A stretch of DNA of 64,000 nt from Candidatus Planktophila dulcis (GTDB lineage: Bacteria > Actinomycetota > Actinomycetes > Nanopelagicales > Nanopelagicaceae). Shown piece by piece: positions 1 through 64,000 of this stretch. A model generated the notes under the pieces. The model ran no database searches, had not been told where the DNA came from, and saw only the letters and a program-made list of their open reading frames with translations. Within the stretch, counting starts at the first letter, position 1. Every line of letters starts with the position of its first letter. The position numbers were made by a program, and so were the translations under genes. Location: positions 868,001 through 932,000 of the forward strand of contig NZ_CP016777.1 of the NCBI RefSeq assembly GCF_002288225.1, given 5' to 3'.

Positions 1-26
1 TAAGTGAAATTGAGGCTGGAATACGC

Positions 27-914
27 CTATTTCTCCGTTAATTCTCGGGCCTGATCGCAATCTTTCTTCATCTGCTCAAGAAGTGGTTCAAGACCATCGA
101 ATTTCAGAGTCGGACGTAAATACCAACCAAATTCAATCGATGCGTTCTTGTCATAGAGCTCAAGACCTTCTTGATCGAGTGCATACGCCTCAACTTGACG
201 ACCACGAGCACCTTCAAATGTTGGATTCGTACCAATTGAAATTGCAGCTGGCCAGAAATTAATGCCAACCGTCAACCAACCTGCATACACGCCATCTGCT
301 GGAATTGTCTGCCCATCAATATTTCCTAGGTTTGCAGTGGGATATCCAATTTCACGCCCACGCTTTTCACCATGAACAACTACTCCATCAAGGCGATGGG
401 GGCGAGATAAAAGCTCACGCGCCTTCTCAACATTTCCTTCAATCACCAGTTTGCGAATACGTGAAGATGAGATGACTTCAGTATCTGCCTTAAGTTCCTG
501 CACATCAACTGTGAAGTTGTGTGTGAGTCCAGATTTGATCAAGGTATCAACGCTTCCAGCAGCTTTATGTCCGTAGGTGAAGTTCTTTCCCACAATCACG
601 GTGCTTGCATGAAGCTGATTGACCAACACAGTCTCTACGAAATCCTCCGGTGACATCGCAGCAAACTTCTCATTGAACTTCATGACAGCTACTTGATCTG
701 CGTGATGAATCTTGAGTAACTCAACGCGATCTGCCAAGGTGGTAAGCATTGTGGGCGCTTTATCGGGTGCAAAGACAGTTGTTGGATGAGGATCAAAGGT
801 AAGTGCCACAATCGAACGTCCATCAGCAATCTCTTTGGCGTGATTGAGCAGAAGTTGATGGCCCTTATGGACGCCATCAAAGACGCCTATGACTACGACG
901 CTGCTCTGGCTCAT
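27..914 (-). CDS. ribF: Bifunctional riboflavin kinase / FAD synthetase RibF
   Basis: Converts riboflavin to FMN and FMN to FAD in the cytoplasm. The N-terminal nucleotidyltransferase domain carries GVFDGVHKGH at residues 10-19 (the HxGH signature is H16-H19). The C-terminal flavokinase domain (about residue 170 on) carries the YPTANLG motif. At 295 aa it is slightly shorter than usual because the N-terminal lead-in before GVFDG is brief. No upstream in-frame ATG, GTG or TTG exists before the stop codon 21 nt upstream, so this start is forced. It is the last gene of the rimP-to-ribF cluster, 18 nt after truB, a common actinobacterial arrangement. Confidence 0.96.
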   Translation of the reverse strand: MSQSSVVVIGVFDGVHKGHQLLLNHAKEIADGRSIVALTFDPHPTTVFAPDKAPTMLTTLADRVELLKIHHADQVAVMKFNEKFAAMSPEDFVETVLVNQLHASTVIVGKNFTYGHKAAGSVDTLIKSGLTHNFTVDVQELKADTEVISSSRIRKLVIEGNVEKARELLSRPHRLDGVVVHGEKRGREIGYPTANLGNIDGQTIPADGVYAGWLTVGINFWPAAISIGTNPTFEGARGRQVEAYALDQEGLELYDKNASIEFGWYLRPTLKFDGLEPLLEQMKKDCDQARELTEK

Positions 915-932
915 ACTCGAATCTTGCCTTAC

Positions 933-1808
933 CTAGTTCGCCGCTGCAAAGACAGCAATCGGCTTAGCCTTGCCGCCTTCATCTTTCAGAAGTGCAATCA
1001 GATGATTATCCGGAGACATTGCAGCGTTAATGACTGTATTTCCATTTTCAGATAGTGGGCGACCAAATGAGAGTTCTTTGACTTCATCAACTGATAGCTC
1101 ACGGGGCGTGAAAGTCACACGAGCAACATCGGAAAGGCCCAGCGCCGTGAATTTCTGCGCTTTCAGATCTTCAAAGCTCACAGCATCTTTCTCGCTAAAG
1201 CCAGCAACGCGCGTGCGGCGCAGAGCGCTGAGGTGTCCCCCAACGCCAAGACCATCACCTAAGTCGCGAGCAATGGCGCGAATAAATGTGCCGGCAGAAC
1301 ATGTAACTCCGATATCTACTTCAGTAGTTGCAGCAAGGTGGCGAATAGCAAGAATATCGAGTTGAGAAATAGTCACACTGCGAGCTTCGAGTTCAAATGT
1401 CTCACCTGCTCGAACGCGATCATATGCACGCTCTCCCCCGACTTTAACGGCAGAGACTGATGAAGGGCGTTGTGCAATCGTTCCAATCATCGCTTTAAGA
1501 ATCTTTTCAATATCGGCATCTACAACCTTTGAGGCATCGGTACTGGTAAGTACTTCGCCCTCTTTATCATCTGTGACAGTAGATGCGCCAAGAACAATGG
1601 TTGCAACATAGGACTTGTCACCATCGGTGATGTATTGCAAAAGACGAGTTCCATTACCGAATCCCAGTACAAGAATGCCTGTGGCCATTGGATCAAGAGT
1701 GCCCGCGTGACCTACTTTGCGTGTGCCCAATGCTTTGCGTCCCACCGCAACAACATCGTGGCTCGTCATTCCGCCCGCTTTATCGACAACAAGGAAGCCA
1801 TCAACCAT
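933..1808 (-). CDS. truB: tRNA pseudouridine-55 synthase TruB
   Basis: Makes pseudouridine 55 in the T-loop of tRNAs. The catalytic motif GHAGTLDP is at residues 34-40, with the nucleophile D39. An SxGTFIRA-type motif (SAGTFIRAIARDLG) follows near residue 170, and the C-terminus resembles the PUA-like TruB tail. Length 291 aa is normal. It sits between rbfA (10 nt gap) and ribF (18 nt gap) on the same strand, so it is probably read from the long infB mRNA. There is no strong Shine-Dalgarno sequence, which suits translation coupled to rbfA. Confidence 0.96.
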   Translation of the reverse strand: MVDGFLVVDKAGGMTSHDVVAVGRKALGTRKVGHAGTLDPMATGILVLGFGNGTRLLQYITDGDKSYVATIVLGASTVTDDKEGEVLTSTDASKVVDADIEKILKAMIGTIAQRPSSVSAVKVGGERAYDRVRAGETFELEARSVTISQLDILAIRHLAATTEVDIGVTCSAGTFIRAIARDLGDGLGVGGHLSALRRTRVAGFSEKDAVSFEDLKAQKFTALGLSDVARVTFTPRELSVDEVKELSFGRPLSENGNTVINAAMSPDNHLIALLKDEGGKAKPIAVFAAAN

Positions 1809-1818
1809 GAGAAATTAC

Positions 1819-2250
1819 TTACTCTTCGATTTTAATACGTGGGACCTTATAAGCATCTTCAACAACTGGCTTTGCATTCTCGCGCGCCTTTGCAACCTCT
1901 GCATCGAGTTGGTGAACTCGCTCAAGGAGAGTGTCTAGTGCTTTGGCAGATTCTGGAAGACCATCAAGGATAAATTCAAGAGAAGGCGTAATGCGAGTTC
2001 CCAAATCTTTGCCCACAGCGCTACGAATAACACCTTTAGCTGACTCAAGTGCTGCTGCAGTTGCAGCACGCTCTTCTTCGTTACCGAGAACGGTATAGAA
2101 GATAGAGGCGTTCTGGAGATCTCCAGTCACACGCGCATCGGTAACAGTGACAAAGCCAAGACGCGGATCTTTAATCTTTGTCTCAAGCAGCTGTGCCACT
2201 ACTACCTTGATGCGGTCTGCAACCTTGTGGCTGCGATGTGAATTTCCCAT
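1819..2250 (-). CDS. rbfA: 30S ribosome-binding factor RbfA
   Basis: A cold-shock-linked 30S maturation factor with a type II KH-like fold. It is recognised from the N-terminal start (RSHKVADRIKVVVAQLLETKIKDPRLGFVTVTD) and from its place directly after infB. It is 143 aa, with the basic N-terminus and acidic/charged C-terminal tail usual in the family. The gap from the infB stop codon is only 2 nt, implying translational coupling. Confidence 0.95.
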   Translation of the reverse strand: MGNSHRSHKVADRIKVVVAQLLETKIKDPRLGFVTVTDARVTGDLQNASIFYTVLGNEEERAATAAALESAKGVIRSAVGKDLGTRITPSLEFILDGLPESAKALDTLLERVHQLDAEVAKARENAKPVVEDAYKVPRIKIEE

Positions 2251-2252
2251 TG

Positions 2253-4958
2253 TTAAGCGCGCTTCTTCTCACGCATCTCGAAGACCTGAATGATGTCTCC
2301 AACCTGAAGGTCTGCACCCTTACCGACGCCGATACCGCACTCAAAGCCTTCTTTGACTTCAGTGGCGTCATCCTTAAATCGCTTGAGAGATTCGATTGTG
2401 ACCTCTTCTGCAATGACTGCTCCATCACGCATAACGCGTGCCTTTGCATTACGTCGAATGATTCCTTCGGTAACGATGGAACCGGCAATGGTTCCAACCT
2501 TAGAAGATTTGAAGAGATCGCGAACTTCTGCGCTACCCAATACAACTTCTTCGTATTCTGGCTTGAGCAGACCCTTAAGGGAGAGCTCAATCTCCTCGAT
2601 AGCGTTATAGATAACAGAGTAGAAGCGAACTTCAACACCTTCTTGATCAGCGAAGATTGCTGTCTGTGGTTCAGGCTTAACGTTAAAGCCGATCACAACT
2701 GCAGTAGATGCTGATGCAAGAGTGATATCGCTCTTGGTAATTGCGCCTACGCCGCGGTGGATAACACGAAGATCAACTTCTGCTCCAACATCGAGTTGCA
2801 TAAGTGCATCTTCGAGGGCTTCCACAGAACCTGAAACGTCACCCTTGAGGATGAGGTTAAGAGTTGAGACCTTGGACTGCTCCATAAAGTCTTCAAGTGA
2901 AACCTTCTTACGAGCCTTAGCAAGCTGAGCATTACGTTCTGCTGCCTGACGCTTCTCAGCGATCTGACGTGCGGTGCGGTCATCTTCTGCAACGAGGAAC
3001 GTGTCTCCAGCGTTTGGAACAGAGGTGAATCCGAGAACCTGCACAGGACGTGATGGACCTGCAACATCAACATTTTCACCGTGTTCATCGAGCATCGCAC
3101 GAACGCGACCAAATGAACCACCGGCGACAATTGCATCTCCGACCTTCAAAGTTCCGCGTTGAACAAGAACTGTTGCAACAGGGCCACGACCACGATCGAG
3201 GTGAGCTTCAATAGCAACACCACGAGCATCATCGGCAGCGATTGCGCGAAGATCAATTGCAGCATCTGCTGTGAGGAGAATGGATTCGATAAGTGCATCG
3301 ACTCCTTCGCCCTTCTTTGCAGAGACGTTTACGAAGATTGTGTCTCCGCCGTACTCTTCTGCGATCAAGTTGTATTCGGTCAATTGCTGGCGGACCTTAT
3401 CTGGGTTCGCCCCTTCCTTATCAATCTTGTTGACTGCAACAACGATTGGAACATCAGCTGCTTGAGCGTGGTTAAGCGCTTCAATTGTCTGAGGCATGAT
3501 GCCGTCATCTGCTGCAACAACGAGCACAGCAATATCTGTGACCTTTGCACCGCGAGCACGCATCGCCGTAAAGGCTTCGTGGCCCGGTGTATCGATAAAG
3601 GTGATTGCGCGGTTAACGCCATCATGATCATGGTGAATTTGGTAAGCACCGATGTGCTGAGTAATTCCACCCGCTTCGCCCTTAATGACTTCAGTCTTAC
3701 GAATTGCATCAAGAAGAGATGTCTTACCGTGATCAACGTGACCCATGACAGTTACTACTGGTGGGCGCGCAACGAGATCATCAGGGTTCATATCTTCTAG
3801 CTCTTGAGCCAGATCGATATCGAAGTCCTGCAAGAGCTCACGATCTTCATCTTCAGGAGAGACAATCTCGATCTGATACTTAAGCTGTGCTCCTAGAATT
3901 TCAAATGTATCTGCATCCACAGATTGTGTTGCAGTAACCATTTCACCAAGGTGGAATAGCGCTGAAACTAACGCTGCTGGATCTGCGCCAATCTTCTCGG
4001 CGAAGTCTGCAAGCGATGATCCACGACGCATACGAATCTTTGTCTTGCCATCGCCGTGAGGAATAACTGCGCCACCAAGTTGTGGTGCCTGCATATTGTC
4101 GAACTCTTCGCGCAGCGCCTTACGAGACTTCTGCTTACGCTTTGAAGATTTACTTGCATTCTTTCCAAACGCTCCTGCAGTACCGCCACGACCTGGACCG
4201 CGATTAGGACCGCCGCCGCCTGGACGTTGTGGACCACCTGCTGCACCACCTGGTGCACCACCAGTTGCACCTTGTGAACGATATGGACCTGATGATGTTG
4301 GTGCTCCACCTGTTCGTGGTGGGTAATTACCTGTTCCTGTTCCAGCACCTGCAGGACGCGCTGCACCTGGACGCGCTGCAAAACCTGGACGCACAGAACC
4401 TGGACGCGCTCCTGCCATTCCTGGACGAGGTGCTCCCGTTCCTTGTGGTCGTTGTGGTGGGCGAGGAACTGCGCCACCTGTTGAGAAAGGATTATTTCCA
4501 GGACGTGGTGGGCGCGGAACCGCACTGCCTGTTGAGAAAGGATTATTTCCTGGACGAGGCGCCGCTGGAGTTGTTGGTGTTGTTGGTGCAGGAGTTGCAG
4601 CTGCTTCACTTGCTGCAGCCTTCGCCTCTTCATGTGCAACCTTTTCAGCATCGCGTGATGCCTTCAGCGCTGCAAGATCGACACCAAGTTCGGCGGCAAG
4701 TTCTGCAGCTAACTCTGGGTTTACTTCGGCAGTCTTCTTTGAGGCAGCGGTCTTCTTTGCAGCTGCCTTCTTAACTGGCTTCGCATCGGAAACTGGCTTT
4801 GCATCTGGATAGAGCGCAACTAACTTGCGGACTACAGGTGCTTCAACAGTTGATGAAGCTGATCGGACGAATTCGCCCATTTCTTGGAGCTTTGCAAGGA
4901 CTTCCTTGCTCTCCATACCGAGTTGTTTTGCCAACTCATGTACGCGGACCTTTGACAC
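2253..4958 (-). CDS. infB: Translation initiation factor IF-2
   Basis: The GTPase that delivers initiator tRNA to the 30S subunit. Start is GTG with a good AGGAG upstream; the overlapping ATG 2 nt upstream is out of frame. Residues 1-55 are the IF2_N helical domain. Residues 55-120 are Lys/Ala/Glu-rich. Residues 120-265 form a Pro/Gly/Arg-rich linker with [10 protein letters not shown] repeated at 135-144 and 152-161. The G domain starts near 398, with G1 GHVDHGKT 406-413, DTPGH 456-460 and NKID 510-513, followed by domains II-IV. At 901 aa it is an actinobacterial-length IF-2. No ylxR gene lies between it and nusA. Confidence 0.98.
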
Positions 4959-5148
4959 ATTTCTCCTGTCTTGGCCCGCATAAATACTTGTGGGATGCGA
5001 GCCCTAGTTGTTCGACCTCATGATGTAAACGAGCTCATTTGAGTTTCATATCTTTCGCATCCATTTCGTTAATAACGCGGCGCTTGCGTGCCTGCGTAAT
5101 GTGCCTAGTCTAGCGAATCAGGGTGGAATTCCCTATTTCATGCGGGGG
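4959..5148 (-). promoter_or_regulatory. 190-base nusA-infB spacer with possible infB promoter
   Basis: In many bacteria this spot holds ylxR, but no open frame with its Cys-rich CVGCR-type motif is visible in any minus-strand frame. A TAGACT hexamer at 5107-5112 (minus strand) resembles other -10 elements in this window, and would give infB a leader of about 140 nt. No convincing -35 is present (TAGGGA at the expected spacing). One frame is open over about 20 codons with a basic sequence (QARKRRVINEMDAKDMKLK), but it has no proper upstream start codon. Confidence 0.3.
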
Positions 5149-6126
5149 TTATGCCGTTGGTAGCGGGGTATCAGGATGGATATCGATACGCCAGCCTGTA
5201 AGGCGAGCTGCAAGACGAGCATTCTGCCCATCTTTACCGATAGCTAATGAGAGTTGGTAATCAGGGACAATTACCTTTGCTGAGCGCGATAGTTCATCAA
5301 CGATTGTCACGCTACTGACTTTGGCCGGAGCCAGAGCATGTGCAACATATTTGGCTGGATCTTCATCGTAATCGACGATGTCAATCTTCTCTCCATTGAG
5401 TTCATCCATCACAGCGCGAGAGCGTGCACCGAGTGGTCCAATGAGAGAACCCTTGGGTGAAACACCAGCACGATGTGATTTCACAGCAATCTTCGTGCGA
5501 TGGCCAGCCTCTCGTGAGACGCCCATAATTTCAACAATTCCATCTTTAACTTCAGGAACTTCCAGAGCAAAGAGTTGCTTCACAAGGCCCGGGTGGCTGC
5601 GAGATAACATAATCTCTGGACCTTTTAACCCTTGCTTTACTTCAACAACGAAACATTTAATGCGTTCACCGTGTGTATAGACCTCACCTGGAACTTGTTC
5701 TTGAGGCGGAATCTTTCCTTCAATACGACCAAGGTTGACGTGAATCATCTTTGGATCGCGACCTTGCTGAATAATTCCTGAAATCACATCTCCAACAGAT
5801 GCCGTGAACTCACCAACGATTTCAGCATCATTAGTAGCACGCATCTGCGTCTTGATGGTTTGGCGCGCAGTCGATGTTGCCATGCGGTCAAAACCTTCAA
5901 CTTCAAGAACATCTTCACTCACACGCTCGCCTAGTTCATTAAAGGTCGGAACATAGATTGCAATATCGCCTGTCTCACGATCGAGTTGAACGCGCGCATA
6001 ACGATTAGCTTCAGGAGTCTCTGCATAAGAGGTCAGAATCGCTGCTTCAATCATTTGAATCAACTGTTCAAGGGGCATGCCCTTTGCATCGGTCAGAAGT
6101 ACCAGTGCTGGAATATCGACGCCCAT
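5149..6126 (-). CDS. nusA: Transcription termination/antitermination factor NusA
   Basis: Binds RNA polymerase and nascent RNA to control pausing and termination. The 325-aa protein has the N-terminal polymerase-binding domain (about 1-105), an S1 domain with [17 protein letters not shown] near 165-185, and two KH domains (about 210-325, including [22 protein letters not shown]). It lacks the C-terminal acidic repeats of E. coli NusA, as expected for Actinobacteria. Its ATG overlaps the rimP stop by one base (TAATG), implying coupling. Confidence 0.97.
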
Positions 6127-6602
6127 TACTTGTCGCCTTCTTTGCGATTAAATTCAATTTCAACTTGTGCGCGCTTAATATCGGCCAAAGAGATAACTAC
6201 TTCTTTCACATCCTTCTTCTCAGTCACAGATAGAGTCAGGTCGCTATCGGTATTGGAAAGAATTCGACCTGTGATGACAACGCCATCGGTCTTGGTCACC
6301 TTAAGAAGACGGTCAACATTCTTAGCAAAGTGGCGAGGAATTGTGAGCGGGCGATCGATTCCAGGAGATGTCACTTCCAGGGTAAATGGAGTCTCCCCCA
6401 TAAAAGTTGCCTCATCGAGAAGTTCTGAGACGAGCTTTGAAGCCACGGTAACTTGATCAAGATTAAGTGCGCTCTCGCCATCGACGATGACTGTGACGAT
6501 GCGGTGCTGTCCTGGAGAAACAAGATTGACATCTTCAAGAAAATATCCAGCTTTCTGTAGCGCTGGAGTGATGTATTCAGAAATCTGGTCTTTAAGTGCC
6601 AT
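6126..6602 (-). CDS. rimP: Ribosome maturation factor RimP
   Basis: Assists 30S subunit maturation. The 158-aa protein has the two RimP domains: an N-terminal alpha/beta domain with VSPGQHRIVTVIVDGE and SPGIDRPL, and a C-terminal SH3-like barrel. It is the first gene of the rimP-nusA-infB-rbfA-truB-ribF cluster, following a 61-base gap (6603-6663) after the TSUP gene. That gap holds an A-rich tract but no promoter I could pin down. An AGGA lies about 11 nt before the ATG. Confidence 0.94.
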   Translation of the reverse strand: MALKDQISEYITPALQKAGYFLEDVNLVSPGQHRIVTVIVDGESALNLDQVTVASKLVSELLDEATFMGETPFTLEVTSPGIDRPLTIPRHFAKNVDRLLKVTKTDGVVITGRILSNTDSDLTLSVTEKKDVKEVVISLADIKRAQVEIEFNRKEGDK

Positions 6603-6663
6603 CTTCGTGCCGTCCTATTCGATTGTTATTCAATTGTTTTTTTGGTGCCGTGCAGAGACAAAT

Positions 6664-7443
6664 TTACTCTAAATAGAGCGAGTATCCAAGTCGCAGAATG
6701 AGAAGGCCTGTAACAATCAGATAGAAGATTCGGATAAAGGATGAGCCCTTCTTAATCGCCATATGCGAACCCATATATCCACCTGCAAGATTTGCCACTG
6801 CAAGAACAAGCCCAAGCTTCCACATCACACCAATGGTCAGTCCAACAACGATGATGGAAGCTAGATTCGTTGTTGCATTAACGACCTTTGCAATTGCCGA
6901 TGCGCCCACGAAGGCAAAGCCCATGAGCGCAACCAGGGCAATCATCAAGATTGTTCCTGTGCCAGGCCCGATAAGTCCGTCATAGAAGCCGATGATGAAA
7001 GCAGCAACGGATCCAATAACCATTAACTTCTGTGGCGAATGCTTTTCGACATGCTCTTTCCCAAGTTCAGGCTTCACAAGCGTATAGAAAAAGATTGCAA
7101 TCATGACGAAAAATATTGAGCTCTTATAACTTCCAGCAGATATTCGAGATGCCAAGTGCGCGCCGATACCTGAGCCGATAAAGGCTGGGATGACCATCGC
7201 AATGAGTAACTTGGGATCTGTCTTGATAAATTTACGGTACTGAATGGCCGCAGTAGTTGTTCCAAAGAAGGCGGCAGTCTTGGAGGTTGCAACAACTTCT
7301 ACAGGGTTACGGTCTGGGAATGAGAGCAACATCGCAGGGGTCTGAATCAGCCCTCCCCCGCCAGCAATGGCATCGATAAAGCCAGATGCAAACATCGCAA
7401 CGCCAAGCAGTATGAGATTTAGTGCAGTGAGATTTTCAAGCAT
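6664..7443 (-). CDS. TSUP-family (TauE/SafE) membrane permease
   Basis: A 259-aa membrane protein with about eight hydrophobic segments in the two-fold TauE/SafE pattern. The first half carries SGFIDAIAGGGGLIQTPAML (residues 20-39) and the second carries FIIGFYDGLIGPGTGT, the paired glycine-rich motifs of the family. Members move sulfite, sulfoacetate, sulfonates or other small anions; the substrate here cannot be told from sequence. The start overlaps the proS stop by one base. Homologous actinobacterial clusters normally lack it at this position, so it looks like an accessory insertion between proS and rimP. Confidence 0.88.
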   Translation of the reverse strand: MLENLTALNLILLGVAMFASGFIDAIAGGGGLIQTPAMLLSFPDRNPVEVVATSKTAAFFGTTTAAIQYRKFIKTDPKLLIAMVIPAFIGSGIGAHLASRISAGSYKSSIFFVMIAIFFYTLVKPELGKEHVEKHSPQKLMVIGSVAAFIIGFYDGLIGPGTGTILMIALVALMGFAFVGASAIAKVVNATTNLASIIVVGLTIGVMWKLGLVLAVANLAGGYMGSHMAIKKGSSFIRIFYLIVTGLLILRLGYSLYLE

Positions 7444-9176
7444 TAGCTCAATGTAGGAAGCAGGCCAGCGATGAAATCAACTGCTGATGCAACTGCAACT
7501 TCAGATTTATCCCCGCTCCTGCGAACACGGATTTCAACATTTCCTTGTTCCAGAGCCTTGCCCACAACGACAATCACAGGGATACCAATCAACTCAGCAT
7601 CTTTAAACTTAACTCCAGGGCTTGTGCCACGGCGATCATCGATCATCACGCTAATTCCGCGAGCTTCAAGATCTGCCGAAATCTTCTCTGCTGTTTCAAA
7701 GACTGCATCTTCTTTTCCAGTTGCAACAACGTGGACCTTGGCAGGTGCAACCTCAACAGGCCATGAAAGACCAATCTCGTCATAGCTCTGTTCAGCAATT
7801 GCTGCTACCGCGCGTGAAACACCGATTCCATAAGAGCCCATAGTGACAACCTGTGATTTGCCGTTTTGATCTAGAACTGTGAGGCCAAGTGCATCTGCAT
7901 ACTTGCGCCCTAGTTGGAAGATGTGGCCGATTTCGATAGCGCGATCAATAATTACTGGTGTTTCACACTTAGGGCATGCATCACCTTGTTTAATCTGTGC
8001 AGCTTCCACATAGTGATCGACAGTGAAATCGCGACCGCTGACAACATTGCGAGCATGCTTATCTTTAGCATTGGCACCTGTCACCCATGATGTTCCTGGT
8101 GCAATACGAGGATCTGCATAGACAGTGATGCCGTTCTTCTTCGCATCTTGTGGTCCGATGTACCCCTTCACAAGTCCTGTGAACTTTGCAAAATCTGCAT
8201 CCTCAAAAACGCTGATGTCATTAACGCCGGCAAGATTTGCCTGCAAGCGCTTGAGATCTACTTCGCGATCACCTGGAACGAGTACGGAGATAGGAGTTTT
8301 ATCTGCCATCAACATGACATTCTTAAGCGTCATTGACCCGTCATATCCCCCACCGAACTTTGCATTGAGTAATTCAACAAGGGTGTCGATAGTGGGCGTA
8401 TTAGGTGAATCAAAGACTTCAAGGGCTGCAACACCTGATGCATCACTTGCTGCAACAACTGTCGTCATCGCCTCAACATTTGCGGCATAGCCACACTTCT
8501 CACAGAGAACGTATGTATCTTCACCGGTCTCGCATGGCGCTAAGAATTCCTCCGATGCAGATCCACCCATCGCGCCAGAGACGGCGCTGACGATGTTGTA
8601 TTTCATACGAAGGCGATCAAATGTCTTGATATATGCCGCGCGGTGGCGCATATAGGACTCAACAAGGCCTTCATCGGTAAGGTCAAATGAGTAAGAATCC
8701 TTCATCACAAATTCACGGCCGCGGATAATTCCAGAACGTGGGCGCGCTTCATCGCGATACTTAGTCTGGATTTGATAGAGAGCAAGGGGTAAATCTTTAT
8801 AGGATGAATACTCACCCTTGACCATCAGGGTAAACATCTCTTCATGTGTCGGGCCTAGTAAGTAATCAGCACCCTTGCGATCTTGAAGGCGAAAGAGATC
8901 TGGGCCGTAATCATTCCAGCGACCTGTTACTTCGTATGCATCTTTAGGAAGTAGTGCTGGAAAGTGAACTTCTTGAAACCCAGCCTTATCCATCTCATCG
9001 CGAACAATGTTCTCAATGTTTCGAAGTGTGATGACTCCCAGTGGAAGCCATGAATAGACACCTGCGGCAATTCGGCGAATATATCCAGCGCGGACTAGAA
9101 GGCGATGGCTTGGAACTTCAGCATCTGCTGGGTCATCGCGCAACGTGCGCAAGAAAAGGGTGGACATTCGCAACAT
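7443..9176 (-). CDS. proS: Prolyl-tRNA synthetase (bacterial type)
   Basis: Class II synthetase that charges tRNA-Pro. Motif 1 is in the first 80 residues ([29 protein letters not shown]). Motif 2 is visible as [27 protein letters not shown]. The editing (INS) domain lies in the middle, and motif 3 is [17 protein letters not shown] near 450. An anticodon-binding domain ends the 577 aa. The chosen start [15 protein letters not shown] keeps the usual bacterial N-terminus; a second ATG lies three codons later. TAGGGT sits 7 nt before the ATG and may be a weak leaderless -10 element. Confidence 0.97.
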
Positions 9177-9197
9177 ATCGCGAACCCTACCCGACCT

Positions 9198-10349
9198 TTA
9201 GGAGGTTGTGACGGAAGGTACTCCTGATGCAACGCCTGCGGCTTCCATCTCTTCAGCAAGACGCATAGCTTCTTCAATTAAAGTTTCAACAATCTGAGCC
9301 TCTGGCACTGTCTTAATGACTTCACCCTTAACAAAGATTTGCCCCTTGCCATTTCCAGATGCAACACCAAGATCTGCCTCGCGTGCTTCACCGGGACCAT
9401 TCACAACACAACCCATGACAGCAACGCGAAGTGGAACAGTCATTCCCTGAAGTCCCGCCTGTACTTTCTCAGCCAGCGTGTAGACATCTACTTGTGCGCG
9501 ACCACATGAAGGACATGAAACGATCTCAAGTTTACGTTGACGCAAATTCAACGATTCAAGAATAGAAATACCAACCTTGACCTCTTCAACGGGAGGCGCT
9601 GATAGAGAAACACGAATAGTGTCGCCAATTCCTTCTGCTAGAAGGATTCCAAATGCTGTTGCAGATTTAATCGTTCCTTGAAAAATAGGGCCAGCTTCAG
9701 TCACACCAAGGTGCAACGGATAATCACACTTTGCCGCCAAGATGCGATAAGCATTAACCATAGTGACAGGATCGTGATGCTTGACAGAAATCTTAATATC
9801 GCCAAAACCATGTTCTTCAAAGAGGGATGCTTCCCAGAGCGCAGATTCAGCTAGCGCTTCAGGAGTTGCCTTTCCGTATTTTTTAAGAAGTCTTGGATCA
9901 AGTGAACCTGCATTAACGCCAATGCGAATAGGAATTCCAGCATCTCCTGCAGCCTTAGCAACTTCCTTGACCTTGTCATCAAATTGCTTAATGTTGCCTG
10001 GGTTCACACGTACTGCGGCGCACCCAGCATCAATAGCTGCAAAGATGTATTTAGGTTGAAAGTGAATATCTGCAATGACAGGAATCTGTGACTTCTTAGC
10101 AATCTGTGCGAGTGCATCTGCATCATCTTGTGATGGAACTGCAACGCGCACGATCTGGCAACCAGAGGCGGTAAGTTCTGCAATCTGCTGCAGCGTTGCA
10201 TTGACATCAGATGTCAGCGTTGTACACATCGACTGAACGCTGACCGGTGAATCAGAACCTACGCCAATAGATCCAACCTTGAGCTGTCGCGTCTTGCGAC
10301 GCGGATGCAAGGTAGGAGGTGGTGCGCTAGGAATTCCAAGATCAACCAT
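9198..10349 (-). CDS. ispG: 4-hydroxy-3-methylbut-2-enyl diphosphate synthase IspG (GcpE)
   Basis: Penultimate MEP-pathway step: converts ME-cPP to HMBPP with a [4Fe-4S] cluster. N-terminal TIM-barrel residues include [10 protein letters not shown]. The cluster-binding C-terminal part has [10 protein letters not shown] and [18 protein letters not shown], giving the expected Cys-x2-Cys plus distal Cys. It is 383 aa, normal. It lies 21 nt downstream of rseP with a -10-like hexamer 7 nt before its ATG, so it may also have its own leaderless transcript. It clusters with dxr, another MEP gene. Confidence 0.97.
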
Positions 10350-10356
10350 GACCCGT

Positions 10357-10362
10357 ATTCTG
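10357..10362 (-). promoter_or_regulatory. Candidate -10 for leaderless ispG mRNA
   Basis: Minus-strand CAGAAT ends 7 nt before the ispG ATG, and no Shine-Dalgarno lies in between. The context CAGAATACGGGTCATG closely resembles GAGAATACGGTCATG at the ilvB leader peptide. No clear -35 was found. Confidence 0.4.
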
Positions 10363-10370
10363 CCTTATCT

Positions 10371-11510
10371 CTAGAGATTGAGCGAGACGGGGTTGAGAAT
10401 GTCTGCGATAAGCAGGATTGCCGTCAGTACTACAAGCACCGCAAAGACTGTCATCGTAATTGGTGTTAGCACATTCACATCGATTCCAGCAGGTCGAGGC
10501 CTTCCACGAAGACGAGCAAAGAAGGCACGAATCTCATCTGCGATAGCAACTGCCATATGTCCACCATCGAGTGGAAGAAGTGGAAGCAAATTAAAGAGGC
10601 CAACAAAGATATTTAGACTTGCAATGAGAAGCAGGAATGTTCCAAGGCGTTCGGTGTTATTGAGCTTATTGCTGCTGACCGCATCTCCTGAAACACGTGC
10701 GGCGCCAACGATGCCAACTAGTCCATTGGGATCGCGCTTCTCATCTCCAAAGGTCTGGCGAATGAGTTGAGGAATTTTTGTGGGAAGGGAAATCAGCGCC
10801 TTAACGGATTCGCGAGTAAGAACTGCAGTGGCCCGACCTGACTCTTTCACTGATGTAAGAAGTCCCTCGCGCTTAATCCCGATCTTGGTGACAACACCCA
10901 GCATGTAACGCTTTTCAGAGGTCAGATATGTAGGAGCTGCAGTAATCGAAATCTCTTGCCCATCGCGCAGGACGGTAAATGTCAGTTCATTTCCTTCTGA
11001 GGCAGCAATCGCCTGCGAATCCTGATACCAATCAGTGACTTCTTCTCCATCAATTGCAATGATCTTATCTCCTGGCTGGAATCCAGCGGCAGCTGCTGCA
11101 GAATTTGGCGCAACCTTTGTCACATCAGAGAGAAGTGCATTAACGCCAACTCCAAAGAAGATAGAGAAGATAAGCAGGAAGCCGATTACGAAGTGGGCTG
11201 TAGAGCCTGCACCGAGAACGATTAACTTGCGCGTTGTTGTTGCGCCATAGAAAGCGCGAGATTCTTCACCTAAAGGCATCTCATCTCGTGGCGTCATTCC
11301 CTCAATACGGCAGTATCCGCCTGCAGGAATGGCTTTAATTCCGAACTCTGTTTCACCTCTAGTAAATGACCAGATGCGCTTACCGAAGCCAAGGAAGAAT
11401 TCAGTAACCTTCATATCAAAGCGTTTTGCTGTGATGTAGTGGCCGAATTCGTGCACCATGACAGATAAGAGCAGGGCTACTACAAATGCCAAAATTCCAA
11501 GAAGTTGCAT
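10371..11510 (-). CDS. rseP: Site-2 membrane metalloprotease (RseP/Rip1 family)
   Basis: Intramembrane zinc protease (M50B) that cleaves anti-sigma factors or other membrane substrates. HEFGH at residues 20-24 lies in the first membrane segment and supplies zinc ligands and the catalytic Glu. One central PDZ domain contains GFQPGDKIIAIDGEEV. A second catalytic motif, NLLPLLPLDGGHM, is near the C-terminal membrane helices. At 379 aa it matches single-PDZ actinobacterial enzymes. The dxr-rseP-ispG order is conserved; its ATG overlaps the dxr stop by one base. Confidence 0.95.
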   Translation of the reverse strand: MQLLGILAFVVALLLSVMVHEFGHYITAKRFDMKVTEFFLGFGKRIWSFTRGETEFGIKAIPAGGYCRIEGMTPRDEMPLGEESRAFYGATTTRKLIVLGAGSTAHFVIGFLLIFSIFFGVGVNALLSDVTKVAPNSAAAAAGFQPGDKIIAIDGEEVTDWYQDSQAIAASEGNELTFTVLRDGQEISITAAPTYLTSEKRYMLGVVTKIGIKREGLLTSVKESGRATAVLTRESVKALISLPTKIPQLIRQTFGDEKRDPNGLVGIVGAARVSGDAVSSNKLNNTERLGTFLLLIASLNIFVGLFNLLPLLPLDGGHMAVAIADEIRAFFARLRGRPRPAGIDVNVLTPITMTVFAVLVVLTAILLIADILNPVSLNL

Positions 11511-12655
11511 TATCCGACCTTCTTCAATAGTTCGTGAGCTGTCCGACGAGCATCATCTTCGATGGCACTGACATCAGCTAGATCTCGAAGAACACCGCTG
11601 ACGCTACCGCGCAACTTTTCCACAACTGCTGAAACCGTCTTAACAATCTCTGTGAACTTTATATCTCCATCAACAAAAGCTTGAACGGCAACTTCATTGG
11701 CAGCATTGAGTACTGCCGGTAACCCTGCCCCAATGGCGCCCACTTCACGAGCAAGTGCGATTGCTGGAAAACGCTTTGCATCAATCGGATCAAAGTTCCA
11801 GGTGTGGGATTGAGTCCAATCAATTGACTTCGTTGCACCAGGAACACGATGCGGATAGGAAAGTGCCAGCGAGATTGGCCCCTTCATATTGGGAGGCGAT
11901 CCCTGTGCAATTGTTGAACCATCCACAAATTCGACCATGGAGTGCACGACAGATTGTGGATGAATGACAGCCTCAATCTGAGAGTAGGCAACTCCAAAGA
12001 GGTAATGAGCTTCAATAATTTCAAGGCCCTTATTCATCAGCGTTGCAGAGTTAATAGAAACAACGGGACCCATAACCCAGGTTGGGTGAGCCAGTGCTTC
12101 TTGCACGGTGACGCCTGATAAATCCGCACGGTCCCTAAATGGACCACCGCTTGCAGTAAGAATTAACTTAGAAATATCTGATTTCTTCTCACCCATCAAC
12201 GCCTGCCAGATTGCAGAGTGCTCAGAGTCAACAGGAAGAAGTTGGTTCTCCTTGGCGCGAGCAAGAACCAAATCTCCACCTGCAACAAGGGATTCCTTAT
12301 TGGCAAGTGCCACACGATTATCGGCATCGAGGGCTGCAAGAGTTGGTCCAAGACCAATCGAGCCCGTAATACCGTTGAGAACAACATCGCACGAGATAGC
12401 GGCAACTTCACTAGATGCATTTGGGCCATCGACTACTTCCACTCCTGGAAGTGCCCCGCGGATAACATCGCCGTTCTTAGCAACACCAACTACCTTGACC
12501 TTAAATTTCTTAGCCTGAGCAATCAGAAGATCAGTGTTAGAACCTGCTGCGGTAAGTGCCACCACAGTAAAAAGTGTTGGGTTAGCTTCTACGATTTCAA
12601 GAGCTTGAACACCAATGGAGCCGGTGGAACCCAGAATGATGATTTCGCGCGTCAT
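11510..12655 (-). CDS. dxr: 1-deoxy-D-xylulose 5-phosphate reductoisomerase
   Basis: First committed MEP-pathway enzyme: DXP plus NADPH to MEP. The NADPH-binding motif GSTGSIGVQALEI is at residues 9-21. Catalytic/metal-binding motifs include DSEHSAIWQAL and SAT-LMNKGLE-type residues. Length 381 aa is normal. Its ATG overlaps the potC TGA (ATGA), so translation is coupled to the polyamine transporter genes rather than to rlmN, its usual upstream neighbour in Actinobacteria. Confidence 0.97.
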   Translation of the reverse strand: MTREIIILGSTGSIGVQALEIVEANPTLFTVVALTAAGSNTDLLIAQAKKFKVKVVGVAKNGDVIRGALPGVEVVDGPNASSEVAAISCDVVLNGITGSIGLGPTLAALDADNRVALANKESLVAGGDLVLARAKENQLLPVDSEHSAIWQALMGEKKSDISKLILTASGGPFRDRADLSGVTVQEALAHPTWVMGPVVSINSATLMNKGLEIIEAHYLFGVAYSQIEAVIHPQSVVHSMVEFVDGSTIAQGSPPNMKGPISLALSYPHRVPGATKSIDWTQSHTWNFDPIDAKRFPAIALAREVGAIGAGLPAVLNAANEVAVQAFVDGDIKFTEIVKTVSAVVEKLRGSVSGVLRDLADVSAIEDDARRTAHELLKKVG

Positions 12656-13446
12656 GAAACTTTGCGCTTGCGACCCACAAATTGTCCGATGATGACAATA
12701 GCAAGTGCGAGGAAGAACATCGCAGAACCAATGACATTTGCTTGCGCCGGAATACCGCGGGCTGCAGATGTATAGACAAACTTAGGAAAAGTCGTCATGG
12801 TGCCTGAGTTGAAGTTGGTAATGATGAAATCATCGAAGGACAAGCTAAAGGCCAGAAGTGCAGCAGCTGCGATACCAGGAGCCACCAATGGCAAGGTCAC
12901 TCGGCGGAAAGTCTCGCGCTCATTGGCATAGAGATCCATGGCAGCTTGCTCTAGTCGAGGATCAAGGCTTGCAATACGCGCCTTCACTGTAACCACAACG
13001 AATGAAACACAGAAAAGAACATGTGCAATCACAGTAGGCCAGAAACCTGGATTGATCTTAAAGACAAGAAAGAGTGAGAGAAGAGATGCACCGAGAACGA
13101 TTTCAGGTGTTGCCATCGGTAGGAAGATCAGCAGGTTAGTAGTTGAGCGTCCCTTAAATTTATGTCGACCGAGTGCAAATGCAATCATCGTGCCAAGAAT
13201 TGTTGAGAATACGGTTGCAAGAAAGCCAATCTTGATCGAGTTACCGAGTGCGCTACAAATCTCTGGTGCTCCACAAGGGTTCTTCCAATTATCGAAGGTA
13301 AATCCCTTCCACACCAAGTTGCTCTTGCCTGAATCGTTAAAGGAGAAGGCAAATGTGTATGCAACAGGGATAAAGAGGTAGGTGAAGGCAACGACTGCAT
13401 AGATACGGATGAGGTTGCGCCCAAACCAGCGAGATAACTTCTTCAT
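12652..13446 (-). CDS. potC: Spermidine/putrescine ABC transporter permease PotC
   Basis: Second inner-membrane permease of a PotABCD-type importer. The 264 aa form about six membrane helices. The EAA loop that docks the ATPase is seen as AAMDLYANERETFRRVTLPLVAPGIAAA near residue 180. The start overlaps the potB stop by 4 nt, and its own stop overlaps dxr. Gene order potD-potA-potB-potC and protein similarity by eye support polyamine import, although the exact polyamine cannot be deduced. Confidence 0.92.
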   Translation of the reverse strand: MKKLSRWFGRNLIRIYAVVAFTYLFIPVAYTFAFSFNDSGKSNLVWKGFTFDNWKNPCGAPEICSALGNSIKIGFLATVFSTILGTMIAFALGRHKFKGRSTTNLLIFLPMATPEIVLGASLLSLFLVFKINPGFWPTVIAHVLFCVSFVVVTVKARIASLDPRLEQAAMDLYANERETFRRVTLPLVAPGIAAAALLAFSLSFDDFIITNFNSGTMTTFPKFVYTSAARGIPAQANVIGSAMFFLALAIVIIGQFVGRKRKVS

Positions 13447-14291
13447 ACAAGCTCCTCAGTTCCGGCCTTGCGGACATAGACCGTCACAAGTATCAAGATG
13501 GCAGCCATCAAGGTAAATGAGAGCGCTGCAGCTGTTGGGTAATCAACGATCTTGAAGTAGCGAGACTCAATAACATTTCCCAGCATCTTCGTCTGCGGAC
13601 TACCAAGAATTGCAGCGTTGACATAGTCACCAGCTGCTGGAATAAAGGTAAGTAGCGTTCCTGCAACAACACCTGGCATGGATAGTGGCAGAGTCACTTT
13701 GCGAAAAGTTGTAAACCCATTTGCATAGAGATCCCCAGATGCCTCAAGTGTGCGAGGGTCGATGCGATCGATGGATGCATAGAGCGGCAAAGTCATAAAT
13801 GGAAGGAAGTTATAGGTCATACCCGCAACGACTGCAAAGGCGCTGGATGTGAGGGTTGTGCTCTCGGAGATGATTCCAAAGGTTCGAAGCGTTGGAACGA
13901 CAAAGCCCTCTTCACCAAGAATCTGCTTCCATGCAATGGTACGGAGCAAGAAGGATGTAAAGAACGGGGCGACTACCAAGACGAGCATGAAGTTCTTGTA
14001 CTTGCCACCCTTAAATGCAATTGCGTAAGCCAGTGGATAGGCAATCGCTAAAGCTACAACTGTTGCAATCGTTGCATAGAGAAAGGAGCGACCAAACTGT
14101 TCTCTATTTTCCACAAATGCATCGATGTAATTCTGAAAACGGAAAGTCTGTTCGTATTGGCCTGTATCTCCCCCACCGACTGGTGTCTGTGTAGAAGTTT
14201 GCGCAAGGTTAAAGAGGGGAAGGAGAAAGAAGGTAAAGAGGAACCCCATCCCCGGTATGAGCAGGAGATAAGGAGTACTTATTTTCTTCAC
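13443..14291 (-). CDS. potB: Spermidine/putrescine ABC transporter permease PotB
   Basis: First permease subunit, 282 aa, with an N-terminal membrane helix followed by a periplasmic-side loop rich in Thr, Gln and Gly (QTSTQTPVGGGDTGQYEQT), then five more helices. The EAA loop is ASGDLYANGFTTFRKVTLPLSMPGVVAG near residue 185. Overlaps of 4 nt with both potA and potC show tight translational coupling for stoichiometric assembly. Paired with PotC it forms the membrane channel. Confidence 0.92.
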   Translation of the reverse strand: MKKISTPYLLLIPGMGFLFTFFLLPLFNLAQTSTQTPVGGGDTGQYEQTFRFQNYIDAFVENREQFGRSFLYATIATVVALAIAYPLAYAIAFKGGKYKNFMLVLVVAPFFTSFLLRTIAWKQILGEEGFVVPTLRTFGIISESTTLTSSAFAVVAGMTYNFLPFMTLPLYASIDRIDPRTLEASGDLYANGFTTFRKVTLPLSMPGVVAGTLLTFIPAAGDYVNAAILGSPQTKMLGNVIESRYFKIVDYPTAAALSFTLMAAILILVTVYVRKAGTEELV

Positions 14292-15439
14292 TCGTCGTCC
14301 AGATCCTCATCAGGGTTCACTTCTGTCCCAGCCTCAGCATCTTCATCACCGCGAAGACCAAATGTGAAGATTGGCTCCCATGAGATATTGACTGGCTCTC
14401 CCACGCTAAATGGTGCAACGCCATCATCATTTTGCTCAAAGACCATCAGCTCTTGTCCCCATGGCATCAACACTTGGTACTGAGTTGAAACACCAATGTA
14501 TGAAACATCTTCAACTTTGCCACCTGTAAGAATATTTCCATGGGTTTGAGTCTCAAGGCGAGAGATACGAAACTTCTCAGGGCGAATACCTGCATAGATT
14601 GAGTTATCCACGCCATGTGAGCGATCTTTCTGCAGCGAAATCTTCTGTCCGAAGAGATCGACAATCTGATTGGCTCCATCATTGCCAGAGACAGTTCCCT
14701 TAATCAGGTTTGACTGACCAAGGAAGTTAGCAACAAATGCAGTCTCTGGATTGTCATACAAATCTGCAGGAGAGCCCATCTGTTCGATCTTGCCCTCATT
14801 CATCACAGCGATGGTGTCAGCCATTGTCATGGCCTCTTCCTGATCGTGAGTAACGTGAACGAATGTGATTCCCACTTCTTTCTGGATCCACTTCAACTCA
14901 ATCTGCATCTGACGACGCAGTTTGAGATCGAGCGCTCCGAGTGGTTCATCAAGGAGGAGAAGTGCGGGGCGGTTCACGATGGCGCGAGCAAGTGCGATGC
15001 GCTGCTGTTGTCCGCCGGATAACTGCGTTGGCTTACGTTGTGCCAAATGTGGAAGTTCAACAAGATCTAGTGCTTTATTGACCGCATCATCCACATCTTT
15101 GATTCCGCGACGGCGAAGACCGAATGCGATATTTTCAAAGATTGTTAGATGTGGAAAGAGGGCGTAGTTTTGAAAGACAGTATTGATAGGACGCTGATAA
15201 GGCTTAGTATCCGTAATATCTGTTTCACCCAATGCAATGGTGCCCTGGGTTGGTTCTTCAAGACCTGCAATCATTCGAAGAGTTGTTGTCTTGCCACACC
15301 CAGAAGGTCCAAGTAAAGCGAAGAATGAACCTTTGGGTATGACAAGTGACAAATCATCTACAGCAGTGAAATCACCATATGACTTGGTGAGATTCGAAAG
15401 CTTGAGATCTCCTCGTGCACCTCTTGCAGTATCTGACAC
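14288..15439 (-). CDS. potA: Spermidine/putrescine ABC transporter ATPase PotA
   Basis: Energises the importer. The Walker A motif GPSGCGKTT is near residue 44-52, the signature LSGGQQQRIALARA near 140, and Walker B LLLLDEPLGALD near 160. The H-loop (VTHDQEEAM) follows. A C-terminal TOBE domain occupies about 240-350, then an acidic tail (GDEDAEAGTEVNPDEDLDDE). It is 383 aa, slightly long because of the tail. The potD stop codon ends one base upstream of its start. Confidence 0.95.
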   Translation of the reverse strand: MSDTARGARGDLKLSNLTKSYGDFTAVDDLSLVIPKGSFFALLGPSGCGKTTTLRMIAGLEEPTQGTIALGETDITDTKPYQRPINTVFQNYALFPHLTIFENIAFGLRRRGIKDVDDAVNKALDLVELPHLAQRKPTQLSGGQQQRIALARAIVNRPALLLLDEPLGALDLKLRRQMQIELKWIQKEVGITFVHVTHDQEEAMTMADTIAVMNEGKIEQMGSPADLYDNPETAFVANFLGQSNLIKGTVSGNDGANQIVDLFGQKISLQKDRSHGVDNSIYAGIRPEKFRISRLETQTHGNILTGGKVEDVSYIGVSTQYQVLMPWGQELMVFEQNDDGVAPFSVGEPVNISWEPIFTFGLRGDEDAEAGTEVNPDEDLDDE

Positions 15440-16609
15440 TTAGTTGCCGGCGGCCTTCTGGAAAGCCTCGGTCCATGTTGTCTCTTCAGTTGGTGTGAGA
15501 GAACGGAAAACGCTCAAGTTCGCCATTGTCTTCGCACTTGGGAAGATGAATTCACTCTTTGCTAGATCTGGATCAATCTTCTCCATCTCAGCTTGTGCAC
15601 CCTTAACAGGACATACGTAGTTCACATATGCAGCAACTTCAGCTGCAACAGATGGCTCGTAGTAGTAGTTAATGAGCTTTTCAGTATTTGCCTTAGCTTC
15701 GGCAGTCACAGTTGATGGAATCATCATGTTATCGCCTGAGATTGTTCCGCCTGATTCTGGGATAGCGAAGTCAAACTTGCCTTCATTTTCAGATTTGAGA
15801 ATAAACATATCGCCCGACCAACCGATAACAGCTGTGGCATCTCCTGATGTGAGATCTTCAGCGTATTCGTTGCCCTTAACTCCACGAATCCAGCCATCTG
15901 CAATCTTCTTAGCAAGGAAGTCGACAGCGTTCATGAATTGATCTTCTGTCACAGTTGCAAGGCTGACGCCCTGTGAGCGAAGAATAATTCCGACGGTGTC
16001 GCGCATTTCAGAGAGAACAACGATCTTTCCCTTATTTCCTGGTGAGAAGAGATCATCGAGTGTGCGAATACCCTTTGGGTTCTTGGCTGTATTCCAACCG
16101 AAACCACCCATGATGCCCTGCCATGTCAATGAACTTTCACGCTTTGGATCAAATGATGGGCTTGCAAGTGTGTCGAGAATATTTGAGGCGTTAGGAATAT
16201 TTGCTGCATCAAACTTCTGTGTGTATCCAAGACGGATCCAACGAGCTGACATCCAGTCTGTTGGGCAGACAAGGTCATAGCCAATATCTTTTCCAAGCTT
16301 GAGCTGTGCTTGTACTTTTCCGAAGAACTCATCGTTATCGTTGTAATCTTCAAAGTACTTAACATCAATGCCAGTCTCTTTAGTAAATGCTTCAAGAGTT
16401 GGGTACTTCTTACCTGAGTCATCAACATCAAGGTAGAGAGGCCAGTTGCCCCAGCGGACAGCGTTCGATGAATCTGAACCTCCGCCAAATCCACAGGATG
16501 CGAGCGCACCTGCTCCAGCTACTGCACCTGCACCTGCAAGTACTGTGCGACGTGAAACTTTTGATTGAAGAATTGAACGTGCTTCTTGTGAGAGTGGTTG
16601 CTTAGCCAT
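15440..16609 (-). CDS. potD: Polyamine-binding lipoprotein PotD, Tat-exported
   Basis: Extracytoplasmic substrate-binding protein of the importer, 389 aa. The N-terminus combines a twin-arginine motif (SRRTVLAGAG, R20-R21) with a lipobox LASC whose Cys39 would be lipid-anchored, so it is a predicted Tat lipoprotein. The mature part resembles PotD/PotF: WGNWPLYLD near residue 55 is the typical first strand, with DYNDNDEFF after it. A clear AAGGAG precedes the ATG by 9 nt. Upstream are a good promoter and a large inverted repeat. Confidence 0.93.
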   Translation of the reverse strand: MAKQPLSQEARSILQSKVSRRTVLAGAGAVAGAGALASCGFGGGSDSSNAVRWGNWPLYLDVDDSGKKYPTLEAFTKETGIDVKYFEDYNDNDEFFGKVQAQLKLGKDIGYDLVCPTDWMSARWIRLGYTQKFDAANIPNASNILDTLASPSFDPKRESSLTWQGIMGGFGWNTAKNPKGIRTLDDLFSPGNKGKIVVLSEMRDTVGIILRSQGVSLATVTEDQFMNAVDFLAKKIADGWIRGVKGNEYAEDLTSGDATAVIGWSGDMFILKSENEGKFDFAIPESGGTISGDNMMIPSTVTAEAKANTEKLINYYYEPSVAAEVAAYVNYVCPVKGAQAEMEKIDPDLAKSEFIFPSAKTMANLSVFRSLTPTEETTWTEAFQKAAGN

Positions 16610-16658
16610 GTGGCGGGCTCCTTTTTATGCCGGTGTAAGGGACGGTGTTGCAGGGCTC

Positions 16659-16687
16659 ATTATGTAACCATTTTGAGGGTGAGCCAA
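16659..16687 (-). promoter_or_regulatory. Promoter of potD-potA-potB-potC(-dxr)
   Basis: On the minus strand TTGGCT (16682-16687) and CATAAT (16659-16664) are separated by exactly 17 nt, a good housekeeping-type promoter. It would give potD a leader of about 45 nt containing AAGGAG. Confidence 0.6.
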
Positions 16688-16688
16688 A

Positions 16689-16720
16689 CCTAAATCGAGG
16701 AAATCTTCCTGTGATTTAGG
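16689..16720. repeat. Nested inverted repeat between the ALDH gene and the potD promoter
   Basis: CCTAAATC (16689-16696) and GATTTAGG (16713-16720) are perfect 8-nt inverted arms. Nested within them are AGGAA and TTCCT (16698-16702 and 16706-16710), around a 3-nt loop. It starts 8 nt after the dehydrogenase stop codon and ends one base before the potD -35 box. It could be a terminator for the dehydrogenase mRNA (no strong U tract follows) or an operator for the pot genes. Confidence 0.6.
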
Positions 16721-16727
16721 GCTGGGG

Positions 16728-18155
16728 TTAGGCGTTGAGGTTGGTCATCACATGCTTGATGCGGGTGTAATCCTCAAAGCCGTAGTTGGAGAGATCCTTG
16801 CCGTAGCCGCTTCGCTTAAAGCCTCCATGTGGCATTTCAGCAACGATAGGGATGTGGGTATTAATCCAGACGCAGCCGAAGTCAAAGGCCTTGGACATGC
16901 GCATCGCACGGGCATGGTCCTTGGTCCAGACAGATGAGGCCAGGCCGTAGTCGACGCCATTAGACATCGCAACTGCTTGCTCTTCATCTTTAAACTTCTG
17001 GATGGTGATGACTGGTCCGAAGATTTCAGATTGAATCAACTCATCGCTCTGGGTCAGATCTGCAATCACTGTAGGGGCAACAAAGTAGCCGGGAAGGTTG
17101 GTTGGTTGGCCACCAGCGACAATGCGAGCATGTGATGGTGTGCGAGAGATAAATCCTGAGACACGTTCAAATTGGGATGCATTATTGACCGGCCCCACAA
17201 TCACATCTTCATCAGGCATACCCATGCCGATGTGGTTAGTTGCCTGATCTGCAAGTAACTTCACCATCTCCTCATAGACACCTTCTTGCACAAGGACGCG
17301 AGTAGCTGCTGTGCAATCTTGACCTGAGTTGAAGAATCCTGCGATAGCAATTCCTTCAGCTGCTGCCTGAAGATCTGCATCGTTAAAGACAACAACCGGT
17401 GCCTTGCCACCTAGTTCTAGGTGAACGCGCTTGAGTGATTTCGATGCAGCAGATGCCACTTCCATACCTGCGCGCACAGAACCTGTTACTGAAACCATCG
17501 CAGGTGTTGCGTGGTCAACCAGTGCAGCACCTGTTGCACGCTCTCCAGCAATAACGTTGATAACGCCATCAGGAAGAAATTCACCCATGATCTGTGCCAT
17601 AAAGAGAGTTGTAACAGGTGTTGTATCCGAAGGCTTAAGAACCACAGTATTTCCTGCAGCAATGGCAGGTGCCCACTTCCAGACAGCCATCATCATTGGG
17701 TAGTTCCATGGTGTTACCTGTGCGCAGACACCGATTGGTTCGCGGCGAATAAATGAAGTCATGCCGTGCATATATTCACCAGCAGAGCGGCCTTCAAGAT
17801 TTCGAGCAGCACCTGCAAAGAAGCGAATCTGATCCACCATGGGTGGCATTTCCTCCGATGCAGTCAGGCTCTTTGGCTTTCCACAATTTTCTGACTCTAA
17901 GTTAACGAATTCATCTGCTCGAGCCTCAATGGCATCTGCAATCTTGAGTAGTGCGCGCTGGCGCTCTGAAGGAGTGGAATCGCGCCATCCAGGAAAGGCC
18001 TCACTTGCTGCCTTCATCGCCTTATCAATATCTGCAGCGTTCGACTTGGGAGCGGTGGCAAAGGCAACACCTGTTGAAGGGTTGATCAGTGTTGTGGTCT
18101 CACCTGATGCTCCATCAACTGATTTTCCATTGATGAAATTCTGTAACTTCTTCAC
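16728..18155 (-). CDS. Aldehyde dehydrogenase, probably gamma-aminobutyraldehyde type
   Basis: NAD(P)-dependent oxidation of an aldehyde to its acid. The 475-aa protein has the Rossmann/substrate motifs VTPWNYPMMM (148-156), the general base E247 in HLELGGKAP and the nucleophile C281 in GQDCTAATR. That GQDCTA context is typical of gamma-aminobutyraldehyde dehydrogenases (PatD/YdcW group), which act in putrescine breakdown to GABA. The adjacent pot importer supports this. Substrate is inferred, not proven; betaine-aldehyde or succinate-semialdehyde activity remains possible. GTG start, 3 nt after the DinB-fold gene. Confidence 0.85.
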   Translation of the reverse strand: MKKLQNFINGKSVDGASGETTTLINPSTGVAFATAPKSNAADIDKAMKAASEAFPGWRDSTPSERQRALLKIADAIEARADEFVNLESENCGKPKSLTASEEMPPMVDQIRFFAGAARNLEGRSAGEYMHGMTSFIRREPIGVCAQVTPWNYPMMMAVWKWAPAIAAGNTVVLKPSDTTPVTTLFMAQIMGEFLPDGVINVIAGERATGAALVDHATPAMVSVTGSVRAGMEVASAASKSLKRVHLELGGKAPVVVFNDADLQAAAEGIAIAGFFNSGQDCTAATRVLVQEGVYEEMVKLLADQATNHIGMGMPDEDVIVGPVNNASQFERVSGFISRTPSHARIVAGGQPTNLPGYFVAPTVIADLTQSDELIQSEIFGPVITIQKFKDEEQAVAMSNGVDYGLASSVWTKDHARAMRMSKAFDFGCVWINTHIPIVAEMPHGGFKRSGYGKDLSNYGFEDYTRIKHVMTNLNA

Positions 18156-18158
18156 CTT

Positions 18159-18638
18159 TTATGCCTGACCCTTCGTTGCGCGAACCATCTGATCACCATG
18201 ATCGTATGGGTGTTTTGTATAAGTCTCGAGCCAGCGAGCAACAGAGTACTTACCCGCTTCTGTGTGTTCACCAAATTTTTCCAGATCACTCTCTTCTAAG
18301 CGCTTGACCACATCAAGGGAGGCAGCACGAACCGCTGCATAGACAGCGATGGAATTTGCAACATCGCCATCTGCATATGCAAGCTTTGCCTCATTTGCCC
18401 AAGCAGCTTCGTCATAACCTTGAATAATCGAACCTTCAGGTTCAGCAATAAGTCGACGAAGGCGCGCATAGGACTGAGCTTCAGAATCTGCCATGTGGTG
18501 AATACATTGACGAGCAGACCATTCATTCTCGGCGTGAACATCCATGAGTTCTGGTGTTACTGCGCGAGCGAGATTGAGAAAATACTGTGATGCTGCTTCA
18601 TATGCTGCAGCTGCTTCCTTTAAATCCACGGATGTCAT
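18159..18638 (-). CDS. DinB/YfiT-like putative metalloenzyme
   Basis: A 159-aa protein with the four-helix DinB fold. Candidate metal ligands are the His residues of CIHHMADSEAQSYARLR (about residues 46-48) and of HPYDHGDQM near the C-terminus, in the spacing usual for the DinB superfamily. Many members are thiol-dependent S-transferases (mycothiol or bacillithiol linked), but the function here is unknown. It starts the dehydrogenase transcript, with TAGTAT 7 nt before the ATG. The rlmN stop lies 15 nt upstream. Confidence 0.8.
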   Translation of the reverse strand: MTSVDLKEAAAAYEAASQYFLNLARAVTPELMDVHAENEWSARQCIHHMADSEAQSYARLRRLIAEPEGSIIQGYDEAAWANEAKLAYADGDVANSIAVYAAVRAASLDVVKRLEESDLEKFGEHTEAGKYSVARWLETYTKHPYDHGDQMVRATKGQA

Positions 18639-18645
18639 GGAAGTG

Positions 18646-18651
18646 ATACTA
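18646..18651 (-). promoter_or_regulatory. Candidate -10 for leaderless DinB-fold gene mRNA
   Basis: TAGTAT on the minus strand ends 7 nt before the ATG; no Shine-Dalgarno sequence is present. It lies in the short rlmN-DinB spacer and would give the polyamine-side module its own transcript. Confidence 0.4.
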
Positions 18652-18652
18652 G

Positions 18653-19780
18653 TTAAATCTTTTCCTTTTCACTAGCGGCAAGTTGGCCGCAGGCCCCATC
18701 AATTTCACGGCCTCGCGTATCGCGCACAGTCACCGGAACTCCATAGCCTTCAAGGATTCTTACAAACTCTGCTTCATCTTCGCGGCGAGATGCCGTCCAC
18801 TTCGACCCAGGTGTTGGGTTCAGTGGAATCAAGTTCACATGCGCATTGCGGTTTTTGAGCAATCGACCCAATAAATCTGAGCGCCATGATTGATCATTGA
18901 TATCACGAATCAGTGCATATTCAATGGAGTATCGACGACCCGTCTTCTTCTCATAGGCATCAGCTGCTGCCAATACCTCACGGACATTAAAGCGATTATT
19001 GATTGGAACAAGGCTGTCGCGCAGTTCATCATCTGGCGTGTGAAGGGAAACTGCCAGGGTGCAGTTAATGCCTTCATCCATCAGCTTTTCAATTCCAGGA
19101 ACGAGTCCCACAGTTGAGACAACGACTGAGCGAGCTGAGATTCCAAGGCCATCCGGGTTGGGATCTGTGATGTTACGAAGTGTGCGAACGACTGCGTTGT
19201 AGTTAGCAAGCGGTTCGCCCATTCCCATAAAGACAATGTTGGAAAGTCGAGTCGGTCCCCCAGGCATTTCACCATTGGCGCATGCACGAGCTGCAGCAAC
19301 GATCTGATCGGTGATTTCACCTGCTGAGAGATTACGAGTGAGCCCTGCTTGCCCTGTTGCACAGAATGGACAGTTCATGCCACATCCAGCTTGAGATGAA
19401 ATACAAACAGTTGTGCGATCTGTGTAACGCATGAGGACAGATTCAACGAGAACTCCATCATGGAGCTTCCATAAATCCTTACGAGTCATTCCGCCATCTG
19501 TGGTGCGCGTAGTAACGAGTTCAATAAGTTTTGGAGTCAGAGCCTGCGCAATAGATTGACGCTCTGCAGCGGGAATATCTGTCCACTCATCTGGCTCATT
19601 GGACAGATGAGTGAAGTAATGCGTTGCTACCTGTGCGGCGCGAAATGGTTGGAAACCAAGTTCCTTCGCAAATGCTTTACGCTCTGCCGGAGCAAAATCA
19701 GCTAAATGCTTCGGTGCTTTCTTGCGCTGTACTGGTTCATCAAAGACTAATTTAAGTTCTGTCGGACGTTCAGTTGTCAT
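18653..19780 (-). CDS. rlmN: 23S rRNA A2503 / tRNA A37 methyltransferase RlmN
   Basis: Radical-SAM enzyme that methylates C2 of A2503 in 23S rRNA and of A37 in some tRNAs. The cluster motif C-x3-C-x2-C is at C133, C137 and C140 ([13 protein letters not shown]). [10 protein letters not shown] and the C-terminal GACGQLA Cys (the methyl-carrying residue) are visible. At 375 aa it is a normal RlmN. The start overlaps the cdsA stop by 4 nt, continuing the pyrH-frr-cdsA-rlmN order. Confidence 0.96.
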
Positions 19781-20637
19781 AGAAGACCTGAGTCCTGTGC
19801 GCGACGCACCACTTCAAGTGCGAGCCACAGTGCAGGGGCGGCAAAGAGAACAGAATCTAGGCGATCCATAATTCCGCCATGTCCTGGCAGTAAATTGCCC
19901 ATATCCTTAATAGCCATATCGCGCTTGAGCGCTGACTCGATGAGATCACCTGAGGTTGCTGTAAATACTGTGATGACTCCGGCAAGTGCTCCAAGCCACC
20001 AATGTGAGTCCATGATGAAATGAAATGCCAGTGATCCACCAATGACTGTAAAGATCAGTGAACCGATAAGACCTTCAATGGTCTTCTTTGGGCTGATCTT
20101 CGGAGCAAGTGGGTGCTTACCTAAGAGAACACCTGTGAGATATCCAAAGGTGTCATTGCAACCAACCAAAACAACAAGAGTCATCACGCGCTCAAGTCCG
20201 TTATAGGGGCGAGCTAAGAGAATAAGAAAGCCTGCTAAAAATGGAAGATAGACGAGTGCTAGAGCAGAAGCTGAAGCAGTACTGACAAATCCTTCAATTC
20301 CTCGTGGAAGAAGTAGGACGAGCAGACAAGGAAATGCAATTGCTGTTGCAACGGCAAGTCCTGATACTCCACCAAACCAGGCTGCTGCAGAGAGTGCAAT
20401 GGCAGATGTTGTCAGTGACCACAACGGGATTTCAATCTTTGTTGTAGTCAGCGCATGGTGTAGTTCACGTATTCCAAGAACAACAGCGAGAGTGACGAGG
20501 CCTGCAAAGATAACTCTGTAACTTACGAGTGAGAACCAGACGAGTGCGACAAGAAATAAACTGACACCGATTGAGGGCAGCAGCTTGCGACCTGCGCGCT
20601 TATTAATCGCCTCGTTAATCGAATGTAAGTCAGACAC
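19777..20637 (-). CDS. cdsA: Phosphatidate cytidylyltransferase CdsA
   Basis: Makes CDP-diacylglycerol for membrane phospholipids. It has about eight membrane helices and the C-terminal family signature [21 protein letters not shown] followed by IMDRLDS. It is 286 aa. Start is GTG 26 nt after frr; no obvious Shine-Dalgarno. The N-terminal 20 residues are cytoplasmic and charged. Confidence 0.94.
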
Positions 20638-20662
20638 AATGGGTGGAACTTCAATGAAGTCT

Positions 20663-21226
20663 TTAGACTTCGAGAAGTTCAGCCTCCTTGTGCTTTAAGA
20701 GCTCATCAATCTTTGCCACATGATCTGATGTGATTTTCTCTAACTCTTTCTCACCACGGCTCAAATCATCTTTACCAATATCGCCATCTTTTTCTAACTT
20801 CTCCATCAACTCTTTCGCTGTGCGGCGAATATTGCGCATAGAAATCTTTGAATCTTCAGCCTTGGTCTTTGCCACCTTGATGTAATCCTTGCGGCGCTCC
20901 TCCGTCAGCTGTGGGAAGTTCACACGGATGATGGCGCCATCTGTTGCAGGATTAACGCCCAGATCTGATTCACGGATCGCCTTTTCAATAGATGACATCG
21001 CACCCTTATCAAAGGGAGAGACGACTGCCATGCGTGATTCAGGAATCTGAATAGAGGCAAGCTGTGAGAGAGCAGTCCATGTGCCGTAGTAATCGACCAT
21101 GATCTTGTTAAACATCGCAGGGTGAGCTCGTCCTGTGCGGATCGCACCGAAATCATCTTTTGCTACTTCGACAGCCTTATTCATTTTATCGGTTGCATCT
21201 GCGAGTGCGCTTGTTACATCTGCCAT
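20663..21226 (-). CDS. frr: Ribosome recycling factor
   Basis: Splits post-termination ribosomes together with EF-G. The 187-aa protein begins with DKMNKAVEVAKDDFGAIRTGRAHPAMFNKIMVDYYG, the canonical helical arm region, and contains VNFPQLTEERRKDYIKVAKTKAED. The start has AAGGGG 8-9 nt upstream. It lies 44 nt after pyrH and before cdsA, a near-universal order. Confidence 0.97.
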   Translation of the reverse strand: MADVTSALADATDKMNKAVEVAKDDFGAIRTGRAHPAMFNKIMVDYYGTWTALSQLASIQIPESRMAVVSPFDKGAMSSIEKAIRESDLGVNPATDGAIIRVNFPQLTEERRKDYIKVAKTKAEDSKISMRNIRRTAKELMEKLEKDGDIGKDDLSRGEKELEKITSDHVAKIDELLKHKEAELLEV

Positions 21227-21270
21227 GGTCTGTGCCCCTTAATCCTTAAATTACCTAGCGTTACTCTCGT

Positions 21271-21993
21271 TTAAGAAACGAGAGTTCCAATCTTTTCACC
21301 GCGAACGGCGCGGCCGATATTTCCATTGGTCATAAGATCAAAGACCACGATAGGTAGGTGGTTCTCGCGGCAGAGGCTAAATGCTGCAGCATCTGCAACT
21401 GCCAGTGACTTCTGAAGAACTTCATCGTAAGAAATAGTGTCGAACTTAGTCGCGCTCTTATCTTTGCGAGGATCTGCGTTATAGACGCCATCGACTCCGG
21501 ACTTTGCAAGCAGAAGTGCACCTGCACCAATTTCCAGTGCGCGTTGCGCTGCAACGGTATCTGTTGTGAAAAATGGCATTCCAGCGCCCGCACCAAAGAT
21601 CACAACGCGACCCTTTTCAAGGTGGCGGATGGCACGGCGTGGAACATAAGGCTCAGCAACCTGACCCATAGTGATTGCTGTCTGGACGCGAGTATCAACG
21701 CCCTCTTTTTCTAGAAAATCTTGGAGCGCTAAACAGTTCATTACTGTTCCAAGCATTCCCATGTAGTCAGCGCGTGAGCGCTCCATCCCGCGCTCAGAGA
21801 GTTCTGCGCCACGGAAGAAGTTACCTCCGCCGACAACGATTGCGATTTGAACGCCGCTTCGAACGACATCTGCAATCTGCTTTGCCACATCTGCTAAAAC
21901 ATCGGGATCAACACCGATGCCCTTCTTGCCACCAAAAACTTCTCCAGAAAGCTTAAGGAGCACTCGACCATAGTTACCTCTGGTACCTGGCAT
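21271..21993 (-). CDS. pyrH: UMP kinase PyrH
   Basis: Phosphorylates UMP to UDP. The amino-acid-kinase fold is recognised from [11 protein letters not shown] at the N-terminus, [13 protein letters not shown] near 55-67 and the GTGNPFFTTD-type motif seen here as [22 protein letters not shown]. The 240 aa is typical. AAGGGAG precedes the ATG by about 6 nt. A TAGAAT hexamer about 25 nt upstream may be its -10, in the 67-base gap after tsf. Confidence 0.97.
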
Positions 21994-22060
21994 GAGTGCT
22001 CCCTTCGCTTCTTAGAGAAATTCTAACTTTTCTTGAGTCTATTACCCTCGATAGAAAAGC

Positions 22061-22888
22061 TTATTGACCCACGCGGAAGCGGTGGAATGCCTTCACGGCT
22101 GTTCCTGCTTCATCGAGAATCTGCTTGACGGTCTTCTTCGCATCCTTAGCGAAAGCCTGCTCGATTAGTGAAACTTCCTTCACAAAACCGGTGACGCGAC
22201 CTTCGATGATCTTAGAAAGTGATGCTTCTGGCTTTCCTTCTGAGCGAGCTGTCTCTTCTGCAAGACGACGCTCTGTCTCAATCAGGTCTGCTGGAACATC
22301 TTCACGATTAACGTAGCGAGGAGCGAATGCTGCGATGTGCTGTGCAACATCCTTACCAACTTCAGCTGCTTCCTTTGCAAGAGAGACCAAGACGCCAACT
22401 TGTGGTGGCAAATCTGGGCTTGTCTTGTGAAGGTAGAGACCAACTGGTCCTTCGATCACTGCAACATTGCGGATTTCAATCTTTTCACCAAGTGTTGCAT
22501 TACCTTCATCAATCACAGACTGAACGGTCTTGCCGTTAGCCATTGTTGATGAGAGAAATGCTGCAACATCTGCTGACTTTGATGAGAGAAGGTGTTCAAC
22601 AAGCTCATCGCCAAGTGCGATAAAACGCTCGCCCTTTGCAACGAAGTCTGTCTCGCAATTGAGTTCAAGCATGACACCAAGGTCACTTGAAACCTTTGCA
22701 ACAACTAAACCATTTGAAGTAAGGCGACCTTCGCGCTTTGTAACGCCCTTTTGTCCCTTAACTCGAATGATTTCAACAGCCTTGTCGTAATCACCATCTG
22801 CTTCATCAAGTGCCTTCTTGCAATCGAGCATTCCTGCTGCGGTCGCTTCGCGAAGGCGCTTTACATCTTCTGCTGAATAGTTAGCCAA
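22061..22888 (-). CDS. tsf: Elongation factor Ts
   Basis: Nucleotide exchange factor for EF-Tu. The N-terminal UBA-like domain (VKRLREATAAGMLDCKKALDEADGDYDKAVEIIR) is followed by the core motif NCETDFVAKG near residue 80. It is 275 aa. The initiation codon is TTG: the codon before Ala-Asn-Tyr is TTG, with GGAGG 10 nt upstream. The start is 5 nt after the rpsB stop, so coupling to the highly expressed S2 gene likely compensates for the weak codon. Confidence 0.96.
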   Translation of the reverse strand: MANYSAEDVKRLREATAAGMLDCKKALDEADGDYDKAVEIIRVKGQKGVTKREGRLTSNGLVVAKVSSDLGVMLELNCETDFVAKGERFIALGDELVEHLLSSKSADVAAFLSSTMANGKTVQSVIDEGNATLGEKIEIRNVAVIEGPVGLYLHKTSPDLPPQVGVLVSLAKEAAEVGKDVAQHIAAFAPRYVNREDVPADLIETERRLAEETARSEGKPEASLSKIIEGRVTGFVKEVSLIEQAFAKDAKKTVKQILDEAGTAVKAFHRFRVGQ

Positions 22889-22893
22889 TTTAC

Positions 22894-23691
22894 TTATGCC
22901 TCCACTGCTGCTTCAGTTGCAGCTGGTTCTGCATTTGCAAGAATTTCCTTCTCAAGCGCTTCAGCTGCTGCAGCTTCTGCTGTTGCAACTGGTGCTGGAG
23001 CTGCTGCAGAGCGTGCCTTAAGGCCTTCTGCAATTGCATCGGTGATGACGCGTGTAAGAAGCTCGATTGAGCGAATTGCATCGTCGTTACCAGGAATCTT
23101 GAAATCAACTTCATCTGGATCGCAGTTTGTGTCAAGGATTGCAATCACAGGAATACCAAGCTTCTTAGCTTCGGCAACTGCAAGGTGCTCCTTCTTAGTG
23201 TCAACAACCCAAATTGCTGAAGGCAACTTAGTCATGTGACGAATACCGTCGAGGTTCTTAAAGAGCTTTTCGCGCTCACGGCGAAGGACAAGAAGTTCCT
23301 TCTTTGTAAGCAAAAGGTCATTTGCTGTCTCAAGAGCTTCAAGCTCCTTGAGGCGCTGAATACGCTTATAGACAGTTGGGAAGTTTGTAAGCATTCCACC
23401 TAACCAGCGCTCTGTAACTGTTGGCATGCCAACGCGAGCTGCTTGATCGATGATTGGCTTGTGAGCCTGCTTCTTTGTTCCTACGAATAGGACGTGGCCA
23501 CCCTTAGCTACTGTCTCCTTAACGAATGCATATGCAGAGTCGATAAGTGCAAGTGATTGCTGGATGTCGATGATGTAGATGCCATTGCGTTCTGTGAAAA
23601 TAAAACGCTTCATCTTTGGATTCCAACGACGAGTCTGGTGTCCGAAGTGGACTCCGCTGTCGAGGAGTTCGCGCATTGTTACTACTGCCAT
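22894..23691 (-). CDS. rpsB: 30S ribosomal protein S2
   Basis: The S2 family start [27 protein letters not shown] is chosen, with AAGGAG 7-9 nt upstream. A longer in-frame reading to 23835 lacks a ribosome-binding site and adds 48 basic, unconserved residues. The resulting 265-aa protein has an Ala/Glu-rich C-terminal tail (from about residue 225) beyond the conserved core. Cotranscribed with tsf. A structured leader of up to about 200 nt may precede it. Confidence 0.97.
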
Positions 23692-23938
23692 GACGGCACG
23701 CTCCTTCTTAGGTTTATTGTGCGCAGCACTAAAAAACCTGCTCGGTTTATGTCTTAGCAATTTACTAAGACCGTCGCACCTACAACGCCGACCGCTAATT
23801 TCTATGCGGACCGAAGTGGCTTGTATTCCCTGCAAAGCAGTTCATACATAGATGCTGAGATGTCATCAATCTCGCGATTGATGCAGGGCAAATCTTACCT
23901 GCCGCTGGGGGGTGCAAAATCCACCCGTATTCCCAGAA
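23692..23938 (-). promoter_or_regulatory. rpsB upstream region with candidate leader hairpins
   Basis: This 247-base gap between xerC and rpsB has no gene. A minus-strand TAAGAT at 23892-23897 may be a -10 element. It is followed by two perfect stem-loops: CATCAATC/GATTGATG around TCGC (23864-23883), and a 7-bp stem at 23751-23757 / 23765-23771 with a 7-nt loop. S2 represses its own operon in other bacteria through leader RNA, so the hairpins could serve that role; this is inference. Confidence 0.4.
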
Positions 23939-24850
23939 TTACGCCCTTGGGTGAGCCTGTTTAAAAGCTTTCTGAAGTCTCTCCGTCGACACATGGGTAT
24001 AGATCTGGGTTGTGGCAAGGGATGCATGGCCCAGAATTTCTTGGACGGTTCGAAGGTCTGCGCCGCCTTCAAGAAGATGTGTTGCAGCTGAATGTCGCAG
24101 AGCATGTGGTCCCATTCGCTCAACTCCCTCTAACGCAGAGAGTGCTTCATAGACAACGGTGCGCACTGTGCGCTGATTAATGCGACCACCACGTGAACCT
24201 AAGAAAACTGCGCGAGCAGACTTATCTGTTGCAACAGATGGACGAGCATTCTTAAGCCAATCATTGAGAGCTTTGATTGCAGGGCCTCCCAAAGGAATTG
24301 TGCGCTCCTTATTTCCCTTACCCAATACCCGAATTGTGTTGCGGTTGTAATCAACATCATCAAGGTCTAGGCCACAGAGTTCTGAGACGCGGGCACCGGA
24401 TGCATAGAGCACTTCAACGATTGCGCAATCACGCTTTGACAGTGGTGTCTCCTCCTCAGCAACACGAGTAGCAAGTGAATCCATTGCAGTGGATGCATCT
24501 ACAACAGATAAGACTTCAGGCAGGGTTCTATGTCCTTTCGGTGTTGCAAGGGTTGCCCCTACATCCTTATTTAGATATCCCTTTTTCGTTGCCCACTTGG
24601 TAAAGAGGCGAATAGATACCGCCCTACGTGAGAGCGTTGTGCGCGCTCCCCCTTTAACCTGCTGATTAGCTAGCCAAGAACGTATATGTGCAATGGTGAT
24701 CGATGCGACATCATCAACTTTCTGCTTTTCTAGATGCTGAAGGAAACTTTCAAGATCTCCAAGGTATGCCCTGATGGTGTGCTCAGAGAGGTTGCGTTCC
24801 TTCTCGAGGTAGCGGGTGTACTCCACCTGCACGCTCTCGAAGGATGACAT
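23939..24850 (-). CDS. xerC: Tyrosine recombinase XerC
   Basis: Resolves chromosome dimers at dif together with XerD. The start MSSFESVQVEYTRYL is preferred: the in-frame extension upstream runs through the palindrome and has no ribosome-binding site. The 303-aa protein has the SAM-like N-terminal core-binding domain (1-95) and the catalytic domain with R154, K178, H249, R252, H275 and nucleophile Y284. Its place beside rpsB matches the usual actinobacterial xerC rather than a phage integrase. TATATT lies 8 nt before the ATG, suggesting a leaderless mRNA. Confidence 0.92.
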   Translation of the reverse strand: MSSFESVQVEYTRYLEKERNLSEHTIRAYLGDLESFLQHLEKQKVDDVASITIAHIRSWLANQQVKGGARTTLSRRAVSIRLFTKWATKKGYLNKDVGATLATPKGHRTLPEVLSVVDASTAMDSLATRVAEEETPLSKRDCAIVEVLYASGARVSELCGLDLDDVDYNRNTIRVLGKGNKERTIPLGGPAIKALNDWLKNARPSVATDKSARAVFLGSRGGRINQRTVRTVVYEALSALEGVERMGPHALRHSAATHLLEGGADLRTVQEILGHASLATTQIYTHVSTERLQKAFKQAHPRA

Positions 24851-24858
24851 GTATAAAG

Positions 24859-24864
24859 AATATA
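24859..24864 (-). promoter_or_regulatory. Candidate -10 for leaderless xerC mRNA
   Basis: TATATT on the minus strand ends 8 nt before the xerC ATG, with no Shine-Dalgarno sequence. It supports the shorter xerC start. No clear -35 element was found. Confidence 0.45.
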
Positions 24865-24893
24865 TCCACACCCGCCTGATTCCCCGTGTGAGC

Positions 24894-24913
24894 TTGATGC
24901 GTATACGCATCAA
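24894..24913. repeat. Perfect 20-bp palindrome between divergent xerC and an unknown gene
   Basis: TTGATGCGTATACGCATCAA is fully self-complementary with no spacer; symmetry ends exactly at its edges. It lies 18 nt before the start of the plus-strand 81-aa gene and 43 nt before xerC. Its length and position fit an operator for a dimeric regulator acting on the divergent pair. The partner protein is unknown. Confidence 0.7.
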
Positions 24914-24931
24914 AGGCGATACGGTGAAGGC

Positions 24932-25177
24932 ATGCGCATTCGAGTCTCGGATTCCATCGCGATTCCCTCACTGAGCCGAGAACTCGATGGCTCAGTGATT
25001 CTCTCCATCAATACAGAACTCTCCTTTGAAGACATCGAAGGTTTTGTTGGTGATCAGTTCGAACCAGGTGAGCGCGATATCGCCTTTGCACTCTGGGCAG
25101 ATGATGAGAGTAAGAGAGTCTTTACGCCCATCCCAGGAACTACAGATTTCTATATCGATCTGCGCCCACAGGATTAG
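24932..25177 (+). CDS. Unknown 81-aa protein, divergent from xerC
   Basis: I do not recognise a family. The 81-aa sequence is acidic (about a quarter Asp plus Glu), has no signal peptide or membrane segment, and alternates short hydrophobic stretches (SVILSINTEL, DIAFALWAD, TDFYIDL) consistent with a small alpha/beta fold. Codon choice is like its neighbours, which supports real coding. GGTGAAGG lies just before the ATG. It is divergent from xerC across the 20-bp palindrome and convergent with the XRE regulator gene, only 7 nt away. Confidence 0.6.
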   Translation: MRIRVSDSIAIPSLSRELDGSVILSINTELSFEDIEGFVGDQFEPGERDIAFALWADDESKRVFTPIPGTTDFYIDLRPQD

Positions 25178-25184
25178 TAGCTAC

Positions 25185-25439
25185 TTACTTTTTATCGAGA
25201 GCACCCAGCGCTATCAATAGCGTCTCGGGTGAAACTTCTAATACTTCACACAGTGGTGCAATGGCGCCAGTAGTTGGACGTCGCTCTTGTCTGAAATAAC
25301 GCGAAATAGTTCCGCGATCAATTCCCACCAATTCAGCTAGCTCTTCATAGGTTGAAATGTCGAGCTTAAGCATTCTCTGAGCAAGCCACTCTGAAGATTC
25401 GGCTGGGGTATTTCGTCTACCCGCGGAATTCGCGCGCAT
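25185..25439 (-). CDS. Small XRE-family helix-turn-helix regulator
   Basis: An 84-aa protein that is essentially one Cro/CI-type HTH domain. Residues 30-75 read YEELAELVGIDRGTISRYFRQERRPTTGAIAPLCEVLEVSPETL, with the turn at VGIDRGTIS and the recognition helix following. There is no sensor or dimerisation domain beyond it. It has a strong promoter and a leaderless start, separate from cimA upstream. It could control itself, the facing 81-aa gene or xerC; the target is unknown. Confidence 0.8.
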   Translation of the reverse strand: MRANSAGRRNTPAESSEWLAQRMLKLDISTYEELAELVGIDRGTISRYFRQERRPTTGAIAPLCEVLEVSPETLLIALGALDKK

Positions 25440-25447
25440 AGAAAAAA

Positions 25448-25475
25448 TTTATAACAGCAGGTGGGGAAAATGCAA
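25448..25475 (-). promoter_or_regulatory. Promoter of the XRE gene (leaderless)
   Basis: On the minus strand TTGCAT (25470-25475) and TATAAA (25448-25453) are 16 nt apart, and the -10 ends 8 nt before the ATG. Transcription would therefore begin at or next to the start codon. It lies in the 40-nt spacer after cimA. Confidence 0.6.
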
Positions 25476-25479
25476 GAAC

Positions 25480-27072
25480 TTATTCGGGCTTGCGGCCCTG
25501 TCGCAAAAGTCCGAATGTGAGGGCATCTTCAAGAGCCATGGCCGATGCCGCAATAACGTTCTCGTGAACGCCAACGGTATTCCACTCGCCCTTGCCATCA
25601 GAAGTCTCAACAAGAACGCGGGTGATCGCGCCTGTGCCAAGGCGTCCTTCAAGGATACGAACCTTGTAATCGGTGAGTTCAAGTGCAGCCAGTTCTGGGT
25701 AGAGCTGGTTGAGTCCATCACGCAGCGCATTATCAAATGCGTTAACCGGACCATTTCCTTCACCAGAGCATGTGATCTCTTTACCTTGCGCAGTAACAGT
25801 TACCTCTGCCTTGGTAATGATTGAATTCTTAGCACCGCGCTCAGTTGTGGTGAGCCAATGATTGATGGTGAAAAATGATGGACGCTTACCTGTTGCTTCC
25901 TCCCGCAGAAGAAGTTCAAATGATGCATCGGCTGCTTCAAAGGTAAAGCCACGAGATTCCATCTCTTTCACGCGATCGACAACGCGACCAATAAGTTCGC
26001 GGTCTCCCATAAGGTCAACGCCAAGTTCCATTGACTTAAGTTCGATTGATGCACGCCCTGCCATGTCAGATACAAGCATGCGCATATCGTTTCCAACAGA
26101 TTCTGGATCTTCATGCTGATAGAGCGATGGATCAACCTTGATTGCAGAAGCATGAAGGCCCGCCTTATGGGCAAAGGCAGATACGCCTGCATACGGCTGA
26201 CGAGGTGAAGGAGAAATATTGGTCACTTCAGCCACTGCATGTGAGATGCGAAATGCTTCGCGCAGCGCATTCTGTGGAAGAACTTCCTTCTTCTTCTTCA
26301 ATTCTAAGTTGGCAATAATGGTGACAAGGTCAGCATTTCCTGTGCGCTCACCGTACCCATTGAGAGTTCCTTGAACGTGGGTAGCACCTGCTGCAACTGC
26401 TGCCATTGAGTTAGCAACGGCGCATCCTGTGTCGTTGTGGCAATGAATACCTAGACGAGCAGATGTAGCACCCAGAACATCATGCACAACATCGGCAATT
26501 TCATCAGGGAGCATGCCGCCGTTGGTATCGCACAACGCTGCAACATCAGCACCAGCCTCCATCGCAACACGGATAACTTCAAGTGCATATGCGCGATTGG
26601 CGCGGTATCCATCAAAGAAGTGCTCAGCATCAAGAAATACGCGCTGGCCTTCTTGGCGAAGGTGAGTAACAGAGTCGCGAATCATTGCAAGGTTCTCATC
26701 GAGATTTGTCTTCAGGGCAAGATCAACATGGCGGTCATATGCCTTGGCAACCAGCGTTACCGCTGGAGCCCCTGAGTCACGGAGTGCGCCTAGGAGCACA
26801 TCATCTGCAGCCTTCACATTAGGACGTCTTGTTGCACCGAATGCCACAAAAGTTGCATTCTTTAATTTCAATTCCTTCTTAGCCAGTGCAAAGAACTCTG
26901 TGTCCTTTGGGTTAGCACCAGGCCAACCACCTTCAATAAAGCCAACACCTAAATCATCAAGGTGGCGAGCAATCGTGAGCTTGTCATGGACAGAGAGATT
27001 AAGGCCCTCTTGCTGCGCACCATCACGCAAAGTGGTGTCATAGATATGCAGTGCCTCTTTATCAAATGACAT
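25480..27072 (-). CDS. cimA: (R)-citramalate synthase
   Basis: Condenses pyruvate and acetyl-CoA to citramalate, the entry to 2-oxobutyrate and isoleucine that bypasses threonine deaminase. The HMGL-like TIM barrel begins IYDTTLRDGAQQEGLNLS, with GGWPGANPKD and the metal-binding IHCHNDTGCAVANS near 205-220. The C-terminal part (about 400-530) is the LeuA dimer/regulatory domain. At 530 aa it matches the long citramalate synthase group rather than isopropylmalate synthase. It ends the ilvB-to-cimA run and overlaps ilvE by one base. Confidence 0.93.
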   Translation of the reverse strand: MSFDKEALHIYDTTLRDGAQQEGLNLSVHDKLTIARHLDDLGVGFIEGGWPGANPKDTEFFALAKKELKLKNATFVAFGATRRPNVKAADDVLLGALRDSGAPAVTLVAKAYDRHVDLALKTNLDENLAMIRDSVTHLRQEGQRVFLDAEHFFDGYRANRAYALEVIRVAMEAGADVAALCDTNGGMLPDEIADVVHDVLGATSARLGIHCHNDTGCAVANSMAAVAAGATHVQGTLNGYGERTGNADLVTIIANLELKKKKEVLPQNALREAFRISHAVAEVTNISPSPRQPYAGVSAFAHKAGLHASAIKVDPSLYQHEDPESVGNDMRMLVSDMAGRASIELKSMELGVDLMGDRELIGRVVDRVKEMESRGFTFEAADASFELLLREEATGKRPSFFTINHWLTTTERGAKNSIITKAEVTVTAQGKEITCSGEGNGPVNAFDNALRDGLNQLYPELAALELTDYKVRILEGRLGTGAITRVLVETSDGKGEWNTVGVHENVIAASAMALEDALTFGLLRQGRKPE

Positions 27073-28154
27073 TAGAGCGCAACCTTCTTGACCCAGCCAT
27101 GCTTATCAGCAGTTGTTCCATGTTGAATTGCAAGAAGATGATTGCGAATCTGCATTGTGATCGGACCTGGTTGTCCATCGCCTGTGACCCATGTGCCCAG
27201 CGCTGACTTTGCTTGCCCCACTGGGGAAACAACAGCTGCTGTGCCACATGCAAAGATTTCGGAGATCTCACCTGATGTAACGCCTTCGCGCCAATCATCG
27301 ACAGAGAGCATGACTTCTTCAGTCTTATAACCAAGATCTTTTGCAACAGAGAGAATGGAATCTCGAGTAATGCCGGGAAGAAGTGTTCCCGTCAGCTTTG
27401 GGGTGACGACAGTTGCATCAGCGCCCTTACCCTTAACGAAGTAGAGGTTCATGCCACCCATCTCTTCAATCCATTTACGCTCTACTGCATCGATCCAGAC
27501 AACTTGATCGCATCCTTCTTTCGCTGCAGCTTTCTGTGCAACGAGGGATGCTGCGTAGTTTCCGCCGCACTTTGCCTCCCCTGTTCCGCCAAGGGCAGCG
27601 CGAACATACTCAGTTGAGATCCAGACAGAGACTGCCTTCGATGGATCAAAGTAAGCACCTGCAGGAGTTGCAATCAGTAAGTAGGTCGCTTTATTTGTTG
27701 GGCGAACACCAAGTCCAACTTCTGTAGCAATCATGAATGGGCGGATATAGAGCGCTTCGCCCACTTTTCCTGGCGTCCAACCGGCATCTTGTTTAACGAG
27801 TGCGTGAATAGTTTCAAGGAATAACTCCTCCGGCATTTCAGGAAGAGCAAGACGTGCTGCAGATCGCGCAAAGCGACGAGCATTTGCTTCAGGACGGAAC
27901 AATGAAATTCCGCCATCAGGCTGGCGATATGCCTTCATGCCTTCAAAGATTTCTTGGCCGTAATGAAAAACCGCAGTAGCAGGGTCAAGTGAGATTGGGC
28001 CGTATGGCTTTAACTCTGGCTCTTGCCAACCGCCAGCCTCTGTCCACTCACACACAACCATATGGTCGGTGTAATACTTTCCAAAACCACAGTTAGCGAC
28101 CTTTTCTTCGCGCTCGGCTGTTGGAACTGCATGTGGATTGAGAGTGATCTTCAT
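27072..28154 (-). CDS. ilvE: Branched-chain amino acid aminotransferase IlvE
   Basis: PLP class IV enzyme that performs the last step of Val, Leu and Ile synthesis. The 360-aa protein is the long form common in Actinobacteria. Motifs include YGQEIFEGMKAYR near 66-78, the PLP-lysine region (ERKWIEEMGGMNLYFV preceded by DQVVWIDAVE), and FACGTAAVVSPVG near 300. It directly abuts the leuB stop (TAAATG) and lies within the attenuator-controlled operon. Confidence 0.95.
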   Translation of the reverse strand: MKITLNPHAVPTAEREEKVANCGFGKYYTDHMVVCEWTEAGGWQEPELKPYGPISLDPATAVFHYGQEIFEGMKAYRQPDGGISLFRPEANARRFARSAARLALPEMPEELFLETIHALVKQDAGWTPGKVGEALYIRPFMIATEVGLGVRPTNKATYLLIATPAGAYFDPSKAVSVWISTEYVRAALGGTGEAKCGGNYAASLVAQKAAAKEGCDQVVWIDAVERKWIEEMGGMNLYFVKGKGADATVVTPKLTGTLLPGITRDSILSVAKDLGYKTEEVMLSVDDWREGVTSGEISEIFACGTAAVVSPVGQAKSALGTWVTGDGQPGPITMQIRNHLLAIQHGTTADKHGWVKKVAL

Positions 28155-29194
28155 TTACTTCACCAATGCCGCAAGCGCTGAACCGATTTCGATTGTGCCA
28201 CGCTTTGAATCACCACGAGTTAACAAGTCAGCTGCAACAGCTTTTTCGACATCGCGAGCAGCATCCTTAAGCCCCAAGTGATCAAGCATCATCGCAACAG
28301 ACATCACTGTCGCAGTTGGGTCTGCCAGGTTCTTTCCTGCGATATCAGGGGCTGAGCCGTGTACTGGTTCAAACATCGATGGGAATTTACCAGTTGGGTT
28401 GATATTGCCAGAAGCTGCAAGTCCGATGCCACCACAGATTGCTGCTGCAATATCAGTCAAGATATCTCCGAAGAGGTTATCTGTCACAACAACATCAAAG
28501 CGCTCTGGGTTGGTCACAAAGAACATTGAAGCTGCATCAACATGCAAGTAATCAGTTGTGACATTTGGGAATTCCTTTGCTACTTCATTAAAGGTGCGTG
28601 TCCACAATCCACCTGCACGTGTAAGAACATTGTTCTTATGTACGAGTGTGAGCTTCTTACGATCACGAGCTGCAGCGCGAGCAAATGCATCGCGGATAAC
28701 TCGCTCAGCACCACGACGGGTGTTTAGTGATTCCTCCGTTGCAATCTCTGCATCAGTGCCTTCAGCTAAAACGCCACCTGCTCCAACATACGGTCCTTCA
28801 GTTCCTTCGCGCACAACGATGAAATCGATAGGCGCTTTGGTAGCAAGTGGACCTGTCACGCCAGGCATCAACTTCGCAGGGCGAAGGTTGATGTAGTGAT
28901 CAAAGGCAAAACGAAGCTTAAGAAGTAATCCGCGCTCGAGAACGCCGCTAGGAACTGTTGGGTCCCCCACTGCGCCAAGCAAGATGACATCTGATTTCGC
29001 AAGCTCAGCCAGAACTGAATCTGGAAGAACTTCACCTGTGCGATGCCAGTAACCAGCACCCAAGTCATAGTGGGTCTTCTTAAATGTCACGCCGTATTTC
29101 GCAGCAATGACATCAAGGACCTTAAGACCTTCACCGACAACTTCGTTACCGATGCCATCGCCAGGAATGACTGCAAGATTGATTGTGCGTGACA

Positions 29195-29195
<1 letters not shown>
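28155..29195 (-). CDS. leuB: 3-isopropylmalate dehydrogenase LeuB
   Basis: NAD-dependent oxidative decarboxylation of 3-isopropylmalate in leucine synthesis; may also act on the methylmalate of the citramalate route. Seen: [19 protein letters not shown] at the N-terminus, and the C-terminal [21 protein letters not shown] signature. Substrate-binding residues around [11 protein letters not shown] and [11 protein letters not shown] fit the actinobacterial (type 2) LeuB. It is 346 aa. The ATG overlaps the serA stop by one base. Confidence 0.94.
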
Positions 29196-31826
<2,631 letters not shown>

Positions 31827-31841
31827 TTAGTAGTTTCTTAC

Positions 31842-32135
31842 TTAGTTTTGATAATCGGGTTGGGTGTCGTGCACTTCTTTTGCCTTAGGCGTCACATCTT
31901 TGATGGAGATAACGCTGACTAGCTTGTCGAGCTGAGCAATGACTTGCTCGAGAGAGTGGCCTTCGACAGCTACTCCAATAATCATCTTGGAAATTGATGA
32001 ATTTTCGGTTGGCCCAACGTTCAGGGTTTCAATGTTGAATGCGCGGCGTGAAAAAAGGCCAGAAACGCGGGCTAGAACGCCTGGTTCGTTCTCAACGAGA
32101 ACTTCAAGTGTGTGCTGACGGCGACTAGTAGTCAT
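31842..32135 (-). CDS. ilvN: Acetolactate synthase regulatory subunit, single ACT domain
   Basis: Regulatory subunit that binds valine and activates IlvB. Only 97 aa: the N-terminal ACT domain is complete (LEVLVENEPGVLARVSGLFSRRAFNIETLNVG to SVISIKDVTP, about residues 9-82), then a 15-residue tail. The second half found in the usual 160-170-aa IlvH/IlvN proteins is absent. The 27-nt gap to ilvC leaves no room for a remnant, so this is a compact subunit, not a frameshift product. E. coli IlvN is similarly short. ATG overlaps the ilvB stop by one base. Confidence 0.93.
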   Translation of the reverse strand: MTTSRRQHTLEVLVENEPGVLARVSGLFSRRAFNIETLNVGPTENSSISKMIIGVAVEGHSLEQVIAQLDKLVSVISIKDVTPKAKEVHDTQPDYQN

Positions 32136-33898
32136 TAGAGCTCCTGTGAATCCCAGTCGGGCGCAGTAGCGCGGGCGATCATGATTTCATCATTAGATGT
32201 TCCAGCTGCAACCATCGGCCACACCATCGCATCACGATGAACGCGGAAATCCACGACAACAGGTTGATCGTTGATTGACATCGCTTTTTCGATTGTCTTA
32301 TCAAGATCTTCTGGGCGTTCGCAGGAAAGACCAACACATCCCATGGATTCTGCAAGCATAGGAAAGTTTGGAACGCGCTTTGATTCAAGCGATGTATTGG
32401 AGTAACGGCTGTCATAGAACAAGGTCTGCCACTGGCGAACCATGCCGAGAGATTCGTTATTGATGATGGCAACCTTGATCGGAATGTTATTGAGTGCGCA
32501 TGTAACAAGTTCTTGATTTGTCATCTGGAAGCAACCATCGCCATCGATAGCCCACACAGTTGTATCCGGTGCACCAACTTTTGCACCCATTGCAGCAGGA
32601 ACTCCATAACCCATAGTTCCGGCTCCACCTGAGTTAAGCCATGTGCGCGGATGTTCGTAAGAAATAAATTGTGATGCCCACATCTGATGCTGGCCAACAC
32701 CTGCAGTAAAGATGGTGTCAGTGCCAGAGATCTGTCCAAGACGTTGGATAACTAGTTGTGGTGATAGTGAGCCATCATCAGGAGTATCAAAGCCCAATGG
32801 GTAGGTAGATTTCAGTGAGTTCATCTGGCGTAGCCAAGCAGTCAAATCTGGCTTGTTCTTAGCAAGGGCAGCTTTGAGTGCAGGGATAAGTGCTGCAATC
32901 GTCTCTCTCACATCGCCAACAACTGCAACATCTGCATGGCGATTCTTACCGATTTCAGCAGGATCGATATCTGCGTGCAAGATCTTTGCATTCGGTGCAA
33001 ATGTTGAAAGCTTTCCTGTTACGCGGTCATCAAAACGAGCGCCTAAAGTAATAAGTAAATCAGCCTTTTGTAGCGCTGTTACTGCAGCAACGGTTCCATG
33101 CATTCCTGGCATACCCATATGAAGTGGATGAGAATCAGGAAATGCTCCACGCGCCATCAGCGTTGTGACAACCGGTCCACCAAGAAGCTCAACGAGCTGG
33201 CGAAGTTCGGCATGTGCATTGGCTTTGATTACGCCACCGCCCACATAGAAGACAGGCTTAGAAGATTGTGCGATGAGCGCTGCAGCATCGGTGATTGCCT
33301 GCGCATCAGGTGTCGTCTTTGGGTTGTAACCAGCAAGTTTGATAGATGTTGGCCAGTTGTATTTTGTCATCTTCTGCAAAGCATCTTTAGCAATATCAAC
33401 GAGAACCGGACCTGGACGACCTGTGGTTGCAATATGGAATGCCTCGGCGATTACACCTGGGATCTCATCTGGGTTTGTGACTAGGTAATTGTGTTTGGTA
33501 AATGGCATTGTGATGCCACGGATATCTGCCTCTTGGAAAGCATCAGTACCGATGGCCGCAGATGGAACTTGACCAGTGATTGCAACAAGTGGAACAGAAT
33601 CCATCGCAGCATCCATCAGTGGTGTCACAAGATTTGTGGCTCCCGGACCAGAAGTTGCAATACAAACTCCTGCGCGACCTGTTACTTGGGCATAACCCGT
33701 TGCAGCATGTCCTGCACCTTGTTCATGGCGAACCAAGATGTGGCGAATTGTTGAGTCATAGATCGGATCGTAGGCAGGAAGAATTGCGCCACCGGGAAGT
33801 CCAAACATCACATCGACGCCAGCTGCTTCAAGGCTTTTGACAAGCGCCGTAGCTCCTGTCATTTCTGTGCCGTTCGCTGTTGGAACGTGTTTCGCCAT
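32135..33898 (-). CDS. ilvB: Acetolactate synthase catalytic subunit IlvB
   Basis: ThDP- and FAD-dependent enzyme at the start of Val/Leu/Ile synthesis. The catalytic Glu is in [15 protein letters not shown] (near residue 60); the FAD/central domain is in the middle; the ThDP motif is [29 protein letters not shown] near 475-500. It is 587 aa. AAAGGAG lies 7 nt before the ATG. A Rho-independent-type hairpin and leader peptide upstream indicate control by transcription attenuation. Confidence 0.97.
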
Positions 33899-33945
33899 CT
33901 TCTTGCTCCTTTCTCTCTCGATCTCTGTACAAGCGTTGTTAAATG

Positions 33946-33969
33946 AAAAAACCCTCAGATATCTGAGGG
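33946..33969 (-). terminator. Intrinsic attenuator terminator upstream of ilvB
   Basis: CCCTCAGAT and ATCTGAGGG form a perfect 9-bp palindrome at 33952-33969, followed on the minus strand by six T residues (33951-33946). It lies between the leader peptide and ilvB, 48 nt before the ilvB start, so it would abort transcription unless disrupted. No spacer separates the arms, so the real loop must open a few central pairs. Confidence 0.85.
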
Positions 33970-33970
33970 C

Positions 33971-33993
33971 GCGCGTGACGTTCAGGCACGCGC
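33971..33993 (-). promoter_or_regulatory. Switchable hairpin of the ilvB attenuator
   Basis: GCGCGTG (33993-33987 on the minus strand) pairs with CACGCGC (33977-33971). A second CACGCGC copy lies inside the leader ORF (34030-34024), so the middle segment can pair with either one but not both. The middle segment begins at the leader stop codon, so ribosome position would choose between them. How this choice affects the terminator is not evident. Confidence 0.55.
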
Positions 33994-34040
33994 TATCGAA
34001 TCACCACCACTGAAAGTTCTGAAGCGCGTGTTGAAGTCAT
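33993..34040 (-). CDS. ilvB leader peptide (15 aa, Val-Val-Val-Ile run)
   Basis: A 15-codon frame reads [15 protein letters not shown] and stops with TAG just before the attenuator hairpins. Residues 11-14 are three valines and an isoleucine in tandem, the regulated end products of the operon. The layout (promoter, short peptide with tandem Val/Ile codons, terminator, ilvB) is that of ilvB attenuators known in Corynebacterium, Mycobacterium and Streptomyces. It has no Shine-Dalgarno; a -10 hexamer 6 nt upstream predicts leaderless translation. Confidence 0.85.
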
Positions 34041-34046
34041 GACCGT

Positions 34047-34076
34047 ATTCTCCATCGGGGCAGGGCTATGAGTCAA
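34047..34076 (-). promoter_or_regulatory. Promoter of the ilvB leader and ilvBNC-serA-leuB-ilvE-cimA operon
   Basis: On the minus strand TTGACT (34071-34076) and GAGAAT (34047-34052) are 18 nt apart; the -10 ends 6 nt before the leader-peptide ATG. This predicts transcription starting at the ATG itself. It lies in the gap just after ilvD. Confidence 0.6.
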
Positions 34077-34109
34077 GAGATGAGATGCACATCTCAATAA
34101 GTGAAACGA

Positions 34110-35783
34110 TTAGTCGCAGACAGCGCCCTTGGAGGCAGAGCCCACAAGCTTTGAATACTTATGGAGAACGCCGCGGGTGTATTTGTGGGGCAGTGGCTTC
34201 CAGCCAACTTTGCGGGCTGCAAGTTCTGCAGGATCTACCAAGAGATCGAGTGTGCGATTTGGGATATCGATTCGGACTCGGTCGCCATCTTTAATAAATG
34301 CAATCGGCCCCCCATCAACTGCTTCCGGTGCAACGTGTCCCACACACAGACCTGTTGAGCCTCCAGAGAAACGACCATCGGTAAGAAGAAGAGTTGTCTT
34401 GCCAAGTCCCGCGCCTTTTATGGCGCCGGTAATCATTAACATCTCGCGCATTCCAGGTCCACCCTTTGGACCTTCATAACGAATGACGACAACATCGCCT
34501 GCTTGAATTGTTCCATTCTCTAGAGCATCCATCGCAGCTTGTTCGCGTTCGAATACACGAGCAGGTCCCTCAAAACTTTCAATACCAATTCCAGCTGTCT
34601 TACAGACGGCGCCTTCTGTGGCAAGTGACCCGCCCAAAATTGTGATTCCAATATCGGTAGAGATTGGTTTATCAATAGCACGTAAAACACTTCCGTCGGC
34701 AAGTGGTGGATTAATATCTGCAAGGTTTTCAGCCATCGTCTTGCCTGTCACGGTCAGAGTATCTCCGTGTAAGAAACCAGCATCGAGCAAGATGCGCAGA
34801 ACAACGGGAATGCCGCCAACTCGGTCAACATCTGTCATCACATATTTTCCAAATGGCTTGAGGTCTCCTAGTAGCGGAACCTTGGAACCAATACGATGGA
34901 AATCATCAAGGGTAAGGTCAACGTCTGCTTCGTGAGCGATGGCAAGTAAGTGCAGAACTGCGTTGGTAGAGCCACCGAGAGCCATCAAGATTGTGATGGC
35001 ATTTTCAAATGCCTTCTTCGTCAAGATATCGCGAGTAGTAATTCCCTTTGCGATTAAGTTAACAACTGCAGCTCCTGCTTGTTCAGCATAAGCATCGCGG
35101 CGGCGATCGACTGCAGGAGGGGCAGCAGATCCTGGAAGTGAAAGTCCGATTGCTTCAGCGATACTTGCCATGGTGTTAGCCGTATACATACCGCCACATG
35201 CACCTTCTCCTGGGCAGATAGCACGTTCAATTTGGTCAACGCGATCTTGTGTTATCAATCCACGAGCACATGCGCCCACTGCTTCAAAGGCATCAATGAT
35301 GGTGACATCTTTGCCATCGACTTGGCCAGGCAAGGTAGAGCCTGCATAGACAAATACTGATGCAACATCGATACGAGCTGCAGCCATCATCATTCCTGGC
35401 AAGGATTTATCGCATCCTGCAAAAGTGACCATTCCATCAAGACGTTCTGCCTGCATCACTGTTTCAACAGAGTCGGCAATTACTTCACGAGAAACGAGTG
35501 AGAAGTGCATTCCTTCATGGCCCATAGAAATTCCATCAGAGACGGAGATAGTTCCAAACTGCATCGGGAAACCACCAGCATCGATAACACCTTTCTTCGA
35601 TGCTTTAGCTAAACGATCCAGAGAAAGATTGCACGGAGTAATTTCATTCCAGGAAGATGCAATACCGATCTGCGGCTTGACCCAATCCTCATCGCCCATA
35701 CCAACTGCGCGAAGCATTCCGCGTGCTGGAGCACGCTCTAATCCATCAGTGACTAATCCAGAGCGAGGTTTCATCTTCGACAT
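34110..35783 (-). CDS. ilvD: Dihydroxy-acid dehydratase IlvD
   Basis: Fe-S enzyme that dehydrates dihydroxyvalerates in Val/Leu/Ile synthesis. Cluster/active-site cysteines are visible in [15 protein letters not shown] (near residue 120) and [19 protein letters not shown] (near 190), plus the C-terminal [21 protein letters not shown]. It is 557 aa. It has its own upstream region shared with the divergent MFS gene and ends before the ilvB leader promoter, so it is probably a separate transcript from the attenuated operon. Confidence 0.96.
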
Positions 35784-35789
35784 GAGAGA

Positions 35790-35795
35790 ATTCTA
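35790..35795 (-). promoter_or_regulatory. Candidate -10 for leaderless ilvD mRNA
   Basis: TAGAAT on the minus strand ends 6 nt before the ilvD ATG. The sequence AAGGA just beyond it is too far for a usual ribosome site. It lies in the 68-base gap to the divergent MFS gene. Confidence 0.45.
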
Positions 35796-35851
35796 TCCTT
35801 ACATAAGCAATTTATGAGAAGCCCAAAAACTACCTTTTAGGAGATTTACCT

Positions 35852-37315
35852 GTGTCAAAGCAAGCCCAAGACCAGACTCTGGACCCAACTCGTTGGCGGA
35901 CATTATTCGTTGTAGCTATTTCACAGTTGATGATTGTGCTCGATAGCTCAATCATGAATATCGCTATTCCCAGCGCGAAGATTGACCTCGGAATCTCTGA
36001 TGCAAATCAGCAGTGGGTCATCACTGCCTACACCTTGGCATTTGGGTCACTTCTTTTACTGGGTGGTCGCATCGGTGACTACATGGGCCGCAAGAAGATT
36101 TTTATTATCGGACTTCTCGGATTTGCTGCAGCATCCGCACTCGGTGGCATCGCATCTACACAAGGCCTTCTCTTCGCATCCCGTGCTTTGCAGGGAGTCT
36201 TCGCCGCTCTTCTTGCTCCTGCAGCACTTGCAATTATCTCTGTCACATTTAGCGTTCCTTCAGAACGCGCAAAAGCATTCGGTGTATTCGGTGCAATCTC
36301 AGGTGGCGGTGCTGCAATTGGCCTGATCCTCGGTGGAACTTTGACTCAATACGCTTCTTGGCGTTGGTGCCTCGGCGTAAATACTCCCATCGCAATTCTT
36401 GCTGCAATCCTCGCGTTTAAATTTGTCCATGAATCAAAAGCATCAGGAGATAACACCTATGACATTCCTGGCGTAATCACGGCAACAGCCGGACTCTTCT
36501 CACTAACCTACGGATTCAATGAGGCAGCGACTAAAGGTTGGTCATCAACGACAACTATTTCATTCCTCGCAATTGCTGTCATTCTTCTCATGGTCTTTGT
36601 GGCCATTGAGAAGAAGGTCGCAAATCCACTCATGCCACTTCGCGTGATAACAGAGCGCAACCGTGGCGGTTCATATCTTGGTTCACTCGTTGTCGGTGCA
36701 GGACTCTTCTCAATGTTCCTCTTTCTCGGTCTCTACCTTCAGGTAATTCTTGGGTTTAGTCCATTGAAATCTGGCTTTGCGTTCTTGCCATTCACCGCAG
36801 GAATCATCGTCTTCGCTGGAATCGCATCACAGTTACTACCGAAGGTTGGACCAAAACCGCTGATGGTTCCTGGTCTTCTCTTCGCAGGTATCGGCTTATT
36901 GCTCCTTGCCCGCATTACTCCAGATACTGCATATCTGACTCATGTTGTTCCATCACTTCTCATCATGTCGAGTGGAATGGCGCTTGTCTTCATTCCATTG
37001 ACTTCTACCTCACTTCACGGCGTCTCTAATCACGACACTGGGGTTGCAAGTGCGATGCTCAATACATCACAGCAGATTGGTGGATCACTTGGAACTGCAC
37101 TTCTCAATACTGTGGCAGCAACTGCAACTACAACATATGCGGCGGCAAATACCGAGCTTGGAAAAGCAGTAATGCCATTTGCTATGACACATGGCTTCAC
37201 TGTGGCCTTTAAATTCAGTGCTGGACTATTAATTGCTGGCGCAGTTGTGCTCTTCTTCTTTATTAATATTGGTAAAGAGTCACTCGTTGAAACAGAAGGC
37301 GTAATCGCCCACTAA
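35852..37315 (+). CDS. MFS transporter, DHA2 (EmrB/QacA-like) drug-proton antiporter
   Basis: A 487-aa membrane protein with about 14 hydrophobic segments, the DHA2 number. Family motifs: SQLMIVLDSSIMNIAIPSAKIDLG in helix 1 (the D and the MNIA block), GGRIGDYMGRKK loop motif near residue 72-83, and a motif-C-like AISGGGAAIGLILGGTLTQYASWRW. Likely exports a toxic compound or metabolite; substrate unknown. GTG start with TAGGAG 8 nt upstream. It is one of only two protein genes on the plus strand. Its stop codon abuts the convergent gatB stop with no spacer. Confidence 0.9.
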   Translation: MSKQAQDQTLDPTRWRTLFVVAISQLMIVLDSSIMNIAIPSAKIDLGISDANQQWVITAYTLAFGSLLLLGGRIGDYMGRKKIFIIGLLGFAAASALGGIASTQGLLFASRALQGVFAALLAPAALAIISVTFSVPSERAKAFGVFGAISGGGAAIGLILGGTLTQYASWRWCLGVNTPIAILAAILAFKFVHESKASGDNTYDIPGVITATAGLFSLTYGFNEAATKGWSSTTTISFLAIAVILLMVFVAIEKKVANPLMPLRVITERNRGGSYLGSLVVGAGLFSMFLFLGLYLQVILGFSPLKSGFAFLPFTAGIIVFAGIASQLLPKVGPKPLMVPGLLFAGIGLLLLARITPDTAYLTHVVPSLLIMSSGMALVFIPLTSTSLHGVSNHDTGVASAMLNTSQQIGGSLGTALLNTVAATATTTYAAANTELGKAVMPFAMTHGFTVAFKFSAGLLIAGAVVLFFFINIGKESLVETEGVIAH

Positions 37316-38821
37316 TTACTGAACGCCAAGGTGGCCAAGTAGGAGCTCGCGAACTCGCGCAGCATCTGCTTGGCCCTTTGTCTCTTTCATGACTGCCCCG
37401 ATTAACGCACCAGCTGCAGGCAGGTGTCCCCCGCGAACTTTCTCAGCTGTCTCTGCTTGCTCGGCACATACCTTTTCAATAGCAGCCATCAGCGCACCAT
37501 CATCATTAACGACTTTGATTCCGCGCTTAGCCACAACATCAGATGGCTTTCCTTCTCCGGCAATAACACCTTCAACAACTTGGCGAGCAAGTTTGTCTGT
37601 GAGTTCACCCTTAGCAACAAGTGCCACAAGTTCTGCAACATCAGCTGGCGTGATTGCAAGTTCTGCAATAGCGACGTTCTGATCATTTGCAATACGTGAG
37701 ATTTCACCAAGCCACCATGTGCGAGCCTTGGTGGGATCTGCGCCCAATAGAACTGTTGCTTCAACGATATCTAAGACATCAGCGTTGATCATCGCTTCCA
37801 TCTCTTTATCTGGAACGTTCCACTCTTCTTTGATGCGCTTGCGTCGAAGTGATGGACGCTCAGGAAGTGTTGCGCGTAGCTCTTCAATCCAGCTAGCCGC
37901 GGGTGTGACGGGAACTAAATCTGGATCTGGGAAGTAGCGGTAATCCTCTGCTTGCTCCTTTGAGCGACCAGAGCGAGTAAGGCCAGTATCTTCTTGGAAG
38001 TGACGAGTTTCTTGCTTGACCTTCTTGCCCTCATTGAGCAGCTCTGCGTGACGAATCATCTCTCCACGAATTGCGCGTTCAACAGAGCGCAGTGAGTTCA
38101 CATTCTTTGTCTCAGAACGTGTGCCTAATACATCTGAACCAATTGGCTTAAGAGATACGTTGGCATCGCAGCGAAGTGAGCCTTGCTCCATCTTCACATC
38201 AGAGACCTTCAGGCCACGCAAGATATCGCGCAGCTCTGCAACATATGCCTTAGCAACTTCTGGTGCGTATTTACCTGTGCCGGGAACAATCTTGGTAACG
38301 ATTTCAACAAGTGGAATACCGGCACGGTTGTAATCAAGGAGTGAGTAGTCAGCGCCATGAATACGGCCAGTTGCACCACCTACGTGAAGTGACTTTCCGG
38401 TGTCTTCTTCCATATGAACACGTTCGACTTCAATACGGAACTGCTTAGGACCTTCTTCAGTATCAATCTCAACATCGACATAACCATCAAAACAGATGGG
38501 CTCGTCATACTGTGAAATCTGGAAGTTCTTTGGCATATCTGGATAGAAGTAATTCTTACGTGCAAAGCGGCTATAAGGAGCAATTTTGCAGTTCAGCGCA
38601 AGGCCAATGAGAATCGTTGATTCAATCGCCTTTTCATTGACAACAGGAAGTGCGCCAGGAAGAGCTAAGCAGACAGGACATGTTTGAGTATTCGGTGCGC
38701 CACCGAACTCTGTGGCACAAGAGCAGAACATCTTGCTTGCAGTATTGAGTTCAACGTGAACTTCAAGACCTAATACAGGATCCCACTTAGCGATGACTAC
38801 GTCATATGTTGGAAGAGCCAT
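37316..38821 (-). CDS. gatB: Asp-tRNA(Asn)/Glu-tRNA(Gln) amidotransferase subunit B
   Basis: Kinase/tRNA-binding subunit of the amidotransferase that makes Gln-tRNA and Asn-tRNA. The GatB core begins [42 protein letters not shown], with the Cys residues that usually bind zinc. A C-terminal YqeY-like tail domain (about 350-500) binds tRNA. It is 501 aa. Start follows the gatA stop without a gap. The presence of gatCAB implies indirect amidation for Gln and/or Asn charging. Confidence 0.97.
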
Positions 38822-40317
38822 TACTTCGCTCCCTTCAACTCAGGAGCTTTGGAAAGAATAGGAGCGCCCCACTTTGTAAGAAGTGCGGCCTCTAGTGCTG
38901 CGCCTACTTGGTAGAGACGCTGATCCTGCATGGCAGGAGCCATGATCTGGAAACCAACAGGCAAGTTATCTTCATCGGCCAAACCTGCAGGAAGTGACAT
39001 TCCGCAGATGCCAGCAAGGTTTACAGGAATAGTTGCCACATCGCCCAAATACATAGCCATCGGGTCATCGACCTTCTCGCCAATCTTGTATGCAGTAGTT
39101 GGCGCAGTTGGAGATACCAAGACATCAGCCTTGGTAAATGCCTTTGCATAATCTTGAATAATGAGTGTGCGAATCTTCTGCGCGCTGCCGTAATAAGCAT
39201 CGTAATAACCTGATGAGAGTGCGTAAGTACCGAGGATGATGCGGCGTTTAACTTCGCGGCCAAAGCCTGCATCACGGGTTGCGCTCATGACAGCTTCTGC
39301 AGATGCGCCATCAACATCACCCGTACGAAGTCCATAACGCATTGCATCAAAGCGTGCCAGGTTTGAAGAACATTCAGATGGAGCGATTAAGTAGTAGGCA
39401 GCAAGTGCGTATTCAAAGCTTGGGCAATCGACTTCAACAATTTCTGCGCCAAGGGATGCAAGAACCTGAAGTGATTCATCAAAGCGTGTCTGCACACCCT
39501 TTTGATATCCCTCGCCCTGTAACTGCTTGATAACGCCAATCTTCATTCCCTTAACATTGCCACTCTTTGCTGCAGCTACTACTGCAGGAACAGGTGCGTT
39601 AATACTTGTTGCATCCTTTACATCATGGCCTGCCATCACTTCGTGAAGCAGCGCAGTATCAAGAACAGTGCGACCAAAAGGTCCTGCTTGATCAAGACTT
39701 GATGAGTATGCAATCAAACCAAAGCGTGAGACTGCGCCATATGTGGGGCGAACTCCAACGATTCCAGTGAGCGCAGCAGGTTGGCGAATAGATCCACCAG
39801 TATCTGATCCGATTGCAAGAGGTGCTTCAAAGGCTGAGACGGCAGCAGCAGATCCACCTGATGAACCACCTGGTGTGCGAGTGAGATCCCATGGATTAAA
39901 TGTGGGGCCGTAACCAGAATTCTCCGTCGATGAACCCATCGCAAATTCATCCATATTTGTCTTACCCATAATGACAACACCGGCAGCTTTTAGTTTGCTG
40001 ACAACAGTTGAGTCATAGGGAGGAAGCCATCCCTGCAAAATCTTTGACCCTGCAGTAGTTGGAACACCTTTTTGCGCAAGAACATCTTTGAGGGCAAGTG
40101 GAATACCTGCGATTGGAGAAAGCTTTTCACCCTTGGCGCGACGTGCATCAACATTTTTTGCTTGTGCGAGTGCGCCCTGTGAATCAACATGCAAGAAAGC
40201 CTTTACTTGGCCATCAACTGCGGCAATGCGATCAAGATGTGCTTGTGTGAGTTCAACTGATGTTGTCTCCCCCTTTGCAAGGGCATCGGCCATCTGGGCT
40301 GCAGTACTACGAATCAT
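38821..40317 (-). CDS. gatA: Glutamyl-tRNA(Gln) amidotransferase subunit A
   Basis: Amidase-signature glutaminase subunit that supplies ammonia to GatB. The catalytic triad is visible: Lys in [12 protein letters not shown] (near 77), cis-Ser in [13 protein letters not shown], and nucleophilic Ser in [16 protein letters not shown] (near 175). It is 498 aa. Start overlaps the gatC stop by 4 nt. Confidence 0.97.
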
Positions 40318-40613
40318 TCTGCTTCACCCAAGATTTGTGGAACACGAAAACGTGACTCTTCTTGTGCAGGAGCTCCTGAGAGCGCATCTTCTGGTGAAAG
40401 GCTTGGAAGAACAACATCAGGACGAGCAATGTTTTCAAGAGGCTGTGGGTGGGATGTTGCCTTCACACCAGATAGATCCATCTCTTGAACGCGAGCAACA
40501 GCATCGAGGATTAATCCAAATTGTGATGAGAGTTCAACGAGCTCTGCCTCAGTCATCTCGATGCGGGCTAGGCCTGCAAGCTTTGCGACATCATCGCGGG
40601 AGAGGCTGCTCAT
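40314..40613 (-). CDS. gatC: Glutamyl-tRNA(Gln) amidotransferase subunit C
   Basis: Small stabilising belt subunit of GatCAB, 99 aa. Family start [39 protein letters not shown] and C-terminal [23 protein letters not shown] are clear. It leads the gatC-gatA-gatB operon. Only 25 nt separate it from proA, and that spacer contains a leaderless-type -10. Confidence 0.96.
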
Positions 40614-40619
40614 ATGGGG

Positions 40620-40625
40620 AGTCTA
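40620..40625 (-). promoter_or_regulatory. Candidate -10 for leaderless gatCAB mRNA
   Basis: TAGACT on the minus strand ends 6 nt before the gatC ATG, within TATAGACT. No Shine-Dalgarno sequence is present in the 25-nt proA-gatC spacer. Confidence 0.5.
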
Positions 40626-40638
40626 TAAAAAGATGAGA

Positions 40639-41907
40639 TTAAGAGCGAATCTGGCCGGTGCCAGTAACTATCCACGTGGTTGTGGTCATCGCTTCAAGGC
40701 CCATAGGTCCTCGTGCATGCAACTTCTGATTTGAGATTCCGATCTCTGCGCCAAAGCCCATCTGCTCACCATCAGTAAATCGAGTTGAAGTATTGACCAT
40801 GACAGCAGCGCAATCAGAGAGTGCGATAAAGCGAGCTGCATTGGCCTTATTTTCAGTAACTATCGCCTCTGTGTGATTGGTGCCGTATTGAGCAATGTGA
40901 TCGGCTGCAGCATCGACTGAATCAACGACTGCCACATTCATCTCAAGAACACCGTATTCAGTAGACCAATTCGCATCCGTTGCAAGAGTCGATGCAATCT
41001 TGAAAGTATCTGCCACTTTCTGAGCAGTTGCATCTGAGTGCAAGATAACGCCAGCATCACTCAGGGCCTTGAGCGCCATCGGCAAGAATGTTGGCGCAAT
41101 CGCCTTATGCACTAGAAGAGTCTCAGCTGCATTACAGACACTGGGACGATGAGTCTTTGAGTTAATCAGAATTGGTAGAGCCTTCTCAATATCTGCAAAT
41201 TCATCAACATAGACATGGCAGACACCTGCGCCAGTTTCGATAGTTGGAACCGTTGCCTCATCAACAACCATGCGGATAAGGGCGGCGCTTCCTCGAGGAA
41301 TAACAAGATCGACTTTCCCACGGGCTGTAAGCAGTGCCTTTGTAGTTGCGCGATCCTCCGACGGAATCAACTGCAGAACATCAGGTGAAATCTTCGTTGT
41401 TGCTAGCGCATCCTTCATAACGTTTACGAGAATCTCATTGCTATGGTGGGCAGACGAAGAGCCGCGAAGTAGCGCAGCATTACCTGACATCAACAAAATC
41501 ACGGCAGCATCTACTGTGACATTAGGTCGCGCTTCATAGACCATTCCGATTACTCCGAATGGAACTGAAATCTGTTCCAACTCAAGCCCATTGGCAAGAG
41601 TTGATTTACGTAGAGTCTGACCCAGTGGATCAGCAAGTGCTGCTACCTGGCGCGCTCCCCCAGCAATTCCTGCAATGCGCTCTGCTGTAAGAAGTAAGCG
41701 ATCTTGCATCTGTGGATGCATATCTTCAGCACGCGCACTAGCCATATCGAGAACATTGGCCGCAAGAATTTCAGCGCTGCGAGATTCAATTGCTTTAGCA
41801 ATCGCTTCAAGTGCCGCCTTACGCTCAGCACCTGTTGCAGTAGAAAGTGAGCGCGAAGCCTTACGGGCTTTTTGCGCTAGCTCAGCAACTACTGCTTCGG
41901 CGTTCAT
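40639..41907 (-). CDS. proA: Gamma-glutamyl phosphate reductase ProA
   Basis: Second step of proline synthesis: reduces gamma-glutamyl phosphate with NADPH. ALDH-like fold; the catalytic Cys is in KTHRPSVCNAAETLLVHK near residue 255. VYEARPNVTVDAAVI and the C-terminal FTDGEQMGFGAEIGISNQKLHARGPMGLEAMTT are diagnostic. It is 422 aa. ATG overlaps the proB stop by 4 nt. The nadD-rsfS genes that often follow proA in Actinobacteria are not here; gatC follows. Confidence 0.97.
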   Translation of the reverse strand: MNAEAVVAELAQKARKASRSLSTATGAERKAALEAIAKAIESRSAEILAANVLDMASARAEDMHPQMQDRLLLTAERIAGIAGGARQVAALADPLGQTLRKSTLANGLELEQISVPFGVIGMVYEARPNVTVDAAVILLMSGNAALLRGSSSAHHSNEILVNVMKDALATTKISPDVLQLIPSEDRATTKALLTARGKVDLVIPRGSAALIRMVVDEATVPTIETGAGVCHVYVDEFADIEKALPILINSKTHRPSVCNAAETLLVHKAIAPTFLPMALKALSDAGVILHSDATAQKVADTFKIASTLATDANWSTEYGVLEMNVAVVDSVDAAADHIAQYGTNHTEAIVTENKANAARFIALSDCAAVMVNTSTRFTDGEQMGFGAEIGISNQKLHARGPMGLEAMTTTTWIVTGTGQIRS

Positions 41908-43019
41908 AGGAGAACTAAATCATCTCTATGCACGAGCTCGCGCTCATATTCAGCGCCTAATGCTGCAGCAAGTTCTTTCGTAGAACGCCCAAGCATTTGT
42001 GGGATTTCTTCAGAATCAAATGCAACTAGGCCGCGCGCAATTACTTTGCCTGATCCAGATGCAAGTTCAACGGTATCGCCTGAGATGAAGTCACCTTCGA
42101 CTGCAGTAACTCCTGCAGGAAGTAACGAGACGCCACGTTCAAGAATTGCAGTGACTGCGCCATCATCAAGGATCAGACGACCACGAGGAGTGGATGCATG
42201 AGCAAGCCAGAGCAATCGTGAATTTGCCTTTGATGTATGCGCTTCAAAGAAAGTTCCGAACTCTTCACCAGCAACAGCATGTCCTGAATCCTGCAGAGAT
42301 GTCAGAAGCATGGGAATCCCGGCACTCGTTGCAATGCGCGCAGCTTCAACTTTGGTAACCATTCCCCCACTGCCAACACCTGAAGATCCCGCACCACCTA
42401 AAGTGATGGATTCAATATCTGAAATATTGGCAACATAACGAATCGCTTTAGCTCCAGCTTGTGTTGGCGGTGCGTCATAGAGAGCATCAATATCAGAGAC
42501 CAGAACTAGAAGATCTGCCTGAATAAGAAGCGCCACTAACGCCGCAAGGCGATCGTTATCTCCAAAGCGAATCTCTTGCGTTCCAACAGTGTCGTTCTCG
42601 TTAATGACAGGAACTACCCCGAGTGAGAGAAGCTTGGTAAGTGTCTGCTGGGCATTGGCGTAGTGTGAGCGACGAACAACATCTTCAGTTGTGAGAAGCA
42701 CTTGTGATGAAATAACACCATGCGCTTTGAACTTCTCGCTATATTGAGCAATCAGTAAGCCTTGGCCGACAGAGGCAGCTGCTTGCTGTGTTGCTAGATC
42801 CTTAGGACGAACTTTCAAGCCAAGTGGTGACAGTCCTGCAGCAATCGCACCGGATGAGACAACAACGACTTCTGCTCCACGCTCTTTGAGTGAATAGGCA
42901 AGGTCGACAACCTTTTGCACTGCATGTGGATCAAGTTCAGATCCAGCAGATCCTGTAAGGGATGATGAACCAATCTTGATGACAACGCGCTTAGCGCTTG
43001 TTATAGCCCCGCGGTTCAC
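41904..43019 (-). CDS. proB: Glutamate 5-kinase ProB
   Basis: First step of proline synthesis; phosphorylates glutamate. The amino-acid-kinase domain (1-260) has [13 protein letters not shown] near 11-23, [10 protein letters not shown], and the [17 protein letters not shown] region. A C-terminal PUA domain (about 275-370) is present, as in full-length ProB enzymes that are feedback inhibited by proline. It is 371 aa. Start overlaps the obg stop by 4 nt. Confidence 0.96.
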
Positions 43020-44530
43020 TTGTCATTGCTTTCTGTATCACTCTCTTGGATTTCACTCAGAGTGAGCTTCATTTCAGGATTAGTTGGTTCTGCAACGTTG
43101 TACTCCCACTGACGAGCGACTTCATCATCAGAGAGACGATCGCGTTCTGTCTCCACCGTATTCCATGCGCCTTCGAGACGTGAATCTTCACCGCGGCGAT
43201 GTAAGAAGCCAGCGAGTTGTTCTGCACCCGCCTCAATTGTTGGTTCCCACTCAAAGACAACTTCATTATCGCCAGAACCGATACGAACTTCAGAGCCAGC
43301 AACTGCACCCTTCTTGAACAATTCTTTCTCAACGCCGAGCTGTGCCAGGCGATCTGCAAGGTAGCCAATTGCTTCAGCATTCTTAAAGTTTGTCTGGCGA
43401 ACCCAGCGAACAACTTTCTGTCCGCGCACGCTAAATGATCCATCACCATTCTTCTGAACAGTAAAACCTGAATCATCGACTGCAACAGGGCGCAAGATAA
43501 TGCGAGTGCGCTCTTCCTTTGCAGCTTCCGCGCGTTCGCGCTGAACAAGGCGAGCCATGGAGTAAAGAAGTTCTTGCAAACCTTCACGACTTGCAGCAGA
43601 GACTTTATAAACCTCATAGCCCTTCTCTTTGAGCTGCTGCTCCACCATATCTGCCATAGCTTTTCCATCAGGCAGATCAACTTTATTCAAGGCAACAATA
43701 CGAACACGGTCTTCAAGACCACCATAGAGTGCAAGTTCATTTTCAATAGCTTCGAGGTCATCAATCGGGTTGCGATCTATTTCAAGAGTTCCGCAATCCA
43801 GAACATGTACTAGTGCAACGCAACGCTCGACGTGGCGTAGGAATTGAAGTCCAAGGCCTTTACCTTGTGAAGCACCTGGAATAAGCCCTGGAACATCTGC
43901 CACGGTAAAGCGTGTGTCTCCTGCTTGAACAACACCGAGGTTTGGAACCAGAGTAGTAAATGGATAGTCAGCAATCTTTGGGCGTGCAGCTGAAATTGCT
44001 GCAATGAGGGATGACTTTCCAGCGCTCGGAAATCCAACGAGTGCAATATCTGCAACAGATTTGAGTTGAAGAGTAAGTCTGCGCTCTTCACCTGGTTCAC
44101 CAAGGAGAGCGAATCCTGGTGCGCGACGCTTTGATGAAGAGAGAGCAAGGTTTCCAAGGCCACCATGACCACCGCGTGCTGCAAGGAATGTTGTTCCAAT
44201 GCCGATGAGATCTGCGATTTGTTCGCCATCTTCATCATAAATAACCGTTCCATTAGGAACAGGCAGAATGAGATCTTCACCAGAAACACCATCTTTGCGA
44301 TCGCCATAACCTTGATGGCCTGATGTTGCTTTGCGATGTGGTGAGTGGTGAAAATCAAGAAGAGTAGTTACTGATGAATCAACAACAAGGATGATGTCAC
44401 CACCGCGACCACCGTTGCCACCATCAGGACCACCCAGTGGCTTAAATTTTTCGCGCTTGACCGAGACGCAACCATCTCCACCTTTTCCGGCAGAGGCATA
44501 GAGAGTGACGCTATCAATGAACGTTGTCAT
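43016..44530 (-). CDS. obg: GTPase Obg/CgtA
   Basis: Ribosome-associated GTPase needed for 50S assembly. The glycine-rich Obg domain (1-158: [33 protein letters not shown]) precedes the G domain, with P-loop [10 protein letters not shown] near 165-174, DVPGLIPGA near 211, and NKVD near 281. A C-terminal OCT domain (about 345-430) and an extra charged tail make 504 aa. AAGGGAG lies 5 nt before the ATG. It follows the rpmA terminator, so it starts a separate obg-proB-proA transcript. Confidence 0.97.
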
Positions 44531-44574
44531 TGCTACTCCCTTTCCGTTAAGACAGTTGTAAAACTATTGAAAAT

Positions 44575-44605
44575 AAAAAAGCGGACCGCGATAAATGCGG
44601 CCCGC
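44575..44605 (-). terminator. Intrinsic terminator after rpmA
   Basis: On the minus strand GCGGGCCGC and GCGGTCCGC form a 9-bp stem (one G-U pair) with a 7-nt loop, 44605-44581, followed by six T residues (44580-44575). It lies 20 nt after the rpmA stop codon and separates rplU-rpmA from obg. Confidence 0.88.
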
Positions 44606-44625
44606 TCTTTGTAGAGAAACCTAAA

Positions 44626-44880
44626 TTAAGCTGCAGGGACTACATTCACTACGCGACGATCGCGAGCGCGACCGAATTCAACTACTCCTGCTGCAAGAGC
44701 GAAGAGTGTGTCATCTTTACCGCGTCCAACGTTCTTGCCTGGGTGGAAGTGTGTTCCACGCTGACGAACGAGAATCTCTCCTGCATTTACTTCTTGGCCA
44801 CCAAAACGCTTAATACCGAGGTACTGTGGATTTGAATCGCGACCGTTACGTGTTGAGGAAACACCCTTTTTACTTGCCAT
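44626..44880 (-). CDS. rpmA: 50S ribosomal protein L27
   Basis: L27 lies near the peptidyl transferase centre. The 84-aa protein begins [48 protein letters not shown], the canonical L27 core, with no N-terminal propeptide of the firmicute kind. Ribosome site AGGGAG precedes the ATG. It is cotranscribed with rplU (19-nt gap) and ends at a strong terminator. Confidence 0.98.
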
Positions 44881-44899
44881 TTGTTTGCTCCCTTAACCC

Positions 44900-45214
44900 T
44901 TACTTAGCACCGCTGATTGCGGTGATCTTTACTCGTGTGTGCTGTGCACGGAAACCTTGACGACGGCGATGGCCTGTCTTGTTCTTGTAACGAAGGATGT
45001 CGATCTTTGGACCCTTTACTTCGTCGATAACTTCTCCAGTTACCTTGATGCTTGAGAGAACCTTGAGGTCAGTTGTGACGTTTGCGCCATCAACGACGAG
45101 CAGAGCTGGGAATGAAACTGATGCGCCAACTGCAGCGTCGATGCGATCGACGGTGATGGTCTCGCCAACAGTTACCTTCTCCTGGCGGCCGCCAGCTTTA
45201 ACGATTGCGTACAT
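44900..45214 (-). CDS. rplU: 50S ribosomal protein L21
   Basis: L21, 104 aa, recognised from [25 protein letters not shown] and the C-terminal [24 protein letters not shown] signature. First gene of the L21-L27 operon. A promoter with good spacing lies about 70 nt upstream. The order rplU-rpmA-obg-proB-proA after rne is a typical actinobacterial arrangement. Confidence 0.98.
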
Positions 45215-45288
45215 TCTTTATTGCCTCAGTTCTTCTTCATTAGTCATCAAGCTCGATTCACGCATAAGGCGTGCTCGGGCAGAGGCTA

Positions 45289-45318
45289 AGGGTACGGATT
45301 TCGCACCCTCGGGGTCAA
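45289..45318 (-). promoter_or_regulatory. Promoter of rplU-rpmA
   Basis: On the minus strand TTGACC (45313-45318) and TACCCT (45289-45294) are 18 nt apart. The predicted leader of about 70 nt ends in GAGG before the rplU ATG. It lies in the 127-base rne-rplU spacer, which also has a small CCTAA/TTAGG hairpin just after the rne stop. Confidence 0.6.
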
Positions 45319-45341
45319 ATTGGCCGATTTGGCCTAATTAT

Positions 45342-47483
45342 TTAGGCGGTAATAACCCCAGAGCTTGCTGCCCTGCGGCGGCGCTTTCCCTTGGGGGCGG
45401 CAACCTTCTCTTCGGTGACTTCCACCTCAAGACGATCTTCATTGAGAGTCTCGTGGAATTCATGGTCGGTAGCGCTGTCTTCATCAACATCTGGGTGATG
45501 TGCGCTCTGTGAATTTACCTGAGGCATTGGAGCTTTCATCTTCACAGGATCCATATGAATATGAATTCCGCGTCCATTACATGAATCACATGTTGTAGAG
45601 AATGCTTCGATTAGTCCCTGTCCAACGCGCTTACGTGTCATCTGAACAAGTCCAAGGGAGGTTACTTCTGCAACCTGGTGCTTGGTGCGATCGCGACCAA
45701 GGCTTTCAACCAAACGGCGCAATACAGCATCACGATTAGATTCAAGAACCATATCGATAAAGTCGATAACAACGATTCCGCCTAAGTCGCGAAGACGTAG
45801 TTGGCGGGCAATTTCTTCGGCTGCTTCCAGGTTGTTCTTGGTAACAGTCTCTTCCAGGTTTCCACCCTTACCGATGAACTTACCGGTGTTCACATCGATA
45901 ACAACCATCGCTTCAGTGCGATCGATTACAAGGGAGCCACCAGATGGTAGATAGACCTTGCGATCAAATGCCTTAGCAAGCTGTTCTTCAACGCGGTAGT
46001 CAGCGAACAAGTCACCGCTACCTGAATACTTTTCAATCTTAGTGACGAGCTCAGGTGCGATAGAGCCAAGGTATGAACTGATTTCATCCCATGCTTCATT
46101 GCCTTGAATGATGAGCTTGCGGAAATCTTCATTGAAGATATCGCGGATGACGCGCACAGCAAGATCTGGCTCTGAGAGCAGAAGCGCTGGTGCATGGAAG
46201 TTTGGATTTGTTGACTTCTGATAGATATCTTCCCATTGCGCTTTCAGGCGCTCGACATCTGCTGTCAGCTCTGCCTCTGAAACTCCTTCAGCTGCTGTGC
46301 GCACGATGACGCCAGCATCTTCTGGAATAAGAGTCTTGAGAATTGCTTTCAGGCGCGTGCGCTCTGATTCAGGAAGTCGCTTGGAGATACCGCTCATTCC
46401 GCCGCCAGGAACATAGACAACATAACGTCCTGGAAGTGAGATTTGGCTAGTGAGGCGTGCGCCCTTTTGCCCAATCGGATCTTTCGTAACCTGAACAAGA
46501 ACAGGCTGACCTGTCTTTAATACCATTTCAATTTTGCGTGGCTGTGATTCAGAGATACCTGCTGCATCCCAATTGACTTCACCAGCATAAAGAACCGCAT
46601 TACGGCCCTTACCAATATCAACGAATGCAGCTTCCATCGAAGGAAGAACGTTCTGAACGCGACCTAGATAGACGTTACCGACATATGAAACGTTGGCATT
46701 ACGGTTGACGTAGTGCTCAACCATCACATTATCTTCAATCACAGCAATCTGAATACGGTCTCCGACTTGGCGGACAACCATCTCGCGATCAACATTCTCG
46801 CGACGAGCTAAGAACTCACCATCTGTAATAATTGTTCCACGGCGGCGATATGGCTCACGGTATTCGCGTGAATCACTTCGACCACGATCGCGATCACGAC
46901 GATTACGTGTTCCACGCTCTGTCTTATCGCGTGCTGGGCGCTCTGTCTTTTCACGGACTTCGCGGACCTTAACAACTGTTACTACGCCATCTTCATCAAT
47001 GACTTCACCTGGTGTGACGCCATCTCCTGTTGCACGACGGCGACGACGGCGACGATGTGTTGTGCCATCAGCACTTTCTGCTGACTCATCAGATGAATCA
47101 TCTGACTCATTCTCTGAATTCTCTTGTCCTTCTGCACCTTCACCATTGGGCTTACGGCGACCGCGTCCACCACGACGGCGACGGCGATTACGCCCACCGC
47201 GACCTTCAGAATCATCTGATTCACTAGCCGGCGCAGAAGATTCTTCTACCTCTTCAGACTTTGCTGACTTTGCAGCTTTCTTTGCGCGCTTAGGCGCAAC
47301 TGCATCAGTCGGAGCTGCTTGAAAGATCGGAACGGGAATTGCTGCAGTCTTCTTTGCGCGCTTGGGCGCATCAGTTACTTCTGCAGCACTCTCTGCTGGC
47401 TCAGTAACCTTCTCTGAGCTCAGTGATTTCTTACTTGACTTCTTAACCGCGCGCTTACGCGGTGATTTTGGCTCAATAGCCAT
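45342..47483 (-). CDS. rne: Ribonuclease E/G
   Basis: Endoribonuclease for rRNA/tRNA processing and mRNA decay. Start MAIEPKSPRKRAVKK is chosen (AAAGGA 9 nt upstream); an ATG 16 codons earlier falls inside a stem-loop. The 713-aa protein has a long N-terminal Lys/Arg/Ser/Glu-rich disordered region (1-230, with RGGRNRRRRRGGRGRR), the S1 domain (about 265-355), the catalytic core with VVIDVNTGKFIG and IVVIDFIDM acidic residues near 530-580, and a zinc-link CDSC near 645. N-terminal rather than C-terminal extension is typical of actinobacterial RNase E. Confidence 0.95.
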   Translation of the reverse strand: MAIEPKSPRKRAVKKSSKKSLSSEKVTEPAESAAEVTDAPKRAKKTAAIPVPIFQAAPTDAVAPKRAKKAAKSAKSEEVEESSAPASESDDSEGRGGRNRRRRRGGRGRRKPNGEGAEGQENSENESDDSSDESAESADGTTHRRRRRRRATGDGVTPGEVIDEDGVVTVVKVREVREKTERPARDKTERGTRNRRDRDRGRSDSREYREPYRRRGTIITDGEFLARRENVDREMVVRQVGDRIQIAVIEDNVMVEHYVNRNANVSYVGNVYLGRVQNVLPSMEAAFVDIGKGRNAVLYAGEVNWDAAGISESQPRKIEMVLKTGQPVLVQVTKDPIGQKGARLTSQISLPGRYVVYVPGGGMSGISKRLPESERTRLKAILKTLIPEDAGVIVRTAAEGVSEAELTADVERLKAQWEDIYQKSTNPNFHAPALLLSEPDLAVRVIRDIFNEDFRKLIIQGNEAWDEISSYLGSIAPELVTKIEKYSGSGDLFADYRVEEQLAKAFDRKVYLPSGGSLVIDRTEAMVVIDVNTGKFIGKGGNLEETVTKNNLEAAEEIARQLRLRDLGGIVVIDFIDMVLESNRDAVLRRLVESLGRDRTKHQVAEVTSLGLVQMTRKRVGQGLIEAFSTTCDSCNGRGIHIHMDPVKMKAPMPQVNSQSAHHPDVDEDSATDHEFHETLNEDRLEVEVTEEKVAAPKGKRRRRAASSGVITA

Positions 47484-47501
47484 GGCACCAAATCCTTTAG
47501 C

Positions 47502-47529
47502 GCGTATCTCCAGATTGCTGGTGATACGC
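47502..47529 (-). promoter_or_regulatory. Stem-loop in the rne 5' leader
   Basis: GCGTATC/GATACGC (7 bp) continues past a single mismatch into CCAG/CTGG with a 4-nt loop, giving 11 pairs. It ends 18 nt before the chosen rne ATG and just before its AAAGGA. RNase E autoregulates through its 5' leader in E. coli, so this may be a control element; inference only. Confidence 0.6.
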
Positions 47530-47672
47530 ATTCTCGTGGCCCGAAATGAGTTTTCACTTCGAACAAAACCTTTGTGTAGTCCGCCGCAGGCGCGATAAGG
47601 ATCGCTGGCCGCGCTGAACTGTTGACCTAATTATGGCAGAGAGTTGAGCCAAAAACCTATTTTGAGCGTGGT

Positions 47673-48833
47673 TTAGCTGCGATGACTTGCGTGAACATTC
47701 TGCAAGAGGCCAAAGCCGATGAGGTTGGCAAACATGCTCGATCCACCGTATGACATAAATGGCAGAGGAACCCCTGTCATCGGCATCAACCCCAAGGTCA
47801 TTCCGATATTTTCAAATATTTGAAAAGCGAACCATGCAATAACACCGGTGCAGACAAGCATCCCGTAGGGGTCCGTCGATCGCCGCGCAATTGCAAATGC
47901 TCGCATCAAAATAAGAAAGAGGAGGAAGATGATGAGCCCACTACCTAAGAATCCAAGTTCTTCACCTGCAACGGTAAAGATAAAGTCAGTCTGCTGTTCA
48001 GGAACAAAGCGACCATTGGTCTGGGGACCATTAAAGAGACCTGTTCCAATGAGCCCACCAGAGCCCACAGTGATGCGCGCCTGCCTGAGTTGATAGCCAG
48101 CACCTTGTGAATCTGCATTGGGATCGACAAATGATTGAAGTCGCTTTACCTGGTAATCACTAATCACTCCGGCCTTGACTGCAACAAATCCACCGACGAG
48201 GGCTAGAAGAATCAATCCAACAACCCAGCGTGTGGGAGCACCCGATACTGCAAGCATGGTGACAACGGATGCGCTAATGATTAGGACTGTTCCCATATCA
48301 GGTTGAGCAAGGATGAGAAGAATGGGAATAGCTGCAACACCGAGAGCCTTTAATACATCTTGATGCGAAGGTGCATCATTGTTGTGTGTGCGCTCAGATA
48401 AGAGCATTGCAATGCCGATGATGATAGAAATCTTTGCGATCTCCGCTGGTTGAATCTGCAAACCTGCTGGCAAACGAATCCATGCCTTTGCGCCATTTAC
48501 TTCACTACCCACTCCTGGAATGAGAACAAAGAGAAGTCCGAAGACACCTAGCCCCCAGATATATGGCGTGTATGCACGTAGTAGTCGGTAATCGATAATT
48601 GTCGTTCCCCACGCAAGTGCAAGACCGATGACAATATTGATGACATGGCGCTTGAGGTAATATTGGGGATCTAAGCCATTTGATGCATACCAATCACGAG
48701 TTGCTGCATAGACAAGCAACGTTCCAATAACTAAAAGCGCAGCGACTGCGCCCGTTAATACCGGATCAAAGCCAGAGAGAACTGAGCTTCTGCGCGCTCG
48801 ACGATAAGGGCTGCGATTGAGGAATGTACTCAT
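47673..48833 (-). CDS. rodA: Peptidoglycan polymerase RodA (SEDS family)
   Basis: SEDS glycosyltransferase of the elongation machinery. The 386-aa membrane protein has about ten helices, a large extracytoplasmic loop (QSFVDPNADSQGAGYQLRQARITVGSGGLIGTG) and the C-terminal GMTLGLMPMTGVPLPFMSYGGSSM signature. Start overlaps the PBP2 gene by 4 nt, matching the cognate SEDS-bPBP pair. Its position after mreBCD favours RodA over FtsW. Confidence 0.95.
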   Translation of the reverse strand: MSTFLNRSPYRRARRSSVLSGFDPVLTGAVAALLVIGTLLVYAATRDWYASNGLDPQYYLKRHVINIVIGLALAWGTTIIDYRLLRAYTPYIWGLGVFGLLFVLIPGVGSEVNGAKAWIRLPAGLQIQPAEIAKISIIIGIAMLLSERTHNNDAPSHQDVLKALGVAAIPILLILAQPDMGTVLIISASVVTMLAVSGAPTRWVVGLILLALVGGFVAVKAGVISDYQVKRLQSFVDPNADSQGAGYQLRQARITVGSGGLIGTGLFNGPQTNGRFVPEQQTDFIFTVAGEELGFLGSGLIIFLLFLILMRAFAIARRSTDPYGMLVCTGVIAWFAFQIFENIGMTLGLMPMTGVPLPFMSYGGSSMFANLIGFGLLQNVHASHRS

Positions 48834-50986
48834 CGTTTCACCTTCGCCTTCGCAGTGGGTGTTGGGCTAGCAAGAACTTTTGGTTTCCCGGGATTTAATA
48901 TAGATGGCTTTGGTTTTGTCGCAGGTGAAATGCGAGGCAACGTGGTCGGTGGCTTTCCATTGGGAAAGAGTGCAAGCTCTGGCTTAACCGTAGAACCTTG
49001 AGCACCAAAGATTGCTTCATAAATCTGTCGAACACCCACACCAGATGTGCCAGCACCGTAACCACCTTGGCTGACCATCATGACAACGGCGTAACGAGGA
49101 TTTTTTGCAGGAGCAAATGATGCATACCAAGATGTATCAGATTTAGCACTGCCATTTGGGTTTCGACCAAAGACCTGAGCAGTTCCTGTCTTACCTGATG
49201 TTGCAACAGGGAAACCCGCAAATGCTCCCGCTGCTGTACCCGAGATTGCTACTTCACGTAGAGCATCATGTAAGAAGTCAATAGTTGCCTGGTCTTCACC
49301 GAGCTCACCGAGTTTTTCAGGTTGGAAAGTACGAAGCACTGTTCCATCGGTCTTCACAATTGCCTTAGCAACTGTTGGCTTCCAGATAGTTCCACCGTTA
49401 GCGACGGCTGCATACATCTGTGCAAGTTTGAGAGGAGTTACCACAGTATCTCCTTGGCCAATAGAGAAGTTCACAGCATCGCCTGCGCGAATCTTGTCGC
49501 CATCAAGACAGTTCTCGCGTGCTAACTGAAGTAAGAATGCTGTTTGCTGTGATTTAGTAGAACGCTCTTTGTAGTTGCAGTAGAAATCCTTATTCTGGCT
49601 ATACCAAGCCTTGCGCCATTCACGATTTGCCAGGCGCCCTGAGGATTCAGAAGGTAGATCCACACCAGTCTTTTTACCCATTTGGAACTTCTCAGCAGCC
49701 TTGAAGAAGTAATCATTTGGGTTTGATTTAGGCCTCAAACCACCATCACGCAACCATTCGTCATATGCGATGCGATACCAAATAGTGTCGCAGGAGACAG
49801 CGATAGCTTTCTTCATGGAGAGAGTTCCCTGAGCTTTACTCTCAAAGTTCTGGAATGCGCGAGTACCTACCTGTACCTCAGAAGGACAGGCATAGGAAGC
49901 GCTCAAGCTATATCCAGCATCTTTTGCCGCAATCACTGAGACTGCCTTAAATGTTGAACCGAGTGCATAGAGGCCTTGCAGTGCGCGATTGAGTGCAGGA
50001 ACCCCCGTCTTCTCGCTATAGAGATCTTCCGCCTCTTGAACTGTTAATCCTGTTTCAAAGGCGTTGGGATCAAATGTTGGATAGGAAGCAAGAGAGAGAA
50101 CTTGTCCATTGCGAACATCGAGAACAACAGCTGCTCCCCCGTCAGCACGGAAACCAGATCCGCGTGCGCGCTTTACCGCAGCCGCAAGTGCTGCCTCTGT
50201 TGCGGCTTGCAGTCGAATATCTAGACTTGTCACGAGATGGTTTCCAGCAACTGGCTTTGTATTCTTACTTGTCGTCGTTACAGCTTCTTTTCTGTCAACG
50301 ATAAATGTCTTAATTCCTGGATTTCCTCTCAAATATTCGTCATAGACGATTTCAAGTCCAGCTTTTCCAATAGATTCAGATCGAAAGTATGAGCGACCAT
50401 TTGCTCCAGCAAGATCGGATTCAGTTAGCGGTCCGACATAACCGAGTACATGTCCCCCGTTAAGTCCAAGGGTTGTCGGGTAACTTCTAATGGCAAGTGG
50501 CGTGGCTGAAATTCCAGGATATCTATCTGAGCGCTCCACAATACGAAGTGCAATCTGAGGATCAGCAGTATTGGTAATTGGTATTGGTTGGAACCTGGAA
50601 CCTGTCCAGCATCCAGCTTTCTTGCCCTTAGGAAGTTCGCCACATAAACGTGTGCGCTGCCAGACATCATCAAAGTTAAGACCTAAAAGAGTGACAAGGT
50701 CTTTCACAACAGCAACACCCTTTTCAGGCAACTTATCAATCTTGGTGCGATCAACAGTGACTGCAAGGCCCACTCTATTGAGCGCCATCGGAACACCAGA
50801 TGAGTCAACGATAAAGCCACGGTTTGCAGGTGTCACCACATCGCGGCTTTGAATACTGAGCGCTGCATCACGATAGATAGGACCTGCAGCTACCTGGAGA
50901 TAGAAGAGGCGACCAAAGAGGGCGAGCATGAGGGATGCGATGAAGATTTGAATAACAAGAAGGCTGAGCCGAGAGCGTTGATTCAT
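48830..50986 (-). CDS. mrdA: Penicillin-binding protein 2 (elongation transpeptidase)
   Basis: Class B PBP, 718 aa, that cross-links wall in partnership with RodA. An N-terminal membrane anchor (about 8-32) precedes the dimerisation domain and the transpeptidase domain: SxxK as STFK in YALGSTFKAVS, the SxN-equivalent SCD in AVSCDTIWYRIA, and KTG in SGKTGTAQVFG. The C-terminus is a Pro/Lys-rich tail. Six cysteines lie in the extracytoplasmic part (two in LCGELPKGKKAGCW; one each in SYACPSE, VSCDT, FYCNY and ENCLDG), which could form disulfides. Confidence 0.95.
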   Translation of the reverse strand: MNQRSRLSLLVIQIFIASLMLALFGRLFYLQVAAGPIYRDAALSIQSRDVVTPANRGFIVDSSGVPMALNRVGLAVTVDRTKIDKLPEKGVAVVKDLVTLLGLNFDDVWQRTRLCGELPKGKKAGCWTGSRFQPIPITNTADPQIALRIVERSDRYPGISATPLAIRSYPTTLGLNGGHVLGYVGPLTESDLAGANGRSYFRSESIGKAGLEIVYDEYLRGNPGIKTFIVDRKEAVTTTSKNTKPVAGNHLVTSLDIRLQAATEAALAAAVKRARGSGFRADGGAAVVLDVRNGQVLSLASYPTFDPNAFETGLTVQEAEDLYSEKTGVPALNRALQGLYALGSTFKAVSVIAAKDAGYSLSASYACPSEVQVGTRAFQNFESKAQGTLSMKKAIAVSCDTIWYRIAYDEWLRDGGLRPKSNPNDYFFKAAEKFQMGKKTGVDLPSESSGRLANREWRKAWYSQNKDFYCNYKERSTKSQQTAFLLQLARENCLDGDKIRAGDAVNFSIGQGDTVVTPLKLAQMYAAVANGGTIWKPTVAKAIVKTDGTVLRTFQPEKLGELGEDQATIDFLHDALREVAISGTAAGAFAGFPVATSGKTGTAQVFGRNPNGSAKSDTSWYASFAPAKNPRYAVVMMVSQGGYGAGTSGVGVRQIYEAIFGAQGSTVKPELALFPNGKPPTTLPRISPATKPKPSILNPGKPKVLASPTPTAKAKVKR

Positions 50987-51504
50987 AGCTGAGAACGCAT
51001 TCCAAAAATATTTGCGTGGAAGAAAGAGATGACTTTAAGGATGAGTGGGGAAATTATCGCTGTCCAGAATGCAGAACCGGCAAGAAGGAAGGCAATGTTT
51101 GAGACGCTTCCCACCTGTTGCCCCAGCATCATTCCAAGGAGTAGAAAAACTGTTTGCGCCGCAATGACGCCAATGGTGACGAGAAAAATGATGTTGATGG
51201 GATTGCCGCGAATATTGTCATCACCATAGCCAAGAAATGCGATTGCATAGCAGGCGATGATTAGTACCAGAGTCCAGTGCCCCATAGGTCCAGGAGAGGT
51301 TTGTGAAACATCCATCATCAGCCCTGCACCAAAACCAGTGAGTGCACCTATCTCAGGTGTGCTCAGTGCAGCCCAGATGAGTGCAACAACAAGAAGCAAG
51401 TTAATGCCGCCTGCTGGCAATCGCATCTGCGTCACAACAGCTTCTTGTAGTAAGAAGACAGTAAAGAAGATAGGAAAGGAGTAGAAGAATCTGCGCAGTG
51501 ACAT
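50983..51504 (-). CDS. mreD: Rod shape-determining protein MreD
   Basis: Inner-membrane elongasome component with about five helices in 173 aa. Sequence is weakly conserved, but the hydrophobic profile, the GINLLLVVALIWAALSTPEIGALTGFGAGLMMDV segment and the position between mreC and PBP2 identify it. Start overlaps nothing upstream (2-nt gap to mreC); stop overlaps the PBP2 start by 4 nt. Confidence 0.9.
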   Translation of the reverse strand: MSLRRFFYSFPIFFTVFLLQEAVVTQMRLPAGGINLLLVVALIWAALSTPEIGALTGFGAGLMMDVSQTSPGPMGHWTLVLIIACYAIAFLGYGDDNIRGNPINIIFLVTIGVIAAQTVFLLLGMMLGQQVGSVSNIAFLLAGSAFWTAIISPLILKVISFFHANIFGMRSQL

Positions 51505-51506
51505 CG

Positions 51507-52451
51507 TTATTTCGTAGCTGTAGGTGTCGGTGTTGGCTCAACTGCACCAGGTGTTGCATAGATAGTGACAGTCGGAAGAGGGGTAGGGCGAGGCTTAGGT
51601 GGCACAAGTGAATCGCGAGGGTCGGCAGAAGATCCTGAAACGACTACTGCAACCACACCGAGTGTTGAGAAATTGGTATAGAACTTCACATCAGCAGTTT
51701 GTGTCACAGCACCTGGTGAATTATCGACCGAAGTGACTTCACCGATAGGAACACCTGGAACAAATGGACGACCGTTCTGACTTCCGCGCGCTAAGAGCGC
51801 ATCACCTTTACGCACCTGTGTCGTGTTATCAAGGAGCTGCAGAACTCCCTTACGTGTGCCCTGACCACTGAGAATTCCAATTTGCTGTGTGCCTGCAATA
51901 CGAGCACCAATTTTAAATGCAGGATCTGATGCCAATTGCACGAGCGCACTATCTCTATATGCATACTTCACAACGCCCACTAGTCCATAACCAGAAAGAA
52001 CGGTCATATTGGCACGAACACCTGATGAAGTTCCTGCATCGATTGTGATGGTCTGCGTGAAAGATGTAGTTGAACCTTGTGAGATTACCTTTGCATTGAC
52101 CACTTCATATCCAGCAGTTCCTGCCAAATTCAGAACACCTTTGAGTTGCTTGAGTTGTGCATCTGCAGTTTTACGATTTTGTAGCGTGAGTCGCAGCTTC
52201 TCATTCTCTGCAGTGAGCTTCTCCATCTTATTACGTGTGCGACCAAGGTGGGTCACATCAGAGAGGAAGTTGCGAAATGGAGATACGAGCCATGATCCAG
52301 CTTTTTGCACTGGAGTAAGAGCAGTCTGTGTTCCTGTGCGCAGTCCATCGATGACTTGAACGCCTCGAAGATCTAAGGTGATCAGAAATAAAGAGGTGAC
52401 AAGAAGAACGATGATAAGTAAGCGACCGCGGTTGTCGCCGCCGTAGCGCAC
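51507..52451 (-). CDS. mreC: Rod shape-determining protein MreC
   Basis: Periplasmic-side scaffold anchored by one N-terminal helix (about 10-30). Residues 70-110 form a coiled coil (RNKMEKLTAENEKLRLTLQNRKTADAQLKQLKG). The beta domain spans about 115-275, and the C-terminal tail is Pro/Thr-rich. It is 314 aa. It follows mreB by 10 nt in the order mreB-mreC-mreD-mrdA-rodA. Confidence 0.94.
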   Translation of the reverse strand: MRYGGDNRGRLLIIVLLVTSLFLITLDLRGVQVIDGLRTGTQTALTPVQKAGSWLVSPFRNFLSDVTHLGRTRNKMEKLTAENEKLRLTLQNRKTADAQLKQLKGVLNLAGTAGYEVVNAKVISQGSTTSFTQTITIDAGTSSGVRANMTVLSGYGLVGVVKYAYRDSALVQLASDPAFKIGARIAGTQQIGILSGQGTRKGVLQLLDNTTQVRKGDALLARGSQNGRPFVPGVPIGEVTSVDNSPGAVTQTADVKFYTNFSTLGVVAVVVSGSSADPRDSLVPPKPRPTPLPTVTIYATPGAVEPTPTPTATK

Positions 52452-52461
52452 TTGGGATTAC

Positions 52462-53493
52462 CTATCGACGAGGCTCGGAGATCAAAACCTTTTCAAGGGC
52501 TTCGAACTCTTCAATGCACTTACCTGAACCTTCGACAACTGCATCGAGTGGACGGTCTGCAATATGGATTGGCATTCCTGTCTCTTTACGAAGACGCTCA
52601 TCAAGACCCTTAAGGAGTGCTCCTCCACCTGTCAGAACAATGCCGCGATCCATAAGATCAGATGCAAGTTCTGGTGGACACTTATCAAGAGTTGCTTTCA
52701 CAGCATTAATAATCTGATTGACAGGCTCTTCAAGTGCCTTACGAATTTCGGCAGCTGTCACAACGATGGTCTTAGGAAGACCTGTTGCTAGATCTCGACC
52801 ACGAATTTCAGCATCATTCTCACCCTGAAGTGGGTATGCAGAACCGATAGCCATCTTGATCTCTTCTGCTGTGCGCTCACCCAAAAGCAGTGAATATTCG
52901 CGCTTAGTCCAGCTAATAATCGACTGATCGAGCTCATCGCCACCAATACGGATAGAAAGGGCTGTAACAATTCCACCGAGTGAAATAACAGCAACTTCTG
53001 TTGTTCCGCCACCAATATCAACAACCATATTTCCTGTTGGTTCGTGGATGGGAAGACCTGCACCGATTGCTGCAGCCATTGGCTCTTCAATGATGTAGAC
53101 CTTACGTGCGCCAGCTGCGTAACCAGCATCCTTCACAGCGCGCTGTTCAACGCCTGTAATACCTGATGGAACACAGACGACGATACGTGGCTTTGCCAAG
53201 TAGCTACGACGGTGAACTTTCTGAATAAAGTAACGAAGCATGCGCTCTGTTGTGTCGAAGTCTGCAATAACGCCATCTTTGAGTGGACGAATAGCAACGA
53301 TGTTGCCTGGAGTACGACCAATCATCTTCTTTGCTTCAAGACCAACAGCGAGGATGCCACCAGTATCTTGATTAATGGCAACTACAGATGGCTCATTAAG
53401 GACAATGCCACGACCGCGAACATAGACGAGCGTGTTAGCAGTACCTAGGTCAACTGCCATATCGCGGCCGATGAATGACATTCTGTTAGACAT
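52462..53493 (-). CDS. mreB: Actin-like cell shape protein MreB
   Basis: ATP-binding actin homologue that guides elongation-type wall synthesis. The phosphate 1 motif is [26 protein letters not shown] near 16-41; phosphate 2 is [18 protein letters not shown] near 155; adenosine motif [14 protein letters not shown] near 290. It is 343 aa. Its ATG follows the ndk stop with no gap (TAAATG), so mreB is likely coupled to ndk. Confidence 0.97.
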
Positions 53494-53916
53494 TTATTTC
53501 CCCTCGAAGAAGATAGCTATTTCACGAGCTGCAGATTCTGGTGAATCTGATCCGTGAACAATATTTTGAACAACTTTTGTGCCTTGATCGCGAGCAAGAT
53601 CTCCGCGAATCGTTCCAGGAGCTGCAACCGTTGGATCCGTTACTCCTGCAAGGGAGCGAAAACCTTCAATCACGCGATTGCCTTCGGCAACGAGTGCAAC
53701 AATCGGACCTGACATCATGAACTCAACAAGTGGTTCAAAAAATGGCTTGCCCTGATGTTCTGCATAATGCTTTTCAAGAAGTGCGCGATCTGCTTGCAAC
53801 ATACGTAATGAAACAATCGAATAGCCCTTAGCTTCAATACGAGCAATTACTTCGCCTACTAAACCGCGCGCAACGCCATCGGGCTTAACGAGGACGAGTG
53901 TCTTTTCTATGCTCAC
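53494..53916 (-). CDS. ndk: Nucleoside diphosphate kinase
   Basis: Equilibrates NTP and NDP pools through a phospho-His. The 140-aa protein starts [29 protein letters not shown] and carries the active-site His in [20 protein letters not shown] near 117. GTG start. TAGACT lies 6 nt before it, partly overlapping the DUF4233 stop codon, so a leaderless ndk-mreBCD transcript is predicted in addition to read-through. Confidence 0.97.
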
Positions 53917-53922
53917 CGGTGC

Positions 53923-53928
53923 AGTCTA
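53923..53928 (-). promoter_or_regulatory. Candidate -10 for leaderless ndk mRNA
   Basis: TAGACT on the minus strand ends 6 nt before the ndk GTG and abuts the DUF4233 stop codon. The same hexamer is used at gatC and valS. Confidence 0.5.
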
Positions 53929-54264
53929 TTAGGGGTTGGGAGTACGGGAAGCCATGAGTTTTGCCCTGATGGCCTCACCCCTGCGCCCCACCACAATGGC
54001 TGCAATCCAGAGTCCGGCGAAAATCAGCCCCACGATGGCCATGGAAGGCACGACGACGGCATAGCCAATCATCAGAAATTGCAGAATAGATCCAAGAATC
54101 CACCCTGTGCGCTTCTTGAGAAGTCCTGGGGTGAGAAGCATGAGAATTGCAATGACCGCTCCGGCGATGATTGAGGATGGCTCTTGGTTATCTTTTGCAA
54201 GCAACATGGCAAAGCCCATGATGAAGAACTCCATCACAAGAACTGCAGAACCTAAAACGCGCAT
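53929..54264 (-). CDS. DUF4233 membrane protein
   Basis: A 111-aa protein with about four membrane helices (MRVLGSAVLVMEFFIMGFAMLLA; IIAGAVIAILMLLTPGLL; WILGSILQFLMIGYAVVVP; AIVGLIFAGLWIAAIVVG). It matches the actinobacterial DUF4233 family, which is nearly always located between folC and ndk. Function unknown; the basic C-terminus (RRGEAIRAKLMASR) faces the cytoplasm. Start overlaps the folC stop by one base. Confidence 0.88.
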   Translation of the reverse strand: MRVLGSAVLVMEFFIMGFAMLLAKDNQEPSSIIAGAVIAILMLLTPGLLKKRTGWILGSILQFLMIGYAVVVPSMAIVGLIFAGLWIAAIVVGRRGEAIRAKLMASRTPNP

Positions 54265-55622
54265 TACTTCTCTTCCTTTGCAAACTTCTTGCGAACGATA
54301 GCGCGAGCTTCGCCGACTGTCACCACAGAACCTGTGATGAGGATTCCAATCGTGTCTTCACTCAATGGGCGGATGCAATCCTTAACAGCCTTATCGATGG
54401 CTTCTGTAACAGTTGGGACTGCAAAGACGCGATCGCTGCCAAAAATCTCTGCCGCCATCTTCTCTAATTCACTGACCTTCATCGAACGAGATGATGAGTT
54501 GGCGGTGACAATGACCGAATCCATCACCTGCTCAAGTTCAAGCAAAATCCCGCGCGCATCCTTATCCCCCATAGGGGCAAAGATTCCCATGACCTCATCG
54601 AAGGTGAATTCACTCTGAATGGTGTCTGCAATAGCAGATGCACCATGTGGGTTATGGGCAGCATCCACAATGATTGTTGGGTCGCGATGGAGAACCTCGC
54701 AGCGACCAGGGGATTTCACATTGGCAAAACCTGCTCGCACGGCCTCAATATCGAGATCTTGATCTCCAAAGAAGACTTCCACGGCAACCAGAGCTGCAGC
54801 TGCATTCGATGCTTGATGCTTTCCATGAAGTGGAATGAAGATATCTGTGTAAACCTCCTTGGTGCCTTGGATAGCCAGTAACTGTCCACCGACTGCAATA
54901 GAGCGAGTGAGAACTGAGTATTCAACTCCTTCACGCGCAACATCAGCGCCCACAAGTGCTGCCTGCTTAAGAAGTTCGACTGCGCACTCTGGCTCTTGCT
55001 GAGCAAGAACCACATAACCGCCTTCTTTAATGATTCCAGCCTTTGTCTGCGCAATCTCTGTAAGGGTTTCACCTAAATACTCAGTGTGATCAAGGCCGAT
55101 AGGCATAATCACTGAGACATCAGCTTTGACAACATTGGTTGCATCCCATTGGCCTCCCATACCGACTTCAATCACACCAACATCGATGGGATGCTCGGCA
55201 AAGGCTGCAAAGGCAAGTGCGGTAATTGCTTCAAAGAAAGAGATGGGATGTTCAAACTTTTCATCCATCAGATCGAGATAGGCAGAGATATCGTTGAAGG
55301 AGAAGATGAGATCTTTTGCAGCAATTGGCTCACCGTTGATTGCAATGCGCTCGAGATAGCTTTCAAGGTGAGGGCTGGTAAAGCGTCCTGTGCGAAGTCC
55401 CATCTCAAAGAGAAGTGAATCAATCATCCGTGAAGTTGTTGTCTTACCGTTTGTTCCACCGATGTGAATTGTGGGATAGCTCAGTTGAGGTGAGCCCAAC
55501 ATATCCACCAGCGCTGCAATACGTTCCAGTGTTGGTTCGATACGAGTCTCGGGCCATCGCGCAAGCAGCGCTTGCTCAATGGCATCGATACGTGATTGAT
55601 CTTCAGGTGAGGTATGTGTCAT
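54264..55622 (-). CDS. folC: Folylpolyglutamate synthase / dihydrofolate synthase
   Basis: Mur-ligase-fold enzyme that adds glutamate to (dihydro)folate/dihydropteroate. The P-loop is HIGGTNGKTTTSRMI (near 55-68), with SFFEAITALAFAAF and GVIEVGMGGQWDATNV in the central domain. The C-terminal domain starts near 305 with VDAAHNPHGA. It is 452 aa. It directly follows valS without a gap. Confidence 0.95.
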   Translation of the reverse strand: MTHTSPEDQSRIDAIEQALLARWPETRIEPTLERIAALVDMLGSPQLSYPTIHIGGTNGKTTTSRMIDSLLFEMGLRTGRFTSPHLESYLERIAINGEPIAAKDLIFSFNDISAYLDLMDEKFEHPISFFEAITALAFAAFAEHPIDVGVIEVGMGGQWDATNVVKADVSVIMPIGLDHTEYLGETLTEIAQTKAGIIKEGGYVVLAQQEPECAVELLKQAALVGADVAREGVEYSVLTRSIAVGGQLLAIQGTKEVYTDIFIPLHGKHQASNAAAALVAVEVFFGDQDLDIEAVRAGFANVKSPGRCEVLHRDPTIIVDAAHNPHGASAIADTIQSEFTFDEVMGIFAPMGDKDARGILLELEQVMDSVIVTANSSSRSMKVSELEKMAAEIFGSDRVFAVPTVTEAIDKAVKDCIRPLSEDTIGILITGSVVTVGEARAIVRKKFAKEEK

Positions 55623-58202
55623 TTACTTCAACGCTGCAAGTTGTGCGGTGATGCGTTCGATATCTGCAGATGTTGCAGCCATACGCTCTCTAATCTCGGC
55701 AACAACACTTTCAGGCGCCTTTGCCATAAAGCCTTCGTTATTTAACTTCACGTCAGCAGTCTTCATATCCTTCTGCGCTGTGACCAAATCTTTCTCAAGA
55801 CGAGCACGCTCTGCAACAACATCTACTGTGCCAGAGAGATCAAGTTCAACCTTCATGGAACCAATTTCAACAGATGCACTCGGTGTGAACTCTGTGAGCT
55901 CAAGTCTTAAGAGAAATGCCATGGCACTTGCATAGGCGGTCACATCTGCAGGAGCGATGAAGCGACCTGGAATCTTCTGTGATGGCTTCACGCCTTGATC
56001 ATTTCGAAAGCGTCGAACTTCAGTAATGATTTTCTGGAGTTCACCAACGAGTGCTTCTGACTTCTTATTGATGTGAGAGCTATCAGCAACTGGCCACTTG
56101 GCTGTTACGAGGGTTTCTCCCCCAGTCAGCGTTGTCCAGAGAGTCTCTGTAATAAATGGCATGACTGGGTGAAGCAGGCGGAAGAGTGTGTCGAGAACAT
56201 GGCCGAGAACTCGCTGTGATGCGCCAGCGTTACCTGAAGCAAATGCTTCTTTTGAAAGCTCGAGATACCAATCGCAGAGGTCATCCCATGCAAAGTGATA
56301 AATAGCATCGCACGCACGAGCAAACTCATAACTTTCCATGAGAGCAGTGAATTCAGTTGTGGTCTCAGATAGGCGTGAGAGAACCCACTTATCAATATCT
56401 GAAAGGGTTTCTGTTGCAGGTAGTGGTCCTTCAACTGTTGCACCATTCATCATCGCAAAGCGCGTTGCATTCCAGAGCTTTGTCGCAAAGTTGCGTGAAC
56501 CTGCAATCCAATCTTCAGCTAGCGCCTGATCTTTACCTGGATTAGAACCGCGAGCTAGAGTGAAGCGAAGAGCATCTGCGCCATATTTATCAATGAATTC
56601 AAGTGGGTCAACCACGTTACCGCGAGATTTTGACATCTTCTTACCGAATTGATCGCGCACAAGTCCGTGCAGAACGATGGTGTGGAAAGGTGGAACGCCA
56701 TCCATGGCAAAGAGACCAAAGAGCATCATGCGAGCAACCCAGAAGAACAAGATGTCATAGCCAGTAACTAGAACACTTGTTGGGTAGAACTTCTTCACAT
56801 CAGCTGTGTTATTCGGCCAACCAAGAGTGGAGAAGGGCCAGAGCGCAGATGAGAACCATGTATCGAGAACATCAGGATCTTGTGTGTAACCAGCAGGCGC
56901 ACTTTCGCCAGGACCCACGACGATTACTTCATCATTTGGTCCGTACCAAACAGGAATACGGTGACCCCACCACAACTGACGAGAAATACACCAGTCGTGC
57001 ATGTTATCTACCCATTCAAAGTAACGCGGTGCAAGTTCTGCTGGTTCAATCTTTACGCGACCATCGCGAACAGCATCTCCTGCTGCCTTGGCAAGAGGCG
57101 CAACTTTGACGAACCACTGCTTAGATAAACGTGGTTCAACTGTTGTATCGCACCGTGAACAGTGACCGACTGCGTGAATGTATGGGCGCTTTTCAGCAAC
57201 GATGCGCCCCATCTCTTTGAGCTTTGCAACAACTGCCACACGAGCATCAAAGCGATCCATGCCATCGAATTCTGTGCCAGTGCCATCCATGATGCCGTGC
57301 TCATTCATAATCACAACAAAAGGAACGTTATGGCGCATCGCCATCTCAAAGTCGTTCGGATCATGGGCTGCAGTGACCTTTACGGCGCCCGTTCCAAAAT
57401 CAGGGTCTACTAATTCATCAGCGATGATAGGAATCATGCGGTTCACAAGAGGCAAGAGAACTTCTGTGCCCACCATGTGCTTGTAACGAGGGTCATCAGG
57501 GTGAACAGCAACTGCTCCATCACCCATCATGGTCTCAGCACGAGTTGTTGCAACAACGATGCTCTGCTCGCCTTCGCCATAGCGAACCTGAACGAATTCA
57601 CCTTCATCATCTTGATGCTCTACTTCAATATCTGACAGAGCGGTAAGGCAACGTGGGCACCAGTTGATGATGCGCTCTGCGCGATAGATGAGCCCTTGAT
57701 CAAAGAGTTTCTTAAAGATTGTCAGCACAGCTTGTGAAAGATTCTCATCCATCGTAAATGCTTCGCGAGACCAGTCAACAGAATCTCCAAGACGGCGCAT
57801 CTGTCCAAGAATCTGTCCGCCAGATTCTGATTTCCACTCCCAGACTTTCTTGACGAAATCTTCGCGACCTAAATCATGGCGTGAGAGTCCCTGCGTTGCT
57901 AATTGTTTTTCAACAACGTTCTGGGTTGCAATACCTGCATGGTCCATGCCCGGAAGCCAGAGAGCTTCAAACCCTTGCATGCGCTTCATGCGCGTTAAAC
58001 AATCTTGCAGAGTCTGATCCAGTGCGTGACCGATATGAAGGTTGCCCGTTACATTCGGTGGAGGAATAACAATGGTGAATGGTTCTTTAGAAGAGTTGGC
58101 ATCTGCCGTGAAATAACCAGCTTCGATCCACTTGGTATAGAGAGGGCCTTCGATATCGCCAGGAAGAAATGACGACGCGAGTTCGCGCTTTTCGGAGGAC
58201 AT
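55623..58202 (-). CDS. valS: Valyl-tRNA synthetase
   Basis: Class I synthetase for tRNA-Val. HIGH is at residues 56-59 (NLHIGHALDQ), the editing (CP1) domain spans roughly 200-350, and the KMSKS loop is KKMSKSRGNVVDP near 525. A C-terminal coiled-coil arm (ERARLEKDLVTAQKDMKTADVKLNNEGFMAKAPE) is intact. It is 859 aa. It lies 22 nt after clpX and has a leaderless-type -10 just before it. Confidence 0.97.
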   Translation of the reverse strand: MSSEKRELASSFLPGDIEGPLYTKWIEAGYFTADANSSKEPFTIVIPPPNVTGNLHIGHALDQTLQDCLTRMKRMQGFEALWLPGMDHAGIATQNVVEKQLATQGLSRHDLGREDFVKKVWEWKSESGGQILGQMRRLGDSVDWSREAFTMDENLSQAVLTIFKKLFDQGLIYRAERIINWCPRCLTALSDIEVEHQDDEGEFVQVRYGEGEQSIVVATTRAETMMGDGAVAVHPDDPRYKHMVGTEVLLPLVNRMIPIIADELVDPDFGTGAVKVTAAHDPNDFEMAMRHNVPFVVIMNEHGIMDGTGTEFDGMDRFDARVAVVAKLKEMGRIVAEKRPYIHAVGHCSRCDTTVEPRLSKQWFVKVAPLAKAAGDAVRDGRVKIEPAELAPRYFEWVDNMHDWCISRQLWWGHRIPVWYGPNDEVIVVGPGESAPAGYTQDPDVLDTWFSSALWPFSTLGWPNNTADVKKFYPTSVLVTGYDILFFWVARMMLFGLFAMDGVPPFHTIVLHGLVRDQFGKKMSKSRGNVVDPLEFIDKYGADALRFTLARGSNPGKDQALAEDWIAGSRNFATKLWNATRFAMMNGATVEGPLPATETLSDIDKWVLSRLSETTTEFTALMESYEFARACDAIYHFAWDDLCDWYLELSKEAFASGNAGASQRVLGHVLDTLFRLLHPVMPFITETLWTTLTGGETLVTAKWPVADSSHINKKSEALVGELQKIITEVRRFRNDQGVKPSQKIPGRFIAPADVTAYASAMAFLLRLELTEFTPSASVEIGSMKVELDLSGTVDVVAERARLEKDLVTAQKDMKTADVKLNNEGFMAKAPESVVAEIRERMAATSADIERITAQLAALK

Positions 58203-58209
58203 AGAGCGC

Positions 58210-58215
58210 AGTCTA
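58210..58215 (-). promoter_or_regulatory. Candidate -10 for leaderless valS mRNA
   Basis: TAGACT on the minus strand ends 7 nt before the valS ATG in the 22-nt clpX-valS spacer. No Shine-Dalgarno sequence is present. Confidence 0.45.
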
Positions 58216-58224
58216 GTTCACGCC

Positions 58225-59523
58225 TTAAGCGCTTTTTTCCTCATTTGGCTTCTCGCGACGTGATGTGCGCTTTGGAATATCGCCTGTGCGAGGAAGTAAT
58301 GTAGGAGCTGCATTGGAATCGATGCATGCCTTCTCAATGATTACCTTTGCAATATCTGCGCGGCTTGGCACGTCATACATCACGCCAAGGAGAGCAGATT
58401 CCATGATCGCGCGAAGTCCACGTGCGCCAGTGCCGCGATTGAGTGCAAGGTCTGCAATGGCATCAAGGGCATCAGCTGTGAATTCAAGCTCGACATCATC
58501 GAGATCAAAGAGCTTCTGATACTGCTTCACAAGTGCGTTCTTTGGCTCAGTAAGGATCTGCATCAGTGCAGGCTTATCAAGATTTTCAACGCTAGTCAGA
58601 ACTGGAAGACGGCCGATAAATTCAGGAATCATTCCAAACTTCAATAAATCTTCCGGCATGACATCGGCAAAGATGTCGCGACGGTTCTTCTCTTCTGCGC
58701 TCTGAAGTTCCGCACCAAAGCCAACACCTGATGACCCACTGCGAGCTTCAATAATCTTTTCAAGGCCTGAGAATGCTCCACCAACGATAAAGAGAACATT
58801 GGTTGTATCAATCTGGATAAATTCTTGGTGTGGGTGCTTACGGCCACCCTGTGGTGGAACAGATGCAACTGTTCCTTCTAGAATCTTAAGAAGAGCTTGC
58901 TGAACACCTTCACCCGAAACATCGCGAGTGATTGATGGATTCTCAGCCTTACGTGCCACCTTATCGATTTCATCGATATAGATAATTCCTGTTTCAGCCT
59001 TCTTCACATCGTAATCTGCAGCTTGTAATAGCTTGAGAAGAATATTCTCAACATCTTCACCGACATAGCCTGCCTCAGTCAGCGCTGTTGCATCTGCAAT
59101 TGCAAAGGGAACATTGAGCATACGTGCAAGAGTTTGGGCCATCAGCGTCTTACCGCAACCTGTTGGACCCAAGAGAAGAATGTTTGACTTCGCTAGTTCA
59201 ATTCCATCTTCATTACGGGAATCACCTGATTGCACGCGCTTGTAGTGGTTATAGACAGCAACAGAGAGAGACTTCTTTGCTCGATCTTGTCCAATGACAT
59301 ATTGATCGAGGAATTCAAAGATTGCCTGTGGCTTAGGAAGTTCACTTAGGCCAAGAGATGATGCCTCAGAGAGCTCTTCAACGATGATCTCATTACAGAG
59401 TTCAATACATTCATCGCAGATATAAACGCCAGGTCCGGCAATGAGTTTCTTAACCTGCTTCTGAGTCTTTCCGCAGAAAGAACATTTGAGCAGGTCGTTA
59501 GCTTCACCGATACGAGTTGACAT
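58225..59523 (-). CDS. clpX: ClpX, ATPase subunit of the Clp protease
   Basis: Unfolds substrates and feeds them to ClpP. An N-terminal zinc-binding domain has Cys 14, 17, 36 and 39. The AAA+ module has Walker A GPTGCGKT at 119-126, Walker B IIYIDEID near 182, sensor and IGF-type region (EFIGRLPV) later. It is 432 aa. It leads a run with valS and folC, while its protease subunits lie upstream beyond an MFS gene. Confidence 0.97.
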
Positions 59524-59529
59524 GGGATA

Positions 59530-59535
59530 AGAATA
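59530..59535 (-). promoter_or_regulatory. Candidate -10 for leaderless clpX mRNA
   Basis: TATTCT on the minus strand ends 6 nt before the clpX ATG, and no Shine-Dalgarno sequence precedes the start. Confidence 0.4.
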
Positions 59536-59543
59536 GTTTTTAA

Positions 59544-59570
59544 GCCTAATTTATGTGGGCTAAATCAGGC
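59544..59570 (-). terminator. Possible terminator hairpin between the MFS gene and clpX
   Basis: GCCTGATTTA and TAAATTAGGC form a 10-bp stem with one G-U pair and a 7-nt loop, starting 15 nt after the MFS stop codon. The following T run is short (TT then AAAAA), so termination would be weak; it may instead be an operator at the clpX promoter. Confidence 0.45.
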
Positions 59571-59585
59571 AGAACTGTGTTCGCC

Positions 59586-60842
59586 CTAAGAAGAAATTGC
59601 AGATTTTGGTGTGTAGGGCGGCCGTGAAGACTTCATCTGTTTCACTCCAGGAACCAGGAGTACAACTGCGCAAATAAACAAGTGGAAGACGGCAACTCCG
59701 ATGAGTAACTCTCCTTCGCCAAAGACATTTACGAGCGGTCCAGCAAGTGCCATGCCCAGTGGCATCAAGCCAAGGGATCCCATGTAATCAATGGCAAACA
59801 CTCGCCCTTGATATGCAGCAGGGACTTCGCGTTGCACTTGTGTTGCCCAAAACGCTTCCCACGGTCCAACTGAAAATCCAGCAATGAAGTAGGCAATGAA
59901 GATCACGCTCTTAGAGCTGGGAAATGCCAGGACAAGGGGTGCAAGAACAAATAGACCCCACACAACGACAGAGACAAGGCCAGGATTCTTCACCTTAGAT
60001 TTAATGCAGATCACCGCAGAGATAGCACCCCCTGCGCTAAAGAGTGCTGCAGAGGTTGCAAAGACTGATGCGGTTCCAAAGTCTCGCTTTGTGATGACAG
60101 GAAGGAGAACATTTTCAACGCCAACAACCATCATTAGCTGAACGGAGGCCATAAGGATCATCGCTGCAATCCACTTGTAATACCAAACAACCTGAAGTCC
60201 TTCACGCATCTCTTCAGAGAAAGTCGTGCGGTGGGTATCGGATGCAACCTTTGGACCCTCATTGATACGAAGTAGTAATACGGCCCCTAGAAGAAAGAAC
60301 ACGGAGGTTGCGACATATGTCGCATGAGTACCAAGGGAGACAACAATAATTCCTGCAACACCAGGGCCGGCAATTGTTGAGCCTTTGAGTGCAATTCCAC
60401 GCACCACATTTCCTGCGGGCAATAAGTGATCTGGCAAGATGCTCGGGATAATTGCGCCAGCAGCCGGTCCGCCGAATGCATCACTGACACCCATCAAAAC
60501 AACGATCGCACCCAGAATCCACATTGAAATGCTCTTAGGATCAATAAAGACAACAACACTTCCCATGATTGCGCGAAAGCCATCTGCAAGAATCAATATT
60601 GTCTTTCGTGGAAGTCGATCTACCCAGACTCCCCCAACAGGTGCCAAGACAACGCCTGAAAGCACCCGCACAGCAAGGATTAGCCCAAGAGTTGTTGCAC
60701 TTCCCCCTGCATCAAGGACTGTGACAGCAAGTGCGATAGGAAATGCTGACATTGCAATGACTGTCAGAATTCCAGATAGCAGTAGCGCTCGATAGGCGGG
60801 GAAAGAAAAAAGAGCGCCGGGTTCGAAATATTTCTTCAACAT
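59586..60842 (-). CDS. MFS exporter (EntS/DHA3-like)
   Basis: A 418-aa protein with about 12 membrane helices. Features of the DHA3/EntS exporter group are the short N-terminus FSFPAYRALLLSGILTVIAMSAFPIALAV, the loop GGVWVDRLPRKTILILADGFRA near 69-90, and the loop QREVPAAYQGRVFAIDYMGSLG near 340-360. Substrate unknown. It lies between clpP2 and clpX, 28 nt after clpP2, and is flanked downstream by a hairpin, so it looks like an insertion into the clp cluster. Confidence 0.87.
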   Translation of the reverse strand: MLKKYFEPGALFSFPAYRALLLSGILTVIAMSAFPIALAVTVLDAGGSATTLGLILAVRVLSGVVLAPVGGVWVDRLPRKTILILADGFRAIMGSVVVFIDPKSISMWILGAIVVLMGVSDAFGGPAAGAIIPSILPDHLLPAGNVVRGIALKGSTIAGPGVAGIIVVSLGTHATYVATSVFFLLGAVLLLRINEGPKVASDTHRTTFSEEMREGLQVVWYYKWIAAMILMASVQLMMVVGVENVLLPVITKRDFGTASVFATSAALFSAGGAISAVICIKSKVKNPGLVSVVVWGLFVLAPLVLAFPSSKSVIFIAYFIAGFSVGPWEAFWATQVQREVPAAYQGRVFAIDYMGSLGLMPLGMALAGPLVNVFGEGELLIGVAVFHLFICAVVLLVPGVKQMKSSRPPYTPKSAISS

Positions 60843-60870
60843 TTCTTAACCGACGCCCCTTTATTAATAA

Positions 60871-61497
60871 TTACGCGACAGGCTTGGCCTTTCGTGAAGC
60901 CATAACCTTATCGATAATTCCGTACTCAACTGCCTCTGCAGCGGTAAGAATCTTGTCGCGTTCGATATCTTTCTCGATTTCCTCGACAGATTTGTTCGAG
61001 TGCTTTGCAAGCATTGTCTCGAGCAAGCCACGCATACGCATGATCTCGCGTGCCTGGATTTCGATATCTGAAGCCTGTCCGCCACCTTCAGATGAAGGTT
61101 GGTGAATCAGGATTCTTGAATGTTCAAGACCGTAACGCTTGCCCTTCGTTCCACCTGCAAGGATGATCGCAGCAGCGGAAGCTGCCTGACCAAGACAGAT
61201 TGTTGTGATGTCTGGGCGAACAAATTGCATAGTGTCATAGATAGCTGTGAGCGCAGTAAATGAACCACCAGGTGAGTTGATATAGATCGAGATATCGCGA
61301 TCTGGATCCATGGATTCAAGGGTCAGAAGCTGCGCCATAACATCGTTTGCAACAGTGTCATCGATTGGCTGTCCCATGAAGATGATGCGCTCTTCAAATA
61401 GCTTTGTATAAGGATCAAGGCGCTTATAGCCATATGCGGTCTTCTCTTCAATTGTTGGAAGAACGTAGCGGTTTGTAATTTCTTGAATGTGCTTCAT
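60871..61497 (-). CDS. clpP2: ATP-dependent Clp protease proteolytic subunit ClpP2
   Basis: Serine protease forming mixed ClpP1P2 barrels in Actinobacteria. Nucleophile S107 ([10 protein letters not shown]), H132 ([14 protein letters not shown]) and a later Asp complete the triad. It is 208 aa. The GG-rich handle [10 protein letters not shown] is typical of the second paralogue. ATG overlaps the clpP1 stop by one base, ensuring paired synthesis. Confidence 0.95.
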
Positions 61498-62123
61498 TAC
61501 TTCTTACCTCCCACAATGCTTGCCTCGTTTGTTGCGATGTGATCGATAAAACCATAAGCAAGAGCATCTTTAGCGTTGAACCAATTATCGCGATCGGAAT
61601 CTGCGATGATCTTTTCAAGTGGCTGACCAGTGTGCTTTGCATTGAGCTCAGACATTGTCTGCTTTGTAATTGCCATCTGCTCTGCCTGGATACGAATATC
61701 TGTAGCTGTTCCACCGATGCCACCAAGTGGTTGATGCATCAAGATGCGTGCATGCGGAGTTGCATAACGCTTTCCGGGAGCACCAGCTGTGAGCAAGAAC
61801 TGACCCATGGATGCAGCCATTCCCATTGCAACAGTTGCAACATCGTTCTTGATGTAATGCATGGTGTCATAGACGGCCATACCGGCAGTTACTGAACCAC
61901 CAGGTGAGTTGATATAAAGGTAGATGTCTTTCTCTGGATCTTCAGCAGCAAGAAGAAGCATCTGCGCACAAATAGCGTTAGCCATTTCATCGCGTACTTC
62001 GCCTGCAAGAAAGATGATGCGTTCGCGTAGCAAACGGCTATAAATCTGATCACCTAGTCCCATGAGTTCTGAACCAGCTGAGCGGGCAACGGTTGTGTTG
62101 TCCTGTGGGTTATTAAAATCCAC
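61497..62123 (-). CDS. clpP1: ATP-dependent Clp protease proteolytic subunit ClpP1
   Basis: First ClpP paralogue, 208 aa, with S105 in [14 protein letters not shown] and H130 in [18 protein letters not shown] start, with GGAAGGA 6 nt upstream; an ATG 7 nt further upstream is out of frame. The 117-base gap after tig contains a ClgR-like inverted repeat about 100 nt before the start, consistent with proteolysis-responsive control. Confidence 0.95.
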
Positions 62124-62218
62124 GTGTCATCCTTCCGATCGTTTTGCTTGTAGTGACCTTAACAATCTGGGCAGCAAAATGCTTCCCAAATTGGGTAGAA
62201 AGCCTGGAAAAGGGGCGA

Positions 62219-62237
62219 TGTTCGCTTACGGCTAAAG
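62219..62237. promoter_or_regulatory. ClgR-like operator upstream of clpP1P2
   Basis: TTCGCTTACGGCTAA (62221-62235) has TTNGC/GCNAA half-sites around 5 nt. It matches the actinobacterial ClgR operator pattern (CGC-pyrimidine-N-A-N-purine-GCG), as I recall it, at all but one or two positions. It lies about 100 nt before clpP1, immediately beyond the tig stop. The clgR gene itself is not in this window. Confidence 0.4.
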
Positions 62238-62240
62238 AAG

Positions 62241-63533
62241 TTACTCAACAACAGGGGCATCAGGTGCCTCTTGAGGGCGAAGCGCCTCAAGTTCGACCTT
62301 GTTGCCTGACTTATCAAGAACTGTGATGCGAGCAAGAACAGATGCAAGTGCCTTAGCGCGTGTTACCTCAGCAACAACCTGGCTAATCTGTCCAGCTTTT
62401 TGAAGTTCTTGTGCGAATTGTTCTGGACCCATTCCATAACGCTGTGACATGCGAATGAGGTATTCAGTTAATTCGATTTCATTAACCTGAACTTTTTCAG
62501 CCTTCACAATGGAGTCAAAGAGGAAATCAGATTTGATAGATGCGCGAACCTGGCCATCTACTTCAGCACGGTGTTCAGCATCTTCCATACGTCCTTCACC
62601 TTCGAGGTGATCGTTAACTTCTTCAAGGACGATGTCATCAGGAACTGGAATATCTAGATCTGCAAGGAGTTTTTCAACGAGGAGGTCGCGAGCTTGTGCT
62701 CCTTGTTCCATCTTCTTCACACGGCTTAGGCGCTCAGTGAAATCAGAACGAAGTTCTGCAACTGTGTCGAACTCTGATGCAAGCTTGGCGAATGAATCAT
62801 CAAGCGTTGGAAGCTCACGCTCTTTCACTGCCTTCAGAACGATATCGATCTCACCGCTTTCGCCATCTTTCTGGCCAACGAGCTGAGAGGTAAATGTCTT
62901 GGTATCGCCTGCGCTCATGCCGACAAGTGCCTCATCGAGGTTATCAATCATCTTATTTGAGCCAACTTCATAGGAAATTTCATTTGCCTTGCCGCCATCT
63001 ACTTCAGCGCCATCAATGCGTGCTGTGAGATCGATAGTGACGAAGTCACCATTAGCTGCTGCGCGCTCCACTGTATTGAGTGTGCCAAAGCGAGCGCGGA
63101 GCTCATCAATCTGCTCATCAATATCTTTATCAGAGACTTCCACGTTATCTACTGAAATTTCAATCTTGGAGAAATCTGGCAATGTGACATCTGGGCGCAC
63201 ATTAACTTCAACAGAGAAATCAAGCTTCTCGTTATCAACAAAATCAATGGCATCAACTGTTGGGCGACCAACAACAAGCACATCGTTCTCGCGAGCTGCA
63301 GCAACATAGAAATCTTGGATAGCAAAGTTGATTGCCTCATCGATTACTGCTTGGCGACCCACGCGCTGATCGATCATTGCATTAGGAACTTTGCCCTTAC
63401 GGAATCCAGGGATAGTGACAGATGCGCCAACCTTCTTATATGCAGCATCAACATATTCACCAAGCTCGGCATAAGGAACTTTGACATCTAAACGAACACG
63501 AGTTGGGGAAAGTGTCTCGAGAGTGCTCTTCAC
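62241..63533 (-). CDS. tig: Trigger factor
   Basis: Ribosome-bound chaperone and prolyl isomerase. The N-terminal ribosome-binding domain includes the signature region VTIPGFRKGKVPNAMIDQRVGRQAVIDEAI (near 38-67). The FKBP-type domain is about 155-240 (NGDFVTIDLTARIDGAEVDG), and a helical C-terminal domain ends in an acidic/Pro tail. It is 430 aa. GTG start with AAGGAG 6 nt upstream. It lies 54 nt after tRNA-Pro and leads the tig-clpP1-clpP2 cluster. Confidence 0.96.
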   Translation of the reverse strand: MKSTLETLSPTRVRLDVKVPYAELGEYVDAAYKKVGASVTIPGFRKGKVPNAMIDQRVGRQAVIDEAINFAIQDFYVAAARENDVLVVGRPTVDAIDFVDNEKLDFSVEVNVRPDVTLPDFSKIEISVDNVEVSDKDIDEQIDELRARFGTLNTVERAAANGDFVTIDLTARIDGAEVDGGKANEISYEVGSNKMIDNLDEALVGMSAGDTKTFTSQLVGQKDGESGEIDIVLKAVKERELPTLDDSFAKLASEFDTVAELRSDFTERLSRVKKMEQGAQARDLLVEKLLADLDIPVPDDIVLEEVNDHLEGEGRMEDAEHRAEVDGQVRASIKSDFLFDSIVKAEKVQVNEIELTEYLIRMSQRYGMGPEQFAQELQKAGQISQVVAEVTRAKALASVLARITVLDKSGNKVELEALRPQEAPDAPVVE

Positions 63534-63586
63534 GAAGTGCTCCTTATTATCTACATAGGTAAAGCTCTACAGCTTTGAAGAAGTTC

Positions 63587-63662
63587 TGGTCGGGGCGGGG
63601 AGATTCGAACTCCCGATCTCCTGCTCCCAAAGCAGGCGCGCTAGCCACTACGCTACGCCCCG
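63587..63662 (-). tRNA. tRNA-Pro (anticodon TGG)
   Basis: Cloverleaf of 76 nt including an encoded CCA (63589-63587). The 7-bp acceptor stem is CGGGGCG (63662-63656) with CGCCCCG (63597-63591). The anticodon stem CCTGC/GCAGG encloses loop TTTGGGA, giving anticodon TGG. The T-arm contains GTTCGAATC. It lies just upstream of tig on the same strand. Confidence 0.96.
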
Positions 63663-63675
63663 AGGCGCATGCGGA

Positions 63676-63681
63676 AGTCTA
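63676..63681 (-). promoter_or_regulatory. Candidate -10 of tRNA-Pro
   Basis: TAGACT on the minus strand lies 13 nt before the tRNA-Pro 5' end. No good -35 was seen. Confidence 0.4.
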
Positions 63682-63690
63682 GACGAATTT

Positions 63691-63719
63691 TTTACTCTCG
63701 CTTACACACCCTGTACGCT
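63691..63719 (+). promoter_or_regulatory. Promoter of tRNA-Gly
   Basis: TTTACT (63691-63696) and TACGCT (63714-63719) are 17 nt apart, ending 17 nt before the tRNA-Gly 5' end. Confidence 0.5.
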
Positions 63720-63736
63720 CAGCCTCCGCACCACTT

Positions 63737-63810
63737 GCGGGTGTAGCTCAATGGTAGAGCCCCAGCCTTCCAAGCTGGCCATGCCGGTTCGATCCCGGTC
63801 ACCCGCTCCA
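63737..63810 (+). tRNA. tRNA-Gly (anticodon TCC)
   Basis: Cloverleaf of 74 nt with encoded CCA (63808-63810). Acceptor stem GCGGGTG/CACCCGC; the anticodon stem CCAGC/GCTGG encloses CTTCCAA, giving anticodon TCC. D-arm TAGCTCAATGGTAGAGC and T-arm GGTTCGATCC are standard. It is divergent from tRNA-Pro and convergent with the partial gene that ends 6 nt downstream. Confidence 0.96.
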
Positions 63811-63815
63811 TAGTT

Positions 63816-64000
63816 CTAGAAGGATGTCGAGACTGATTGCACTTCCTCGGCTACGAATGATCCCTCGAGTTTTACTAACAATGTTCCTGAGGTATTTCGA
63901 CCGACTACGAATGTCATAGTCAATCCGTAATCCGTAGCAACCGCGCTGCCCTCTAACGTGATGTTAATGTCAAAGGAATTCTCATATCTTCCCGCTCCGG
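63816..64000 (-). CDS. Unrecognised gene, C-terminal 60 codons only
   Basis: A minus-strand frame is open from the window edge to a TAG and encodes 60 residues ending FVAEEVQSVSTSF. It alternates hydrophobic and polar residues (FDINITLEGSAVATDYGLTMTFVVG, GTLLVKLEGSFVAEEV), suggesting beta strands. I recognise no family. The frame has no internal stops, whereas the other two minus-strand frames stop early, which supports coding. The start and most of the protein lie beyond the window. Confidence 0.5.
   Translation of the reverse strand, partial: GAGRYENSFDINITLEGSAVATDYGLTMTFVVGRNTSGTLLVKLEGSFVAEEVQSVSTSF

What the first reader, a model, noticed from the sequence alone, without database searches (positions are those of the whole stretch)
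24894..24913. Perfect 20-bp palindrome between divergent xerC and an unknown small gene
TTGATGCGTATACGCATCAA is exactly self-complementary. A chance perfect 20-mer palindrome in a given short spacer is very unlikely. It sits 18 nt before the plus-strand gene and upstream of the xerC -10, the right place for an operator controlling both. A small XRE regulator lies 270 bp away.
Basis: seen in the sequence. Interest (0 to 1): 0.6.

Follow-up and report, generated by a model that had tools for sequence, protein, structure and literature searches.

The report
Conserved repressor-type DNA site near xerC
The 20-letter mirror-image DNA sequence is a real, evolutionarily conserved docking site, most likely for a small repressor protein encoded next to it that switches a tiny unknown gene; identical copies also sit, unusually, inside and at the ends of metabolic genes, and their role there is not explained.

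Summary
The palindrome is real (24894-24913) and not chance. The genome is a 1.35-Mb freshwater actinobacterium of the acI/Planktophila type. The site belongs to a small module (site, 81-aa gene, convergent 84-aa XRE gene) lying between xerC and a citramalate-synthase-type gene. Both genes occur in 14 of 135 genomes of the genus, and all 14 keep the site; most relatives without the module have xerC directly behind the citramalate-synthase-type gene. The 18-bp core ends exactly 19 nt before the 81-aa start codon in every genome measured, just upstream of a conserved TAnnnT -10 box: the position of a repressor operator for the 81-aa gene. Relative to xerC it lies further upstream, so control of xerC is less likely. 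XRE is the likely binder, but binding is not shown. The same 18-mer recurs at three other conserved places: across the stop codons of a convergent gene pair (1, 2 or 5 copies, 29 bp apart when repeated), inside that pair's dehydrogenase gene, and inside a glycerate kinase gene. In-gene copies are identical between species whose flanks have diverged. These off-promoter sites are the unusual part; roadblock, titration or a tiny mobile repeat remain possible.

The parts
24894..24913 (.). perfect 20-bp palindrome; 18-bp core TGATGCG-N4-CGCATCA at 24895-24912, proposed operator
   Evidence: kept in all 14 module-bearing genomes
24920..24925 (+). TACGGT, TAnnnT-type -10 box of the 81-aa gene, 6 nt before ATG (proposed leaderless promoter)
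   Evidence: TACGGT or TACCGT at -12..-7 in the 9 genomes measured; alignment of 12; TANNNT -10 motif of M. tuberculosis in PMC3898074
24932..25177 (+). 81-aa gene of unknown family (stop included)
   Evidence: orthologues in 14 of 296 genomes of the order, all in one genus; no Pfam, NCBIfam or PADLOC match; no fold match at E<=0.001
25185..25439 (-). 84-aa XRE / HTH_3 regulator gene, convergent with the 81-aa gene; proposed binder of the palindrome
   Evidence: PF01381 E=1e-09; present in the same 14 genomes
23939..24851 (-). xerC-type tyrosine recombinase gene, divergent
   Evidence: PF00589/PF02899; TIGR02224 328.5 bits
24857..24862 (-). TATTCT, proposed -10 box of xerC, 6 nt before ATG 24851; invariant in relatives

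Best explanation
The palindrome is the operator of a small regulatory module consisting of the site, the 81-aa gene and the convergent XRE gene. A dimer of the 84-aa XRE protein (inferred) binds TGATGCG-N4-CGCATCA, which lies at about -38 to -19 of the 81-aa gene, immediately upstream of its -10 box, and blocks RNA polymerase there (inferred from position). The 81-aa protein may feed back on XRE, as proposed for the small partners of WhiJ-type XRE proteins (analogy only). xerC has its own conserved -10 box and is probably little affected. The same protein would also occupy the few identical sites at the ends of, or inside, metabolic genes, where it cannot act as an ordinary promoter operator.
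For: All 14 of 135 genus genomes that carry XRE keep the site next to the 81-aa gene: eight as the full 7-4-7 dyad, G138 with one change, five as CGATGCG(G/C)ATAAGCAACA. The exact dyad is absent from 120 of the 121 genomes without XRE; the exception, G019, is a 56% complete assembly (Fisher p about 1e-8, confounded by descent). In nine spacers measured the 18-mer ends exactly 19 nt before the 81-aa start codon, against 44 or 45 nt from the xerC start. 13 of 18 motif columns are invariant against 9 of 50 other spacer columns. In G074 the centre changes (AATG for GATA) while both half-sites are kept. In 13 of 18 xerC loci read from relatives without the module, xerC directly follows the citramalate-synthase-type gene, so the site goes with the module. 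The best PDB sequence hits of XRE are P22 c2 repressor (E about 0.05, weak).
Against: No binding or expression data. Co-occurrence follows few lineages, so it is not independent evidence (tree). The XRE gene's own promoter has no site, unlike many autoregulated XRE repressors. Most copies of the motif in this genome lie at gene ends or inside genes, which a simple promoter operator does not explain. G019 and G025 have sites near or in the dehydrogenase gene without XRE in their (56% and 71% complete) assemblies.
Confidence: 0.6

Rival explanations
1. The site is an operator, but it is bound by another regulator of this lineage, and XRE is only a neighbour.
For: No motif at the XRE promoter. 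Most copies lie elsewhere in the genome. Conservation of the site does not name its binder.
Against: XRE and the site share the same distribution in 135 genomes apart from one incomplete assembly; XRE is the only HTH gene of the module.
Confidence: 0.2
2. The palindrome is a copy of a very small mobile or REP-like palindromic repeat that spreads in this clade and happened to land in the spacer.
For: The same 18-mer is found at the ends of convergent genes, inside genes and in a 5-copy array with 29-bp period. REPs are known at such places (PMC3733652). In the dehydrogenase most distant relatives lack about 6 residues where four genomes have DADTHQ or DADMHQ.
Against: Only 3 to 4 convincing loci per genome, at the same places in different species, not scattered. 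The spacer copy is kept in all 14 module genomes, in degenerate form in five. The glycerate kinase copy replaces residues without a length change. No GTAG/CGTC tag. RAYT was not searched for.
Confidence: 0.12
3. One operator controls both xerC and the 81-aa gene.
For: The site lies between the two divergent starts, and its distance to xerC varies by only 1 nt in nine genomes.
Against: It lies at about -43 to -62 of the proposed xerC start, upstream of the usual -35. Relatives without the module have xerC directly behind the upstream gene and no site.
Confidence: 0.2
4. The element works as RNA: a hairpin (7-bp stem, 4-nt loop) ending or protecting transcripts, most obviously at the convergent gene ends.
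For: Folds at -8.4 to -9.9 kcal/mol. In G089, G110 and G025 a single copy carries the stop codons of both convergent genes.
Against: No T run follows it. If the 81-aa promoter is leaderless, the spacer copy is not transcribed with that gene. Also conserved inside coding regions, where a hairpin has no evident use.
Confidence: 0.08

Closest known systems
Lambdoid phage repressor operators (P22 c2, 434, 933W)
   Same: Symmetric operator of two half-sites about a centre that is read weakly or indirectly (PMC3317979); small HTH repressor; promoter position. P22 c2 is the best, though weak, PDB sequence hit.
   Different: XRE here is only 84 aa, without the C-terminal domain of phage repressors; no phage genes nearby; one site per promoter, not a three-site switch. 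That P22 c2 operators share the 7-4-7 layout is from memory.
XRE-DUF397 pairs of actinobacteria (WhiJ/SCO4542, Scr1/Scr2)
   Same: XRE regulator next to a small protein gene in actinobacteria; the small partner is thought to modulate XRE binding to its operator (PMC6262351).
   Different: The 81-aa protein does not match DUF397 or any Pfam family even at E<=10; the two genes are convergent here.
Mycobacteriophage stoperators (L5-type repressors)
   Same: One repressor with operators at promoters and further sites thought to halt elongation (PMC9283540).
   Different: L5 sites are asymmetric 13-mers, more than twenty per phage genome, oriented with transcription and bound by a monomer; here symmetric 18-mers at 3 to 4 loci of a bacterial chromosome, some intragenic.
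REP elements
   Same: 20-40-bp palindromes often placed between convergent genes, some inside genes (PMC3733652).
   Different: Copy number far lower, positions shared between species, no GTAG/CGTC tag.

Membership tests
XRE repressor operator (lambdoid type) | dyad-symmetric site of about 14-20 bp | tested here: met
   perfect 20-bp dyad; 7-4-7 core in eight genomes' spacers, less symmetric in six
XRE repressor operator (lambdoid type) | position overlapping the core promoter of the controlled gene | tested here: met
   -38 to -19 of the 81-aa gene, fixed distance in relatives, -10 box TACGGT; the start site itself is inferred, not mapped
XRE repressor operator (lambdoid type) | bound by the XRE protein | not testable with these tools
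   needs EMSA, DAP-seq or a reporter assay
XRE repressor operator (lambdoid type) | repressor gene autoregulated through the same site (common, not universal) | tested here: not met
   no copy within 3 mismatches elsewhere in the window, so none at the XRE promoter
XRE-DUF397 pair | small partner with a DUF397 domain | tested here: not met
   no Pfam match to the 81-aa protein at E<=10
REP element | high copy number, GTAG or CGTC tag | tested here: not met
   3 to 4 convincing loci per genome, no tag
REP element | associated RAYT transposase | not tested
Stoperator system | asymmetric sites oriented with transcription, many per genome | tested here: not met
   sites are symmetric and few
Intrinsic terminator | G+C-rich hairpin followed by a T run | tested here: not met
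   hairpin possible but no T run; not listed by the terminator scan

The most novel reading that the evidence does not exclude
A streamlined free-living bacterium uses a small XRE repressor with one promoter operator plus a few conserved identical sites inside and at the ends of metabolic genes, acting as elongation roadblocks or as titration sites (five tandem copies in this genome): a host-encoded, symmetric counterpart of phage stoperators, with coding sequence shaped by a DNA-binding site.
Probability: 0.2. Interest if true: 0.65.

Novelty: new variant of a known kind. Interest (0 to 1): 0.4.

Why it matters
acI actinobacteria are the most abundant bacteria in most freshwater lakes, have very small genomes and are hard to cultivate; an operator with a candidate regulator and a defined, short list of target sites is a testable circuit. 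If the sites inside and at the ends of genes are truly bound, they would show a use of repressor sites outside promoters in a bacterial chromosome, and protein-coding sequence shaped by a DNA-binding site.

Tried and rejected
Chance palindrome: rejected. dif/Xer recombination site: considered because of xerC, rejected on layout from general knowledge (a 7-4-7 core of 18 bp is not two 11-bp arms around 6 bp) and because the exact motif is missing in xerC-bearing relatives without the module. Sites at G000:1112148 (quinone-oxidoreductase-like gene, YADTHQ) and G000:1335912 (CCA-adding-enzyme-like gene, DAHPHQ) look like coding coincidences and were left out. Evenly spaced chromosome-organising sites (matS/parS-like) were considered; after removing those two, only three loci remain and no pattern is visible; the origin was not mapped. 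Phage origin: three viral hits of the motif, in unrelated surroundings. Hits of the motif in unrelated bacteria are near the number expected by chance (the expectation, about 15, is my estimate). Fold search of the 81-aa model (mean pLDDT 83) gave nothing. A sigma70-consensus promoter scan found none.

Full report
OBSERVATION. The sequence at 24894-24913 is TTGATGCGTATACGCATCAA, exactly self-complementary, the longest perfect palindrome in the window. A Markov simulation expects 0.067 such 20-mers per 64 kb, about 6e-5 in an 80-bp spacer. There is no other copy within three mismatches in the window. The window is bases 868001-932000 of a single-contig genome of 1,348,019 bases. Records with the same site include Actinobacteria bacterium IMCC25003 and SCGC AAA278-O22; IMCC25003 is an acI-lineage isolate (PMC5301498), so this is an acI/Planktophila-type freshwater actinobacterium.

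THE MODULE. To the right lies an 81-aa gene (24932-25177, +) without any Pfam, NCBIfam or PADLOC match, then, convergent, an 84-aa XRE gene (25185-25439, -; HTH_3 E=1e-09). To the left lies xerC (start 24851, -). XRE is found in 14 of 135 genomes of the genus and the 81-aa gene in 14 of 296 genomes of the order, the same 14. In 13 of 18 xerC loci read from relatives without the module, xerC begins a few bases after the stop of the citramalate-synthase-type gene; in three more that gene lies upstream but the xerC start was not resolved, and G013 and G021 have other surroundings. The module therefore separates two genes that are otherwise neighbours. In a xerC tree the module needs two changes of state, so it was gained or lost at least twice, or the tree is wrong there (G074 is a long branch).

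THE SITE IN RELATIVES. All 14 genomes keep a site in the spacer: TGATGCG-N4-CGCATCA in G000, G018, G022, G063, G071, G074, G089 and G110; TGATGCGCATACGCAACA in G138; CGATGCG(G/C)ATAAGCAACA in G078, G113, G133, G159 and G160. In nine spacers measured the 18-mer ends 19 nt before the 81-aa start codon in every case, and lies 44 or 45 nt from the xerC start codon; 13 of 18 motif columns are invariant, against 9 of 50 other spacer columns. G074 keeps both half-sites around a different centre. This is what a protein-binding site looks like. The exact dyad is absent from 120 of 121 genus genomes without XRE; the exception is G019 (56% complete), whose copy is in the dehydrogenase gene. The association is strong (Fisher p about 1e-8) but not independent of descent.

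PROMOTERS. A TAnnnT box (TACGGT or TACCGT) lies at -12 to -7 of the 81-aa start in the nine genomes; AGAATA (TATTCT on the other strand) lies 6 nt from the xerC start in all aligned genomes. TANNNT is the -10 motif mapped 7-12 bp upstream of starts in M. tuberculosis, where about a quarter of genes with a primary start are leaderless (PMC3898074). By analogy both genes here are probably leaderless; starts are not mapped. The palindrome would then cover -38 to -19 of the 81-aa promoter, a repressor position, and about -43 to -62 of the xerC promoter. A sigma70-consensus scan found no promoter in the region, which says little, since no -35 consensus was found in M. tuberculosis either.

OTHER SITES. 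The 18-mer class TGATGCGKATMCGCATCA is expected about 8e-5 times in a genome of this size, but it recurs. (a) Between a short-chain dehydrogenase gene and a convergent small membrane-protein gene: one copy in G089, G110, G025 (one change) and G071 (two changes), carrying the stop codons of both genes; two copies 29 bp apart in G018 and, in variant form, in G074; five copies with a 29-bp period in G000. (b) Inside that dehydrogenase gene in G018, G019 and G063, and with one change in G071/IMCC25003; most distant relatives lack about six residues there. (c) Near the 3' end of a glycerate kinase gene in G018 and G063, one change in G000 and G089. In the exact in-gene copies the site is 18/18 identical between species whose 60-bp flanks are 57-78% identical; each comparison alone has a probability of about 0.001 to 0.01 under the flank identity, ignoring constraint on the protein. 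The kinase copy replaces residues without a length change; the dehydrogenase copy may be an insertion. Sites in a quinone-oxidoreductase-like and a CCA-adding-enzyme-like gene look like coding coincidences.

MECHANISM. Shown: the site, its conservation, its fixed position, its co-occurrence with XRE and the 81-aa gene, the further sites. Inferred: an XRE dimer binds it; binding represses the 81-aa gene; the 81-aa protein may modulate XRE, as thought for the WhiJ partner (PMC6262351). Not explained: what the sites at gene ends and inside genes do. Roadblock of elongation (compare phage stoperators, PMC9283540), titration of XRE by the five-copy array, and a small mobile repeat are all possible. 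The first is the most novel.

VERDICT. It most likely belongs to the 81-aa/XRE module and not primarily to xerC. The operator itself is of a known kind; the conserved copies outside promoters make it a variant worth testing.

Noticed in passing
G000:C1:199023-199156 (L026:3024-3161): Five-copy tandem array, period 29 bp, of the same palindrome between convergent dehydrogenase and membrane-protein genes, against one copy in the close relative G110: probably a recent expansion.
   Followed up: partly
window 33952-33969: CCCTCAGATATCTGAGGG, perfect 18-bp palindrome preceded by AAAAAA in a stretch without ORFs of 80 aa; looks like an intrinsic terminator for the minus strand.
   Followed up: no
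window 24224-24239: ATCTGTTGCAACAGAT, perfect 16-bp palindrome inside xerC; 14 bp of it are kept in G022 (L006).
   Followed up: no
window 48361-48378: TGATGCGAAGGTGCATCA, a half-match to the motif inside an FtsW/RodA-like gene, at chance level.
   Followed up: no
L155 and L156 (G022 and G071 xerC spacers): Nearly identical spacers although the dehydrogenase loci of the two genomes differ (sites absent or present), hinting at recombination between species at xerC.
   Followed up: no
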